A DNA stretch of 64,000 nucleotides from Cellulomonas sp. P24. Its GTDB lineage: Bacteria; Actinomycetota; Actinomycetes; Actinomycetales; Cellulomonadaceae. Below are positions 1-64,000 of the stretch, in pieces. The DNA is taken from NCBI RefSeq assembly GCF_024704385.1, contig NZ_JAJDFX010000002.1, positions 3,410,001 to 3,474,000 of the forward strand, given 5' to 3'. The stretch's first letter is position 1. Every line of letters starts with the position of its first letter. The translations under genes were made by a program, and so were the position numbers. The notes beneath the pieces are model-generated. The model had not been told where the DNA came from, ran no database searches, and was given only the letters and a program-made list of their open reading frames with translations.

Positions 1-1535
1 TCGGCGGCGTGCGCCTCGGCGTCGCGCACGAGCCGCTCGGTCTCCACCCGGGCCGTCTCGTGCCGTTCGGCGTCCGCACGTTCAGCCGCCTCGCGCCGGG
101 AGGCGATGTCGACCTCGGCGTCGGCGAGCGCCTGCTGCGCCTGCTGCAGCAGGGCGTCGCTCCGCGCCTTCGCCGACGAGACCGTCTCTGCGGCGGTGCG
201 GTTCGCTTCGGTGAGCTGGCGCTCCACCTCGAGCCGGGTGCTCTCACGGAGCTCGGTGACCTCCCGATCTGCCGTGGCCCGCTGCTCGGAGGTCTCCCGC
301 TCGGCGAGGTCCCTCGCCTCGGAGGTCTCCCGTTCTGTCGTCGCCCGAAGGTGGTCGGTCTCGTGCGCGGCACGCTCGCGCAGCTCGGTCGTCTCACGTT
401 CGGCGGTCGCGCGCAGCTCGGCGACGTACTGCTCCGCCTCCTCGCGAGTGGTCGAGATCTCCTGGTCGAGCTGGGCACGCTGAGCCGCTGCCTCGTCCGC
501 GACCGCGGTGCGCAGCTCGGCGGTCTCGCGATCTGCCGTCGCCCGGACGAACGCGGCGTACTGGTCTGCCTCGGTCCGGAGGGCTGCGGCCTCGGTCATC
601 GCGCGGTGGCGGCTGGCCGCTGCCTCGCGCTCGGCGGTCGCCGTGAGGTTGTCGGCGTACTCCTGTGCCTGGGCCCGCAGAGACGTCGTCTCGGCTGCGA
701 CGATCTGACGGGCGTCGGCGACCTCGGCGGCGGCGACCGAGCGGGTCATCGCGGCGTACTTCTCGGCGTCGGACCGCATCGCTGCCAGCTCCGCCTCGAC
801 GCGCTGACGCAGGGCCGTGGTGTCGGCGTCGGCGGACTGACGCAGGTCCTGCGCGTAGCGCTCGGCCTCCTCGCGCTGCGCCGAGGTCTCGGCCTCGGTC
901 GTCGCGCGGAGCTCGGCGGCGGCGCGCTCGGTGCTGACGCGGAGCTCGGTGCTCTCGCGCTCGACGGTCGCTCGCAAGGTCCCCAGCTCGCGCTCGAGGC
1001 CGGTGCGACGCTCGCTCTCCTCGGTCGTGATGGCGCTCTGGATGCGGGCGGCCTCACGCTCCGCTGAGCTCACCAGCTCCTCGGCACGGCGCTCGGCAGA
1101 CATCAGCGTGCTCTCTGCCTCGGACGCGGCCGAGCTGCGCACCTCTTCGGCCTCACGCCGAGCGGTGGCCAAGAGCTCGGCGACCTCGTTCTCCGCCCGT
1201 GCGCGCAGCTGTCCGGCCGCGAGCTTGGCCCGCGCGAGAGCGTCGGAGGCCTGTGCGTTGGCCTGCGCGACCACGTCGGACGACTGCTCCTCTGCGGAGC
1301 GGAGCAGCTGTTCGATCCGGGAGCCGAGCCCGGAGTAGGTCGGCCGTTCGGCCTCGCGGAGCTGGCGGTGCGCCTCGGAGAGCTCACCGGACACCTGCAG
1401 GGTCTTCGCGTCGAGCTGTTCGACCTGCGTGCGGGCGTCGGCGAGCGCCTTCTCGAGCGCCTCGAGCCTGGCGTCGACCTGCGTACGGTCGTAGCCACGC
1501 ATGACGACAGGGAACAGCGAGCGGTCTTCGGGCAC
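1..1535 (-). CDS. Scy/DivIVA-like coiled-coil polarity protein (C-terminus off the left edge)
   Basis: The gene enters from the left edge; 511 codons are visible and no stop is reached. The start is GTG at 1535, preceded by a full AGGAGG (1541-1546) at 5 nt. The N-terminus reads LFPVVMRGYDRTQVDARLEA, the DivIVA-type membrane/polarity motif (F-x(3)-RGYDRxQVD). After a short linker with LGSRIEQLLRSAEEQ, the rest is one very long alpha-helical coiled coil rich in Ala, Glu and Arg with degenerate units such as ATAERETTELRE. This matches the Streptomyces Scy/FilP type of cytoskeletal scaffolds that recruit DivIVA at growing poles; older annotations call them 'cellulose-binding protein'. That role is inferred from family resemblance. 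The opposite strand is open throughout because of codon bias, but those frames look like low-complexity shadows. Confidence 0.85.
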   Translation of the reverse strand, partial: MPEDRSLFPVVMRGYDRTQVDARLEALEKALADARTQVEQLDAKTLQVSGELSEAHRQLREAERPTYSGLGSRIEQLLRSAEEQSSDVVAQANAQASDALARAKLAAGQLRARAENEVAELLATARREAEEVRSSAASEAESTLMSAERRAEELVSSAEREAARIQSAITTEESERRTGLERELGTLRATVERESTELRVSTERAAAELRATTEAETSAQREEAERYAQDLRQSADADTTALRQRVEAELAAMRSDAEKYAAMTRSVAAAEVADARQIVAAETTSLRAQAQEYADNLTATAEREAAASRHRAMTEAAALRTEADQYAAFVRATADRETAELRTAVADEAAAQRAQLDQEISTTREEAEQYVAELRATAERETTELRERAAHETDHLRATTERETSEARDLAERETSEQRATADREVTELRESTRLEVERQLTEANRTAAETVSSAKARSDALLQQAQQALADAEVDIASRREAAERADAERHETARVETERLVRDAEAHAA

Positions 1536-1686
1536 AACAACCTCCTGGACGCCGCCTGGCGTCGAACGCATCAATGCCGTCGGGCGTCACGACCTGCCGA
1601 CCGGCGAGTTGTCCGCAGCCCAGGATATAGGGCGCCGGGAAGCGGTGCGGAGCGATCGTCTGGCTGCCGCAGCTCACCCGCTCGCC

Positions 1687-1692
1687 TATCCT
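1687..1692 (+). promoter_or_regulatory. -10 element of the 1721 gene
   Basis: TATCCT lies about 29 nt before the GTG at 1721, followed by a purine-rich ribosome site (GAGAAGGA) just before the start. No clear -35 is visible. The remaining 1536-1720 spacer between the divergent genes shows nothing else convincing. Confidence 0.4.
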
Positions 1693-1720
1693 TGATCGTC
1701 CCCTCAGAGAAGGATCGTGT

Positions 1721-3280
1721 GTGCGACAACGACTGACCGTCCTCGTCCTGGGCGTCCTGGGAGCGGTGCTGATCGCGCTCGGAATCGCCTCGGCGACGGT
1801 CTGGCGCGCCGACGACGTCCTGGTCGCGAGGGCCACGGCGGAGGCCGGCACGACGCTCCTGGTGACCGATCCTGGCGTCCTCTCCCTCGCCGGTCATCCG
1901 GTGACGGTGACGGCGAGCGCCCCGGGCACGGTCGTGGTCGCGATCGGTCGCGACACGGACGTCAACGGCTGGGTCGGGTCGGACCGCGTCACGCACGTGA
2001 CCGGGCTGTCGAGCTGGCACACGCTCGCCACCGCATCGGCTGCACCGACGTCCGTGGCACCGACGGCGAGCGGACCGGCGACCTCGTCCGGCAGCTCCCC
2101 GACAGCGTCCTCGACGGCGAGCGCGCCCGCCGCCGATGCGTCGGCGCCGACGGCGAGCGCGTCGGCACCGGCAGCCGGCACTGCGGGGACGACCGCGCCC
2201 GGGCCCGCGCCGGATCCGGCGGGCTCGGACATGTGGATCGCCCAGGCGACGGGTGCCGGTCACGCGACGCTCACCTGGCCGACCGAGCAAGGGCGATGGA
2301 TGCTCCTCGTCGCGTCGACCGGCGCGGATGCCGCCCCGCCGACGGTTCAGCTGGCCTGGCCGCAGACCGTGCGCACGCCGTGGCTGGTGCCGGGCGTCGT
2401 CGCTGGCTCGCTCCTGGTCGTCGTTGCGCTGTGGTTGTTCCTGCGTGGGCTGATGCGGTCGCGTGGCGGGCTGGCGGTCACCTGGAACGCGATCGAGACC
2501 GGCGAGCTCGTCACGGTCGGTGCGTCGGGCTCGGGTGACGGTGGCCGCGGTCGTGGCACCGACGCGCCCGCGGATGCGCCGCCGGCCGGTGGCGACGAGG
2601 CAGGTGCGCCACTCACTCGTCGACAGCTGCGTGAGCGCGAGCGGACGGCGCCGGTGCCGATCGTCGTGCCGAAGCTCTCGTTGAGGAGGCGCGGACCCGA
2701 CGACCAGACCGACGAGCCCGTGACCGAGATCGTTGCCGGGACCGCAGCAGGAGCAGGGGTGCCGACGCCGGCCGAGCCCGCCACGGCCGCACCACGCTCG
2801 TGGGATCCGATCGCAGAGACCCCGGCGGCCGACCGTCCTGGCGCTGTGGGCTCGCCCGGTGCGAGCGGCGGCGCGCGGTCCGGTGCCGTCGACGGAAGCC
2901 CCGTGGAGCCCGCGCCGGGTGTGGCGGGCGCCTCCGCCAACGACCCCGACCGGCAGGACGGCGAGGCTCATGTCGATCATCCGGTGAGCCGCCGGTGGCG
3001 GCGGGAGCGACGCGCGGTGCCGCCGCAGGAACCCGACGTGGCGGCGGGGACACCCGTCACGCATCAGACCCCGGACGTCGAGCCCGCTGAGCGGCCGGCT
3101 GCCGATGCCGCTGGTCCGGTTGCGGAGGCACCGGCCGTGCCGGAGAACCCGTCGGCCGGTGCTCGCGCCGACGCCTGGCGACGGGCCTGGGGCTTCCCGG
3201 GCATCGAGGGGACCGGTTCCCAGCGTGACGCGGCTCCGGGTGCGACGACGGACGACACGGGGAACGGGGGACAACAGTGA
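1721..3280 (+). CDS. Two-pass membrane protein with low-complexity linkers, function unknown
   Basis: 519 residues, GTG start with AGAAGGA about 7 nt upstream. Residues 1-28 form a membrane anchor (VLVLGVLGAVLIALGIASAT). An extracytoplasmic region of about 190 residues follows, including an Ala/Ser/Thr/Pro-rich linker (about 105-165). A second membrane helix (PWLVPGVVAGSLLVVVALWL) lies around 220-245. The cytoplasmic tail of about 270 residues is Pro/Ala/Asp/Arg-rich and probably disordered. No enzymatic motif is seen. Its stop overlaps the start of the lipoprotein gene by 4 nt (GTGA), so the two are translationally coupled and may act together at the membrane. Similar actinobacterial proteins are conserved hypotheticals. 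Confidence 0.8.
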   Translation: MRQRLTVLVLGVLGAVLIALGIASATVWRADDVLVARATAEAGTTLLVTDPGVLSLAGHPVTVTASAPGTVVVAIGRDTDVNGWVGSDRVTHVTGLSSWHTLATASAAPTSVAPTASGPATSSGSSPTASSTASAPAADASAPTASASAPAAGTAGTTAPGPAPDPAGSDMWIAQATGAGHATLTWPTEQGRWMLLVASTGADAAPPTVQLAWPQTVRTPWLVPGVVAGSLLVVVALWLFLRGLMRSRGGLAVTWNAIETGELVTVGASGSGDGGRGRGTDAPADAPPAGGDEAGAPLTRRQLRERERTAPVPIVVPKLSLRRRGPDDQTDEPVTEIVAGTAAGAGVPTPAEPATAAPRSWDPIAETPAADRPGAVGSPGASGGARSGAVDGSPVEPAPGVAGASANDPDRQDGEAHVDHPVSRRWRRERRAVPPQEPDVAAGTPVTHQTPDVEPAERPAADAAGPVAEAPAVPENPSAGARADAWRRAWGFPGIEGTGSQRDAAPGATTDDTGNGGQQ

Positions 3281-4329
3281 GCTCGTCACGTGGTGCGGTG
3301 CACGTCCTGTCCGCCGCTCGTGCTCGTGCGGGGAGGCGGATCGCTCGACTGCGAGCCCCCGCGCTGGCCCTCGCGGTCGCGCTGACCGTCGTCGGGTGCG
3401 CACCGAACCTCCCGGCCGCACGGCCGGACCCGGTCCCCGCGGTCCCGCCGCCGGTCCTGTCGGTGGCGCAGTCGACCGCTGTGCTCAACTCGATCAAGAC
3501 GGTGCTCGCGGCGGGGGACGCCAACCTCTCGGACGTCGCTCTCGGTTCACGACTGTCCGGCCCCGCTCTCGCGATCCGTTCGGCGGAGTACAAACTGGAT
3601 CTCGGGACCGGGGGCGTGCGCGTGCCGACGATGCTCCCGATGACCGCGCAGGCGCTCATCACGCCGCAGACGACGACGTGGCCGCGGAACGATCTCGTGG
3701 TCACGGTGCAGCCGGACAACCTCCAGAGCCCGCGCCTCCTGGTCCTTCGTCAGGACAGTCCACGCGCGCAGTACAAGCTGTGGGGGTGGGCGCGCCTGCT
3801 CGCCGGGGTGAAGATGCCGCGGACGGCAGACCCAGCGATCGGGAGCCCGCCACTGGCGCCGGACGCGCCGGGCCTGGTCGCGGCCCCTCAGGACGTCGTC
3901 GCCCACTACGTCGACGTCCTGACGAACGGGACGGCATCGGCGTACGCCGACGAGTTCGAGCCCGACGAGTACCGCAACGGGCTAGCGAGCTCCTTGGCGC
4001 TGCTCCAGCAGGGCCTCGCTCAGGTCGGAACGGTCGCGGACTCGTACGCGGTGGCGCCGGGCGAGCTCGTGTCGATGGGGACCGCGGACGGTGGGGCGCT
4101 GGTGGTCGCAGGCATCACGACGCTCACGACCGCGAAGGTCACCGTCGCGGGCGCCAGCTTCACGCTCGGCGCGACCGAGGCTGCACTCGCGGGGACAAGT
4201 GCGGTGAAGCAGAGCGAGACGATCACCTGGTCCGACACGGTGGCGTTCTACGTCCCGCCGAGCGGCTCCGGGCAGCGGGTGACGGTGCTCGCCGCCGAGC
4301 ACCAGCGAGTCTCGGTGGTCGCGCAGTGA
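3277..4329 (+). CDS. Secreted lipoprotein, function unknown
   Basis: 350 residues, GTG start inside the stop of the preceding membrane-protein gene. The N-terminus has several Arg residues, a hydrophobic segment (APALALAVALTVVGC) and a lipobox (VVGC, Cys at about residue 38), so it should be exported, lipidated and anchored outside the membrane. The mature part starts with a Pro/Ala-rich linker and then a mixed alpha/beta domain of about 290 residues, with no catalytic motif I recognise. Coupling to the upstream membrane protein suggests a shared envelope function, which is an inference. Confidence 0.82.
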   Translation: MSSSRGAVHVLSAARARAGRRIARLRAPALALAVALTVVGCAPNLPAARPDPVPAVPPPVLSVAQSTAVLNSIKTVLAAGDANLSDVALGSRLSGPALAIRSAEYKLDLGTGGVRVPTMLPMTAQALITPQTTTWPRNDLVVTVQPDNLQSPRLLVLRQDSPRAQYKLWGWARLLAGVKMPRTADPAIGSPPLAPDAPGLVAAPQDVVAHYVDVLTNGTASAYADEFEPDEYRNGLASSLALLQQGLAQVGTVADSYAVAPGELVSMGTADGGALVVAGITTLTTAKVTVAGASFTLGATEAALAGTSAVKQSETITWSDTVAFYVPPSGSGQRVTVLAAEHQRVSVVAQ

Positions 4330-4407
4330 CCACGCGACGGCTGCCGAGCACCCGACAGCTTCAGGCACGACTCTCATCGACGACAGACTTCGCACCGGAG
4401 GATCACC

Positions 4408-5349
4408 GTGAGCCAACCGTCTGCACCGCGACCGCAGCTTGACGTCCGGGGCGCGATCGATCTCTCAGCGCTCCAGACCCCGCCGGCACCGGCCCCCGGC
4501 GAGCCCGGCGGGCTGCCGGCTGCAGGTGGCTACACCGTGGACGTCACGACGGCGTCGTTCGGGGACGCGGTCCAGGCGTCGACGACGTACCCCGTCGTCG
4601 TCCTGCTGTGGTCGCGGCGCAGCGCCCCGTCGATCGAGCTGGCACGTGACCTGGGACGCGTGGTCGAGGCCAAGGCCGGTGCGGTCCAGCTGGTCCGGGT
4701 CGACGTCGATGCGGAACCCCAGATCGCGGCCGCGTTCCAGGTCCAGGGCGTCCCCGCAGTAGTAGCCCTGCTGGCAGGTCAACCGATCCCGCTGTTCCAG
4801 GGCGTGGCGACCGCTGAGCAGCTCGTCGGGCTCATCGGGCAGCTCCTGCAGGCCGCGGCGACCAACGGCATCACCGGTGTCGCGCCTGCGGGGCCGGTGG
4901 CAGAGAGCGCACCCGAGGAGGAGGCCGAGCCGCCTCTCCCGCCGTTGCACCAGGCGGCGTACGACGCCATCGAACGGGACGACCTTCCGGCGGCCATCGC
5001 GGCGTACGAGCAGGCGCTCCGGGAGAACCCGCGTGACGACCTCGCGCGCGAGGGGTTGGCGCAGGTGCGCCTGATGGACCGGACCCGCGATCTGGACCCG
5101 GCCGCGGTGCGTGCACGAGCGGGCGCGTCACCGACGGATCTGACCGCGCAGCTCGAGGCGGCGGACGTCGACGTCCTCGAGGGGCACGTGGAGGAGGCGT
5201 TCGTCCGGCTGACGACGCTGGTGGCACGGTCGGCGGCGGCGGACAAAGAGACCCTGCGGATGCGCCTCGTGGAACTCTTCGACGTGGTCGGAGGCTCGGA
5301 TCCGCGTGTTGTGAGTGCACGACGGGCGCTTGCGAACGCCCTGTACTGA
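4408..5349 (+). CDS. Thioredoxin-fold/TPR protein, CnoX (YbbN)-like, without active-site cysteines
   Basis: 313 residues, GTG start with GGAGGA 5 nt upstream. Residues about 45-145 form a thioredoxin fold (YPVVVLLW, VRVDVDAEPQIAAAFQVQGV, PAVVALLAGQ), but the CxxC site is replaced by SRRSAPS, so no disulfide chemistry is expected. The C-terminal half (about 175-313) is helical and TPR-like (AYDAIERDDLPAAIAAYEQA). This domain order is that of CnoX/YbbN holdases, which in proteobacteria hand clients to chaperonin; actinobacterial homologues commonly lack the cysteines. It lies 78 bp downstream of the lipoprotein gene and may belong to the same transcript. Confidence 0.83.
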   Translation: MSQPSAPRPQLDVRGAIDLSALQTPPAPAPGEPGGLPAAGGYTVDVTTASFGDAVQASTTYPVVVLLWSRRSAPSIELARDLGRVVEAKAGAVQLVRVDVDAEPQIAAAFQVQGVPAVVALLAGQPIPLFQGVATAEQLVGLIGQLLQAAATNGITGVAPAGPVAESAPEEEAEPPLPPLHQAAYDAIERDDLPAAIAAYEQALRENPRDDLAREGLAQVRLMDRTRDLDPAAVRARAGASPTDLTAQLEAADVDVLEGHVEEAFVRLTTLVARSAAADKETLRMRLVELFDVVGGSDPRVVSARRALANALY

Positions 5350-5376
5350 GCCGATCGGGCCGGCGCCGATGCGGAT

Positions 5377-5405
5377 TTGACGGTGCCTGGCCTCGCACGT
5401 AGTGT
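5377..5405 (+). promoter_or_regulatory. rrn promoter P1
   Basis: TTGACG (5377-5382), a 17-bp spacer and TAGTGT (5400-5405), about 490 bp before the 16S gene. Same hexamer and spacing as the second promoter downstream. Confidence 0.7.
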
Positions 5406-5576
5406 TCTCGATGTCGCCCGGCAGGGAGGAACGGACACCGGAAGCGCTCAGCGCTGAAGGATGGCTGGTCCCGCGGGTGGCCACCCCCTGGTTCACACCA
5501 CAGAGCGACTCTGTCGCTCTCGTCGGTGCGTGTCCAGGCAGAGGAGCCGGACTCGCTGCAGGATCTCGCAAGGGAT

Positions 5577-5605
5577 TTGACGGCGGGAAGACGCTCCGCT
5601 AAGTT
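5577..5605 (+). promoter_or_regulatory. rrn promoter P2
   Basis: TTGACG (5577-5582), a 17-bp spacer and TAAGTT (5600-5605), exactly 200 bp downstream of P1. Tandem near-consensus promoters are usual for rRNA operons. Confidence 0.75.
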
Positions 5606-5893
5606 AGAACGGTTGCCCCGAGACAGGCTGAAGAGCCAAGAACGGTGCGCGTCGGATCTTTGAGAACTCAACAGTGTGCCAAGTAGTTGATGCCAATTGC
5701 TTGCTTTTCTTGCGCGTGTCTCGTGTTGTGCGGGGTGTGTGTGGGGGGAGTGGGTGTTGGTTGGGAGTGTGCTTGTCCATCCCGTGGGCAGGTGTGCTTC
5801 TTGCCAGATTGAATGGTCTCCTGGGGTTGTTCCTGGGGGGCTTCTTCGTGTGTTTGTTTCCTCGCGTCTTCGGGTGTGGGGTGACTGATAGAC
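5606..5893 (+). other. rRNA leader
   Basis: Transcribed leader of the operon. It carries TTTGAGAACTCAACAGTG at about 5659-5676, which resembles a sequence in the 16S-23S spacer (7788-7804) and is typical of actinobacterial rrn leaders (processing/antitermination region). The rest is T/G-rich (about 5700-5890) with no gene. Confidence 0.55.
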
Positions 5894-10935
<5,042 letters not shown>

Positions 10936-10950
10936 CACCTTTCAAGGTGC

Positions 10951-10976
10951 TACGCGTCCACTGTGCGGTTCTCGAG
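10951..10976 (+). other. Right arm of the 23S processing stem
   Basis: Complementary to 7787-7812 with few mismatches, so the spacer between 23S and 5S carries the second arm of the RNase III duplex. Confidence 0.6.
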
Positions 10977-11012
10977 ATACGATCGCGAACCGCGAATGAA
11001 TATCTCCATAGA

Positions 11013-11130
11013 GTTACGGCGGTCATAGCGAAGGGGAAACGCCCGGTCCCATTCCGAACCCGGAAGCTAAGCCCTTCAGCGCCGATGGTACTGCACGGGA
11101 GACTGTGTGGGAGAGTAGGACGCCGCCGGA
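11013..11130 (+). rRNA. rrf: 5S ribosomal RNA
   Basis: About 118 nt with the standard internal sequences CCCGGTCCCATTCCGAACCC, GGAAGCTAAGCC and GCGCCGATGGTACTGC. The ends pair through GTTACGGCGG and CGCCGCCGGA. It is the last gene of the operon. Confidence 0.96.
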
Positions 11131-11138
11131 CACCATTC

Positions 11139-11170
11139 AGAAATAGCCACCCCACGGGGTGGCTATTTCT
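11139..11170. terminator. rrn terminator (probably bidirectional)
   Basis: A perfect 15-bp inverted repeat (AGAAATAGCCACCCC / GGGGTGGCTATTTCT) with a 2-nt core, so the effective loop is a few bases wider. The A/T-rich base of the stem gives a short T stretch on either strand, so it can also stop transcription from the convergent glgB operon. 11171-11307 shows nothing else. Confidence 0.9.
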
Positions 11171-11307
11171 GTTTCCGCACCAGCCGGCTACGGGGACTGA
11201 CGCTGTGCCAGTCGTGCTCCGTGGTGGTTCCGTGGCGCGGGGATCGACAGTCGGCCCGACCCCAGAGGGAGCGCGGGCCGACGGCGGGCGAACGGTGCTG
11301 TGGGCCG

Positions 11308-13497
11308 TCAGTCGCCGTCATGACGGAGGTAGACGGCGCCGAGCGGTGGCACCCGGAGGGTCGCCGAGAACGGGCGACCGTAGCGAGGCACCGCAACGGC
11401 ATGCACAGTGCCGAGATTGCCGACGCCGGAGCCTCCGTACGCCTCGGCATCCGTGTTGAGGACCTCGGTCCACGTGCCGCCAAGCGGGAGGGCGAGTTGG
11501 TACCCCTCGTGAGGGGTGCCGGCGAAGTTGACCACGACCGCGACGTGTTGACCCGTGCCGTCCTTGCGGAGGTACGCGAGGACGTTGTGGTTCGCGTCCT
11601 GGGAGTCGATCCACTCGAACCCTGCCGGGTCGTGGTCGAGGGCCCAGAGCGCAGGCAGTGCACGGTACACGGCGTTGAGATCTCGTGTGAGGCGATGGAT
11701 GCCGGCGTGGCCGTCATCATCGAGGAGATGCCAGTCCAGACCGCGGGACTCGGCCCATTCGTCGGGCTGACCGAACTCGGAGCCCATGAAGAGCAGCTGC
11801 TTCCCCGGGTGGGACCACTGGTACGCGAGGAGAGCGCGGACCCCAGCGCGTTGCTGCCAGCGGTCTCCAGGCATCTTCGCCAGGAGCGAGCCCTTGCCGT
11901 GGACGACCTCGTCGTGGCTGATGGGCAGGATGAACCGCTCCGAGTAGGCGTAGACCATCGAGGACGTGGCCTCGTGATGGTGGTACTTGCGGTTGATCGG
12001 CTCCTCTGCGAGATAGCGCAGGGTGTCGTTCATCCATCCCATGTTCCACTTCAGCCCGAAGCCCAGTCCCCCGTGATCGGTGGGTGTGGTGACTCCGGGC
12101 CATGCCGTGGACTCCTCGGCGATGAGCATCACGCCGGGCGTCCGGCGATACGCCGTGGCGTTCGTCTCCTGGATGAAGGCGATCGCCTCGAGGTTCTCGC
12201 GGCCACCGTGGACGTTCGGCCGCCACTGGCCGGGGTTGCGGGAGTAGTCGAGGTACAGCATCGAGGCCACCGCGTCGACGCGCAGACCGTCGACGTGGAA
12301 CTCCTCGAGCCAGAAGGTCGCATTGGCGACCAGGAAGTTGCGCACCTCGTGACGGCCGAAGTCGAAGACGAACGTCCCCCAGTCCGGATGCTCACCGCGG
12401 AGCGGATCGGCGTGCTCGTACAGCGGCGTGCCGTCGAAGCGGGCAAGTGCCCACTCGTCCTTGGGGAAGTGCGCCGGCACCCAGTCGACGATGACGCCGA
12501 TGCCCGCCGCGTGCAGGGTGTCGACGAGGTACCGGAAGTCGTCCGGCGTCCCGAAGCGTGACGTGGGCGCGTAGTAGGACGTGACCTGGTAGCCCCAGGA
12601 GCCACCGAAGGGATGTTCGGCCACCGGCATGAACTCGACGTGCGTGAACCCCAGGTCGACGACGTAGTCGGCCAGCTGATGAGCGAGCTCGCGGTACCCG
12701 AGTCCGGGACGCCACGATCCCACGTGCATCTCGTAGATGCTCAGCGGGCCTGTGTGCGGATCCGTGGCGGCGCGACGGGCGAGCCAGGCATCGTCGGACC
12801 ACTCGAACGTCGACTGCGTGACGATCGATGCCGTCGCCGGCGGGACCTCGGTGGCGCGCGCGAGCGGATCGGCCTTCTGGCGCCACGAACCGTCCCGGCC
12901 GAGGATCTCGAACTTGTAGCGCGCTCCGACGCCCACACCGGGGGCGAAGATCTCCCAGATCCCGCTCTCGCCGAGACTGCGCATGGCGTGCGTGCTGCCC
13001 TGCCAGAAGTTGAAGTCGCCCACGACGCGGACCGCGGCCGCATTCGGGGCCCACACGGCGAAGCTCGTACCGTTCACCTCGCCGAGGACGCTCGGGTACG
13101 TGCGGATGTTCGCGCCGAGGGCGGTCCAGAGCTGCTCGTGCCGGCCCTCGCGGATGAGGTGCTGGTCGAGAGCGCCGACCGTCGGGAGGAACCGGTACGG
13201 ATCGTCCTGGAGCACCGGCGGGCCGTCGTAGGTGGTCTCGACACGGTAATCAGGGACGTCGGATCCGGGAACGACGGCGACCCAGATGCCGTCCTGCTCG
13301 TGCGTGGCATCCGTACGCCCACCCGGCGTGACGATGACGACAGCGGAGGCGAGGGGCCGGAGTGTCCGGATCGTGATCCCACCCGAGCCGACGTGCGGGC
13401 CGAGCACCGCATGAGGGTCGTAGTGCGTGCCGACCGCGACGCTGTGAAGCGTGCCGGGGTCGACGATGACAGGCGCGAGATCAGGCTGCGGCTCCAT
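11308..13497 (-). CDS. glgB: 1,4-alpha-glucan branching enzyme GlgB
   Basis: Makes alpha-1,6 branches in glycogen-like glucan. 729 residues, the usual length. The start is ATG at 13497 with purine-rich AAGGGTAGGGA just upstream; the protein begins [20 protein letters not shown]. The N-terminal N1 module ([10 protein letters not shown]) and CBM48 ([20 protein letters not shown]) precede the GH13 barrel with [17 protein letters not shown] (nucleophile Asp), LIAEEST (acid/base Glu) and [12 protein letters not shown] (third acidic residue). The C-terminal beta domain ends [14 protein letters not shown]. The frame is open far upstream through the maltokinase gene, but only because of a frameshift there; residues before this Met look like out-of-frame Arg/Pro-rich sequence. 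It is the last gene of the glgE-treS-mak-glgB set, where it branches chains extended by GlgE. Confidence 0.95.
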
Positions 13498-13661
13498 GTC
13501 CCTACCCTTCCACTCCTGCGCGCCGCACGCGTGACCTGGCGTACGTGGCGCGCGATGTCTGTGCGGTCGAGGCCGAACCGTGACCGATCCGTGCGGTGCG
13601 GGAGGCGGTGTGCCCCGCGCAGCGGCCGACGAGGACGTCCGTGGCCCGGTGTGACGAGCCG

Positions 13662-15057
13662 TCAGTCCGTCGGCGGTCCGAGGAGTCGGGTGAGGGCGGC
13701 TGCCGGGATCCGCGCCCAGGTCGGCCGGTTCCTGGCCTCGTAGACCGCCTCGTAGAGGGCGCGTTCCAGCTCGACCGCGCGAAGGATCTCGAGGGCGTCC
13801 GCCTCGGTGATCGGTTGCGCGGCGACGGCATCGTGTCCGGGGGTGCCCACGGCCTCTCGGTAGCCGCGCAGCAGCGCCTCGCGCGCCTCGAGGGTCCACG
13901 CCTCGTCGGCACCCCCCGACCGCGGCCGCGTAGTCGAACGACCGGAGGACGCCCGCGACGTCTCGGACCGGTAGGTCCGGTCGTGCGCGGGTCGCGATCG
14001 GGGCCAGGGGCTCGCCCTCGAAGTCCGTGAGGAACCACTCGTCACGGGCACGCAGGGCCTGCCCCAGGTGCAGATCGCCGTGGATCCGCTGCGCCGGCGG
14101 CACCGAGACGAGGGCGGCGGTGCTGTCGGCCACGGCCCGCACGGCGTCGGCGTAACCCGTGAGTGACGGCACCGCGTCGCACGCCCAGCCGAACCGGGAG
14201 GTGACGGCGTCGGCGACCACACGGGCCGAGACCGATGACGCATCCTCGGCGGACATCGGGATCGCCGATGCCAGGGCCGCGTGCATGCCGGCGATCACGG
14301 CACCGAGCTCCTCGGCGAGAGGCGCGAACGACCTCCCGTCGCCGGCCATGGCGCAGGCGAGCTCGAACCCGTCCTGGGCTTCGGGGACGAACCTGCTCAG
14401 GACCGCGAGATGCCCGACGGCGGGTGCGCCGTCGTCGAGCCAGCCGGCCTCCAGCCAACCCAGGGGCGCAGGCACATGCCACCACCCTGCGGCGGTGAGC
14501 GCCCGGGGGATCTCGACATCGGGGTTGTTCCCCGGAGACAGGGCCCGGAACACCTTGAGGATCGCGCCTCCGTCGGGACCGGGAAGGACCACGGAGGTGT
14601 TCGACTGCTCGCCGGCGATGACCCGTGGGTGCGCGGCGTCCAGCCCGATCGTGGAGGGTGGGGCGCTGCCGTCGGGGCCGACCGCGACCGCGAGCCACGC
14701 CCGGATGAACGCCGGGTCACCGCACCCGTCCCGCACGACGACCGGCGGCTTCCCGATCGTGCCGATCACCGCGGTGTCGTCGAGATCGCCGGCGCCGACC
14801 GGCTCCCGCAACGTCACAGGGACCTGGAGCACCGTGTCGAGAGCGCTCGTGCGTGCACGCAGGAGGACGACGTGGACGAGCGCGTCGCCGTCGGGATCGG
14901 TGAGTGCGATCGTCCCGACGCTCGTCACGTCGACGTCGTCACCCTTGGCAGGGAACCACCGCCGCTCGGGCAGCCAGGACCTCAGGAGGCCGACGAGTGC
15001 CGGGTCCGTGGCCGCGAGCGGGGTGAGGCGGCCTTCGTGTGGTGTGCTCGACGTCAT
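13662..15057 (-). pseudogene. mak: Maltokinase Mak/Pep2, frameshifted in this sequence
   Basis: Phosphorylates maltose from TreS to maltose-1-phosphate for GlgE. The start is ATG at 15057 with GGGAGGG upstream. The N-terminal lobe begins [19 protein letters not shown]; the kinase-like C-terminal lobe has [10 protein letters not shown] (about residue 320) and [12 protein letters not shown] (metal-binding Asp). After DYAAAVGG the frame breaks at a run of six G (13912-13917). One G fewer gives [20 protein letters not shown] and [16 protein letters not shown], the normal family C-terminus, ending at TGA 13662-13664; that gives 464 residues, the usual size. As written, translation instead runs on into GlgB. 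Neighbours on both sides also have homopolymer indels (treS, glgE), so an assembly error is more likely than a real mutation. Confidence 0.88.
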
Positions 15058-15195
15058 CGGCCCTCCCAGGGCTCGGGGTGTGGTGCCGTGGTGGCAGGTC
15101 CGACCAGGGGCGGCCGTCAGCCCGTCACGGGGTGGTCACCCCGAGCCAGTAGAAGTCGCGGGAACCAAGGGTGAACGTGGCGGTCTCGTGGGCGG

Positions 15196-16865
<1,670 letters not shown>

Positions 16866-16869
<4 letters not shown>

Positions 16870-18915
16870 GAGGTCCTCACGTGGATGATGTGGGCGCACT
16901 GCACCCAGGGGTCGAGCCGGACGAAGGGTTCGCGCCCCCACGCGAACGTGTCGCCGGACAGAAGGTCATGAGCGATGAAGCGTCGGTCGACGTCTCCGCC
17001 GCCGAGGCCGAGCGCGTCGAGGTCGAGGCGCAGCGTGCCTTCGCGGGTCGTGTGCGGGTCCAGCGTGAGCACGACGACGATCGTGTCCTCCGCACCTGTC
17101 GGTGAGCTGGCGGCGGGCACGCGCTTCGAGAAGCAGACCAGGGCGTCGTCCGAGGTGCGGTGCACGGTGAGGTTGCGCAGCTGCTGCAGCGCGGGGTGGG
17201 CACGGCGGATCTCGTTGAGCCGCGTGAGCAGCAACGAGATCCCGACCTCCTCCGCGGCAGCCCAGTCGCGCGGCTTGTACTCGTACTTCTCGTTGTCGAT
17301 CTGCTCCTCGACACCTGGGCGCGGGACACGCTCCGCGAGCTCGTACCCGGAGTAGATGCCCCACGACGGCGACCCCGTCGCTGCGAGGACGGCGCGCACG
17401 GCGAAACCGGCGACCCCGCCGTCCTGGAGGTACGGCGGGAGGATGTCGTGCGTCGTCGGCCAGAAGCTGGGGCGGAGCCACGAGCCGCCCTCACCCGAGA
17501 CCTCGGCCAGGTAGCTCTCGATCTCCTTCTTCGTGTTGCGCCACGTGAAGTAGCTGTACGACTGGTGGAAGCCCACGAGGGCGAGCCCGCGCATCATCGG
17601 CGGCACCGTGAAGGCCTCGGAGAGGAAGATGACCTCCTGGTTCGACGCCCGGACCTCGGCAAGGAGCCGCTGCCAGAACGGCACCGGCTTGGTGTGCGGG
17701 TTGTCGACGCGGAACAGCGTGACGCCGTGGTCGATCCAGACGTGGATCACCCGGAGGATCTCGGCGTAGATCCCCTCGGGGTCGTTGTCGAAGTTCAGCG
17801 GGTAGATGTCCTGGTACTTCTTCGGCGGGTTCTCGGCATAGGCGATCGTGCCGTCCGCGCGGGTGGTGAACCACTCGGGATGCTCGCGCACCCACGGGTG
17901 GTCCGGCGAGCACTGGAGCGCCAGGTCGAGTGCGACCTCCAGCCCGAGGCCGCGCGCGGTGGCGACGAAGTCGTCGAAGTCGTCGAAGGTGCCCAGCTCC
18001 GGGTGGATCGCGTCGTGGCCGCCGTCCGGCGAGCCGATCGCGTAGGGCGATCCCGGGTCGCCGGGTTCTGGTGCGAGGGAGTTGTTGCGGCCCTTGCGGT
18101 AGGTCGTCCCGATCGGGTGGATCGGTGTCAGGTACACGACGTCGAAGCCCAGCCCGGCGATGGCCGGCAGACGCTCGGCTGCGGTCGCGAACGTGCCTGA
18201 GCGCCACCGCCCGGTGGTCGGATCGAGGACCGCGCCCTCGGACCGCGGGAACATCTCGTACCAGGCGGTGAAGAGTGCGAGTGGCCGGTCGACCACCAGC
18301 GGGTACGCCGGCGAAGGGCTCACCATGTCGCGCAGGGGGAGCGGTGCCCAGCGTCGAGACGACCTGGGGGGACACGGCTGCTGCGAGGCGTGCCTGAGGA
18401 GGGCGGGAGGTGTCGCGAAGCGCGGCGACGGCGTCGGTGAGCACACGCACCGCCGACGCGGCCAGCCCGCGACGGGAGGCCGCACGCGTGAGCAGGAGCG
18501 CCCCCTCGGTGAGCATCAGCTCGACGTCGATGCCGGCGCCGACCTTGATCGTCGCGTCGTGGCTCCACGTCGCGTACGGGTCGGACCACCCTTCGACGCG
18601 GAAGGCCCACGTTCCCGGGGAGTCCGGGACGAGCCGTGCCTCGAAGAGACCTCGACCGGGATCGACCGCGACCATCGGGGCAGACGAGTGGTCCTTGCCG
18701 TCAGGGCCGACGAGCACCGCGGTCGCCGCGACTGCGTCATGGCCCTCGCGGAAGACGGTGGCGCGGACGGGCACGGCCTCGCCGACGACCGCCTTGGCAG
18801 GGAACCGCCCGGACTCGGCGACCGGGGAGACGTCCAGGACCGGGATGCGGCCCAGGGGCACGGGCCCCGGGGCAGGGGGACGCGCCGGGCGTGCGGGGCG
18901 GGGCTTCGATGTCAC
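16866..18915 (-). pseudogene. glgE: Alpha-1,4-glucan:maltose-1-phosphate maltosyltransferase GlgE, frameshifted
   Basis: Extends alpha-1,4-glucan with maltosyl units from maltose-1-phosphate. The start is GTG at 18915 (protein [14 protein letters not shown]). The N-terminal domain (LGRIPVLDVSPVAESGRFPA) and inserted helical domain run to about residue 190. At a run of five C (plus-strand G 18335-18339) the frame breaks; one base fewer restores LRDMVSPSPAYPLVVDRPLA followed by AWYEMFPRSEGA. The GH13_3 catalytic residues are then present: FRVDNPHTKP (Asp about 403), FLSEAF (Glu about 431) and TTHDILPPYL (Asp about 489). The restored length is 682 residues, usual for GlgE. First gene of its operon; its stop overlaps treS. 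Confidence 0.9.
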
Positions 18916-19040
18916 GCCCCTGAACCTATCCAGAGCGTGGGGGTTGTGGCACCTGGCGGGCCCGGGCGCGCCGGTGCGTCTCGCGTGTCGATCTGGTGTC
19001 GTCGGTGCGTGTGTGGAGTCGCAGGGACGGAGGAACGCGC

Positions 19041-19066
19041 TGCAAGTTGCTGCAAGCCATCGCAAG
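19041..19066. promoter_or_regulatory. Candidate operator: three GCAAG repeats at 10-bp spacing
   Basis: GCAAG recurs at 19042, 19052 and 19062 (TGCAAG, TGCAAG, CGCAAG), exactly one helical turn apart, in the 200-bp gap between divergent glgE and glgP. A TTGC-T-GCAA palindrome is embedded at 19047-19055. It resembles the TTGCAAG-type sites bound by MalR-like LacI-family repressors of maltose genes in Streptomyces; that link is inference. Confidence 0.45.
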
Positions 19067-19102
19067 AACGGTCGGGGTGGTGCAATTCGGGTGCGGTCTG
19101 CG

Positions 19103-19108
19103 TACGCT
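19103..19108 (+). promoter_or_regulatory. -10 of leaderless glgP promoter
   Basis: TACGCT ends 7 nt before GTG 19116, so transcription should start at the start codon itself. Confidence 0.55.
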
Positions 19109-19115
19109 CGCGGAT

Positions 19116-21686
19116 GTGAAAGCCATTCGTCGATTCACCGTCCAGACCGTTCTGCCCACCGCGCTCTCCGACCTCGACGAGCTCGCGCACAACCTCCGGT
19201 GGTCGTGGCACGCCCCGACCCGTGAGCTCTTCGCCGCGATGGACCCCGAGCTCTGGGCGGCGGTGTCGGGCGACCCGGTCGCCCTCCTCGGAGGCATCGC
19301 CCCCGAACGCCTCGCCGCGCTCGCCGCCGACGCGGTGTTCGTCGCGCGTGTCCAGGAGGCGCACGAGGACCTGCGCCGCTACCTGACCGAACCGCTGTGG
19401 TACCAGAGCGCCGGCGACGGGCTCCCCACGTCGATCGCGTACTTCTCTGCCGAGTTCGGCGTGACCGCCGTGCTTCCCCAGTACTCCGGCGGCCTCGGGA
19501 TCCTGGCCGGCGACCACCTGAAGAGCGCCTCGGACCTCGGCGTCCCGATCGTCGGGGTCGGCCTGCTCTACGGCGGCGGCTACTTCAAGCAGTCGCTCAC
19601 CCGCGACGGGTGGCAGCGCGAGACCTATCCCGTCCTCGACCCGAACGGGATGCCCCTGACCCTCGTGCGTACGGCCGACGATGCCCCGGCCCGCGTCGAG
19701 GTGCCCCTCCCGGGCGGCCGCACGTTGCGCGCGCAGATCTGGCGTGCGCAGGTCGGGCGGGTACCGCTCCTCATGCTCGACTCGAACATCGCCGAGAACG
19801 ACGAGAGCGCGCGCAAGGTCACCGACCGGCTGTACGGCGGTGGCGGCGCGCACCGTCTCGAGCAGGAGCTGCTGCTCGGCATCGGCGGCGTCAAGGCGCT
19901 CCGCCTGTGGTCGGAGATCTCCGGGGCACCGGCCCCCGAGGTGTTCCACTGCAACGAGGGGCACGCCGGCTTCCTCGGCATCGAACGGATCCGCGAGCTC
20001 GTCGAGTCCGAAGGACTCACGTTCGAGGCCGCCCTCGAGGCCGTGCGCGCCGGGATCGTCTTCACGACGCACACGCCGGTGCCTGCCGGTATCGACAGGT
20101 TCGGGACCGACCTGATCAGCGAGTACTTCGGCGGAAGCGTCGAGCAGCCGGGCGTGCCGCTCGCGAAGGTGCTCGCCCTGGGAGCCGAGGACTTCGAGGG
20201 CGGTGACCCGACCGTCTTCAACATGGCCGTCATGGGACTGCGTCTCGGCAAGCGTGCGAACGGCGTGGCCCTCCTGCACGGCAAGGTGAGCCGCGGGATG
20301 TTCTCCCCCCTGTGGCCCGGTTTCGACGTCGACGAGGTGCCCATCACCTCGGTGACGAACGGCGTCCACTCACCGACCTGGGTCGACCCGCTCCTCCAGC
20401 GCGTCGCGGCGGAGCACCTGACCGCGGACGAGCGTGCGAGCGGGCAGGGGTGGCTGCGCTCGGACGCGATCGACGACGCGACGCTGTGGCGTGCGCTCAG
20501 CGACCTCCGGTCCCGGCTCGTCGACAACGTGCGGACCCGCGTCCGCAGCTCGTGGACCGATCGGGGTGCGTCACCCGCCGAGCTCGGCTGGGTCGACGAG
20601 GTGCTCGACCCCGACGTGCTGACGATCGGCTTCGCGCGCCGGGTGCCGACGTACAAGCGCCTCACGCTCATGCTCCGCGACCCGGAACGGCTCCGGCGCC
20701 TTCTGCTCGACCCCGATCACCCGGTGCAGATCGTCGTCGCCGGCAAGTCGCACCCCGCCGACGAGCAGGGGATCGGGCTGATCCGCGAGCTCGTCCAGTT
20801 CGCCGACGACCCGGAGGTGCGCCGGCGGATCGTCTTCCTCCCGAACTACGACATCGCGATGGCACGCACGCTGTACCCCGGCTGCGACGTCTGGCTCAAC
20901 AACCCGCTGCGCCCGCTCGAGGCGTGCGGCACCTCCGGGATGAAGGCCGCACTGAACGGTGCGTTGAACCTGTCGATCCTCGACGGGTGGTGGGACGAGT
21001 GGTACGACGGCCAGAACGGCTGGGCCATCCCGACCGCCGACGGCGTCGACGACCCCGACCGGCGTGACGACCTCGAGTCCGCGGCGCTGTACGACCTGCT
21101 CGAGAACACGGTCGCACCGCGGTTCTACGACCGCGACTCCGCCGGGCTGCCGAACCACTGGCTCGAGATGATCCGGCACACGCTGGCGACGCTCGGACCC
21201 AAGGTCCAGGCGACGCGGATGGTGAAGGACTACGTCACCCGGCTGTACACCCCGGCCGCCCTGGCGACTCGGGCGCTCGACGGGCCCGGCCACGTCGGGG
21301 CGCAGGAGCTCGCGACGTGGAAGTCCCGGGTCAGGGCCGCCTGGCCGGGCGTGCGGGTCGACCACGTCAAGACCGAAGGCGTCGGCGAGGTCCCGCAGGT
21401 CGGCGACGTGATGAAGGTGAGCGCCTTCGTGAGCCTCGGCAATCTCACCCCCGCCGATGTCGAGGTGCAGGTCTGCTACGGCAAGGTGTCGGACGCGGAC
21501 ATGATCGCGCGGACCTCGGTCCTCCCGCTCGCGCACGTCGAGACCTACGAGGACGGGCGGTACGCCTTTGCCGCGCCGCTCGAGCTCGACACCTCGGGAC
21601 CGTTCGGATACTCGGTGCGGATCGTCCCGACGCACCCGGGGATGGCCGGCGTCACGGAGCTCGGACTGGTCGCCAACGCCGGGTGA
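19116..21686 (+). CDS. glgP: Alpha-glucan (glycogen/maltodextrin) phosphorylase
   Basis: Releases glucose-1-phosphate from alpha-1,4-glucan ends. 856 residues, the usual length of the short AgpA-like GT35 type found in Actinobacteria. The GTG at 19116 is chosen over upstream codons because a -10 hexamer sits 7 nt before it and the protein then starts with the DUF3417 N-terminal domain (LSDLDELAHNLRWSWHAPTR). The phosphorylase core includes AYFSAEFGVTAVLPQYSGGL (substrate region) and the pyridoxal-phosphate site CGTSGMKAALNGALNLSILD (Lys, about residue 612). It is divergent from glgE, opposing degradation with synthesis from one regulatory region. Confidence 0.94.
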   Translation: MKAIRRFTVQTVLPTALSDLDELAHNLRWSWHAPTRELFAAMDPELWAAVSGDPVALLGGIAPERLAALAADAVFVARVQEAHEDLRRYLTEPLWYQSAGDGLPTSIAYFSAEFGVTAVLPQYSGGLGILAGDHLKSASDLGVPIVGVGLLYGGGYFKQSLTRDGWQRETYPVLDPNGMPLTLVRTADDAPARVEVPLPGGRTLRAQIWRAQVGRVPLLMLDSNIAENDESARKVTDRLYGGGGAHRLEQELLLGIGGVKALRLWSEISGAPAPEVFHCNEGHAGFLGIERIRELVESEGLTFEAALEAVRAGIVFTTHTPVPAGIDRFGTDLISEYFGGSVEQPGVPLAKVLALGAEDFEGGDPTVFNMAVMGLRLGKRANGVALLHGKVSRGMFSPLWPGFDVDEVPITSVTNGVHSPTWVDPLLQRVAAEHLTADERASGQGWLRSDAIDDATLWRALSDLRSRLVDNVRTRVRSSWTDRGASPAELGWVDEVLDPDVLTIGFARRVPTYKRLTLMLRDPERLRRLLLDPDHPVQIVVAGKSHPADEQGIGLIRELVQFADDPEVRRRIVFLPNYDIAMARTLYPGCDVWLNNPLRPLEACGTSGMKAALNGALNLSILDGWWDEWYDGQNGWAIPTADGVDDPDRRDDLESAALYDLLENTVAPRFYDRDSAGLPNHWLEMIRHTLATLGPKVQATRMVKDYVTRLYTPAALATRALDGPGHVGAQELATWKSRVRAAWPGVRVDHVKTEGVGEVPQVGDVMKVSAFVSLGNLTPADVEVQVCYGKVSDADMIARTSVLPLAHVETYEDGRYAFAAPLELDTSGPFGYSVRIVPTHPGMAGVTELGLVANAG

Positions 21687-21709
21687 CCCGTTGCACGACA
21701 ACCACCAGT

Positions 21710-21743
21710 CCTCAGGGGCGGTCCGAACGGGCCGCCCCTGAGG
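21710..21743. terminator. Terminator between convergent glgP and FAD dehydrogenase
   Basis: A perfect 12-bp stem (CCTCAGGGGCGG / CCGCCCCTGAGG) around a 10-nt loop, 24 bp after the glgP stop and just before the end of the convergent gene. There is no U tract, as is frequent in high-G+C Actinobacteria. Confidence 0.75.
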
Positions 21744-21749
21744 CGCATC

Positions 21750-23420
21750 TCACCGGTGCACCGACAGGACCGAGCCGACGTCGCGGCCGACGGTGCGCCC
21801 CGAGAAGAGGCACCCCCCGAGGAACGTCCCCTCGAGCGCCCGGTAGCCGTGGATCCCGCCGCCCCCGAACCCCGCCGCCTCCCCGGCCGCCCACAGCCCC
21901 GTGACCGGACTGCCGTCGGTCCGCAGGACCCGACCGGAGAGATCCGTCGCCAGACCCCCGAGCGTCTTCCGGGTCAGGACGGACAGCCGCACCGCCAGGA
22001 GTGGGCCGTCGTCCGGCTCCAGGAGCGGGGCGGGGCGCGCCACCCGGATCAGGCGGTCGACGACGTAGCGACGTGCCGACGCCGCGGCCATGACCTGCAG
22101 GTCCTTGCCGAGACCGGTCCGCACCTGGAGGTCCCTCGCCGCGATCGTCGCCGCGAGGGACCGGGCATCGACACGGTCCGTCCCGGTGAGCGCATTCATC
22201 CCCGCGGCGAGCTCCTCCGGTGTGCGGGCCCAGACGAACTCGGGTGACAGCTCGGCGAACCTCTCCACCGGTCCGACGGCCCCCGGCAACGCCCGCTGCA
22301 GCACGGCACGGACGTCCTTGCCGGTGAGGTCCGGGTTCTGCTCCGATCCGGACAGCGCGAACTCGGTGCCGAGGATCGCCCGGTTGAGCACGAACCACGA
22401 GTGGTCGTCCCCGCGCTCGGTGAGGTGACGCAGGGCACCGAGCGTGTCGAAGCCGGGGAACAGCGGCGCGGGCAGGCGGTGCCCGTCGGCATCGAGCCAC
22501 AGTGAGCTCGGGCCGGCCAGGATCCGGATGCCGTGACGCGACCACACCGGCGAGTGGTTCGCGACGCCCTCGGGGTAGTGCCACATCCGGTCGGCGTGCA
22601 CGACCGCCCCGCCGGCCTCGCGCACGGCCGCGATCATCGAGCCGTCGACGTGGTCGGGCACGCCGGAGAGCATCCGCGCAGGCAGCGTCCCGTGGGCTGC
22701 GGGCCACGAGGCACGGATGAGCTCGTGGTCGGCGCCGATGCCACCGGACGTCACCACGACGGCGTCCGCACCGATCGAGAACTCGCCCACGACGTCGCGT
22801 GAGCTCGGCGCGCCCCGCTCGGGCGAGGCGTCCGAGGCGAGACGATCGCCCCGCACACCGATGACGCGACCGTCCTGCACCTCGAGCGCACGCACCCGGT
22901 GCCGGAACCGGACGTCGACGAGTCCGGCACGGTGCGCGTCGAGCAACGCACGGACGAACGGCTCCAGCAGACCCGGACCGGTGCCCCAGGTGACGTGGAA
23001 CCGCGGGACCGAGTTGCCGTGGCCGTCGGCGAGGTATCCGCCGCGCTCCGCCCACTGGACCGCCGGGAACCACCGGACCCCGCGCGCGTGCAGCCAGCTG
23101 CGCATCTCACCCGCGGCGAAGTCGACGAACCCCTCGGCCCAGGCGCGGGACAGGTCGTCCGACCCGTCCGTCGCGAACTGGGCAGAACCGAGCCAGTCGG
23201 CGAGAGCCAGGTCGACCGAGTCGTGGATCCCGAGGCGTCGCTGCTCCGGGGACCCCACCATGAACAGGCCGCCGAACGACCACCAGGCCTGGCCGCCGAG
23301 GCTCGACCGGTGCTCCTGCTCGAGCAGCACGACACGATGACCGGCGCCGGTCAGCTCGGCTGTCGCGACGAGCCCCGCGAGACCGGCACCGACGACCACC
23401 ACGTCGCTGCGCAGGTGCAT
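21750..23420 (-). CDS. FAD-binding dehydrogenase (KstD/fumarate-reductase flavoprotein family)
   Basis: 556 residues. The N-terminus has the dinucleotide fold DVVVVGAGLAGLVATAELTG and a FAD-contacting LEQE motif at the end of beta-2. The C-terminus has GLWAAGEAAGFGGGGIHGYR followed by LEGTFLGGCLFSGRTVG, a second FAD-binding segment typical of the 3-ketosteroid-dehydrogenase-like flavoproteins annotated simply as 'FAD-binding dehydrogenase'. The substrate cannot be told from sequence; neighbouring glucan genes do not obviously explain it. ATG 23420 lies 6 nt after a TAGGGT hexamer, so it probably has its own leaderless promoter inside the 16-bp gap behind glgX. Confidence 0.85.
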   Translation of the reverse strand: MHLRSDVVVVGAGLAGLVATAELTGAGHRVVLLEQEHRSSLGGQAWWSFGGLFMVGSPEQRRLGIHDSVDLALADWLGSAQFATDGSDDLSRAWAEGFVDFAAGEMRSWLHARGVRWFPAVQWAERGGYLADGHGNSVPRFHVTWGTGPGLLEPFVRALLDAHRAGLVDVRFRHRVRALEVQDGRVIGVRGDRLASDASPERGAPSSRDVVGEFSIGADAVVVTSGGIGADHELIRASWPAAHGTLPARMLSGVPDHVDGSMIAAVREAGGAVVHADRMWHYPEGVANHSPVWSRHGIRILAGPSSLWLDADGHRLPAPLFPGFDTLGALRHLTERGDDHSWFVLNRAILGTEFALSGSEQNPDLTGKDVRAVLQRALPGAVGPVERFAELSPEFVWARTPEELAAGMNALTGTDRVDARSLAATIAARDLQVRTGLGKDLQVMAAASARRYVVDRLIRVARPAPLLEPDDGPLLAVRLSVLTRKTLGGLATDLSGRVLRTDGSPVTGLWAAGEAAGFGGGGIHGYRALEGTFLGGCLFSGRTVGRDVGSVLSVHR

Positions 23421-23426
23421 GGACGC

Positions 23427-23432
23427 ACCCTA
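23427..23432 (-). promoter_or_regulatory. -10 of leaderless promoter for the FAD dehydrogenase
   Basis: TAGGGT on the minus strand, 6 nt before ATG 23420. Confidence 0.5.
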
Positions 23433-23436
23433 GCTC

Positions 23437-25695
23437 TCAGGACTCCTGAGCGACGTACACCCGGACCGAGAGCGGTTCCACGGTCACCGCGCTGCCGTTC
23501 TCGGCCAGGACGCCACCGTTGGCCGACGCGACGGCGTCCCGCTCCGCCGGGTGCTCCCACGTGCTGTCCCACACCAGCTCCCAGGTCGTCGGCCGATCGT
23601 CGGCGAGCACGACCTCGGCCTCGTCGAGCGAACCGTTCACGACGACCAGGACCGCGGACTCGCCGGCGTCGGGGCTCACGGGCCGACCGGGGTGGGCAGG
23701 GGCGCTGCGCAGCATCTGCATCGTCCGGACCTGGGGGTCGTGCCACCGCCCGTGGTCCAGCGCGGTGCCGTCGGCGGCGAACCAGGAGAGGTCGCGCCGC
23801 GTGCCCTCGGCCCACGGGCGGCCGACGAAGAACCTGGTGCCCTGCAGCGCCGCATGGTCCCGTCGCAGCGCGAGCAGGTGGCGGGTGGTCGCGAGCAGGT
23901 TGCCCCGCCACTCCGTGAGGTCCCACTCGACCCACGAGACGGGCGAGTCGTGGCAGTACGCGTTGTTGTTGCCGCCCTGCGTGCGGCCGAGCTCGTCGCC
24001 GGCCGTGAGCATCGGCGTGCCGGCCGAGAGCAGGAGCGTGCTCATGAGGTTGCGGATCGACCGCCGACGCAGCGGGAGGATCTCCGCGCCGAGGGAGTCG
24101 ACGCGGACCGGTCCCTCGAGGCCGTGGTTCCAGCTCCGGTTGTCGTTGCTGCCGTCCCGGTTCGCCTCGCCGTTGGCGTGGTTGTGCTTGTGGTCGTAGG
24201 CGACGAGGTCCGCCATCGTGAAGCCGTCGTGCGAGGTCACGTAGTTCACCGAGGCCATCGGGCCACGGATGCCGGGCGGCTCGCTGTAGCCGAACAGGTC
24301 CGCGGAGCCCGCCAGCCGGGTCGCAAGCTCGCGCACGCCGTGACCGGGCAACCCGTGGGCCGCCTGCGCCGGATCGGCGAGCCAGAACGATCGCACCGCG
24401 TTCCGGAACCGGTCGTTCCACTCCGCGAGCGGCGGCGGGAACCGGCCCGTCTGCCACCCTCCCGGACCCACGTCCCACGGCTCGGCGATGAGCTTGATCC
24501 CGTGCATGCTCGGTGCGGTCTGCAACGTCATGAGGAACGGGTGCCCGGGATCGAAGCCGTCCGCGCCACGGGCGAGCGTGACGGCGAGGTCGAACCGGAA
24601 GCCGTCGACCCCGACCGCCTCGGTCCAGTAGCGCAAGGAGTCGAGAGCCGTGCGGACCACCTGCGGACGGCGGAAGTCGAGGGAGTTCCCACAGCCCGTG
24701 ACGTCGGCCAGGGTCGCCGGGTACCAGCCGTCGTGCAGGTAGTACGCCGGGTTGTCCAGGCCGCGCCACGAGAGGTGCTGGCCCTCGACCGGCCCTTCGG
24801 CCGTGTGGTTGTAGACCACGTCGAGAACGACCTCGATACCGGCCTCGTGCAGACGGTCGACCATGCCCTTGACCTCGGCGAGGACGGCCCCGGCGCCCGC
24901 CTCCCGGGCCGCAGCCGTGGCGTAGGCGGCGTGCGGCGCGAAGAACCCCAGGGTGTTGTACCCCCAGTAGTTCGTCAGACCCTTCTGCACGAGATGGGGC
25001 TCGGAGGCCGAGGCCTGGATCGGCAGGAGCTCGAGCGTGGTGACACCGAGGGACTGCAGGTGCGCGATCGTGGCCGGGTGCGCGAGGCCGGCGTAGGTGC
25101 CGCGGAGGTCCGCAGGAACCCCCGGGAACCCGATCGTCAGCCCCCGGACGTGCGCCTCGTAGATGACCGTCTGCGACCAGGGGACGTGCGGCCGCGGTGG
25201 CCGACGCGCCGCGTACCTGGTGTCGACGACGACGCCGAGCGGGACCGATCCGCGTGAGTCGCGCGGATCGGCCGGACCTGCGGGGTCACCGGCGAGGTCG
25301 TCGTCGACCACGTGCCCGTAGGTCTCCGGGCCGTACCCGAGCTCGCCCACGAGCCCGCGGGCATAGGGGTCCACGAGCAGCTTCGCGGGGTTGTGACGCT
25401 GTCCGGACGCCGGCTCCCACGGGCCGTGCACCCGGAACCCGTACCGCTGGCCGACCCGGACACCGGGGACGTGGGCCCACCACACACCGAGCTCGGGTCC
25501 GTCGAGAGGGACACGCCGCTCCGTCCACGTCGTCGGGTCGGAGGACGTCTCCGACCCGTCGATCAGGCACAGGTCGACCCCGGTCGCGTGGGACGCGAAC
25601 ACGGCGACGTCGATCCCGTCGTCGGACAGCCGGACGCCGAGACGCGGAACGGGGCGGCGACGGGGGCGCTGCGAGGGGGAGCTCACCCGGAGCAT
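23437..25695 (-). CDS. glgX: Glycogen debranching enzyme GlgX
   Basis: Hydrolyses alpha-1,6 branches left after phosphorylase action. 752 residues, a little over the usual 700. A CBM48 N-terminal domain (about 20-170, with GQRYGFRVHGPWEPASGQRH) precedes the GH13 barrel: VVYNHTAEG, GFRFDLAVTLARG (nucleophile), KLIAEPWDVGPGGWQTGRFP (Glu) and TSHDGFTMADLVAYDHKHN (Asp), then EANRDGSNDNRSWN typical of GlgX/isoamylase. ATG 25695 has GAGGGA close by; an in-frame GTG at 25686 is an alternative start. Works with GlgP, placed beyond the FAD dehydrogenase. Confidence 0.93.
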   Translation of the reverse strand: MLRVSSPSQRPRRRPVPRLGVRLSDDGIDVAVFASHATGVDLCLIDGSETSSDPTTWTERRVPLDGPELGVWWAHVPGVRVGQRYGFRVHGPWEPASGQRHNPAKLLVDPYARGLVGELGYGPETYGHVVDDDLAGDPAGPADPRDSRGSVPLGVVVDTRYAARRPPRPHVPWSQTVIYEAHVRGLTIGFPGVPADLRGTYAGLAHPATIAHLQSLGVTTLELLPIQASASEPHLVQKGLTNYWGYNTLGFFAPHAAYATAAAREAGAGAVLAEVKGMVDRLHEAGIEVVLDVVYNHTAEGPVEGQHLSWRGLDNPAYYLHDGWYPATLADVTGCGNSLDFRRPQVVRTALDSLRYWTEAVGVDGFRFDLAVTLARGADGFDPGHPFLMTLQTAPSMHGIKLIAEPWDVGPGGWQTGRFPPPLAEWNDRFRNAVRSFWLADPAQAAHGLPGHGVRELATRLAGSADLFGYSEPPGIRGPMASVNYVTSHDGFTMADLVAYDHKHNHANGEANRDGSNDNRSWNHGLEGPVRVDSLGAEILPLRRRSIRNLMSTLLLSAGTPMLTAGDELGRTQGGNNNAYCHDSPVSWVEWDLTEWRGNLLATTRHLLALRRDHAALQGTRFFVGRPWAEGTRRDLSWFAADGTALDHGRWHDPQVRTMQMLRSAPAHPGRPVSPDAGESAVLVVVNGSLDEAEVVLADDRPTTWELVWDSTWEHPAERDAVASANGGVLAENGSAVTVEPLSVRVYVAQES

Positions 25696-25743
25696 TGTCC
25701 CTCATCTCCGCTCGTCCTCCTGTGCCGGCCCGGGGCCGTCTCA

Positions 25744-25761
25744 GCATGCGGGTTCGCATGC
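25744..25761. promoter_or_regulatory. Inverted repeat between glgX and etfB, candidate operator
   Basis: GCATGCG-GGTT-CGCATGC, perfect 7-bp arms, in the 202-bp divergent gap. A TAGCCT hexamer at 25795-25800 could be the -10 for etfB, leaving a leader of about 90 nt. The binding protein is unknown. Confidence 0.4.
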
Positions 25762-25897
25762 CGCACGAGATCCGGCTCACGGCACGCCGCGCGGTAGCCT
25801 CTCGACCGGGAGCCCGGTCCACGCGCGTGTCGGTGCGGTCGGGACTGCTCGTCGATCGAGCGGGCACCGGGTGGTTCCCTGGACGGAAGGACGCAGG

Positions 25898-26698
25898 ATG
25901 AAGATCGTGGTGTGCGTCAAGCACGTGCCGGACATCCAGTCGGAACGGACGATCGGCGACGACGGCCGCGTGGTCCGCGACGGTGGTGACGGGACACTCA
26001 ACGAGCTCGACGAGAACGCGCTCGAGGCGGCCCTGACCCTCGCCGAGGCGCACGGTGGTGAGGTTGTCGCGCTCACGGTCGGACCTGCCGACGCGGTGGA
26101 CGCGGTCCGTCGGGGCCTGCAGATGGGGGCCGACGAGGCCGTGCACGTCGTCGACGACGCACTCGCCGGCTCCGACGTGTTCGGCACGGCAGCGGTGCTC
26201 GCCGCCGCGATCCGGGTCATCGAGCAGGAAGGGCCGGTCGACCTCGTCGTGACAGGGATGGCGGGTCTCGACGGCCTGACGTCGATGCTGCCGGCAGCGC
26301 TCGCGGCCGAGCTCGGGCTCGCCCAGCTCACCCTCGCGAGCGAGATCGAGGTCGACGAGGGACCGGAAGGTCTCCGACTCACCGTCCGGCGAGAGCTCGA
26401 CCACGCGACCGAGGTGCTCTCCGCAGGGCTGCCGGCGCTCGTGTCCGTGACCGACCAGGCGAACGAGCCCCGGTACCCGAACTTCAAGGGCATCATGGCG
26501 GCGCGGAAGAAGGCCGTGACGACGCTCGCGCTCGCCGACCTCGGTGTCGATCCGACCGCTGTCGGGTCGTCCGGTGCACGGACCCGCGTGCTCGCCGCCA
26601 CGGCGCGTCCGGCCCGCGAGAACCGCGTGCTGATCACCGACGACGGTGAGGCCGGTCGCACGCTCGCGGCCTACATCGTGGACAACAAGCTCGTCTGA
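25898..26698 (+). CDS. etfB: Electron transfer flavoprotein beta subunit (FixA)
   Basis: 266 residues, the standard EtfB size. The ATG at 25898 is preceded by GACGCAGG and gives the family N-terminus MKIVVCVKHVPDIQSERTIG. Nucleotide-binding segments NELDENALEAALTLAEAHGG and DLVVTGMAGLDGLTSMLPAA follow, then the conserved ANEPRYPNFKGIMAARKK. With EtfA it forms the heterodimer that takes electrons from acyl-CoA and other dehydrogenases to the quinone pool. etfA follows after 64 bp. The etfBA-iscS-mnmA order matches mycobacteria. Confidence 0.95.
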   Translation: MKIVVCVKHVPDIQSERTIGDDGRVVRDGGDGTLNELDENALEAALTLAEAHGGEVVALTVGPADAVDAVRRGLQMGADEAVHVVDDALAGSDVFGTAAVLAAAIRVIEQEGPVDLVVTGMAGLDGLTSMLPAALAAELGLAQLTLASEIEVDEGPEGLRLTVRRELDHATEVLSAGLPALVSVTDQANEPRYPNFKGIMAARKKAVTTLALADLGVDPTAVGSSGARTRVLAATARPARENRVLITDDGEAGRTLAAYIVDNKLV

Positions 26699-26762
26699 CG
26701 GCACCGAGCCGTCCTCCCCGTGCGCCGTCCGGCGCCACCTGACTGCTACAAGGAGTGCACCG

Positions 26763-27755
26763 ATGACCGGATCGCCCGCCGGGCCCGTCCTGGTCCTGCT
26801 CGACCACGCCGCGGACGGCACGCTCCGCCCTGCGGTGCTCGAGCTCCTCACGCTCGCCCGCGGGCTCGCGCCGGACGCGGTCGTGGAGGGCGTCTGGATC
26901 GGGGGTGAACCGGCCCTGGCGCTCGCCGCGCTCGGGGAGCAGGGAGCAGTCTCGGTGCACCATGTCGACGTCGGCACCGCCGACCCGCACCTCACGCCCG
27001 TGGTGGCGGAGGCGCTCGCGGCCGTCGTCGCGGCGACAGGTGCGCGTCTCGTGCTCGGGGTGTCGAGCTTCGAGAACAAGGAGATCGCGGCGCGGCTCGG
27101 GGTCGCGACCGGCGCCGGCGTCGTCACCGACGCCACCGGTCTCGAGCTCGACGACGACGGCGCGGCAGTCGCCGACAAGACGGTCTTTGCCGGGACGTGG
27201 AACACGCGGTGCGTCGTGACCGTGCCGATCGCGGTCGTCCTGCTCAAGGCCAATGCGGCTCAGGCCGAGCCCGCCTCCCTCCCGACGACTCCCGCGGTGG
27301 TGACCCACGTGGTCGAGGTCGGTGCCGGGGCGACGCGGCAGACGCTCGTCTCGCGGACGGAGCGCACGGCCTCCGGTCGTCCCGATCTCGGTGCGGCGCA
27401 GGTCGTCGTGGTCGGCGGTCGAGGGACGAACGGTGACTTCGGACCTGTCGAGGAGCTCGCCGACCTGCTCGGCGGTGCGGTCGGTGCCACCCGGGTCGCG
27501 ACGGACGAGGGGTGGATCGACCGAGACGCGCAGGTCGGCCAGACCGGGGTGACGGTCGCACCGCGCCTCTACATCGGGGTCGGGGTGTCGGGTGCGGTGC
27601 ACCACCGTGGCGGGATGCAGTCGGCGGGCACGATCGTCGCGGTGAACTCCGACCCCGAGGCGCCGATCTTCGAGATCGCGGACCTCGGGATCGTCGGGGA
27701 CCTGTTCACCGTGCTCCCGCAGGCGGTCGAGGAGCTTCGGCGCCTGCGCGGCTGA
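26763..27755 (+). CDS. etfA: Electron transfer flavoprotein alpha subunit (FixB)
   Basis: 330 residues, start ATG 26763 with AAGGAG 8 nt upstream. The N-terminal domain begins GPVLVLLDHAADGTLRPAVL. The C-terminal FAD-binding domain has LYIGVGVSGAVHHRGGMQSA and DPEAPIFEIADLGIVGDLFT, the diagnostic EtfA signature. It is the partner of the preceding etfB and converges on the phosphotransferase gene 19 bp away. Confidence 0.95.
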   Translation: MTGSPAGPVLVLLDHAADGTLRPAVLELLTLARGLAPDAVVEGVWIGGEPALALAALGEQGAVSVHHVDVGTADPHLTPVVAEALAAVVAATGARLVLGVSSFENKEIAARLGVATGAGVVTDATGLELDDDGAAVADKTVFAGTWNTRCVVTVPIAVVLLKANAAQAEPASLPTTPAVVTHVVEVGAGATRQTLVSRTERTASGRPDLGAAQVVVVGGRGTNGDFGPVEELADLLGGAVGATRVATDEGWIDRDAQVGQTGVTVAPRLYIGVGVSGAVHHRGGMQSAGTIVAVNSDPEAPIFEIADLGIVGDLFTVLPQAVEELRRLRG

Positions 27756-27774
27756 CCGGCGCCTGCGGTGCGGG

Positions 27775-28779
27775 TCAGGACAGCTCGCGGAGCCAGCTGA
27801 GCGCGGCGACGGCCTGGGCACGCTGGAACGCCCGGAGGTTCGGGATGCCGAGGGGGGCCGGCGCGAACGAGCCCGCCGCGAGGTAGCCGGCGAGACCGGC
27901 GAGCGCGGCACGCAACGCAGCTGGCGGGACACCCTCGGACGCGGGGTGCGCCCAGAAGATCTGCTGAGGATCGCCGCCGCCCTGCATCGCCACGCTCGGG
28001 AGCATGAAGGCGAGATCGACCCAGGCCGCTCCCTGCGCGGCATGTGGCCAGTCGATGAACCACGTGTGCGCGCCGTCGAGGATGATGTTGTCGGCGCGGA
28101 GATCCCCGTGGACCAGGGAGTCACCGGCAAGCGCCTGCAGCCCGTCCAGCTCCCACCCGGCGAGCTCGTCGATGTGCGCAGCCGCCCACGCCCCGAGCTC
28201 ACCCACATCGACGGCGCTGGTGATCCGTGCGACGTCCGGGCTCCGCAGCATCGTGCGCCATCCGGTGAACGCCGGCGCCATCTCCTCCTCGTAGCGCGGC
28301 AGCGTGCACGGCTGCGGCAGCTCGACGTGCGCGAGCGCCGTGAGGGCGTGGAGCACCTGGGCGAGGTCCTCGTCGCGCCACGGCTGCTCCGGTGCGCGTC
28401 CGTGCGCGACCTCGAACGCCACGAGCACCCACTCGCCGTCGTCGTCCGACCAGAGCATCCGGGGGGCCGGCACCTCTGCCGGCAGGGCGCGGGCGACGCG
28501 GATCTCCCGACGGGAGAGGTCCGGCGAGTCCGGGTTCTGCTCGGGGGAGACCGCCTTGACGAACGCCTGCCTGCCGTCGGCGAACTCGAGCACGGCCGCG
28601 AACCCCGGGCTGAACCCGGTGGTGGCGCCGATCTCGGCGGTGACAGGGGCGCCGGCGAGCTCCGCGATCCGCGATCGCACGTGCCGAGGAAGGTCGCGCC
28701 AGTCCAGCCGTTGCCCGCTGAACGCGAGCGGGGGTGCCTGGGCGTCGTCGGCGGTCACGTCCATATCCTGCCAGGGCAT
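27775..28779 (-). CDS. Aminoglycoside phosphotransferase (APH)-family kinase-like protein
   Basis: 334 residues. The APH-type kinase fold shows a glycine-containing N-lobe (TTGFSPGFAAVLEFADGRQA, FVKAV), a Brenner motif DSLVHGDLRADNIILDG (catalytic Asp) and WFIDWPHAAQGAAWVDLAFM (metal-binding Asp). The family phosphorylates diverse small molecules such as choline, homoserine and antibiotics; the substrate cannot be read from this sequence, and a resistance role should not be assumed. An in-frame ATG at 28764 (MDVTADD) is an alternative start. The start region nearly touches the iscS promoter on the other strand. Confidence 0.82.
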   Translation of the reverse strand: MPWQDMDVTADDAQAPPLAFSGQRLDWRDLPRHVRSRIAELAGAPVTAEIGATTGFSPGFAAVLEFADGRQAFVKAVSPEQNPDSPDLSRREIRVARALPAEVPAPRMLWSDDDGEWVLVAFEVAHGRAPEQPWRDEDLAQVLHALTALAHVELPQPCTLPRYEEEMAPAFTGWRTMLRSPDVARITSAVDVGELGAWAAAHIDELAGWELDGLQALAGDSLVHGDLRADNIILDGAHTWFIDWPHAAQGAAWVDLAFMLPSVAMQGGGDPQQIFWAHPASEGVPPAALRAALAGLAGYLAAGSFAPAPLGIPNLRAFQRAQAVAALSWLRELS

Positions 28780-28782
28780 TCG

Positions 28783-28788
28783 TAGACT
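28783..28788 (+). promoter_or_regulatory. -10 of leaderless iscS promoter
   Basis: TAGACT, 7 nt before GTG 28796. Confidence 0.6.
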
Positions 28789-28795
28789 GGAGTGC

Positions 28796-30001
28796 GTGAC
28801 TGCCTATCTCGATCACGCGGCGACGACTCCGATGCGCCCGTCCGCGGTCGATGCGATGACGCAGGAGCTGACGTCGACCGGGAACCCGTCGTCGCTGCAT
28901 GCGGCCGGCCGCGCGGCCCGGCGTCGCGTCGAGGAGTCCCGCGAGTCACTCGCGCTCGCGTTGGGCGCGCGTCCGAGCGAGGTCGTCCTGACGGGTGGCG
29001 GGACCGAGGCCGACAACCTGGCGGTCAAGGGGCTGTTCTGGTCCCGTCGCATCCAGGACCCCGCACGACGCCGGATCCTCGTGTCCGCCGTCGAGCACCA
29101 CGCCGTCCTCGACCCGGCGTTCTGGATGGCCGAGCACGCCGGCGCCGAGATCGTCCTCCTCCCCGTCGACTCCCGTGGTGTCCTCGACCTCGAGGCGCTC
29201 GACCACGAGCTGCGCGCACATGGCGACCAGGTCGCACTCGTGTCCGTGATGTGGGCGAACAACGAGGTCGGGGCGTTGCAGCCGGTGACGGACGTCGTGT
29301 CGCTCGCCCATCGGTACGGCATCCCGGTACACAGCGACGCGGTCCAGGCCGTGGGGCAGGTCCCGGTGGACTTCGCATCGTCCGGTCTCGACGCGATGAC
29401 CGTGGCCGGGCACAAGGTCGGCGGGCCGCACGGCGTCGGTGCGCTCCTGGCCCGGCGCGGCCTCGACCTGACCCCGGTGCTGCACGGTGGCGGCCAGGAG
29501 CGGGGGATCCGGTCCGGGACCCTCGACGCCCCGGCCACCGTCGCGTTCGCGGTCGCCGCGCAGCTCGCCGTGGCGGAACGCCCGGCCGCGGCCGAACGTC
29601 TCGCCGCGTTGCGCGACGACCTCGTCGCACGGGTCCGGGCCTGCGTCCCCGACGCGGTCCTGCGCGGCCCGGACCCCGTTGTCGACGCAGACCTCCGGCT
29701 GCCGGCCAACGCGCACTTCACGTTCCCCGGCTGCGAGGGCGACTCGCTGCTCTACCTGCTCGACTCCGCCGGCGTTCAGTGCTCGACGGGGTCCGCATGC
29801 CAGGCCGGCGTCCCGCGCCCGAGCCACGTGCTCCTGGCGATGGGCGTCGAGGAGGACGACGCACGCGGTGCGCTCCGCTTCACGCTCGGCCACACCTCGA
29901 CGAGCCGGGACGTGGACGCCCTCGTGGAGGTCCTGCCCGGGGTCGTCGAACGCGCCCAGGCCGCCGGGCTGGCCGGCCGGACGACGGCAGGGTCACGCTG
30001 A
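28796..30001 (+). CDS. iscS: Cysteine desulfurase (IscS/NifS family)
   Basis: Takes sulfur from cysteine as an enzyme-bound persulfide, here most likely for MnmA-dependent tRNA thiolation. 401 residues. GTG at 28796 follows a -10 hexamer by 7 nt and gives the usual N-terminus [20 protein letters not shown]. The PLP lysine lies in [20 protein letters not shown] (about residue 206); the active cysteine loop is [12 protein letters not shown] (about 330). Its TGA overlaps the ATG of mnmA, so sulfur donor and thiolase are made together. The same pair (iscS-trmU) adjoins etfBA in mycobacteria. Confidence 0.94.
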
Positions 30002-31158
30002 TGCGTGTCCTCGCGGCGCTCTCCGGCGGGGTCGACTCGGCTGTCGCCGCCGCACGTGCGGTCGACGCCGGACACGACGTCGTCGGCGTCCACATGGCCC
30101 TGTCGCGCAACCGCGACCAGTTCCGCTCCGGCTCGCGAGGCTGCTGCTCGATCGAGGACGCAGGCGATGCGCGGCGCGCGGCCGACGTCCTGGGGATCCC
30201 GTTCTACGTCTGGGACCTGTCCGAGCGGTTCGAGGACACCGTCGTGGCGGACTTCCTCTCCGAGTACGCGGCGGGGCGCACACCGAACCCGTGCGTCCGG
30301 TGCAACGAGCACATCAAGTTCGAGGCGCTCCTCGACAAGGCGCTCGCGCTCGGCTTCGACGCCGTGTGCACCGGTCACTACGCGCGGCTGGTCACGGTCG
30401 CGACGCCGGACGGTCCGGTGCACGAGCTGCACCGGTCGGCGAACCTGGCGAAGGACCAGTCGTACGTGCTCGCCGTGATGGGGGAGGAACGCCTCGGGCG
30501 GGTCCTGTTCCCGCTCGGCGACGTCGCGTCGAAGGATGAGGTCCGTGCCGAGGCGTCGGCACGCGGGCTGGGCGTCTCCGCCAAGCCCGACTCCTACGAC
30601 ATCTGCTTCGTGGCCGACGGCGACACGCAGGGGTTCCTGCGCGAGCGGCTCGGCGCGCGTCCCGGCGACGTCGTGGACACCACCGGGCGCGTCGTGGGTA
30701 CCCACGAGGGCGCATACGCCTACACGGTCGGCCAGCGCCGGGGGCTGTCGATCGGGCACCCGGCGGCCGACGGCAAGCCGCGCTACGTGCTCCGGGTCGA
30801 GCCGGTGAGCAACACCGTCGTGGTCGGCTCCGGTGACCTGCTCGACGTCGACGTCATCGTCGCCGACGACGCGGTGCTGTTCGGCAGCTCGGCGGCGGTT
30901 CTCGGCGCCGGCGGTGCCGAGGGCGATCAGCCGGGCGAGTGGCTCGTGTGTCTCGCCCAGGTGCGCGCGCACGGCGACGCCGTCGCGGCGCAGGCCCGCT
31001 CGACGGCCGGTGGGCACCTCGAGATCACCGTGGACGGTCGGCTGCGCGGTGTCGCCCCCGGGCAGTCGGTGGTGCTGTACGACGGCACGCGCGTGCTCGC
31101 GCAGGCCACGGTGACCCGCACCTCGCGGCACGCGGCACCGGTCGCGGTCGCGGGGTGA
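30001..31158 (+). CDS. mnmA: tRNA 2-thiouridylase MnmA
   Basis: Introduces 2-thiouridine at wobble position 34 of Lys, Glu and Gln tRNAs. 385 residues. The PP-loop [14 protein letters not shown] (about 4-17) binds ATP; the catalytic cysteines are in [18 protein letters not shown] (about 99) and [16 protein letters not shown] (about 202). [20 protein letters not shown] marks the central domain. The start codon overlaps the iscS stop. The stop overlaps the start of the MetE-like gene by 4 nt. Confidence 0.95.
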
Positions 31159-32180
31159 CCGGCGTCAGCGGGACGGGCTCCTGGCCCGCGTCCGACGTCC
31201 GTGAGGCGCAGGCGGTCGTCGTCGGTGAGCTCACATCCGCACCCGAAGGGGTTGAAGGGATCCCGTTCGCCGTGAACCCGCACGGCCGTGGACCGTGGGC
31301 TGATCCGGTCGGACGCGCGGCTGCGCTGCTCGTGGACATGCCGACCGAGCTCGGCGTGCACGGGTGGGCGCTCGCGGACCGGCCGGGGCGTGATCTCGAC
31401 CGTGCGCGGTCCGTCGTCGGTGAGGACCTGGACGCGCTCGCCGTCGCCGCATTCGGCTATGCCGGCCGGATCGTCGTGCCGGTCGTCGGGCCGTTGACCT
31501 TGGCGGCGACGCTGTACCTCGCCCGCGGCGACCGCGTCGTCTCGGACACGGGTGCGGTGCGGGAGCTCACGGAGTCCCTCGGCGTCGGGATCGCCGCGCA
31601 CGTCGACCGCCTCCGGGGCCACGTCCCCGGTGCGCAGGTCGTCGTCCTGGTCGACGAGCACGACCTCGCGGCGGTGATCGCGGGCGCCGTCCCGTCGTTC
31701 TCCGGCCGCGCGATGCTCCGCTCGGTGCCGGCACCCGCAGCGGCCGAGCTGCTGAGCATGCTCGTGGACGCGGCGCGGGAGGCGTCAGGGAGTCAGGTGG
31801 TCATCGACGTGGGGCCGGCCTGGACGACCGTCGGGACGGCCGTGTCGGCGGGGGCGGACGCCGTCGCCCTCGCGGTGGGACAGGTCGGACGCCAGGGGTG
31901 GGAACGGGTCGCCGAGACGGTCGAGGCCGGGATCCCGCTCTGGGCAGCGGTCCCCGGGCGCAGTGGGGCGAGCGACGGCCGCTCGGCGAGAACCGGGTCG
32001 CAGGCGCGCGTGCTGCACCGCCCCTGGCGCGAGGTGGGGCTGCCGGTCGGCGGCCTCGCGGAGGTCGTCGTCCTGCCGGACCCCGCGACGCCACCGGCAG
32101 GAGGCCCGGAGGGTGCCCGCCGCGAGCTTGCCGACCTCGTCGTCACGGCGCGGGAGCTCGCCGAGATCGCCGCCGGGTGA
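31155..32180 (+). CDS. MetE C-terminal-domain-like protein ('methionine synthase' homologue)
   Basis: 341 residues, GTG start overlapping the mnmA stop. It resembles a single cobalamin-independent methionine-synthase barrel ([60 protein letters not shown]). It is half the size of true MetE, and I do not see the zinc-binding His-Cys-Glu-Cys set of catalytic MetE: the sequence contains no cysteine. The same gene follows mnmA and precedes ligA in mycobacteria (Rv3015c type). Function is unknown; methionine synthesis is unlikely without the zinc ligands. Confidence 0.8.
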
Positions 32181-32187
32181 TGTCCCT

Positions 32188-32508
32188 CTAGCCCGTCGTG
32201 TCGGTGCGCCACTTCTCGGCGTCGGTGGCGGTGTCGGGGGTGTCGGGTACGCGGGGTGCCGCGGGTGGTTCGGCGATCTGGTCGGCGTCCCACTTCGCCG
32301 CGTCGGTGGCGGTGTCGGGGGTGTCGGGTACGCGGGGTGCCGTGGGAGGTTCGCTGATCTGGTCGGCGTCCCACTTCTCGGCGTCGGTGGCGGTGTCGGG
32401 GGTGTCGGGTACGCGGGGTGCTGCGGGTGGTTCGGCGATCTGGTCGGCGTCCCACTTCGCCGCGTCGGTCGGGGCCTTGCCGGGTTCAGCCTTGTGCTTC
32501 GGCGTCAT
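32188..32508 (-). CDS. Small acidic protein made of 27-residue tandem repeats
   Basis: 106 residues, ATG with a good GGAGGT 8 nt upstream. After MTPKHKAEPGKAP the protein is 3.3 copies of a 27-residue unit built on DAxKWDADQIxEPP and APRVPDTPDTAT. Units 1 and 3 are identical in sequence (A type: AAKW, QIAEPPAAP), unit 2 differs (B type: AEKW, QISEPPTAP), and the last is a truncated B-type unit ending EKWRTDTTG. There is no signal peptide, membrane helix or cysteine; the composition (Pro, Asp, Ala, Thr and one Trp per unit) suggests disorder with regularly spaced aromatic motifs. The 81-bp DNA repeats are nearly identical, so copy number may vary between strains. It converges on the MetE-like gene with a 7-bp gap. 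I do not recognise a family. Confidence 0.75.
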   Translation of the reverse strand: MTPKHKAEPGKAPTDAAKWDADQIAEPPAAPRVPDTPDTATDAEKWDADQISEPPTAPRVPDTPDTATDAAKWDADQIAEPPAAPRVPDTPDTATDAEKWRTDTTG

Positions 32509-32613
32509 GGTGGAGACCTCCGTCGTGTCGAGTGTTTTTCACGTTACGCCCCTGTCCCGCCACACGCGATGGCATCGGATGCCGACCGGACCGGCGTTCC
32601 TCGCGGGAGCTGA

Positions 32614-34890
<2,277 letters not shown>

Positions 34891-34909
34891 GCGTCGGCGT
34901 CCGGGCACC

Positions 34910-34915
34910 GATACT
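34910..34915 (+). promoter_or_regulatory. -10 of leaderless promoter for the double GNAT gene
   Basis: GATACT, 6 nt before ATG 34922. Confidence 0.5.
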
Positions 34916-34921
34916 GGTGCG

Positions 34922-36424
34922 ATGGACCGACCCGTCAGCCCGATCGTGACCCGCACCGCAGAACCACGTCGCACGGCCGTCGTCGTGCGGACCGCGGCCA
35001 CCGACTCGGAGGTCGCGGCGGCGGGCGCGCTCACCGCCGAGGCCTATCACGCGGACCGCCTGATCAACGACGACGACGAGTACGCGGACGAACTCCGCGA
35101 CGCGGCCCGACGCGCGCGAGAGGCGACGCTGCTCGTCGCGGTGCTCCCTGGCCCCGACGAGGACGTCGTCGTCGGCACGATCACGCTCGCGCCGGCCGGC
35201 TCGTCGTACGCCGAGGTCGCCCGCCCGGGTGAGGTCGAGCTCCGGATGCTCGGCGTCGCACCCGAGGCCCGTCGGCGTGGCATCGCCGAGGCGCTGATGC
35301 GCGCGAGCATGCGCGAGACCGTCGCACTCGGTGCCGGCGCCCTGGTCCTGTCGACCCTCGACGCGATGACGACCGCCCAGCGCCTGTACGACCGGCTCGG
35401 CTTCCGGCGTGACCCGGAGCGGGACTGGGGTCACGAAGGTGTCGCCCTACGCGTGTACTCCTGGCACGTTCCGGAAGCGCCGAGCGTGCGGGTCGAGGTA
35501 TCGACCTGGCGGCCGATCGAGGTGCGTGACATTGCCGGGTGGCAGGTGGGGCTGTCGGGCGGCTTCACCCGGCGCGCCAACAGCGCGGTACCCGCTCACG
35601 GACGCGTCGAGGGCGCACATCCCCTCGAGGTGACCCTCGACGCCGTCGAGCAGTGCTACCGCGAGGCCGGGCAGCCGTCGGTCGTCCGGGTGTGCCGTTC
35701 CTCAGGGGACGACACGCTCGACGGCGTGCTCGCCGCGCGGGGGTACGCGATCGCGTCGCGAACGTGGGTGATGGTGCTGGACCTGCCGCAGACGGAGGTC
35801 GCGGTCCGCCCGGGCGAAGAAACCGCCGATCCCGGCGAACCGGGCGGCATCGACCTGGACGGGACTGACCTGGACGGGATCGGCTCGGACGGGATCGAGC
35901 CGGACGGGATCGACTCGGACGGGATCGACTCGGACGGGATCGACTCGGACGGGATCGACTCGGACAACCTGGTCAGGGAGCCCTCCGAGCGGGACGACCG
36001 GACACCGGGCACGGAGCACCCGGACCTGCGGGTCACGCTCACCTCCGAGCCCGACGCGGCGTGGCTCGCGTGCTGGCTCGGGGTCAAGACGGGCGGACGA
36101 CCGGCGGACATCGACGTCGCGCGGGCCATCGTGACGGGGTCACCGGCGGTGTATCTCGCTGCGTGGGACCGGGACGGCGTCGTCGGAGTCCTCCGGGCTG
36201 CGCTGTCGGACGAGTGGGTGGGCCTGTCGTGCCTCGCGGTGGACCCGCGCGCCCGCGGACGCGGGCTCGCCCGCACGCTGACCGCCGTCGCGCTCGAGAC
36301 CGCGACCGGTCGGGGGGCCCGTCATGCGTTCCTGCAGGTCGAGGACGACAACTCCGGTGCCCGGAGGCTCTACGAGTCGCTCGGGTTCGTCCCTGCCGAG
36401 CGTTACCACTACCGCGAGCGGTGA
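34922..36424 (+). CDS. Tandem GNAT acetyltransferase with an acidic repeat linker
   Basis: 500 residues with two GNAT units. The first (about 20-180) has the acetyl-CoA loop LRMLGVAPEARRRGIAEALM and ends AQRLYDRLGFRRD. The second starts with a lobe containing GWQVGLSGGFTRRANSAVPA (about 195-290) and ends with a full GNAT core, LSCLAVDPRARGRGLARTLT and ARRLYESLGFVPAERYHYRE (about 360-500). Between its two lobes (about 305-350) lies a degenerate run of the pentapeptide GIDSD, encoded by 15-bp repeats at about 35850-35964. The tandem form is common in Actinobacteria; the repeat insertion is unusual and lies in a surface linker. Substrate unknown. Confidence 0.83.
   Translation: MDRPVSPIVTRTAEPRRTAVVVRTAATDSEVAAAGALTAEAYHADRLINDDDEYADELRDAARRAREATLLVAVLPGPDEDVVVGTITLAPAGSSYAEVARPGEVELRMLGVAPEARRRGIAEALMRASMRETVALGAGALVLSTLDAMTTAQRLYDRLGFRRDPERDWGHEGVALRVYSWHVPEAPSVRVEVSTWRPIEVRDIAGWQVGLSGGFTRRANSAVPAHGRVEGAHPLEVTLDAVEQCYREAGQPSVVRVCRSSGDDTLDGVLAARGYAIASRTWVMVLDLPQTEVAVRPGEETADPGEPGGIDLDGTDLDGIGSDGIEPDGIDSDGIDSDGIDSDGIDSDNLVREPSERDDRTPGTEHPDLRVTLTSEPDAAWLACWLGVKTGGRPADIDVARAIVTGSPAVYLAAWDRDGVVGVLRAALSDEWVGLSCLAVDPRARGRGLARTLTAVALETATGRGARHAFLQVEDDNSGARRLYESLGFVPAERYHYRER
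35850..35964 (+). repeat. 15-bp minisatellite inside the GNAT gene
   Basis: About 7.5 copies of GACGGGATCGACTCG. The first copies are degenerate and the last four are identical, coding for GIDSD. Lengths in multiples of 15 keep the frame, so copy number can change without disrupting the gene. Confidence 0.85.
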
Positions 36425-36517
36425 CGTGCGGTGTGAGCGCGGTGCGACTGAGCAGGGTGACTCCGGGATGACTGCGCAGGCTGACCGGCAAGTGTGACCG
36501 TCCGGCGGCGGTCGGCT

Positions 36518-36523
36518 GATACT
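36518..36523 (+). promoter_or_regulatory. -10 of leaderless promoter for the 36530 gene
   Basis: GATACT, 6 nt before ATG 36530. Confidence 0.5.
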
Positions 36524-36529
36524 GGACCG

Positions 36530-36952
36530 ATGATCACCCCTGAGCTCGCCACCTCGCTCCAGCTCGCCGGCCTGCCGTGGCACCCCCGGCCGGGCGACCG
36601 CTTCGCCATCCCGCAGCCCGAGCTGCAGGACCAGGTGTTCACGATCAGCGACATGGTCGTCGAGCCGCGCGAGTACCCCACCGGCACCGTGCTCGGGTTC
36701 AACGGGACGACGGAGTGGGCGCTGGACTCGGTCGACCAGGACCAGGCGCTGTGGCTCCCGCGCGAGGACCAGCTGCGGGAGATCCTCGGCGCCACCTTCG
36801 TCCGGCTCGAGCGCACCGACGACGGCTACCGCGTCGTCGTCGCCGGCGACGGGAGCAGCGAACGTGCGCATGCGGCCGCGTCGGCCGCCGAGGCGTACGG
36901 ACTCGCGGTGCTGGACCTCGTCAGCCGCGCGACGGGCGTCGTGCCTTCCTGA
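36530..36952 (+). CDS. Conserved actinobacterial protein of unknown function
   Basis: 140 residues, starting MITPELATSLQLAGLPWHPR. It contains the conserved stretch GFNGTTEWALDSVDQDQALW followed by LPREDQLREILGATFVRLER. No signal peptide, membrane helix or catalytic motif. Homologues in Micrococcales are sometimes labelled 'pilus assembly protein CpaE', a name nothing in this sequence supports. The start follows a -10 hexamer by 6 nt. The 3' end, including the stop codon, lies within a 20-bp tandem repeat. Confidence 0.75.
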   Translation: MITPELATSLQLAGLPWHPRPGDRFAIPQPELQDQVFTISDMVVEPREYPTGTVLGFNGTTEWALDSVDQDQALWLPREDQLREILGATFVRLERTDDGYRVVVAGDGSSERAHAAASAAEAYGLAVLDLVSRATGVVPS

Positions 36953-37000
36953 CGGGCGTCGTGCCCTCCTGACGGAGGTCGTGCCTTCGTGACGGCCGTT
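36931..37000 (+). repeat. 20-bp tandem repeat over the end of the 36530 gene
   Basis: Three copies of GACGGGCGTCGTGCCTTCCT (36931, 36951, 36971; 1-3 differences) plus a half copy from 36991. The gene stops inside the second copy; each copy carries TGA in the same register. Confidence 0.85.
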
Positions 37001-37037
37001 CGCCCGGAGGGCCGGACCGACCGACCGGTGCACCCTC

Positions 37038-37043
37038 TAGACT
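37038..37043 (+). promoter_or_regulatory. -10 of leaderless gatCAB promoter
   Basis: TAGACT, 7 nt before ATG 37051, favouring that ATG over the GTG at 37045. Confidence 0.6.
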
Positions 37044-37050
37044 CGTGGCC

Positions 37051-37347
37051 ATGTCCACCCTCTCCCGCGACGAGGTCGCGCGCGTGGCGGCACTGGCCCG
37101 GATCGACCTGACCCCTGACGAGCTGGACCGGCTCGCGGGGGAGCTCGACGTCATCGTCGAGTCGGTCGCGCGGGTCAGCGAGGTCGCCACCCCCGACGTC
37201 CCGGCGACCAGCCACCCGCTGCCTCTGACGAACGTGTTCCGCGCGGACGTGCCCGAGCCGTCGCTGCCGATCGCCGACGTGCTCCGCAGCGCTCCGGCCA
37301 GCGAGGACGGCAAGTTCCTCGTCCCGCAGATCCTCGGGGAGGAGTGA
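37051..37347 (+). CDS. gatC: Asp/Glu-tRNA amidotransferase subunit C
   Basis: 98 residues, [20 protein letters not shown], the standard small GatC that wraps around and stabilises GatA within GatCAB, which converts misacylated Glu-tRNA(Gln) and Asp-tRNA(Asn). ATG 37051 follows TAGACT by 7 nt. Its TGA overlaps the ATG of gatA. gatCAB after ligA matches the mycobacterial order. Confidence 0.93.
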
Positions 37348-38861
37348 TGGGCGACCTGACACGGCTCAGTGCGGCCGACCTCGCCGCGGCGCTCACCTCC
37401 GGTGAGGTCTCGAGCGTCGAGGCGACCCAGGCGCACCTCGACCGGATGGCGGCTGTGGAGCCCGCGGTCCACGCGTTCCTCCACGTCAACGCCGACGATG
37501 CCCTGGTCACCGCGCGCGGTGTCGACGCGCGGCGGGCCGCCGGGGAGCAGCTGCACCCCCTGGCCGGCGTCCCGATCGCGGTCAAGGACGTCGTGGTCAC
37601 CAAGGACATGCCGACGACGGCCGGGTCGAAGATCCTCGAAGGCTGGATCCCGCCGTACGACGCGACGCTCGTCACACGCCTCAAGCAGGCGGGCCTGCCG
37701 ATCCTCGGCAAGACCAACATGGACGAGTTCGCGATGGGCTCGAGCACCGAGCACTCGGCCTACGGCAACACCCACAACCCGTGGGACCTCGACCGGATCC
37801 CCGGCGGGTCGGGCGGTGGCTCGGCGGCGGCGCTCGCGGCGTTCGAGGCTCCGCTGGCGATCGGCACCGACACCGGTGGGTCGATCCGGCAGCCCGCTGC
37901 CGTCACCGGCACCGTCGGGGTCAAGCCGACCTACGGCTCCGTGTCGCGGTACGGGCTCATCGCCCTCGCGTCCTCCCTCGACCAGGCCGGACCGGTCACG
38001 CGTACCGTGCTCGACTCCGCGCTGCTGCACGAGCTCATCGGCGGCCATGACCCGCGTGACTCGACGTCGATCGACGAGCCGCTCCCGGGGCTGGTCGCGG
38101 CCGCCCTCCGCGGCGCGACGGGCGACCTGACGGGCGTACGTGTCGGAGTCGTGACCGAGCTCAACGGCGAGGGCTACCAGCCAGGGGTGCGTGCGCGGTT
38201 CAGCGAGGCCCTCACGTTGCTCGAGCAGGCCGGGGCGGAGATCGTCGAGGTCTCGTGCCCACACTTCGAGTACGCCCTCGGTGCGTACTACCTCATCCTG
38301 CCGAGCGAGGCGTCGAGCAACCTGGCGAAGTTCGACGGCATGCGGTTCGGCCTGCGGGTCGAGCCTGCCGACGGTCCCGTCACCGCCGAGCGGGTGATGG
38401 CCGCGACGCGTGGCGCCGGGTTCGGCCCCGAGGTCAAGCGACGGATCATCCTGGGGACCTACGCGCTGTCCGCCGGCTACTACGACGCGTACTACGGCTC
38501 GGCGCAGAAGGTGCGGACACTGATCCAGCGGGACTTCGCGGCCGCGTTCACGCAGGCGGACGTCTTGGTCTCGCCGACGGCGCCGACCACGGCGTTCCGG
38601 CTGGGGGAGAAGCTCGACGACCCGCTCGCGATGTACCTCAACGACGTCGCGACGATCCCGGCGAACCTCGCGGGCGTACCCGGCATGTCGCTGCCGTCCG
38701 GGCTGTCCGACGACGGCCTCCCGGTGGGCTTCCAGATCCTCGCCCCCGCCAAGGCGGACGACCGGCTCTACCGGGTGGGCGCCGCCCTCGAGGCGTCGCT
38801 CGAGTCCGTCTGGGGCGGGCACATCCTCGATCGTGCCCCTGAGCTGGAGGTAGGCAAGTGA
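37347..38861 (+). CDS. gatA: Asp/Glu-tRNA amidotransferase subunit A (amidase)
   Basis: Generates ammonia from glutamine for the transamidation. 504 residues. The amidase-signature triad is visible: Lys in [14 protein letters not shown] (about 79), the bridging Ser in [15 protein letters not shown] (about 155) and the nucleophile Ser in [19 protein letters not shown] (about 179). ATG 37347 overlaps the gatC stop (TGATG); a GTG directly before it is also in frame. The stop overlaps gatB by 4 nt. Confidence 0.95.
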
Positions 38862-40372
38862 GCAGCCCGACGGTCGACCTGATCGACTACGACGACGCCA
38901 TCGCACGGTTCGACCCGGTGATCGGCATCGAGGTGCACGTCGAGCTCGGCACGCGGACCAAGATGTTCTGCCCCGCGGAGGCCGTCTTCGGCGAGGAGCC
39001 CAACACCGCGGTCTCGCCGGTCTCGCTCGGGCTCCCCGGTGCGCTCCCGGTGGTGAACGGTACGGCCGTCGAGTACGCGATCCGCATCGGCCTGGCGCTG
39101 AACTGCTCGATCGCGGAGACCTGCCGGTTCGCCAGGAAGAACTACTTCTACCCGGACGTCCCGAAGAACTTCCAGACGTCGCAGTACGACGAGCCGATCG
39201 CCTACGACGGCTACCTGGACGTCGAGCTCGGTGACGGCACGATCTTCCGGGTCGAGATCGAGCGCGCGCACATGGAGGAGGACGCCGGGAAGAACACCCA
39301 CGTCGGAGGGCTGACGGGGCGGATCCACGGCGCCGAGTACTCGCTCGTCGACTACAACCGCGCGGGGATCCCGCTGGTGGAGATCGTCACCCGGCCGATC
39401 ACCGGCGCAGGGGCGCGTGCTCCTGAGGTGGCGCGTGCCTACGTGCAGACCCTGCGTGACATCTTCCGGACGTTGGGCGTGTCCGAGGCGCGGATGGAAC
39501 GCGGGAACGTCCGGGCGGACGTCAACCTGTCGTTGCGCGACACGCAGGACTCGCCGCTCGGCACGCGAACCGAGACGAAGAACGTCAACTCGTTCCGATC
39601 GGTCGAGCGGGCCGTGCGCTACGAGGTGTCACGGCAGGCCGCGATCCTCGCCGCCGGCGGCACGATCACTCAGGAGACCCGGCACTGGCACGAGGACACC
39701 GGGACGACGACGGCCGGTCGCGTGAAGTCGGACGCGGAGGACTACCGGTACTTCCCCGAGCCCGACCTCGTGCCCATCGCGCCGAGTCGCGAGTGGGTCG
39801 AGGAGATCCGGTCCGGGCTGCCGGAGATGCCGGTCGCCCGACGCAACCGTCTACAGGCCGTGTGGGGCTTCGCGGATGCCGAGATGCGTGACGTCGTGAA
39901 CGCGGGGGCGATCGACCTGATCGAGGCGACCGTCGCAGCCGGCACGGCGCCGGCGGCGGCGCGCAAGTGGTGGATGGGCGAGCTGGCGCGGACAGCGAAG
40001 ACGGACCAGGTCGAGCTCGAGGAGCTCTCCGTCACGCCGACGCAGATCGCCGAGCTCCAGGGCCTCGTGGACTCCGGCCGTCTGAACGACAAGCTCGCAC
40101 GTCAGGTCCTCGAAGGGGTCCTCGCCGGCGAGGGATCACCGGAGCAGGTCGTCGTTGCGCGCGCCCTGGAGGTGGTGTCCGACGACGGCCCGCTTCTCGA
40201 GGCGATCGATGCCGCGCTCGCGGCCCAGCCGGACGTGGTCGCGAAGGTCCGCTCGGGCAACCTCGGGCCCGTTGGTGCCATCATCGGCGCCGTCATGAAG
40301 GCGACGAAGGGCCAGGCGGACGCCGGCCGTGTGCGCGCCCTGGTGGTGGAACGGATCGAGACCGGCGCCTGA
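38858..40372 (+). CDS. gatB: Asp/Glu-tRNA amidotransferase subunit B
   Basis: Binds the misacylated tRNA, activates the side chain with ATP and transfers ammonia. 504 residues, GTG start overlapping the gatA stop. Signature motifs: [40 protein letters not shown] and the catalytic-domain stretch [16 protein letters not shown]. The C-terminal Yqey/tail domain runs from about residue 350 ([16 protein letters not shown] to [13 protein letters not shown]). Confidence 0.95.
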
Positions 40373-40397
40373 CCACCGACCCCGACGAAGGAGCCTG

Positions 40398-40931
40398 ATG
40401 GAGAAGCCGACGTTGCAGGGTGAGCTGATCCGGTTGCGCCCGATCGGCCCCGAGGATGTCGACGCCGTCTGGGATCTCGTGAGCGACCCCGAGAGCGCCA
40501 GGCTCACGGGCCGCACCGAGGTCTACACGCGGGAGATGGTCGCGGAACGGTGCGCGACGATCGCCGACCGGCCCGGCCGCATCGACCTCGCGGTCACGAC
40601 GACCGGGTCGGACGAGATGCTGGGGGAGATGGTGCTCAAGCACATCGACCTGCAGTCCGGGACCGCGGACCTGCGGCTGGTCATGCGACCGCTGCACCGA
40701 GGGCGTGGTCTCGGTACCGAGGCGATCGGCCTGGTGCTGGACATGGCGTTCGAGGGGCTGGGCCTGCACCGGATCGGGCTGACGGTCCTGAGCATCAACA
40801 CGCGTGCGATCGCGCTCTACGAAGGGCTGGGGTTCCAGACCGAAGGCCGCTTGCGTGAGGCGTTCCGGGACGGTGACCGCCGGTGCGACGGCATCGTCAT
40901 GGGTCTCCTCGCCGACGAGTACCGACGGTGA
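40398..40931 (+). CDS. GNAT acetyltransferase (RimJ/RimL-like)
   Basis: 177 residues, ATG 40398 with GAAGGAG 6 nt upstream. Starts TLQGELIRLRPIGPEDVDAV; acetyl-CoA-binding region MRPLHRGRGLGTEAIGLVLD; ends LYEGLGFQTEGRLREAFRDG, the RimJ/L subfamily pattern. It follows gatB by 25 bp and overlaps the hydroxyacid dehydrogenase start by 4 nt. Substrate unknown. Confidence 0.85.
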   Translation: MEKPTLQGELIRLRPIGPEDVDAVWDLVSDPESARLTGRTEVYTREMVAERCATIADRPGRIDLAVTTTGSDEMLGEMVLKHIDLQSGTADLRLVMRPLHRGRGLGTEAIGLVLDMAFEGLGLHRIGLTVLSINTRAIALYEGLGFQTEGRLREAFRDGDRRCDGIVMGLLADEYRR

Positions 40932-41868
40932 CGGCGGTGCGCCTCCCACGGGTCCTGACGGTCCCTGAACCGGAGATCGGTCGCGAGCTCGTCGTCCCGG
41001 AGGGGGTCCGGCTCGTCGAGTGGCCGATGACGGAAGACCTTCCGGCCGACCTCGCGGCTGAGGTCGAGGCAGTCATGGTTCCGCACTACGTCACCGGGTC
41101 GATGCTGGCGCGGCTCCGCTCGTTGCCCCGGCTCTCGCTCGTCCAGCTGCCGAGCGCGGGCTACGAGCACGCGGTCCGGCATCTCCCCCGGGGGTGACCC
41201 TGTGCAACGGGCGTGGGGTGCACGACGACGAGACCGCCGAGCTGGCGATCGGCCTGCTGCTCGCCTCGCTGCGCGACCTCGCCGAGTACGTGCGCCTGCA
41301 GGACGCCGGCGTCTGGGCGCCGCACCGGAGCGTGTCCCTCGCCGACCGTCGGGTCATGGTGATCGGGGCCGGGGCGATCGGGCACGCGATCGCCGCGCGG
41401 CTGCGCCCGTTCGCCGTGGACGTCGTGCGGGTCGGGCGCACCGGTCGGGACGACCCCGACGGGCACGTGCACGGGACGGACGAGCTCCCGGAGCTGGTGC
41501 CGACGGTCGACGTCGTCATCCTCATCACCCCGTTGACGGCCGAGACGACCCACCTGGTGGATGCGGAGTTCCTCGCGCGGATGCGCGACGGGGCGGTGCT
41601 CGTGAACGTGTCGCGCGGCAAGGTCGTGGACACCGACGCCCTGGTGGCCGAGCTCCGAGCCGGGCGGCTCCGCGCGGGCCTCGACGTCGTCGACCCCGAG
41701 CCGCTGCCGGCCGACCACCCGCTGTGGACGTCGCCCGGGGTGATCCTCACGCCCCACGTCGGCGGGTTCACCACCGCGACCCACTCACGGTTCGTGGCAC
41801 TGATCCAGCGTCAGCTCGACCGGCTCTCCCAGGGGGAGTCGCCGCTCAACGTCGTCGGGTCGGTCTGA
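40928..41868 (+). pseudogene. D-2-hydroxyacid dehydrogenase (NAD-binding), frameshifted
   Basis: GTG 40928 overlaps the preceding GNAT stop. The first 88 codons (to AGYEHAVRHLP) and the frame starting at 41194 are two parts of one protein. Adding one base to the C5-G5 tract at 41185-41194 gives HLPPGVTLCNGRGVHDDETA and 313 residues. The Rossmann fold is VMVIGAGAIGHAIAARLRPF; catalytic residues lie in VLVNVSRGKVVDTDALVAEL (Arg), DVVDPEPLPADHPLW (Glu) and LTPHVGGFT (His). The family reduces 2-oxoacids with NAD(P)H; the exact substrate is unknown. A homopolymer error is likelier than true loss because both halves are well preserved. Confidence 0.88.
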
Positions 41869-41890
41869 CCGCGACCGCGCCGTCAGACCG
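41861..41890. terminator. Hairpin between convergent genes
   Basis: CGGTCTGAC (41861-41869) and GTCAGACCG (41882-41890) form a perfect 9-bp stem with a 12-nt loop spanning the stop codons of both the dehydrogenase and the LacI gene. Probable bidirectional terminator without a U tract. Confidence 0.6.
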
Positions 41891-42887
41891 CTCGGCAGGA
41901 CCCGCGCTCGACGAGGGCGGTGGGGAGCCGGCGGTGCTTCGACTGGACCTCGGTCCGGTTGATCAGGTCGATCAGCAGCTTCATCGCCTCGTAGCCCATC
42001 TGCTGGATGGGCTGGCTGATCGTCGTCAGCGGGGGTGAGGTGAGCGCCGACTCCGGCACGTTGTCGAAGCCGATCACGGACACGTCGTCCGGCACGCCGA
42101 GGCCGAGCGAGCGCGCGACGTCCACCGTCCGGATCGCCGAGATGTCGTTGGCTGCGAAGATCGCGGTCGGCCGGTCCGTCATCGTCAGGAGCTCCCGCGC
42201 GGGCTGGTCCGCCGTCTCCTCGCGGTAGCCGGCCACCCGGATCAGGTCGGGGTTGACCGTGAGCCCGGCTGCGGAGAGGGCCTTCCGGTAACCCTCCTCG
42301 CGGAGGCGCGCCGACTCCAGGTCGGGTCGTCCACCGAGGAACCCGATCCGCTCGTGCCCGAGGCCGATCAGGTACTCCGTCGCGGTGATGGCACCGGCGA
42401 GGTTGTCGGAATCCACGGTCGGCAGCTCGCTCGGGCCCGTGTGCGGGTCGACGGCCACGACAGGGATCGAGTACTCGGCGTCGACGACGGTGGGCGTCAC
42501 GAGGATGGCGCCGTCGATGAGCGTGCCGCTCAGCCGCGACAGGTACCGGCGCTCCCAGCCGGCGTTGCCACCGGCACGGCCGCCACCGGAGTAGGCGAGC
42601 AGCTCGTAGCCGCTTCCCCCGATCGCCTTGGAGAGTCCCTTGAGGAGCTCGGTGCTGAACGGCTCGAACTCGGCGACCAGGATCCCGATGACGTGCGTGC
42701 GGTGCGACCGGAGGCTCCGGGCGACGAGGCTCGACTCGTAGCCGAGCCGGTCGATGACCTCCTGGACGTGCGCGGCGGTCGAGACGGCGACCCCGTAGCG
42801 CTGGTTCAGGACCTTCGAGACGGTCGCGACCGAGACGCCTGCCTCGCGGGCGACGTCGTTGATGGTCACGCTCTGTGGGGGAGCCAT
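41883..42887 (-). CDS. LacI-family transcriptional regulator
   Basis: 334 residues. The N-terminal helix-turn-helix VTINDVAREAGVSVATVSKV and hinge helix SSLVARSLRSHRTHVIG are followed by a periplasmic-binding-like ligand domain (GAILVTPTVVDAEYSIPVVA, IGLGHERIGFLGGRPDLESA, PTAIFAANDISAIRTVDVAR, IGFDNVPESALTSPPLTTIS). The ligand domain looks like those of actinobacterial sugar regulators (xylose/beta-glucoside type), but the ligand is not determinable. ATG 42887 lies 6 nt after TAGAGT. A LacI-type palindrome at 42910-42929 overlaps its promoter, so autoregulation is likely. It is divergent from ilvD. Confidence 0.9.
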   Translation of the reverse strand: MAPPQSVTINDVAREAGVSVATVSKVLNQRYGVAVSTAAHVQEVIDRLGYESSLVARSLRSHRTHVIGILVAEFEPFSTELLKGLSKAIGGSGYELLAYSGGGRAGGNAGWERRYLSRLSGTLIDGAILVTPTVVDAEYSIPVVAVDPHTGPSELPTVDSDNLAGAITATEYLIGLGHERIGFLGGRPDLESARLREEGYRKALSAAGLTVNPDLIRVAGYREETADQPARELLTMTDRPTAIFAANDISAIRTVDVARSLGLGVPDDVSVIGFDNVPESALTSPPLTTISQPIQQMGYEAMKLLIDLINRTEVQSKHRRLPTALVERGSCRAV

Positions 42888-42893
42888 AGGCAG

Positions 42894-42899
42894 ACTCTA
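42894..42899 (-). promoter_or_regulatory. -10 of leaderless lacI-family promoter
   Basis: TAGAGT on the minus strand, 6 nt before ATG 42887. Confidence 0.55.
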
Positions 42900-42909
42900 C
42901 TGGTGTGAT

Positions 42910-42929
42910 AAACGATATCGATAACGATT
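42910..42929. promoter_or_regulatory. LacI-type operator
   Basis: AAACGATATCGATAACGATT is a 20-bp palindrome centred on CG with 8 of 10 positions matching, the standard geometry for LacI-family sites. It covers the -35 region of the regulator promoter and ends 43 bp before the ilvD -10. Confidence 0.65.
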
Positions 42930-42972
42930 GAGGTGACGGGGGCGCCCTCGGCGCGTCGGCGTCGGTTGATCC

Positions 42973-42978
42973 TAGACT
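42973..42978 (+). promoter_or_regulatory. -10 of leaderless ilvD promoter
   Basis: TAGACT, 7 nt before ATG 42986. Confidence 0.6.
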
Positions 42979-42985
42979 CTTCGGC

Positions 42986-44698
42986 ATGGCTACGTCGTCG
43001 TCCGCAGACCCGATCGATCTCAAGCCGCGCAGCCGCCAGGTGACCGACGGTGTCGAGGCCACGGCCTCGCGCGGGATGCTCCGCGCCGTCGGACTCGGCG
43101 ACGAGGACTTCGCCAAGCCGCAGATCGGCGTCGCGAGCTCGTGGAACGAGATCACGCCGTGCAACCTGTCTCTCGACCGGCTGGCGAAGGCGGCCAAGAA
43201 CGGCGTCCACGCCGCCGGCGGCTACCCGCTCGAGTTCGGCACCATCTCGGTCTCCGACGGCATCTCGATGGGGCACGAGGGCATGCACTTCTCGCTCGTC
43301 TCGCGGGACATCATCGCGGACAGCGTCGAGACGGTCATGATGGCGGAGCGGCTCGACGGCTCGGTGCTGCTCGCCGGTTGCGACAAGTCCCTGCCGGGGA
43401 TGCTCATGGCGGCGGCCCGGCTCGATCTCGCGTCGGTCTTCCTGTACGCCGGGTCGACCATGCCGGGCTTCGTCACCCTCGAGGACGGCAGCGAGAAGCA
43501 GGTCACCATCATCGACGCCTTCGAGGCCGTCGGCGCCTGCGCGCGCGGGCTGATGAGCACGGAGGACCTCGGTCGCATCGAGCGCGCGATCTGCCCGGGC
43601 GAAGGGGCCTGCGGCGGGATGTACACGGCCAACACGATGGCGTCGGTCGCCGAGGCGATCGGGATGTCGCTGCCGGGATCGGCCGCCCCGCCGTCGGCGG
43701 ATCGCCGTCGCGACAGCTTCGCGGTGCGCTCGGGCGAGGCCGTCGTGAACCTGCTCCGGCTGGGCATCACCGCCCGGCAGATCATGACCAAGGACGCCTT
43801 CGAGAACGCGATCTCCGTGGTGATGGCCTTCGGTGGCTCGACGAACGCGGTGCTGCACCTCCTGGCGATCGCGCACGAGGCCGAGGTCGATCTGACGCTG
43901 GACGACTTCACGCGGGTCGCGGCGCGGGTTCCGCACCTCGGCGACCTGAAGCCGTTCGGTCGGTACGTGATGAACGACGTCGACCGCATCGGCGGCGTGC
44001 CCGTGGTCATGAAGGCCCTGCTCGACGCCGGCCTCCTGCACGGGGACTGCCTCACGGTGACGGGTCGGACCGTGGCGGAGAACCTCGCCGCGGTGAACCC
44101 GCCGGACCCCGACGGCAAGATCCTGCGGGCGCTGGACAACCCGATCCACGCGACGGGCGGCATCACGATCCTCAAGGGCTCGCTCGCCCCGGACGGCGCC
44201 GTCGTGAAGTCAGCCGGCTTCGACTCGGACGTGTTCGAGGGCACGGCACGAGTGTTCGAACGCGAGCGCGCCGCCCTGGACGCGCTCGAGGACGGCACGA
44301 TCGTCGCCGGCGACGCCGTCGTCATCCGCTACGAGGGCCCGAAGGGAGGGCCCGGCATGCGGGAGATGCTGGCGATCACGGGTGCGATCAAGGGGGCGGG
44401 CCTCGGCAAGGACGTGCTGCTCCTGACGGACGGCCGCTTCTCCGGCGGCACCACCGGGCTGTGCGTCGGGCACGTCGCCCCCGAGGCCGTCGACGGCGGA
44501 CCGATCGCCTTCATCCGCGACGGTGACCGCATCCGGCTGAACGTTCCCGAGGCGAGGCTCGACCTGCTCGTCGACGAGGCCGAGCTGGAGGAGCGCAAGA
44601 CCGGATGGGCGCCGCTGCCGAACGCATTCACGCGTGGGGTCCTGGCGAAGTACGTCAAGCTCGTGCAGTCGGCGAGCACCGGAGCGGTGCTCGGCTGA
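42986..44698 (+). CDS. ilvD: Dihydroxy-acid dehydratase IlvD
   Basis: Dehydrates dihydroxyvalerate and dihydroxymethylvalerate in valine and isoleucine synthesis. 570 residues, typical. Iron-sulfur cysteines appear in [32 protein letters not shown] and [39 protein letters not shown] is the C-terminal signature. ATG 42986 follows a -10 by 7 nt. It precedes the ilvBNC leader by about 170 bp and is probably a separate transcript. Confidence 0.95.
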
Positions 44699-44847
44699 CA
44701 CCGGTCGCGTCCGGCACGGCACGGTACGGCACCGGGTGGGCGTCGGATCGGCCCGACCCGTCTCGGCCCGGAACCGAGCGGGGATCATCGCCCGGGCGCT
44801 CGAAGTGTGGACGCGTGAACCATGATGTGAGATCGCAGGTCGTAGAC

Positions 44848-44876
44848 GTGACATCGGGCTGCAGCGGGCGTAGTGT
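44848..44876 (+). promoter_or_regulatory. ilvBN(C) promoter
   Basis: GTGACA (44848-44853), exactly 17 bp, then TAGTGT (44871-44876), 7 nt before the GTG of the leader peptide. The transcript would be leaderless, starting at the leader-peptide codon. 44699-44847 holds nothing else evident. Confidence 0.75.
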
Positions 44877-44883
44877 CCTTCGC

Positions 44884-44928
44884 GTGCAGACGATCGTGGT
44901 CGTAGTACTTCCGGGGCGCGCTGGCTGA
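44884..44928 (+). CDS. ilv attenuator leader peptide
   Basis: GTG-started 14-codon frame [14 protein letters not shown]. It has six consecutive branched-chain codons (Ile, four Val, Leu) followed by a rho-independent terminator 35 nt downstream. Scarcity of charged Ile, Val or Leu tRNA would stall the ribosome here and allow readthrough into ilvB. Attenuation of ilvB by such leaders is established in Actinobacteria. Confidence 0.85.
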
Positions 44929-44959
44929 CCGCCAGAAGTCATCGGTCTCGTCAGCGCGC
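44916..44959 (+). other. Attenuator pause/alternative hairpin
   Basis: GCGCGCTG (44916-44923) pairs with CAGCGCGC (44952-44959), enclosing a small CTGGC/GCCAG hairpin (44921-44935) that is mutually exclusive with part of it. The 5' arm lies inside the last leader-peptide codons, so ribosome position would decide which forms. Confidence 0.55.
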
Positions 44960-44962
44960 TCA

Positions 44963-45000
44963 CCCCTCGCCTTGCCCTTCACGGGCCGAGGGGTTTTTTT
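44963..45000 (+). terminator. ilv attenuator terminator
   Basis: CCCCTCG (44963-44969) pairs with CGAGGGG (44987-44993); an inner GCCC/GGGC extends it. Seven T (44994-45000) follow. It lies between the leader peptide and ilvB, 50 bp before the ilvB start. Confidence 0.88.
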
Positions 45001-45049
45001 GTGCCAGCACCACCTGCACCACCCGTGTACCGACGTCAGGGAGAATCCG

Positions 45050-46912
45050 ATGGTCCAGGGCCCACACCCCGCGCCTCCACGCAGCGTGCCGCCGGCCGCT
45101 GCGAGCACCCGTCCGTCCGGTGAGCCGACGCGGCTCGCGCCGGTCGATGGCGTCGTCGCACCGGTCCAGGTCACCGGTGCCCAGTCGATCGTCCGGTCGC
45201 TCGAGGAGGCCGGTGTCGAGGTCGTGTTCGGCATCCCCGGCGGTGCGATCCTTCCGACGTACGACCCGCTGATGGACTCCACCCGGCTGCGTCACATCCT
45301 CGTCCGTCACGAGCAGGGCAGCGGTCACGCCGCCTCCGGGTACGCGCACGCGACCGGTCGCGTCGGGGTGTGCATGGCGACATCCGGACCCGGGGCGACC
45401 AACCTCGTGACGCCGCTCGCGGACGCCAACATGGACTCGATCCCGGTGGTCGCGATCACCGGCCAGGTGGCGGCCTCGTTGATCGGCACCGATGCCTTCC
45501 AGGAGGCCGACACCCTCGGCATCACGCTCCCGGTGACGAAGCACAACTACCTGGTGACCAACGCCGACGACATCCCGCGGGTGATCGCCGAGGCGTTCCA
45601 CATCGCCGCGAGCGGGCGCCCCGGACCGGTGCTCGTCGACATCGCGAAGTCGGCCATGCAGGCGACGACGACCTTCTCGTGGCCGCAGACGCTCGACCTG
45701 CCGGGGTACCACCCCGTGACCAAGCCGCACGCGAAGCAGATCCGCGAGGCCGCTCGCCTGCTGGCGACCGCCCGGCGCCCGGTGCTCTACGTCGGTGGCG
45801 GGATCATCCGCGCCGGTGCGTCCGCCGAGCTGCGGCGGCTGACCGACGAGAGCGGCGCGCCGGTCGTGACCACGCTGATGGCCCGGGGTGCTCTGCCGGA
45901 CTCGCACCCGCAGCACCTCGGGATGCCCGGCATGCACGGCACCGTCCCGGCAGTCGCTGCGCTGCAGCGCGCCGACCTGATCGTGGCGCTCGGGGCGCGG
46001 TTCGACGACCGCGTCACGGGGAAGCTCAGCTCGTTCGCACCGAACGCGACGATCGTCCACGCGGACATCGACCCGGCCGAGATCGGCAAGAACAGGGCCG
46101 TCGACGTGCCGATCGTCGGCGACCTGCGCGAGGTCATCGCGGACCTCCTGCCCGAGCTCGCGCGCGAGCACGGCCAGCACGGCAAGCCGGACCTCGAGGG
46201 CTGGTGGCGGCAGATCAACGAGTGGCGCACCACGTTCCCGCTCGGGTTCGACGAGCCGGAGGACGGGCACCTCGCGCCGCAGCACGTGATCTCCCGGATC
46301 AGCGAGCTGACGGGACCGGAGGCGATCTACGTCGCCGGCGTCGGCCAGCACCAGATGTGGGCGTCGCAGTTCATCCAGTTCGAGCGCCCGAACTCGTGGC
46401 TGAACTCCGGCGGTCTCGGCACGATGGGCTTCTCGGTGCCGGCCGCGATGGGGGCCAAGGTCGGCGCGCCGGACCGCACGGTCTGGTCGATCGACGGCGA
46501 CGGCTGCTTCCAGATGACCAACCAGGAGCTCGCGACCTGCGCCATCAACGACATCCCGATCAAGGTCGCGGTGATCAACAACTCGTCCCTGGGGATGGTC
46601 CGCCAGTGGCAGACCCTGTTCTACGAGTCCCGGTACTCCAACACGGACCTGCACACCGGTCACGGCACCGCGCGCATCCCGGACTTCGTCAAGCTCGCCG
46701 AGGCCTACGGCTGCGTCGGTCTGAGGTGCGAGACGAAGGCAGACGTCGACGCCACGATCAAGCGGGCGCTCGAGATCAACGACCAGCCGGTCGTGGTGGA
46801 CTTCACGGTCTCGCGTGACGCGATGGTCTGGCCGATGGTGGCTGCGGGCGTGAGCAACGACGACATCCAGTACGCCCGGGGCATCAGCCCGGCGTGGGAC
46901 CGCGAGGAGTAG
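45050..46912 (+). CDS. ilvB: Acetolactate synthase large subunit
   Basis: First common enzyme of valine and isoleucine synthesis: condenses pyruvate with pyruvate or 2-oxobutyrate using thiamine diphosphate. 620 residues; ATG 45050 with AGGGAGA upstream. A Pro/Ala-rich N-terminal extension of about 45 residues precedes the core. The catalytic Glu lies in [20 protein letters not shown]; the thiamine-diphosphate motif is [20 protein letters not shown] to NNSSLGM. The gap to ilvN is 4 nt. Expression should be under attenuation. Confidence 0.95.
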
Positions 46913-46916
46913 GACG

Positions 46917-48616
<1,700 letters not shown>

Positions 48617-48651
48617 GAGGTCGAGCCGGGTGCTTCCCGAGTGTGGTGCTG

Positions 48652-48701
48652 GGGAAGTGCCGGGCGCTGACCGAGTGGTCCGTGAGGGACGAGCGGCCCG
48701 G
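48652..48701 (+). repeat. 50-bp direct repeat, copy 2
   Basis: Perfect copy of 48567-48616, intergenic between ilvC and the ASCH gene. Confidence 0.95.
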
Positions 48702-48732
48702 ACCTGACCTGCGCGTGCAGGACAGGTCCGGG
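48697..48732 (+). terminator. Strong hairpin after ilvC
   Basis: CCCGGACCTG-A-CCTGC and GCAGG-A-CAGGTCCGGG form a near-perfect stem of about 16 bp with a GCGT loop. No U tract. A likely end of the ilvBNC transcript; its left foot overlaps the second repeat copy. Confidence 0.65.
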
Positions 48733-48754
48733 AAGCCGAGGAGAGGTGGGCGAT

Positions 48755-49297
48755 GTGTCGACGGACGACCAGGTCGAAGCCGACGCCGACGAGATCGCCT
48801 CGTTCTGGGAGCTCGCGCGTGTGCGGGCGGGGCTGGGCCGGCTCGCGGTGGTGACCGGGGCCGGGGCTGCGGCCAGCGTCCCGCCCCCTGCCTGGGCCTT
48901 CGGTGACACCCCTGAGGCGGCGGACACGCTCGTCGGCCTCGTCCTGACCGGGGCGAAGACGGCGACGGTGTCCCCGGTGGCGGAGTACGAGGCGTCGGGT
49001 GCGGCGTTCCCGTCGGTCGGCGACCTGGCGATCGTGCTCGACGGTCGGGCGCACCCCCGTGCGCTGATCCGGACGACCGGCGTGCGCGTCGCCCGGTTCA
49101 TGGAGGTCGACGCGGCCCATGCGTGGGCCGAGGGCGAGGGTGACCGCAGCCTCGAGTCGTGGCGGGCGGTGCACGAGGAGTACTACCGACGATCGGCGAG
49201 GTCGGGGGGTGTCGAGTTCGGGCCGGACATGGAGCTCGTGCTCGAGACCTTCGAGGTGAGGTTCCCGCCGCGTTCGTCGCGCCCCGCACGTGGGTGA
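48755..49297 (+). CDS. ASCH-domain protein
   Basis: 180 residues. GTG 48755 is preferred to the GTG at 48746 because GGAGAGG (48740-48746) then has 8-nt spacing. The ASCH fold (PUA-like, predicted RNA binding) shows LVLTGAKTATVSPVAEYEAS and PRALIRTTGVRVARFMEVDA, then AHAWAEGEGDRSLESWRAVH. The N-terminal helix is SFWELARVRAGL. These proteins are thought to bind RNA or modified nucleotides; no specific role is visible here between ilvC and leuB. Confidence 0.82.
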   Translation: MSTDDQVEADADEIASFWELARVRAGLGRLAVVTGAGAAASVPPPAWAFGDTPEAADTLVGLVLTGAKTATVSPVAEYEASGAAFPSVGDLAIVLDGRAHPRALIRTTGVRVARFMEVDAAHAWAEGEGDRSLESWRAVHEEYYRRSARSGGVEFGPDMELVLETFEVRFPPRSSRPARG

Positions 49298-49342
49298 GCG
49301 GTGCGGGCCGGCCGGTTTGCCCCGGCCGGCGAGGATCAACCG

Positions 49343-49370
49343 GTGGGACAGTCGTCCCACTCGGTGGGAC
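49343..49370. promoter_or_regulatory. Candidate operator at the leuB promoter
   Basis: GTGGGAC (49343), its inverse GTCCCAC (49354) and again GTGGGAC (49364): an inverted pair 4 nt apart plus a third copy 3 nt further. It covers the -35 region of the leuB promoter, so a bound protein would block or recruit polymerase. It could also form a hairpin, but if leuB is leaderless it is not transcribed from its own promoter. Confidence 0.55.
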
Positions 49371-49377
49371 GGATGGA

Positions 49378-49383
49378 TAGGAT
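49378..49383 (+). promoter_or_regulatory. -10 of leaderless leuB promoter
   Basis: TAGGAT, 7 nt before ATG 49391. Confidence 0.6.
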
Positions 49384-49390
49384 CGCGAGC

Positions 49391-50452
49391 ATGACGCGCA
49401 CCATCAACCTGGCAGTCGTCGCGGGTGACGGCATCGGCACCGAGGTCGTCGAGCAGGGCCTCCTCGCCCTGGAAGCGGCGCTCTCCGGCACCGACGTCCG
49501 GGTGAAGACGACCGACTTCGACCTCGGTGCGCGCCGCTGGCACGCCACTGGCGAGACGCTGACGGACGAGGACCTCGCGGAGATCCGCACCCACGACGCG
49601 ATCCTTCTCGGGGCGATCGGCGACCCGGGCGTTCCGAGCGGTGTGCTCGAGCGGGGGCTGCTCCTCCGGCTCAGGTTCGCGCTGGACCACTACGTGAACC
49701 TTCGCCCCAGCAAGCTGTACCCGGGGGTGACCTCTCCGCTCGCTCACCCCGGTGACGTCGACTTCGTCGTCGTGCGCGAAGGCACCGAGGGCCCGTACGT
49801 CGGCAACGGGGGAGCGATCCGGGTCGGCACCCCGCACGAGGTCGCCAACGAGGTGAGCGTCAACACCGCGTTCGGGGTCGAGCGGGTCGTGCGGGACGCG
49901 TTCGCCCGCGCCGCTGCGCGACCGCGCAAGAAGCTCACCCTCGTGCACAAGCACAACGTGCTGGTGCACGCCGGTCACCTGTGGCGCCGGACGGTCGAGG
50001 CGGTCAACGCCGACTTCCCCGACGTCACGGTCGACTACCTCCACGTCGACGCGGCCACGATCTTCCTGGCGACCAACCCGTCGCGGTTCGACGTGATCGT
50101 CACTGACAACCTGTTCGGTGACATCCTCACCGACCTGGCGGCAGCGATCACCGGCGGCATCGGGCTGGCGGCCTCGGCGAACATCAACCCGGACCGGTAC
50201 GCCGACGGGACGAGCGTCGCCCCCTCGATGTTCGAGCCCGTGCACGGCTCGGCGCCGGACATCGCCGGCCAGGGCAAGGCGGACCCGACCGCGACTGTGC
50301 TGTCGGTCTCGCTCATGCTCGACCACCTGGGTCTCGGCGATGCCGCTGCTGCGGTGGAGCGTGCCGTCGCGGCCGACGTCCTCGAGCGAGGCGACCGAGT
50401 ACGGTCGACGACCGAGGTGGGCAAGGACCTCGCCGCGCGCATCGCCGGCTGA
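49391..50452 (+). CDS. leuB: 3-isopropylmalate dehydrogenase
   Basis: Oxidises and decarboxylates 3-isopropylmalate in leucine synthesis (and probably 3-methylmalate in the citramalate route). 353 residues, of the actinobacterial short type. Starts [20 protein letters not shown]; substrate/NAD site [20 protein letters not shown] and [23 protein letters not shown] 49391 follows TAGGAT by 7 nt. No leuCD lies nearby. Confidence 0.95.
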
Positions 50453-50505
50453 TCCTCCCGGCCCGTCCGACGCGCCGCCTGCGCCCCCTCGGTCGTCGTC
50501 ACCGG

Positions 50506-50511
50506 TACCGT
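50506..50511 (+). promoter_or_regulatory. Possible -10 for ilvE
   Basis: TACCGT about 42 nt before ATG 50553. A short GTG frame (VRSAQVQ, 50518-50541) begins 6 nt after it; whether it is translated is unknown. Confidence 0.35.
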
Positions 50512-50552
50512 CATCCCGTGCGCAGCGCGCAGGTCCAGTGAAAGGCCAGACC

Positions 50553-51677
50553 ATGAGCTCGACGACCGACACCCCCCAGACCTCGACGGATGCCGCCGGC
50601 GCGTTCGTCGTCCACCCGTCCGCCGCACCGGCGACGGACGAGGTGCGGACGGCGGCCCTCGCCGCGCCCAAGTTCGGCACGGTCTTCACCGACCACATGG
50701 CACGGATCAGCTGGAGCCAGCAGGCGGGGTGGCACGACCGGAGGGTCGAGGCCTACGGTCCGCTGCAGCTCGACCCGGCATGCGCCGTGCTCCACTACGC
50801 GCAGGAGATCTTCGAGGGCCTCAAGGCCTACCGGCACGCGGACGGCTCGGTATGGACGTTCCGTGCGGGGGCCAACGCGGCGCGGTTCGCGTCGTCGGCC
50901 CGGAGGCTCGCGCTGCCGGTGCTCCCCGAGCAGGACTTCCTCGCGGCGATCGAGGCGCTCGTCCGCACGGACGTCGACTGGGTGCCGTCCGGCGACGAGA
51001 TGTCGCTGTACCTGCGGCCGTTCATGTACGCCTCGGAGAACTTCATCGGGGTCCGGGCGACCCTCGAGGCCGAGTTCCTGGTGATCGCGTCGCCGGTCGG
51101 TCCGTACTTCGCCAGCGGTGTGCACCCCGTCTCGATCTGGGTGGCCGAGGACTACCACCGTGCGGGTGCCGGCGGGACCGGCGCCGCCAAGTGTGGCGGG
51201 AACTACGCCGCCAGCCTGGTGGCGCAGCAGGAGGCCTACACGCAAGGGTGCGAGCAGGTGTGCTTCCTCGACTCCGAGACGAACACGTATCTCGAGGAGC
51301 TCGGCGGGATGAACGTCTTCGTCGTCGGCGCCGACGGACGCGTCCTGACGCCCGAGCTGACCGGGTCGATCCTCGAGGGAGTGACGCGTTCCTCGATCAT
51401 CCAGCTCCTGACGGACGCCGGACGGACGGTCGAGGAGCGCCGGATCTCGCTGGCAGAGGTGCGTGCCGGGCTCGAGACCGGCGAGGTCGCGGAGGTGTTC
51501 GCCTGCGGGACGGCAGCCGTCGTGACGCCGATCGGTCGGTTGGCCGGGAACGGCTTCGACCTGACCGTCGGTGACGGGACGGCAGGCGCGGTCACGACGG
51601 CGATCAGGGCTGAGCTCACCGACATCCAGTACGGGCGTCTGGCCGACCGCCACGGGTGGATGCACCGCCTGGTCTGA
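50553..51677 (+). CDS. ilvE: Branched-chain amino acid aminotransferase
   Basis: Final transamination of valine, isoleucine and leucine synthesis. 374 residues, class IV PLP fold type. The PLP lysine lies in GTGAAKCGGNYAASLVAQQE (about residue 214); other family motifs are FEGLKAYRHADGSVWTFRAG and CFLDSETNTYLEELGGMNVF. ATG 50553 with AAAGG upstream. Separated from leuB by 100 bp. Confidence 0.95.
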   Translation: MSSTTDTPQTSTDAAGAFVVHPSAAPATDEVRTAALAAPKFGTVFTDHMARISWSQQAGWHDRRVEAYGPLQLDPACAVLHYAQEIFEGLKAYRHADGSVWTFRAGANAARFASSARRLALPVLPEQDFLAAIEALVRTDVDWVPSGDEMSLYLRPFMYASENFIGVRATLEAEFLVIASPVGPYFASGVHPVSIWVAEDYHRAGAGGTGAAKCGGNYAASLVAQQEAYTQGCEQVCFLDSETNTYLEELGGMNVFVVGADGRVLTPELTGSILEGVTRSSIIQLLTDAGRTVEERRISLAEVRAGLETGEVAEVFACGTAAVVTPIGRLAGNGFDLTVGDGTAGAVTTAIRAELTDIQYGRLADRHGWMHRLV

Positions 51678-51682
51678 CGTGT

Positions 51683-51712
51683 CCGACCCGTCCCGGGCCC
51701 CGGGGCGGTCGG
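51683..51712 (+). terminator. Hairpin after ilvE
   Basis: CCGACCCGTCCCGG pairs with CCGGGGCGGTCGG (one bulge), a strong GC hairpin 6 nt past the ilvE stop, without a U tract. Confidence 0.55.
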
Positions 51713-51753
51713 GCCACCGTCGACGTGAGCGGGTGTCAGGTGTCGGTCGCCTG

Positions 51754-51782
51754 TTCACGTCGACGACGCGCTGTGGCATGAT
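51754..51782 (+). promoter_or_regulatory. cimA leader promoter
   Basis: TTCACG (51754-51759), 17 bp, CATGAT (51777-51782), then 7 nt to the GTG of the leader peptide (51790). Same leaderless geometry as the ilv leader. Confidence 0.6.
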
Positions 51783-51789
51783 GACCCAC

Positions 51790-51819
51790 GTGACGCAGTA
51801 CCAGCTCATTATCGAGTAG
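51790..51819 (+). CDS. cimA attenuator leader peptide
   Basis: Nine-codon frame MTQYQLIIE starting with GTG 7 nt after a -10 hexamer and ending in TAG. It contains Leu-Ile-Ile as consecutive codons, right before two stable hairpins and a U tract. Since the following gene is citramalate synthase, the first enzyme of a threonine-independent isoleucine route, stalling at Ile (or Leu) codons would be a sensible signal. In-frame ATG codons at 51778 and 51781 would give a 12-13 residue form. Confidence 0.65.
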   Translation: MTQYQLIIE

Positions 51820-51844
51820 CGCGTTCGGCACGAGCCGAGCGCGC
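51819..51844 (+). other. cimA leader hairpin 1
   Basis: An 11-bp stem GCGCGTTCGGC / GCCGAGCGCGC with an ACGA loop, beginning at the last base of the leader stop codon. A ribosome at the stop codon would prevent it from forming. Confidence 0.7.
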
Positions 51845-51873
51845 AGACCTCCCGTACCCCGGGGGGTCTTTTT
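51845..51873 (+). terminator. cimA attenuator terminator
   Basis: AGACCTCCC / GGGGGGTCT (9 bp with one T-G pair) with a 7-nt loop and five T, directly abutting hairpin 1 and about 120 bp before cimA. 51874-51995 shows only an ordinary leader with GAAGAGAG before the start. Confidence 0.85.
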
Positions 51874-51995
51874 GTTGTCGGGCACCACCCCGTCCGCGAC
51901 AGAGCCGATCACCCAGCCGGCACCACCCCCGTCGGCCTTCCCCGTCAGGAGAGGTGATCGGTGTTCGCCCTCACCTCGCACGAAGAGAGCCTCAC

Positions 51996-53612
51996 GTGAC
52001 CACGAGCACCAGCGAGCCGTTCCACGTCTACGACACCACGCTGCGCGACGGAGCACAGCAGGAGGGGATGAACCTGACCGTCCAGGACAAGCTCGCGATC
52101 GCGCCGTTGCTCGACGAGCTCGGGGTCGGGTACATCGAGGGCGGCTGGCCCGGGGCCATCCCGAAGGACACGGAGTTCTTCGCCCGGGCGGCGAAGGAGC
52201 TCGAGTTCAGGCACGCGGTGCTGACGGCGTTCGGAGCCACCCGCAAGCCCGAGAGCAGGGCCTGGGACGACGCGCAGGTCCGCGCCCTGCTCGACTCGCA
52301 GGCCGAGGTCGTCACGCTCGTCGCGAAGAGCGACATCCGCCACGTCGAGCGTGCGCTCCGGACGACCGGCGCGGAGAACCTGGAGATGATCACTGACACC
52401 ATCAGGTTCCTCGTCGGGGAGGGGCGTCGGGTCGTGTTGGATGCCGAGCACTTCTTCGACGGGTACCGGTTCGACCCGGAGTACGCGCGCAAGGCGGTGT
52501 TCGCCGCGTTCGCTGCCGGCGCCGAGGTGGCGACCCTGTGCGACACGAACGGCGGGATGCTCCCGGACTGGGTCACCGCGGTGGTCACCGAGCTGACGGA
52601 GTCGATGAGCGAGGCCGGCGTGACCGGGCGCCTGGGCATCCACGCGCACAACGACTCCGGTTGCGCCGTCGCGAACTCGCTCGCAGCGGTGAACGCCGGG
52701 TGCACGCACGTCCAGGGGACCGTCAACGGCTACGGCGAGCGCACGGGCAACGCCGACCTCCTCACCGTGGTCGCGAACCTCGAGCTCAAGGGCGGGCTGT
52801 CGCTGCTGTCCGGCAACGGCCTCACCGAGGCCACCCGGATCGCGCACGCGATCAGCGAGATCACCAACATCTCCCCGTTCGCCCGCCAGCCGTACGTCGG
52901 CGCGAGCGCGTTCGCGCACAAGGGCGGTCTGCACGCGAGCGCGATCAAGGTCGACCCCGACCTCTACCAGCACATCGACCCGCAGCGCGTCGGGAACGAC
53001 ATGCGCATGCTCATCTCCGACATGGCGGGTCGTGCGTCGATCGAGCTCAAGGGTCGCGAGTTCGGGTACGACCTGTCCGGTCAGAGCGACGTCCTCACCC
53101 GGGTGACCACCAGGGTCAAGGATGCCGAGGCGCGCGGGTACACCTACGACGCGGCCGACGCGTCCTTCGCGCTGGTGCTGCACGAGGAGGTCGCGGGCGC
53201 ACGCCCCGACTACTTCTCGGTGGAGAGCTGGCGCGCGATCGTCGAGCGAGTCGGCGGTCGCGGCGTCGAGGCGACCGCCGAGGCGACCGTCAAGCTGCGC
53301 GCGGGTGGTGAGCGGATCGTCTCGACGGGGGAGGGGAACGGCCCGGTCAACGCGCTCGACCACGCTCTCCGTCTCGCGCTCGGGCGGGTGTACCCGGAGA
53401 TCGAGCACTTCGAGCTGATCGACTTCAAGGTGCGCATCCTCGACGCGATGCAGGGCACGGACGCGGTCACACGTGTGCTCATCGAGACGTCCGACGGCGA
53501 GTCCACGTGGAGCACGGTGGGGGTCGGACCCAACCTCCTCGAGGCCTCCTGGGAGGCCCTGACCGACTCCGCGATCTTCGGTCTGCTCCACGCCGGCGTC
53601 GAACCCCGCTGA
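51996..53612 (+). CDS. cimA: Citramalate synthase
   Basis: Condenses pyruvate and acetyl-CoA to citramalate, giving 2-oxobutyrate for isoleucine without threonine. 538 residues, the length of the CimA (TIGR00977-type) branch rather than LeuA. GTG 51996 with GAAGAGAG upstream. The barrel starts FHVYDTTLRDGAQQEGMNLT and has the metal motif LGIHAHNDSGCAVANSLAAV; the lid region is AFAHKGGLHASAIKVDPDLY. The C-terminal LeuA_dimer-type regulatory domain (about 400-538, FELIDFKVRILDAM) is expected to bind isoleucine. It lies downstream of an attenuator. Confidence 0.92.
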   Translation: MTTSTSEPFHVYDTTLRDGAQQEGMNLTVQDKLAIAPLLDELGVGYIEGGWPGAIPKDTEFFARAAKELEFRHAVLTAFGATRKPESRAWDDAQVRALLDSQAEVVTLVAKSDIRHVERALRTTGAENLEMITDTIRFLVGEGRRVVLDAEHFFDGYRFDPEYARKAVFAAFAAGAEVATLCDTNGGMLPDWVTAVVTELTESMSEAGVTGRLGIHAHNDSGCAVANSLAAVNAGCTHVQGTVNGYGERTGNADLLTVVANLELKGGLSLLSGNGLTEATRIAHAISEITNISPFARQPYVGASAFAHKGGLHASAIKVDPDLYQHIDPQRVGNDMRMLISDMAGRASIELKGREFGYDLSGQSDVLTRVTTRVKDAEARGYTYDAADASFALVLHEEVAGARPDYFSVESWRAIVERVGGRGVEATAEATVKLRAGGERIVSTGEGNGPVNALDHALRLALGRVYPEIEHFELIDFKVRILDAMQGTDAVTRVLIETSDGESTWSTVGVGPNLLEASWEALTDSAIFGLLHAGVEPR

Positions 53613-53652
53613 CCCAGTCGTCCCCGAGCCGCCCGTGCCCGCACCCCAGGAC

Positions 53653-53713
53653 GCCGAGTGGAGCGATGTGCGGCGACACGCCCGCGTGTCGCACGCACAT
53701 CGCTCCACTCGGC
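53653..53713. repeat. 61-bp near-perfect palindrome
   Basis: Arms of 29 and 30 bp (GCCGAGTGGAGCGATGTGCG... and its inverse, ...CGCACATCGCTCCACTCGGC) with a 2-nt centre and only a mismatch/bulge near the tip. It lies between cimA and the lipoate-ligase gene. It could act as a terminator for cimA, but the length and symmetry look more like a REP-type dispersed palindrome. Confidence 0.8.
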
Positions 53714-53741
53714 GGACCGGGGGACGGGGTGGCGAGAGTCG

Positions 53742-53747
53742 TAGGAT
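53742..53747 (+). promoter_or_regulatory. -10 of leaderless promoter for the lipoate ligase-like gene
   Basis: TAGGAT, 6 nt before GTG 53754. Confidence 0.5.
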
Positions 53748-53753
53748 GACTTG

Positions 53754-54812
53754 GTGACGACAGTGCGCGGTGAGTACAAGGTGCCCGGTGGCAAGCTGGT
53801 GGCCGTCGACGTCGACAAGGACGGCGGCCGGCTCGCGTCGGTCCGGGTCAGCGGAGACTTCTTCCTCGAGCCGGACGAGGCCCTGGAGCGGATCGAAGCG
53901 GCCCTGACGGGGCTGTCGACCGACTCGAGCGTGGCGCAGCTGACCGCCGCGATCGATGCCGCCCTCGACTCGTCCGTGACCCTCGTCGGGTTCACCACCG
54001 AGTCGGTCGCGATCGCCGTCCGGCGCGCGCTGGGCCACGCGACCAGCTGGAGCGACCACGAGTTCACGATCATCCACGAGGGGCCGCAGCCTCCGGTGCT
54101 GCATGCAGCCCTCGACCAGGTGCTCGCCGAGGAGCTCGCGGCGGGCCGTCGTGGACCTACGCTGAGGTTCTGGGAGTGGGTCGATCCGGCGGTCGTGATC
54201 GGGTCGTTCCAGTCGCTCCGCAACGAGGTCGATCCGGAAGGCGCCGCACGGCACGGCATCACGGTCGTCCGGCGGATCTCCGGCGGCGGGGCGATGTTCA
54301 TGGAGGCCGGGAACTGCATCACGTTCTCCCTCGTCGTCCCGGCGTCGCTCGTCGACGGGCTGACGTTCGAGCAGTCGTACGCGTTCCTCGACGACTGGGT
54401 GCTCGGTGCCCTGGCCGACGTCGGCGTGACGGCCTCGTACGCCGGGTTGAACGACATCGCCTCACCGGCCGGGAAGATCGCCGGTGCCGCGCAGAAGCGC
54501 CTGGCGGGCGGGGCCGTGCTGCACCACGTGACCATGGCCTACGACATCGACGCAGACAAGATGCTCGAGGTGCTGCGCATCGGCCGCGAGAAGCTGTCGG
54601 ACAAGGGCACGACGAGTGCGAACAAGCGGGTGGACCCGGTGCGCTCGCAGACAGGAATCCCCCGGGAGGCCGTCATCGACGCATTCACGCGCCACTTCCG
54701 CACGCGCTACTCCACCGTCGACGGAGCGCTCACCGTGGACGAGCTGAATCGGGCCGAGGCGCTGGTCGCGACGAAGTTCGGCACCCCGGAATGGACAGCC
54801 CGCGTCCCGTGA
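53754..54812 (+). CDS. Lipoate-protein ligase A-like protein with N-terminal accessory domain
   Basis: 352 residues. Residues 1-90 (EYKVPGGKLVAVDVDKDGGR, VSGDFFLEPDEALERIEAAL) match the small accessory domain that is C-terminal in E. coli LplA but N-terminal here. The catalytic domain has the BPL/LPL pattern: FWEWVDPAVVIGSFQSLRNE, VRRISGGGAMFMEAGNCITF and the lysine motif PAGKIAGAAQKRLAGG. Attachment of lipoate or octanoate to 2-oxoacid dehydrogenases and GcvH is inferred. This order is common in Actinobacteria. GTG 53754 is set by the -10 six nt upstream. Confidence 0.85.
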   Translation: MTTVRGEYKVPGGKLVAVDVDKDGGRLASVRVSGDFFLEPDEALERIEAALTGLSTDSSVAQLTAAIDAALDSSVTLVGFTTESVAIAVRRALGHATSWSDHEFTIIHEGPQPPVLHAALDQVLAEELAAGRRGPTLRFWEWVDPAVVIGSFQSLRNEVDPEGAARHGITVVRRISGGGAMFMEAGNCITFSLVVPASLVDGLTFEQSYAFLDDWVLGALADVGVTASYAGLNDIASPAGKIAGAAQKRLAGGAVLHHVTMAYDIDADKMLEVLRIGREKLSDKGTTSANKRVDPVRSQTGIPREAVIDAFTRHFRTRYSTVDGALTVDELNRAEALVATKFGTPEWTARVP

Positions 54813-54939
54813 GCGGCATTCCATCCGACTCGTGCGGAACCTTCACGAATGGCGCGCGCAGTACACAGAAATCACCGGCAAGATCGTGAGTACCCGCGGC
54901 TCGTCCGCACCCCACGCGACCACTGGGAGTCCGTAGTCC

Positions 54940-56277
54940 ATGCCCCGTTCTCCTCGGGCGTCGCGTGACGTCCCCTCGACGAGACACGCGCGACCCGCGA
55001 CGTCCGCCGCACCGCGCCATGCGCGAACGATCAAGAACCACACCGTCCTGCGATCGGTCGCGCTGACCGCCACCGCGATCGTCGTGTTCGGTGCGTCGGG
55101 GGCGACGATCGCCGCCGCCCAGCTCCACGGGAACATCAAGACGGTCGGGAGCCTGGACGGGCTCATCGCGGCACCGACCGCCGCGGCGACGCCGACGGCC
55201 GCACCGACGGCGGCGGACCCCAATGCCGGCCATGCGCTCAACATCGTCGCGATCGGGTCGGACACCCGCTCGGGCGCGAACGCCACGATCGGTGGTGCGG
55301 ATCCCGGTCAGAGGTCCGACACGACGATGGTCATCCACATCTCGGCCGACCGCAGCCGCATCGATGTCGTCTCGATCCCGCGCGACTCGCTCGTGAACAT
55401 CCCGGCGTGCCACCTGGACTACAGCCCGACGGGGAAGATGTCGCAGCCGCAGAGGAACGTGATGTTCAACTCCGCCTACAGCATCGGGGCCTCGACCGGG
55501 GACACCGGCCTCGCAGCGGCGTGCACGATGTCGACGATCCAGACCATGACGGGCCTGACCATCGACGGCTTCGCGCTGGTCGACTTCGAAGGGTTCCAGC
55601 AGATGGTCACCGCGATCGGCGGAGTGCGCGTCTGCGTGCCGAAGCCGCTGGTCGACGGGGTCTACACCAGCCTCGACCTCTCGGCCGGCTGGCACGACCT
55701 GACGGGGTCCCAGGCCCTGGACTACGTGCGTGCCCGGCACGTCAAGGGTTCCGACGGGTCCGACCTCGAACGGATCGAACGTCAGAAGTCGTTCGTCGGC
55801 GCCCTCGTGCGCAAGGTGGACTCCTCTGCGGTGCTGTCGAGCCCCGTGTCGATCACCCGGTTCCTCGACGCCGCGACCAAGTCGCTCACGATGTCGAAGA
55901 ACCTGGCGGACATCAAGAACCTCGTCGGGCTGGCCTGGAACCTGCGGCATCTCACCCCCTCGGACGTCCGATTCGTGACGGTGCCCGTCGGACCCGCGCC
56001 CAGTGATCCGAACCGCGTCGTCTGGACCTCGAAGGCGACCGAGCTGTGGAAGAAGCTCCTCAACGACCAGCCGCTCGTCGACACCCCCGCCGCCACCACT
56101 CCCGCCGCGACGGCCACGGCCCCGGCAGGCACGTCCGCCGGGAGCTCCGCCGCCGGGAGCAGCGCCGGTGGGAGCACGCCCGCCACCGCGGCGACGCAGC
56201 CGACGCCGGATCCGACGCCGAGCAGCGACTTCGCGCTCACGACGGGTGTCCAGGCACAGGCAGCCGTCTGCGGCTGA
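54940..56277 (+). CDS. LytR-CpsA-Psr (LCP) family cell-wall glycopolymer transferase
   Basis: 445 residues, ATG with GGGAG about 11 nt upstream. A cytoplasmic N-terminus of about 35 residues, one signal-anchor helix (LRSVALTATAIVVFGASGAT) and then the LCP domain: NIVAIGSDTRSG (Asp/Arg near the pyrophosphate site), RSDTTMVIHISADRSRIDVV, SIPRDSLVNIPA and QALDYVRARHVKGSDGSDLE with RIERQKSFV, all signature LCP motifs. The tail from about 375 is a Ser/Ala/Thr/Pro-rich linker. LCP enzymes attach teichoic-acid-type or other glycopolymers to peptidoglycan outside the membrane. It converges on yggS. Confidence 0.92.
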   Translation: MPRSPRASRDVPSTRHARPATSAAPRHARTIKNHTVLRSVALTATAIVVFGASGATIAAAQLHGNIKTVGSLDGLIAAPTAAATPTAAPTAADPNAGHALNIVAIGSDTRSGANATIGGADPGQRSDTTMVIHISADRSRIDVVSIPRDSLVNIPACHLDYSPTGKMSQPQRNVMFNSAYSIGASTGDTGLAAACTMSTIQTMTGLTIDGFALVDFEGFQQMVTAIGGVRVCVPKPLVDGVYTSLDLSAGWHDLTGSQALDYVRARHVKGSDGSDLERIERQKSFVGALVRKVDSSAVLSSPVSITRFLDAATKSLTMSKNLADIKNLVGLAWNLRHLTPSDVRFVTVPVGPAPSDPNRVVWTSKATELWKKLLNDQPLVDTPAATTPAATATAPAGTSAGSSAAGSSAGGSTPATAATQPTPDPTPSSDFALTTGVQAQAAVCG

Positions 56278-56355
56278 CGTCGACCTCGGTCGGCGTGCCT
56301 GGTCACCGGGCCGTCCCCGGGAGTGAGGGATCGGGGGAGCGCGGGGCCCCGGGCG

Positions 56356-57075
56356 TCAGGGGGCGGGCCGCGCGCCGAACACCGCGGTGCCGACGCGGAC
56401 CATGGTGGCACCCTCCGCGATGGCCGCCTCGAGGTCCCCGCTCATTCCCATGGACAGCTCGGTGGCGTCCGCGGTGCCGGCGGCGGCTGAGCCAACGGTC
56501 GCATCACGGATGTCACGGAGACGCGCGTAGCCCGACCGGACGATCCGCTCGTCCGTCGATCGGGCACCGACCGTCATGAAGCCGCGCAACCGGAGCCCGG
56601 GCAGCTCGGCGACGCGCGCCGCCAGGTCACCGGCGGCCGCAGGTGCCGTACCGAACTTGCTCTCCTCGCCGGACACGTTCACCTGCACCATGACGTCGAG
56701 CACACGACCCGCACCGAGAGCGCGGGTCGCGAGCCGTCGTGCGAGCTCGATCGAGTCGACGGTCTGGACGCACGTCGTCCAGGGGAGCACCTGGTTGACC
56801 TTGTTCGACTGCAGGTGCCCGATCAGATGGACCTCGGGGGAGAGGTCCGCCAGCCCCGGCCCCTTGTCGACGAGCTCCTGGACCCGGTTCTCGCCGATCA
56901 ACGTCCCGCCGGCGAGGACCGCCGCACGAACCAGCGCGAGAGGTTGGGTCTTCGTCGCGAGCAGGACGTGGACGGTCCCGGGTGCGCGCCCGGCCGCATC
57001 GACGGCCTCCGCCACCCGGTCCCGGACCTCGGCGAGCCGGGCGGCGATGCCCCGGGCGGCGTCGGCGTCGACCAT
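56356..57075 (-). CDS. PLP homeostasis protein, YggS/PROSC family
   Basis: 239 residues, single alanine-racemase-like barrel. The PLP lysine is in VHVLLATKTQPLALVRAAVL (about residue 41); GGTLIGENRVQELVDKGPGL, HLIGHLQSNKVNQVLPW and LSMGMSGDLEAAIAEGATMV to VRVGTAVFGAR are family motifs. Binds PLP without known catalysis and buffers vitamin B6 supply. It follows ybaK by 5 bp on the same strand, so the two are probably co-transcribed. Confidence 0.93.
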   Translation of the reverse strand: MVDADAARGIAARLAEVRDRVAEAVDAAGRAPGTVHVLLATKTQPLALVRAAVLAGGTLIGENRVQELVDKGPGLADLSPEVHLIGHLQSNKVNQVLPWTTCVQTVDSIELARRLATRALGAGRVLDVMVQVNVSGEESKFGTAPAAAGDLAARVAELPGLRLRGFMTVGARSTDERIVRSGYARLRDIRDATVGSAAAGTADATELSMGMSGDLEAAIAEGATMVRVGTAVFGARPAP

Positions 57076-57080
57076 GCCGC

Positions 57081-57578
57081 TCAGTCCCGAGCGATCGGAG
57101 CGACGACCGCACCGGTGAGCCGGATGAGGTCGACCGGGCTCAGCTCGACGTCGAGGCCGCGCCGTCCGCCGGAGACGAACACCGTGTCGAACAGCTCGAC
57201 CGTCTCGTCGAGCACGGTCGGGTGCGCGGTGCGCTGGCCCAGCGGAGAGATCCCGCCGACGACGTACCCGGTCGCCCGCTCCGCCGCGGCCTTGTCCGCC
57301 ATCGCGGCCTTCTTGCCGCCCACGGCCGAGGCCAGAGCCTTGAGGTCGAGCATTCCCGCGACGGGGACGACGGCCACGGTGAGCTCGCCGTCGACCGTCG
57401 TCATGAGGGTCTTGAACACCTGCTCGGGCGGCACGCCCAGGACTTGCGCGGCCTCGAGGCCGTACCCGATGTCGCTACTGGGGTCGTGGTCGTACGTGTG
57501 CGCGGTGTGCGCGACGCCCGCTGCGTCGAGGGCGACGAGGGCCGGGGTCCCGCTCGGGGTGTGCTTCGCCTTGCTCAC
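57081..57578 (-). CDS. ybaK: YbaK/EbsC-type aminoacyl-tRNA deacylase
   Basis: Hydrolyses Cys-tRNA(Pro), clearing mischarged tRNA. 165 residues, the family length. Motifs: HTYDHDPSSDIGYGLEAAQV, VFKTLMTTVDGELTVAVVPV, the catalytic-lysine region LASAVGGKKAAMADKAAAER and GYVVGGISPLGQ. GTG 57578 lies 6 nt after TAGGCT, whose hexamer overlaps the helicase stop codon, giving an own promoter for ybaK-yggS. Confidence 0.92.
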   Translation of the reverse strand: MSKAKHTPSGTPALVALDAAGVAHTAHTYDHDPSSDIGYGLEAAQVLGVPPEQVFKTLMTTVDGELTVAVVPVAGMLDLKALASAVGGKKAAMADKAAAERATGYVVGGISPLGQRTAHPTVLDETVELFDTVFVSGGRRGLDVELSPVDLIRLTGAVVAPIARD

Positions 57579-57584
57579 CGCTCC

Positions 57585-57590
57585 AGCCTA
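57585..57590 (-). promoter_or_regulatory. -10 of leaderless ybaK promoter
   Basis: TAGGCT on the minus strand, 6 nt before GTG 57578. Confidence 0.5.
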
Positions 57591-60134
57591 GAGCCGACCG
57601 ACTGCGGTGATCCGGAGCGCCGGCTCTCCGGCGGCGTCCGACGCCGCGAGGTCGATGGTGACGTCGATCCGCCAGTCGTGGTCACCGGCCGGGTCGTCGA
57701 GCAGCTGACGGACCTCCCAGCGGTCACGGTGCGTCGTGATGATCATCAGGCCGGGGCCGCGGGCATCAGGACCGGTGCCGATGTCGGAGTGTTCGTCGTA
57801 GTAGGGCTCGAGGGCATCCGCCCACGCGTCGGCGTCCCATCCCGATCCCGCATCGAGGGCGCCGAGGGCGTCCCACCTCTCCCGTGCGGCGAGCTCGACG
57901 CGACGGAAGAGGGCGTTCCGGACCAGGGCGCGGAACGCGCGGACGTTCGTGGTGATCGGTCGGGGCGCGTCGTCGGGCTCTTCTCCGGTGACGACCTGGT
58001 CGTCCTGGTCGAGCACCGGGTTGGCGAGGCGCTCCCACTCGTCGAGCAGGCTCGAGTCGGTACGACGGACGAGCTCGCCGAGCCACTCGACGAGATCCGC
58101 GAGCTCCTCGGTCCGGGCCTCCTCGGTGATGCTCTGACGCAGCGCACGGTACGCGTCGGCCAGGTAGCGCAGCAGGACCCCTTCGGTCCGGTCGAGACCG
58201 TAGAACGACACGTACTCGGCGAACGTCATGGCGCGCTCGACCATGTCCCGGACGACCGACTTGGGGGACAGCACGTGGTCCGCGACCCATGGGTTCGTCT
58301 GGCGGTAGGCGAGGAACCCGGCCTCGAGCAGCTCGGCCAGCGGCTTCGGGTAGGTGACGTCCTCGAGGGCGGCCATGCGCTCGTCGTAGTCGTAGCCCTC
58401 GGCCTTCATCGCGGCGACCGCCTCGCCGCGCGCCTTGTACTGCTGCGCCGAGAGCACCTGGCGCGGGTCGTCGAGCGTGGACTCGATCACCGACACGACG
58501 TCGAGCGCATAGGTCGGTGCGTCGCGGTCGAGCAGGTCGAGCGCGGCGAACGCGAAGGGCGAGAGCGGCTGGTTCAGGGCGAAGTTCGGTGGGACGTCCA
58601 CGGTGAGGCGGACGGTGCGCCCGCGGCCGTCCGGGCGCGGGACCCGTTCCACGACCCCGGCCGCCCGCAGCGACCGGTACACGGCGATCGCCTGCCGTAC
58701 GTGCTTGGCGCGCGCGGCCTCGGGCTCGTGGTTCTCGGTGAGCAGGTGGCGCATGGCCTCGATCGGGTCGCCGTCGCGGGCCAGCACGTTGAGCACCATC
58801 GCGTGGCTGACGGAGAAGCTCGAGGTCAGCGGCTCCGGCGGGGCGTCGCGCAACCGCTCGAAGGTCTTGTCGGTCCAGTTGACCATGCCCTCCGGGGCCT
58901 TCTTGCGGACGATCTTCTTGATCTTCTTCGGGTCGTCGCCGGCCCGCTGGAGGAGCTTGCGGTTCTCGATCACGTGCTCGGGCGCCAGCACGATCACGTC
59001 GCCGACGGTGTCGAAGCCGGCGCGTCCGGCGCGTCCGGCGATCTGGTGGAACTCGCGCGCCGAGAGGTGCCGCATCCGCTCGCCGTCGAACTTCACCACG
59101 GACGTGAGCACGACGGTTCGGATCGGCACGTTGATGCCCACGCCCAGCGTGTCGGTCCCGCACACGACCTTGAGGAGCCCCTTCTGCGTGAGGCGCTCGA
59201 CGACGCGCCGGTACCGGGGAGCATGCCGGCGTGGTGCACGCCGATGCCGTGCCGCAGCAGCTTCGAGAGGGTGCGTCCGAATCCCGAGGTGAAGCGGAAG
59301 TCCCCGAGCTCGGCCGCGATCAGGTCGCGCTCGGCCCGCGAGGCGAGCGGTGTGCTGAGCAGCGACTGCGCGCGCTCGACGGCGGCCGCCTGCGTGAAGT
59401 GCACGACGTACACCGGTGCGCGGTGCGTCTGCACGAGCTCGTCGAGGAGCTCGTGCAGGGGCTCGACCGCGTAGGTGAACGTGAGAGGCACCGGCCGTTC
59501 GATCGTCGTCACGACGGCGACGGGCTCACCGGTCCGCCGGGTGAGGTCCTCGGCGAAGAACCCGACGTCGCCGAGGGTCGCGGACATCAGCAGGAACTGC
59601 GTGTGCGGGAGCTCGAGCAGGGGGGACCTGCCAGGCCCACCCCCGCTGCGGGTCGGCGTAGAAGTGGAACTCGTCCATGACCACCTGGCCGACGTCGGCC
59701 TCGGCACCGTCCCGGAGTGCCATGTTCGCGAGGATCTCGGCGGTGCAGCAGATGATCGGTGCGCCGGGGTTCACGGCCGAGTCGCCGGTCATCATCCCGA
59801 CGTTGGCCGAACCGAACTCGGCGACCAGGGCGAAGAACTTCTCGCTGACCAGGGCCTTGAGCGGCGCGGTGTAGAACGTGCGTCGGCCTTGCGCGAGTGC
59901 GATGAAGTGCGCCGCGGTCGCGACGAGGGACTTCCCGGAGCCGGTCGGCGTCGAGAGGATCACGTGCGCGCCCGTCACGAGCTCGAGCAGAGCCTCCTGC
60001 TGGTGCGGGTACAGCTCGAGCCCGGTTCCCGTGGCCCAGCTCGTGAACGCCTCGTACAGCGCGTCGGCGTCCTGCGGATCTGCGGGGACGAGGTCGACGA
60101 GGCGCAGGCGCGGGGAGACGGAGGGGGAGGGCAC
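57588..60134 (-). pseudogene. Ski2-like DEAD/DEAH RNA helicase with DUF3516-type tail, two frameshifts
   Basis: GTG 60134 to TGA 57588, 848 residues if two opposite indels are corrected. The first is a G6 run at 59620-59625, one base too many (restores [20 protein letters not shown]). The second is a G4 run at 59216-59219, one too few (restores GMLPRYRRVVERLTQKGLL). Motifs then run in order: Q-like [14 protein letters not shown], Walker [18 protein letters not shown], DEx[20 protein letters not shown], and RQFHQ-type motif VI region EFHQIAGRAGRAGFDTVGDV. The long C-terminal part (about 540-848) matches actinobacterial helicases ending in DUF3516. Presumed RNA unwinding; no exact target known. 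The conserved sequence on both sides of each indel argues for sequencing error. Confidence 0.87.
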
Positions 60135-60225
60135 CCCTCATCCTCTCAGGGGAACGCGCATGACCATCGCGGTCGGGTCAGCCGGAGCGGTGCGCGACCG
60201 GCGGCGCCGAACGGGGATGCCCGCC

Positions 60226-61581
60226 TCAGCGGCGGAGGTCGTCGCTCGCCTGCGCGACCCTGGCGACAGGGACCCGGAGCCGCGCGGTGTCGTACGGCTG
60301 GGCTTCCGCGAGGCACTGCCGGGCGAGATTCCGCAGCGAGGTCAGCTGGTCGCTGCCGGCGCGGAGCTGGTCGTCGATCGGGCCGACGTGCGGTCCGAGC
60401 TGGCTCGACATCCCGTAGCGGGTCACGAGCAGCCGCCAGGTCGCGAGGAGATGCTGGAACTCGTGCAGACGTGCCTCGGCAACGATCACCTGGTCGGCCG
60501 CGTCACGCAGCTCGGCACTGGTGCCGGTGAGGGACGCGCTGACGTTCTCGGTGCCGTCCTCGAGGGCGCGGCACAGCTGGGGGATGTAGGCGAGCGCCTC
60601 CGGCGGTGCCTGGCCCGCGTGCACCTCCAGCGCGAACGACGTCACCATGTCGTCGTGGAGCCGGGCGAGCCCGATGCGGAACCGCAGCTCCATGACCCGG
60701 ACGTGCACGTCGTCCAGTCGACGGGCCAACGCCTGGATCTGCGCCCGGAGGTCCTCGGCCAGGACCGACATCGCCGACGCCGTGCGCGCGAGCACGGGTG
60801 CATCTGCTGCGACAGTCGACGACGCCCGGGAGGCCGTCGCCGTCGCGGCGCTCAGCCCCGCGAGGGTGGTCACGACGTCCTGCGACGCGCTGCGCAGGTT
60901 GTCGGCGAGGTCCAGGTAGGCGTCGAGCCGGACGAGGAGGGACGACAGCTCGACACCGAGCGCGTGCGCGGCGCCGTGGAGGGCGCCGATCCCGCCGGTG
61001 AGGTCCGGCCGTTCCGTCGACAACCGGGTGAGCGCCGCCCGCGCCTCGATCTCGGCGGGCAGGACGTACCTCAGGAACTCGCCGTAGTCGGAGAACCCGA
61101 GGGGGGCGAGCCGGGCGACGAGGGCCTCCGCGCCGACGCGTGCGGCTCCGGCCTTGCTGAGTCCCGCCTCGCGGGCGTTCCGCTCGAGCGGGAGGACCTC
61201 GTCGTACACGCCCCGTGCGGCGGCCCACAGGTCCTGCCGGCACGGTGCACCACGAACCGACAGGAAGCCGTCGCCGAGCGGGGTGATCGTCGCGAACACC
61301 CAGTACGACGAGCCGTCGCTGGCGAGGTTCTTCACGTAGGCGACCATCGGGTGGCCGGCGAGGAGGCGGTCCCACATGATCGCGAACGCGCCGCCCGGCA
61401 TCTCGGGGTGTCGCACGATGTTGTGCGGGGCGCCGATCAGCTCCGCGCGCGTGTAGTGGGAGAGGTCGCCGAACACGGTGTTGGCGCCGGTGATCACGCC
61501 GCGACGATCCGTCGTGGAGAAGAACAGCTCGTCGACCTGGACGATCCGGTCCGGGATGTCCGCGCGGGGCGGAGTCGGCAT
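60226..61581 (-). CDS. PAS-domain sensor protein (Aer-like PAS)
   Basis: 451 residues. ATG 61581 has a strong GGAGGA 5 nt upstream; the frame is open further but is not coding-like there. Residues about 10-120 form an Aer-type PAS domain (DELFFSTTDRRGVITGANTV, IGAPHNIVRHPEMPGGAFAI, YVKNLASDGSSYWVFATITP), a type that often binds FAD or heme for redox sensing. The rest is helical and coiled-coil-like and resembles the non-signalling portion of Aer-like receptors; I see no methyl-accepting hairpin tip, kinase or cyclase domain. The output partner is unknown. Confidence 0.82.
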   Translation of the reverse strand: MPTPPRADIPDRIVQVDELFFSTTDRRGVITGANTVFGDLSHYTRAELIGAPHNIVRHPEMPGGAFAIMWDRLLAGHPMVAYVKNLASDGSSYWVFATITPLGDGFLSVRGAPCRQDLWAAARGVYDEVLPLERNAREAGLSKAGAARVGAEALVARLAPLGFSDYGEFLRYVLPAEIEARAALTRLSTERPDLTGGIGALHGAAHALGVELSSLLVRLDAYLDLADNLRSASQDVVTTLAGLSAATATASRASSTVAADAPVLARTASAMSVLAEDLRAQIQALARRLDDVHVRVMELRFRIGLARLHDDMVTSFALEVHAGQAPPEALAYIPQLCRALEDGTENVSASLTGTSAELRDAADQVIVAEARLHEFQHLLATWRLLVTRYGMSSQLGPHVGPIDDQLRAGSDQLTSLRNLARQCLAEAQPYDTARLRVPVARVAQASDDLRR

Positions 61582-61702
61582 GGGTTCCTCCGTCGGGTCG
61601 GCCGGAGGCGGTCCTGCCGGCGCGACTACATCCTGCACCGACGCCGACGTGCCGGGTGGCGGCTTCGGCGGGCCATCTTCGGAGAGGGTGGCCCCGTCGC
61701 CG

Positions 61703-62668
61703 TCAGCTCGGCCAGCCGCCCGTCGTGACGACGCGGCCCTCACGGTCGACGAGCCGGGCCGCGACGTGGGCGTCCTCCAGCCAGTCGATCGCGTCGACGC
61801 CGTGCACGATCGCGCCGGTGCTGCAGGTGTTCGCGCGGGTCGCGCTCGGTGCGGCAACAGTCACGGTGCGCCAGGGGCCGCTCACCGGGGACCCCGTGGC
61901 CGGGTCGAGGATGTGGGAGATCTCGCGACCGCCACGCTGCCAGCGGCGGATCGTCGTGGTCGAGGTCGCGAGCCCGCCGGCGCCGAGGGTCACCTGCTGA
62001 CCCGGGTCGCCGGCTCGCTCGGCCACCAGGATCTGCCAGTCGTCCTTGGAGCCGCCGATGGCGAGATCACCGCCGAGCTCGACCAGGACGTCGCAGCCGT
62101 AGCGCCCATGCAGCTCGGCGGCCGCCCGGTCGGCGGTCTGTGCCTTGGCCGAGGCGCCGAGATCGAGCGCGCACCCGGCAGGCACGGTCAGCAGTCCGGT
62201 GGCGCCGTCGAGCCGGACGTCCTCCCAGCGGGGCCGGTGCGCCGAGCGGGGTCCGACGTCTCCCGGGTCGTCCCTGACGAGGAAGATGTCCCGGTCGTAG
62301 CCGAGGTGCACGAGGTCGTGGCCGAGGGTCGGGTCGACGGCACCACCCGACCACGCGGCCTCGCCGAGGGCCGTGGCGACGAGATCGACGAGGGTGCGGG
62401 AGACCACGACCGGTCGGCCCGCGTGCGCGTTCGCGCGGCTGAGCTCGGAGTCGGGGCGGAACCTGCTCGACGCGACGTCGACGCGTCGCATCATGGCCCT
62501 CAGGTCGGTCGCGGCCGGGAGAAGGGCGTCCGGGTCCGTCACGACCAGGCGCACGGTGCAGCTCCAGTCCTGCCAGGTCGTCGTCGGGAGCTCCACCCCG
62601 CGGGGTCGGGTCGATCGGTTCTGCTGCGGGGGCTCGGCCGACCGAGTGGGAGCCTCGCGGGGCGTCAT
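61703..62668 (-). CDS. apbE: FAD:protein FMN transferase ApbE
   Basis: Transfers FMN from FAD onto Ser/Thr of target proteins in the envelope. 321 residues. Motifs: SRFRPDSELSRANAH, the flavin/metal region VPAGCALDLGASAKAQTADR, DVLVELGGDLAIGG and ISHILDPATGSPV. No signal peptide or lipobox is evident at the N-terminus, so it may act inside the cell or use another start. Its ATG overlaps the stop of the preceding 82-residue membrane protein (ATGA), so the two are coupled. Confidence 0.9.
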   Translation of the reverse strand: MTPREAPTRSAEPPQQNRSTRPRGVELPTTTWQDWSCTVRLVVTDPDALLPAATDLRAMMRRVDVASSRFRPDSELSRANAHAGRPVVVSRTLVDLVATALGEAAWSGGAVDPTLGHDLVHLGYDRDIFLVRDDPGDVGPRSAHRPRWEDVRLDGATGLLTVPAGCALDLGASAKAQTADRAAAELHGRYGCDVLVELGGDLAIGGSKDDWQILVAERAGDPGQQVTLGAGGLATSTTTIRRWQRGGREISHILDPATGSPVSGPWRTVTVAAPSATRANTCSTGAIVHGVDAIDWLEDAHVAARLVDREGRVVTTGGWPS

Positions 62669-62913
62669 GATCCGTGGGTCCCGGCATTGCTCTGGGTGGT
62701 CGTGCTTCCGCTCGTGACCGACGACGCGCCCGCTGTCGTGCTGGTCGTCGAGCTCGTCGTGGTCGAGGTGGTCGTCCCGGTTCCGGTCGTGGACTGGCCG
62801 AGGCTGCCGGTGGTGGCCGTGACGCCGACGTACGCCATGACGCCGGCCAGCGCCCCGCCCAGGGCGATGTTGAGCGGGCGGATGAAGGGGTTCGGGTGTC
62901 GGTTGCTGCTCAT
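62665..62913 (-). CDS. Small single-pass membrane protein with Ser/Thr-rich tail
   Basis: 82 residues, ATG 62913 with GGTGGGGGC upstream. A short basic N-terminus (MSSNRHPNPFIRP), one hydrophobic helix (LNIALGGALAGVMAYVGVTA) and a tail of about 50 residues that is mostly Ser, Thr and Gly, presumably outside the membrane. The tail contains TTAGASSVTSG, which loosely resembles the [S/T]GA[T/S]-type sites that ApbE modifies with FMN. The stop overlaps apbE by 4 nt. No known family recognised. A role as ApbE substrate is speculation. Confidence 0.7.
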   Translation of the reverse strand: MSSNRHPNPFIRPLNIALGGALAGVMAYVGVTATTGSLGQSTTGTGTTTSTTTSSTTSTTAGASSVTSGSTTTQSNAGTHGS

Positions 62914-63022
62914 GCCCCCACCATGGTCGCTCGCCCTGGAGGAGGGCCGGACGTTCCGTATGGACGGGCTGTGAACGGGTGGGCGAGCGCCGGACGGATC
63001 CTGCGTGCAGGCCTCGGTGACG

Positions 63023-63568
63023 TCAGGCGTGCCGGCCGGTCGGTGCGTGCACAGTGGGGAGGGTGCGCTGCATCTCGAGCTCGCGCCGGCTCGGCGCGAG
63101 GTCGTACGGCGCCGAGACACCTGTGAAGGTGAACCCTCGACGCTCGTAGAAGGCGATCGCGCGGGTGTTGTCCTCGTGGACGTGCAGCGACAGCGTGCTG
63201 CCGTGTCCACGCGCCCAGTCCTCGACCGCGTCGAGGAGGGCGTCGGCGACCCCGGCCGCGCGACCCCGACTGCCCGGCGCGACGTAGACACCGACCAGGA
63301 GCGGCCCCGTCGACCCGAAGCCGCCGAGGAACCCGCCCATGGTGCCGATCCACCGCCCCGTGATCGTGTCGATCGCCACGACGGCGGTCGTGCCGGGCCC
63401 GTCGCCCCGCGCGGCGCGGATGCGCCACTCGGGCTCGGGACGTGAGAGCGCCGCCTCGACCGTCTCGCCGTACGCCAGCGGGGTGTCGGCGAGCATCTCG
63501 AGGCGGAGGTCGCGGACGTTCTGCCAGTCGGCCTCGGAGGTGCGCCTGACGATGAAGGGCGGCGTCAT
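63023..63568 (-). CDS. GNAT acetyltransferase
   Basis: 181 residues. Substrate lobe FIVRRTSEADWQNVRDLRLE; acetyl-CoA loop VGVYVAPGSRGRAAGVADAL; C-terminal VHEDNTRAIAFYERRGFTFT. ATG 63568 lies 6 nt after TAGCCT. The substrate is unknown. Confidence 0.87.
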   Translation of the reverse strand: MTPPFIVRRTSEADWQNVRDLRLEMLADTPLAYGETVEAALSRPEPEWRIRAARGDGPGTTAVVAIDTITGRWIGTMGGFLGGFGSTGPLLVGVYVAPGSRGRAAGVADALLDAVEDWARGHGSTLSLHVHEDNTRAIAFYERRGFTFTGVSAPYDLAPSRRELEMQRTLPTVHAPTGRHA

Positions 63569-63574
63569 GCGCCG

Positions 63575-63580
63575 AGGCTA
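63575..63580 (-). promoter_or_regulatory. -10 of leaderless promoter for the GNAT gene
   Basis: TAGCCT on the minus strand, 6 nt before ATG 63568. Confidence 0.5.
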
Positions 63581-63627
63581 TGCCGAGGCGCGCCGTGCCC
63601 GCGACGGGATATCGCCAGCCTGGACCG

Positions 63628-64000
63628 CTACGCGCGCATCGCCGTCGTGGTCGCCGTCACCGGGGCGGGGAGCTCGGTCTTGCCGGACAGGTACGTGTCC
63701 ACCGCGGCGGCCGCGGCACGCCCCTCGGCGATCGCCCACACGATCAGCGACTGACCGCGACCCGCGTCGCCCGCGACGAACACACCTGGGACCTCGGTCG
63801 CGAAGTCGTCGGACCGGGAGATCACACCGCGGGGTGTCAGCGAGACCCCGAACTGCTCGAGCAGGGGACCGTTCTCCGGACCGGTGAAGCCCATCGCGAG
63901 CAGCACGAGCTGTGCCGGGATCTCCCGTTCGGACCCGGCGACGGGTGTCGGTCGGCCGTCGACCATCGCGACGTCGGCGAGCCGGAGCGCGCGCACCTGG
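63628..64000 (-). CDS. gltD: Glutamate synthase small subunit, C-terminal part
   Basis: About 124 residues before the right edge; the gene starts outside the window. It shows the GltD/oxidoreductase C-terminus: REIPAQLVLLAMGFTGPENG, then ATEVPGVFVAGDAGRGQSLI (second FAD-binding motif) and VWAIAEGRAAAAAVDTYLSG. GltD passes electrons from NADPH to GltB to make glutamate from glutamine and 2-oxoglutarate. The apparent GTG start at 63996 is internal. Confidence 0.92.
   Translation of the reverse strand, partial: QVRALRLADVAMVDGRPTPVAGSEREIPAQLVLLAMGFTGPENGPLLEQFGVSLTPRGVISRSDDFATEVPGVFVAGDAGRGQSLIVWAIAEGRAAAAAVDTYLSGKTELPAPVTATTTAMRA

Follow-up and report, generated by a model that had tools for sequence, protein, structure and literature searches.

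In the classical enterobacterial attenuators of trp, ilv, and his, the position of the ribosome on sensor codons decides the fate of a transcription terminator, and the leaders use mutually exclusive 1:2, 2:3, and 3:4 pairing, often with many sensor codons. The leader described here, which lies upstream of a gene for citramalate synthase (cimA), differs from these in having two adjoining hairpins and one to four (mostly two or three) Ile codons.

Leaders known in actinobacteria belong to ilvB, leuS, leuA, trp, and cys genes, according to excerpts of three papers (PMC1262725, PMC10272879, and PMC8079986). By analogy, the nearest precedent for an opposition of two hairpins such as we propose is C. 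glutamicum ilvBNC. As excerpts of PMC11857589 and PMC10272879 describe it, the ilvBNC/ilvB-II motif resembles the cimA leader in having an ORF that starts at or near the transcript start and carries branched-chain codons, and ilvBNC also has a hairpin near the sensor codons and an adjoining terminator; its control codons are named there as CUU and GUA. In the excerpt of PMC11857589, the antiterminator and terminator of ilvBNC, which precede ilvB, share the trinucleotide GCC and compete. The cimA leaders differ in this respect, since 157 of 175 have no pair that both hairpins could share and none has three, and they differ also in the gene (cimA) and the residue (Ile). They do have the adjacent hairpins that characterize the ilvBNC “fast” attenuator, with a gap of 0 to 2 nt in 175 of 175.

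The leuS leader LeuL2 of Streptomyces (MRAVRLLLSEPR) is likewise a leaderless short ORF followed by a hairpin and a U-stretch (excerpts of PMC8079986 and PMC1262725), but it senses Leu and precedes a tRNA synthetase gene (PMC8079986, in the same excerpt). The LEU element of actinobacterial leuA resembles the scaffold reported here in its short ORF, its run of Leu codons, and the paralogous enzyme gene that it precedes. However, the excerpt of PMC1262725 describes a pseudoknot in which the Leu codons pair with a Shine-Dalgarno box to form the base stem, whereas the cimA scaffold, in its minimum-energy pseudoknot-free fold, shows two simple hairpins, the second of them a terminator; the S. lividans paper, as excerpted, describes the LEU element as lacking a typical terminator (PMC8079986). 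None of the 8 leader peptides listed for S. lividans in that excerpt belongs to cimA, and a cimA leader is absent from the descriptions in the excerpts of PMC1262725 and PMC10272879. The main texts of PMC8079986, PMC2965389, and PMC4833913 contain neither cimA nor citramalate as a word. Among the matches listed in searches of the open-access literature, we found no report of a leader or of attenuation for cimA or citramalate (subscription papers may hold one), and no clear precedent for an abutting hairpin as an antiterminator was among the matches listed. What appears to be new here is cimA as the gene, the proposed specificity for Ile, and the absence, in most leaders, of a shared strand; ribosome-mediated attenuation by leaderless ORFs is known.

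The cimA leader and its two hairpins

The window, which is the whole stretch of DNA that was analysed (64,000 nucleotides), has the following features at this locus.

50118-51677, plus strand: ORF ending with ilvE (branched-chain aminotransferase), the upstream gene (NF009897, 487.5 bits, cut-off 307); the coordinates are those of the ORF and not of a mapped ilvE start
51772-51782, plus strand: extended -10-like promoter element TGTGGCATGAT, read from the sequence, its end 7 nt before the start codon
51790-51819, plus strand: leader ORF MTQYQLIIE*, GTG start, probably leaderless; 175 of 175 distinct cimA leaders have an ORF of this kind, with its end at hairpin 1 or within it
51808-51813, plus strand: ATT ATC (Ile-Ile), the putative sensor codons; counted from the A of ATC, pairing in hairpin 1 begins 8 nt downstream
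51819-51844, plus strand: hairpin 1, 11 bp with one G-U pair, opening at the G of the TAG stop (folding, covariation)
51845-51869, plus strand: intrinsic terminator stem-loop, with a 0-nt gap to hairpin 1 (folding, terminator scan, covariation)
51870-51877, plus strand: U-tract TTTTGTTG behind the terminator stem, kept in 18 aligned leader rows
51996-53612, plus strand: cimA, citramalate synthase (TIGR00977, 601.7 bits, cut-off 450); GTG at 51996 is taken as the start, with an alternative GTG at 51954

The initial annotation had placed a nine-codon leaderless peptide, an 11-bp hairpin at its stop codon, and a terminator directly behind that hairpin upstream of cimA. All of these are confirmed: the ORF, read from the sequence as GTG...TAG, has nine codons, hairpin 1 begins at the last base of its stop codon, the terminator abuts it, and the identity of the downstream gene is well above the TIGR00977 cut-off. 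That the ORF is leaderless is probable from the -10 spacing and its conservation. The -10-like hexamer is CATGAT (51777-51782), with TGTGG just 5' of it and 7 nt between it and the GTG. A consensus (sigma-70) promoter scan of the leader region returned 0 promoters, so the transcript start is one that we infer, and the box was called because the same placement is seen in the sequences of relatives.

For the counts across relatives, 184 cimA leaders were reduced to 175 distinct ones by removal of 9 duplicates, and four leaders that do not precede cimA (L152, L161, L158, and L159) were left out. Leader ORFs were chosen by a -10 box and a stop codon near hairpin 1 and not by the presence of Ile. 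Start codons in this set are GTG in 96 and ATG in 79, and the ORFs are mostly 8 to 16 codons long. The best-scoring box lies 6 to 10 nt before the start codon, at 6 or 7 nt in 139 of the 175, a count that is partly by construction because the ORF was picked via its box.

The 151-nt leader stretch folds at -72 kcal/mol compared to -56.3 ± 4.2 for shuffled sequences (z = -3.7), with 1 of 200 shuffles as good, and the minimum-energy pseudoknot-free fold consists of simple hairpins. Both hairpins covary. In a MAFFT alignment made without fitting to the structure, pairing holds in 98.4% of cells and five pairs change on both sides, and neither value was reached in any of 500 shuffles. Among 79 leaders fitted to the covariance model (as were alignments A3, A4, A6, and A7), 14 of 20 pairs change on both sides, in 155 cells, compared to 0 of 500 shuffles and to at most 13 cells in slid controls. 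The lowest four pairs of hairpin 1, GCGC/GCGC (51819-51822 and 51841-51844), are nearly invariant, and the covariation lies in the upper part, where the loop and the upper stem vary in both sequence and length. The GCGC base is kept even where it is translated, in leaders with a stop codon further downstream, and its near-invariance exceeds what pairing alone demands; much of the terminator sequence is likewise more conserved than pairing requires.

In 144 of the 175 distinct leaders the terminator follows hairpin 1 with a gap of 0 nt; a single nucleotide separates them in 30 leaders, and two nucleotides do so in the remaining one. Extending hairpin 1 contiguously into the foot of the terminator would add no pair in 157, one pair in 9, two pairs in 9, and three pairs in none. 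Because the hairpins are so close and mostly have no pairs that both could share, a classical exchange of strands between them is unlikely. A search of window positions 43000 to 54000 against Rfam at E values up to 5 gave two weak matches elsewhere, both below the gathering score, and none at the cimA leader, and six relatives of the leader had no match at the gathering score.

Distribution across actinobacteria

The initial annotation had staked its reading on conservation of the peptide and hairpins in relatives, and the element is in fact widely conserved. A DNA query comprising the leader and the start of the gene matches 119 of 121 genomes of the family, and a strict pattern finds the leader in 29 of 30 fetched family loci, with L017 as the exception. 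A covariance model (R1) built from a MAFFT alignment of 18 leaders has one real match in the window's own genome, at 94.3 bits, the next match scoring 14.9 bits. Within the order, R1 matches 165 of 396 genomes and 62 of 110 genera. Sixty of these leaders were picked by hand from the 165 genomes so as to include at least one from most matched genera together with weak matches, and cimA lies downstream in 60 of 60.

A second model (R2), built from 79 leaders, matches 270 of 394 genomes and 111 of 138 genera of the class at E values up to 0.1, some of these matches being before other genes. In the class set, which consists of the 28 best-scoring new R2 loci and 20 hand-picked ones, cimA is downstream in 44 of the 48 loci read. 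Across the phylum, R2 matches 63 of 198 genomes at E values up to 0.01. Since the sequences counted are related, all of these statistics overstate independence.

When loci were fetched by CimA protein alone, 61 of 80 named cimA loci were found to carry the element upstream on the same strand, among them loci from Cellulomonas, Cellulosimicrobium, Kribbella, Nonomuraea, Streptomyces, Micromonospora, Amycolatopsis, Pseudonocardia, and Kutzneria. This test is not wholly independent of the models, because at least 2 of the 61 (L232 and L234) coincide with training rows. The covariance search did not find the element at the other 19 of the 80. By eye, the end of ilvE lies upstream of cimA in 15 of these 19 (within about 30 nt in 13) and does not in 4, a pattern as expected if the leader is lost once cimA joins an operon. 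Among 34 genomes listed as lacking the element, the TIGR00977 test found cimA over the cut-off in 7 and none over the cut-off in 25; of the remaining two, one has a cimA copy cut by a contig end (G131) and the other matches ambiguously and has an internal stop (G129). The 7 complete cimA genes without the element lie, by eye, immediately behind ilvE in 4 cases and within about 90 nt of it in 1, and 2 do not follow it. For two of the 34 genomes a match did appear in another search: G156 (R1, E = 0.004) and G125 (R2, E = 5.8e-5).

Two sets of loci are unusual in other ways. Near-identical cimA leaders (L150 and L186) lie on two contigs of one genome (G720), which may have two cimA copies or be a mixed assembly. 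Two metagenome bins titled Bifidobacterium breve (L273 and L282) contain an actinobacterial cimA, with the leader present in L273, and their names look doubtful.

Putative sensor codons before cimA and before other genes

Ile codons precede hairpin 1 in 175 of 175 distinct cimA leaders. There is one such codon in 12 leaders and there are two in 108, three in 53, and four in 2, in agreement with the initial description of a minimal attenuator with very few sensor codons; the run of several sensor codons that is a classical trp-type trait was not found among these 175. The distance from the first base of the last Ile codon to the first paired base is most often 8 nt (133 leaders), followed by 11 nt (24 leaders); it is 9 or 10 nt in 13 leaders and some other value in 5. 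Among leaders from named Streptomyces, none of 15 has the 8-nt distance and 12 of 15 have 11 nt.

Codon use sets these Ile codons apart as well. ATT accounts for 215 of the 395 Ile codons in the 175 leaders, compared to 0 of 141 in seven coding sequences of the window. In a comparison with downstream cimA frames, which were picked by length and CimA motifs, ATT makes up 141 of 275 leader Ile codons versus 88 of 1726 (odds ratio, 19.6; Fisher P = 3e-77, a value that is too small because the leaders are related).

The initial annotation had named Leu-Ile-Ile as the regulatory codons and either tRNA(Ile) or tRNA(Leu) as the species sensed. Conservation supports the Ile half of this and not the Leu half. 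In a set of 125 leaders with duplicates kept (123 before cimA and 2 before a short protein, two ilvB leaders having been dropped from 127), the residue preceding the last Ile is Ile in 113, whereas the Leu position beyond it holds Leu in only 60 and is otherwise filled by Ile, Val, Thr, Met, Ser, or others. It is thus Ile and not Leu that is conserved, and Leu was rejected as the sensed residue. Nor is the abutment of the stop codon on hairpin 1, on which the initial annotation had relied, the key feature: the stop lies at or before the base of the hairpin in 116 of the 175 leaders and inside hairpin 1 in 59, with the Ile codons still just before the hairpin, which indicates that the place of the Ile codon is kept and that of the stop is not. 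In the window both features fall together, and variation among relatives tells them apart.

Leaders with the same scaffold were also found before other genes. The loci read were 16 from 17 genomes, weaker matches aside, and 14 of 17 new loci from the phylum, three loci of an apparently Streptomyces-type genus being left out. Downstream genes were named by BLAST of CimA or IlvB, and leuS and leuA were named by reading the translation. In ilvB leaders (e.g., MRIPRLVVG, MRFGILVLH, and MAQHVVVTERVG), the 8-nt place holds Val in 9, Ile in 6, and Leu in 5, i.e., one of these in 20 of 21, with 1 out of frame, and further Val and Leu codons come before it. Two leuS leaders found by the cimA model have runs of Leu, L195 (MRTTQLLLIEPR) and L198 (MRTTLLLTWPR), and look like relatives of LeuL2. 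By the model's hairpin base, the 8-nt place of L195 holds Ile and the 11-nt place Leu, with Leu codons before these. At a fixed offset, L158, L159, L198, and L322 are out of frame. Outside the class, a leuA leader (L311) carries Leu (MSQNLLLT), and a leader before a cimA whose product is 49% identical retains Ile (MSSQPAKPITTTAIIIC). The strongest evidence that the codons at the 8-nt place are the sensor is that they change with the downstream gene.

The window contains such an ilvB leader.

44884-45000, plus strand: ilvB leader of the same architecture, with an ORF at 44884-44928, a hairpin at 44914-44961, an abutting terminator at 44962-44994, and a T-tract

Here a CTT codon (Leu) precedes the GCGCGC core of the hairpin by 8 nt and the outermost predicted pair by 6 nt. 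The initial annotation had set the cimA leader apart from classical leaders such as this one, 7 kb away. The ilvB leader does have more sensor codons, but it is not of a different type, since its hairpin also abuts the terminator.

Three further loci are recorded as observations. L158 (1301-1381, minus strand) and L159 (1301-1383, minus strand) have an Ile scaffold before a short frame, some 100 residues long, that has no Pfam match, and in both genomes cimA is a separate gene behind a leader of its own (L189 and L191). Outside the class, L310 (1501-1579, minus strand) is a scaffold-like match with Leu-Leu-Ile before hairpin 1.

A proposed mechanism and its alternatives

Taken with the conservation described above, these features suggest that the cimA leader is a ribosome-mediated transcription attenuator tied to charged tRNA(Ile), with hairpin 1 opposing the terminator, a reading to which we assign a probability of about 80%. 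It draws on sequence, conservation, covariation, codon identity, and geometry, and from these we infer the start site, translation, stalling, the sign of the switch, and the steric opposition at the junction.

RNA polymerase would start at the GTG or beside it, and the nine codons would be translated by a 70S ribosome, as the -10 spacing and conservation suggest. When charged Ile-tRNA is short, the ribosome would wait with an Ile codon in its A site. Most leaders have the 8-nt distance, which would then set the first pair of the hairpin 11 nt 3' of the base that begins the P-site codon. According to an excerpt of PMC7282821, this is the length of mRNA that the bacterial channel accommodates beyond that base, and stem-loops 11 to 12 nt away inhibit binding of tRNA to the A site, an effect that is relieved at 13 nt. 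A ribosome waiting for Ile-tRNA should thus leave hairpin 1 intact, with its first pair at the mouth of the channel, where the hairpin might even prolong the wait. Contact with the channel mouth is not universal, given the 24 of 175 leaders at 11 nt, the 18 at other distances, and the lack of any named Streptomyces leader at 8 nt. When Ile is plentiful, the ribosome would reach the stop codon and melt the lower part of hairpin 1, melting beginning one translocation on.

As long as hairpin 1 is intact, the terminator would be unable to close at its foot within the RNA exit channel, leading to read-through and cimA expression, and a hairpin 1 opened by the ribosome would permit termination and turn cimA off. 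The two touching helices presumably could not both close where the terminator foot must form inside the polymerase. We take the sign of this switch from pathway logic and from the C. glutamicum ilvBNC precedent.

Partition functions were calculated for 127 leaders in three states (free, Ile-stalled, and with the ribosome at the stop), using masks of assumed ribosome coverage. Mean pairing of hairpin 1 is 0.94 free, 0.94 Ile-stalled, and 0.13 at the stop, and that of the terminator is 0.93, 0.94, and 0.92, respectively. In these models, hairpin 1 responds to the ribosome and there is no general competing helix. This is in line with the suggestion in the initial annotation that the position of the ribosome relative to hairpin 1 is the likely switch, and with its failure to find a textbook antiterminator. 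Terminator pairing falls below 0.5 in 2 leaders when free, in 0 when Ile-stalled, and in 4 at the stop, so a few leaders may fold otherwise. No general alternative antiterminator was found either by the partition functions (127 leaders) or by extension of hairpin 1 (175 leaders).

Two arrangements were tried and rejected. A classical strand-sharing antiterminator does not fit terminator pairing of 0.92 to 0.94 and the absence of a shareable pair in 157 of 175 leaders, and pairing of the hairpin 1 loop with the 3' arm of the terminator, as proposed for ilvB-II, does not fit loops that by eye are unconserved.

Attenuation by Ile could be correct and still involve a conventional alternative fold or tertiary contact that was missed, or the hairpins could compete, like those of C. 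glutamicum ilvBNC, through fraying of flanks that they share; the ilvBNC hairpins overlap by a trinucleotide according to the excerpt of PMC11857589. Eighteen of the 175 cimA leaders could form 1 or 2 extra pairs into the terminator foot, and the 4 of 127 leaders with low terminator pairing when the ribosome mask is at the stop, together with a fold search confined to pseudoknot-free structures, leave some room for such a contact. However, no contiguous extra pair is available in 157 of the 175, and terminator pairing averages >0.9 in all three ribosome states, and we regard this version as possible rather than probable. A switch of the opposite sign, in which hairpin 1 aids the terminator (e.g., by coaxial stacking) and a ribosome that opens it lowers termination, would make cimA inducible by Ile sufficiency or active translation. 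The 0-nt gap in 144 of 175 leaders would permit end-to-end stacking, and the computations leave the sign unfixed, but induction by an end product would run against pathway logic, scaffolds of a similar kind stand before ilvB, leuS, and leuA, and the similarly laid-out ilvBNC leader is derepressed by a weaker terminator (PMC11857589, excerpt), all of which makes a reversed sign improbable.

The remaining alternatives dispense with sensing of tRNA(Ile). It is very unlikely that hairpin 1 binds a protein or small molecule in the manner of a riboswitch, with the ORF merely exposing the hairpin: the GCGC base and much of the terminator sequence are conserved beyond pairing needs, as such binding might require, but there is no conserved unpaired core, the loop and upper stem are variable in sequence and length, the in-frame Ile codon is invariant, and Rfam gave no match at the leader (window positions 43000 to 54000) or in six relatives. 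Arrest of the ribosome by the peptide itself, through a C terminus such as LIIE and regardless of tRNA charging, would be consistent with the conserved portion of the peptide being its C-terminal part. Peptides of mostly 8 to 16 residues are, however, too short to fill the exit tunnel, the residues around Ile vary widely, the sensor residue changes with the downstream gene, and a rare synonymous codon is enriched for which a peptide effect has no need, so that arrest of this kind is highly unlikely. The element sits between ilvE and cimA in the window and might be thought to be just the 3' terminator of ilvE accompanied by a chance short ORF. This is scarcely credible when the in-frame Ile codons and the -10-like box are conserved and when cimA genes lacking the element mostly sit directly or almost directly behind ilvE (15 of 19 named loci and 5 of 7 complete genes, by eye).

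For the preferred reading, attenuation by charged tRNA(Ile), we tentatively suggest a more specific form, which we hold to be possible but doubtful. Hairpin 1, placed 8 nt after the sensor codon and 0 nt from the terminator, would have two jobs and would exchange no strand: it would slow Ile decoding at the channel mouth, and it would sterically hold the terminator foot open. One or two sensor codons would then suffice, because the hairpin itself slows decoding of Ile. The same scaffold would be re-addressed across Actinomycetota by a swap of codons, with Ile for cimA, Val, Leu, or Ile for ilvB, and Leu for leuS and leuA.

An attenuator at this position would place citramalate synthase, the enzyme that opens the threonine-independent route to isoleucine, under control in a large class that includes Streptomyces. 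The codon swaps suggest a readable code in which the sensed amino acid is given by the codon just ahead of the hairpin, at 8 nt in most cases, which would aid the annotation of leader ORFs and the deregulation of branched-chain pathways in actinobacterial producers. The apparent absence of the usual strand exchange also makes it testable whether a hairpin that merely touches a terminator can stop it from working.

Two short sequences recur near these leaders. GCACCACC occurs 3' of the terminator in both the cimA leader (51880-51889) and the ilvB leader (45007-45024) of the window, and GGGCACCACC is common to many leaders in the window's family.
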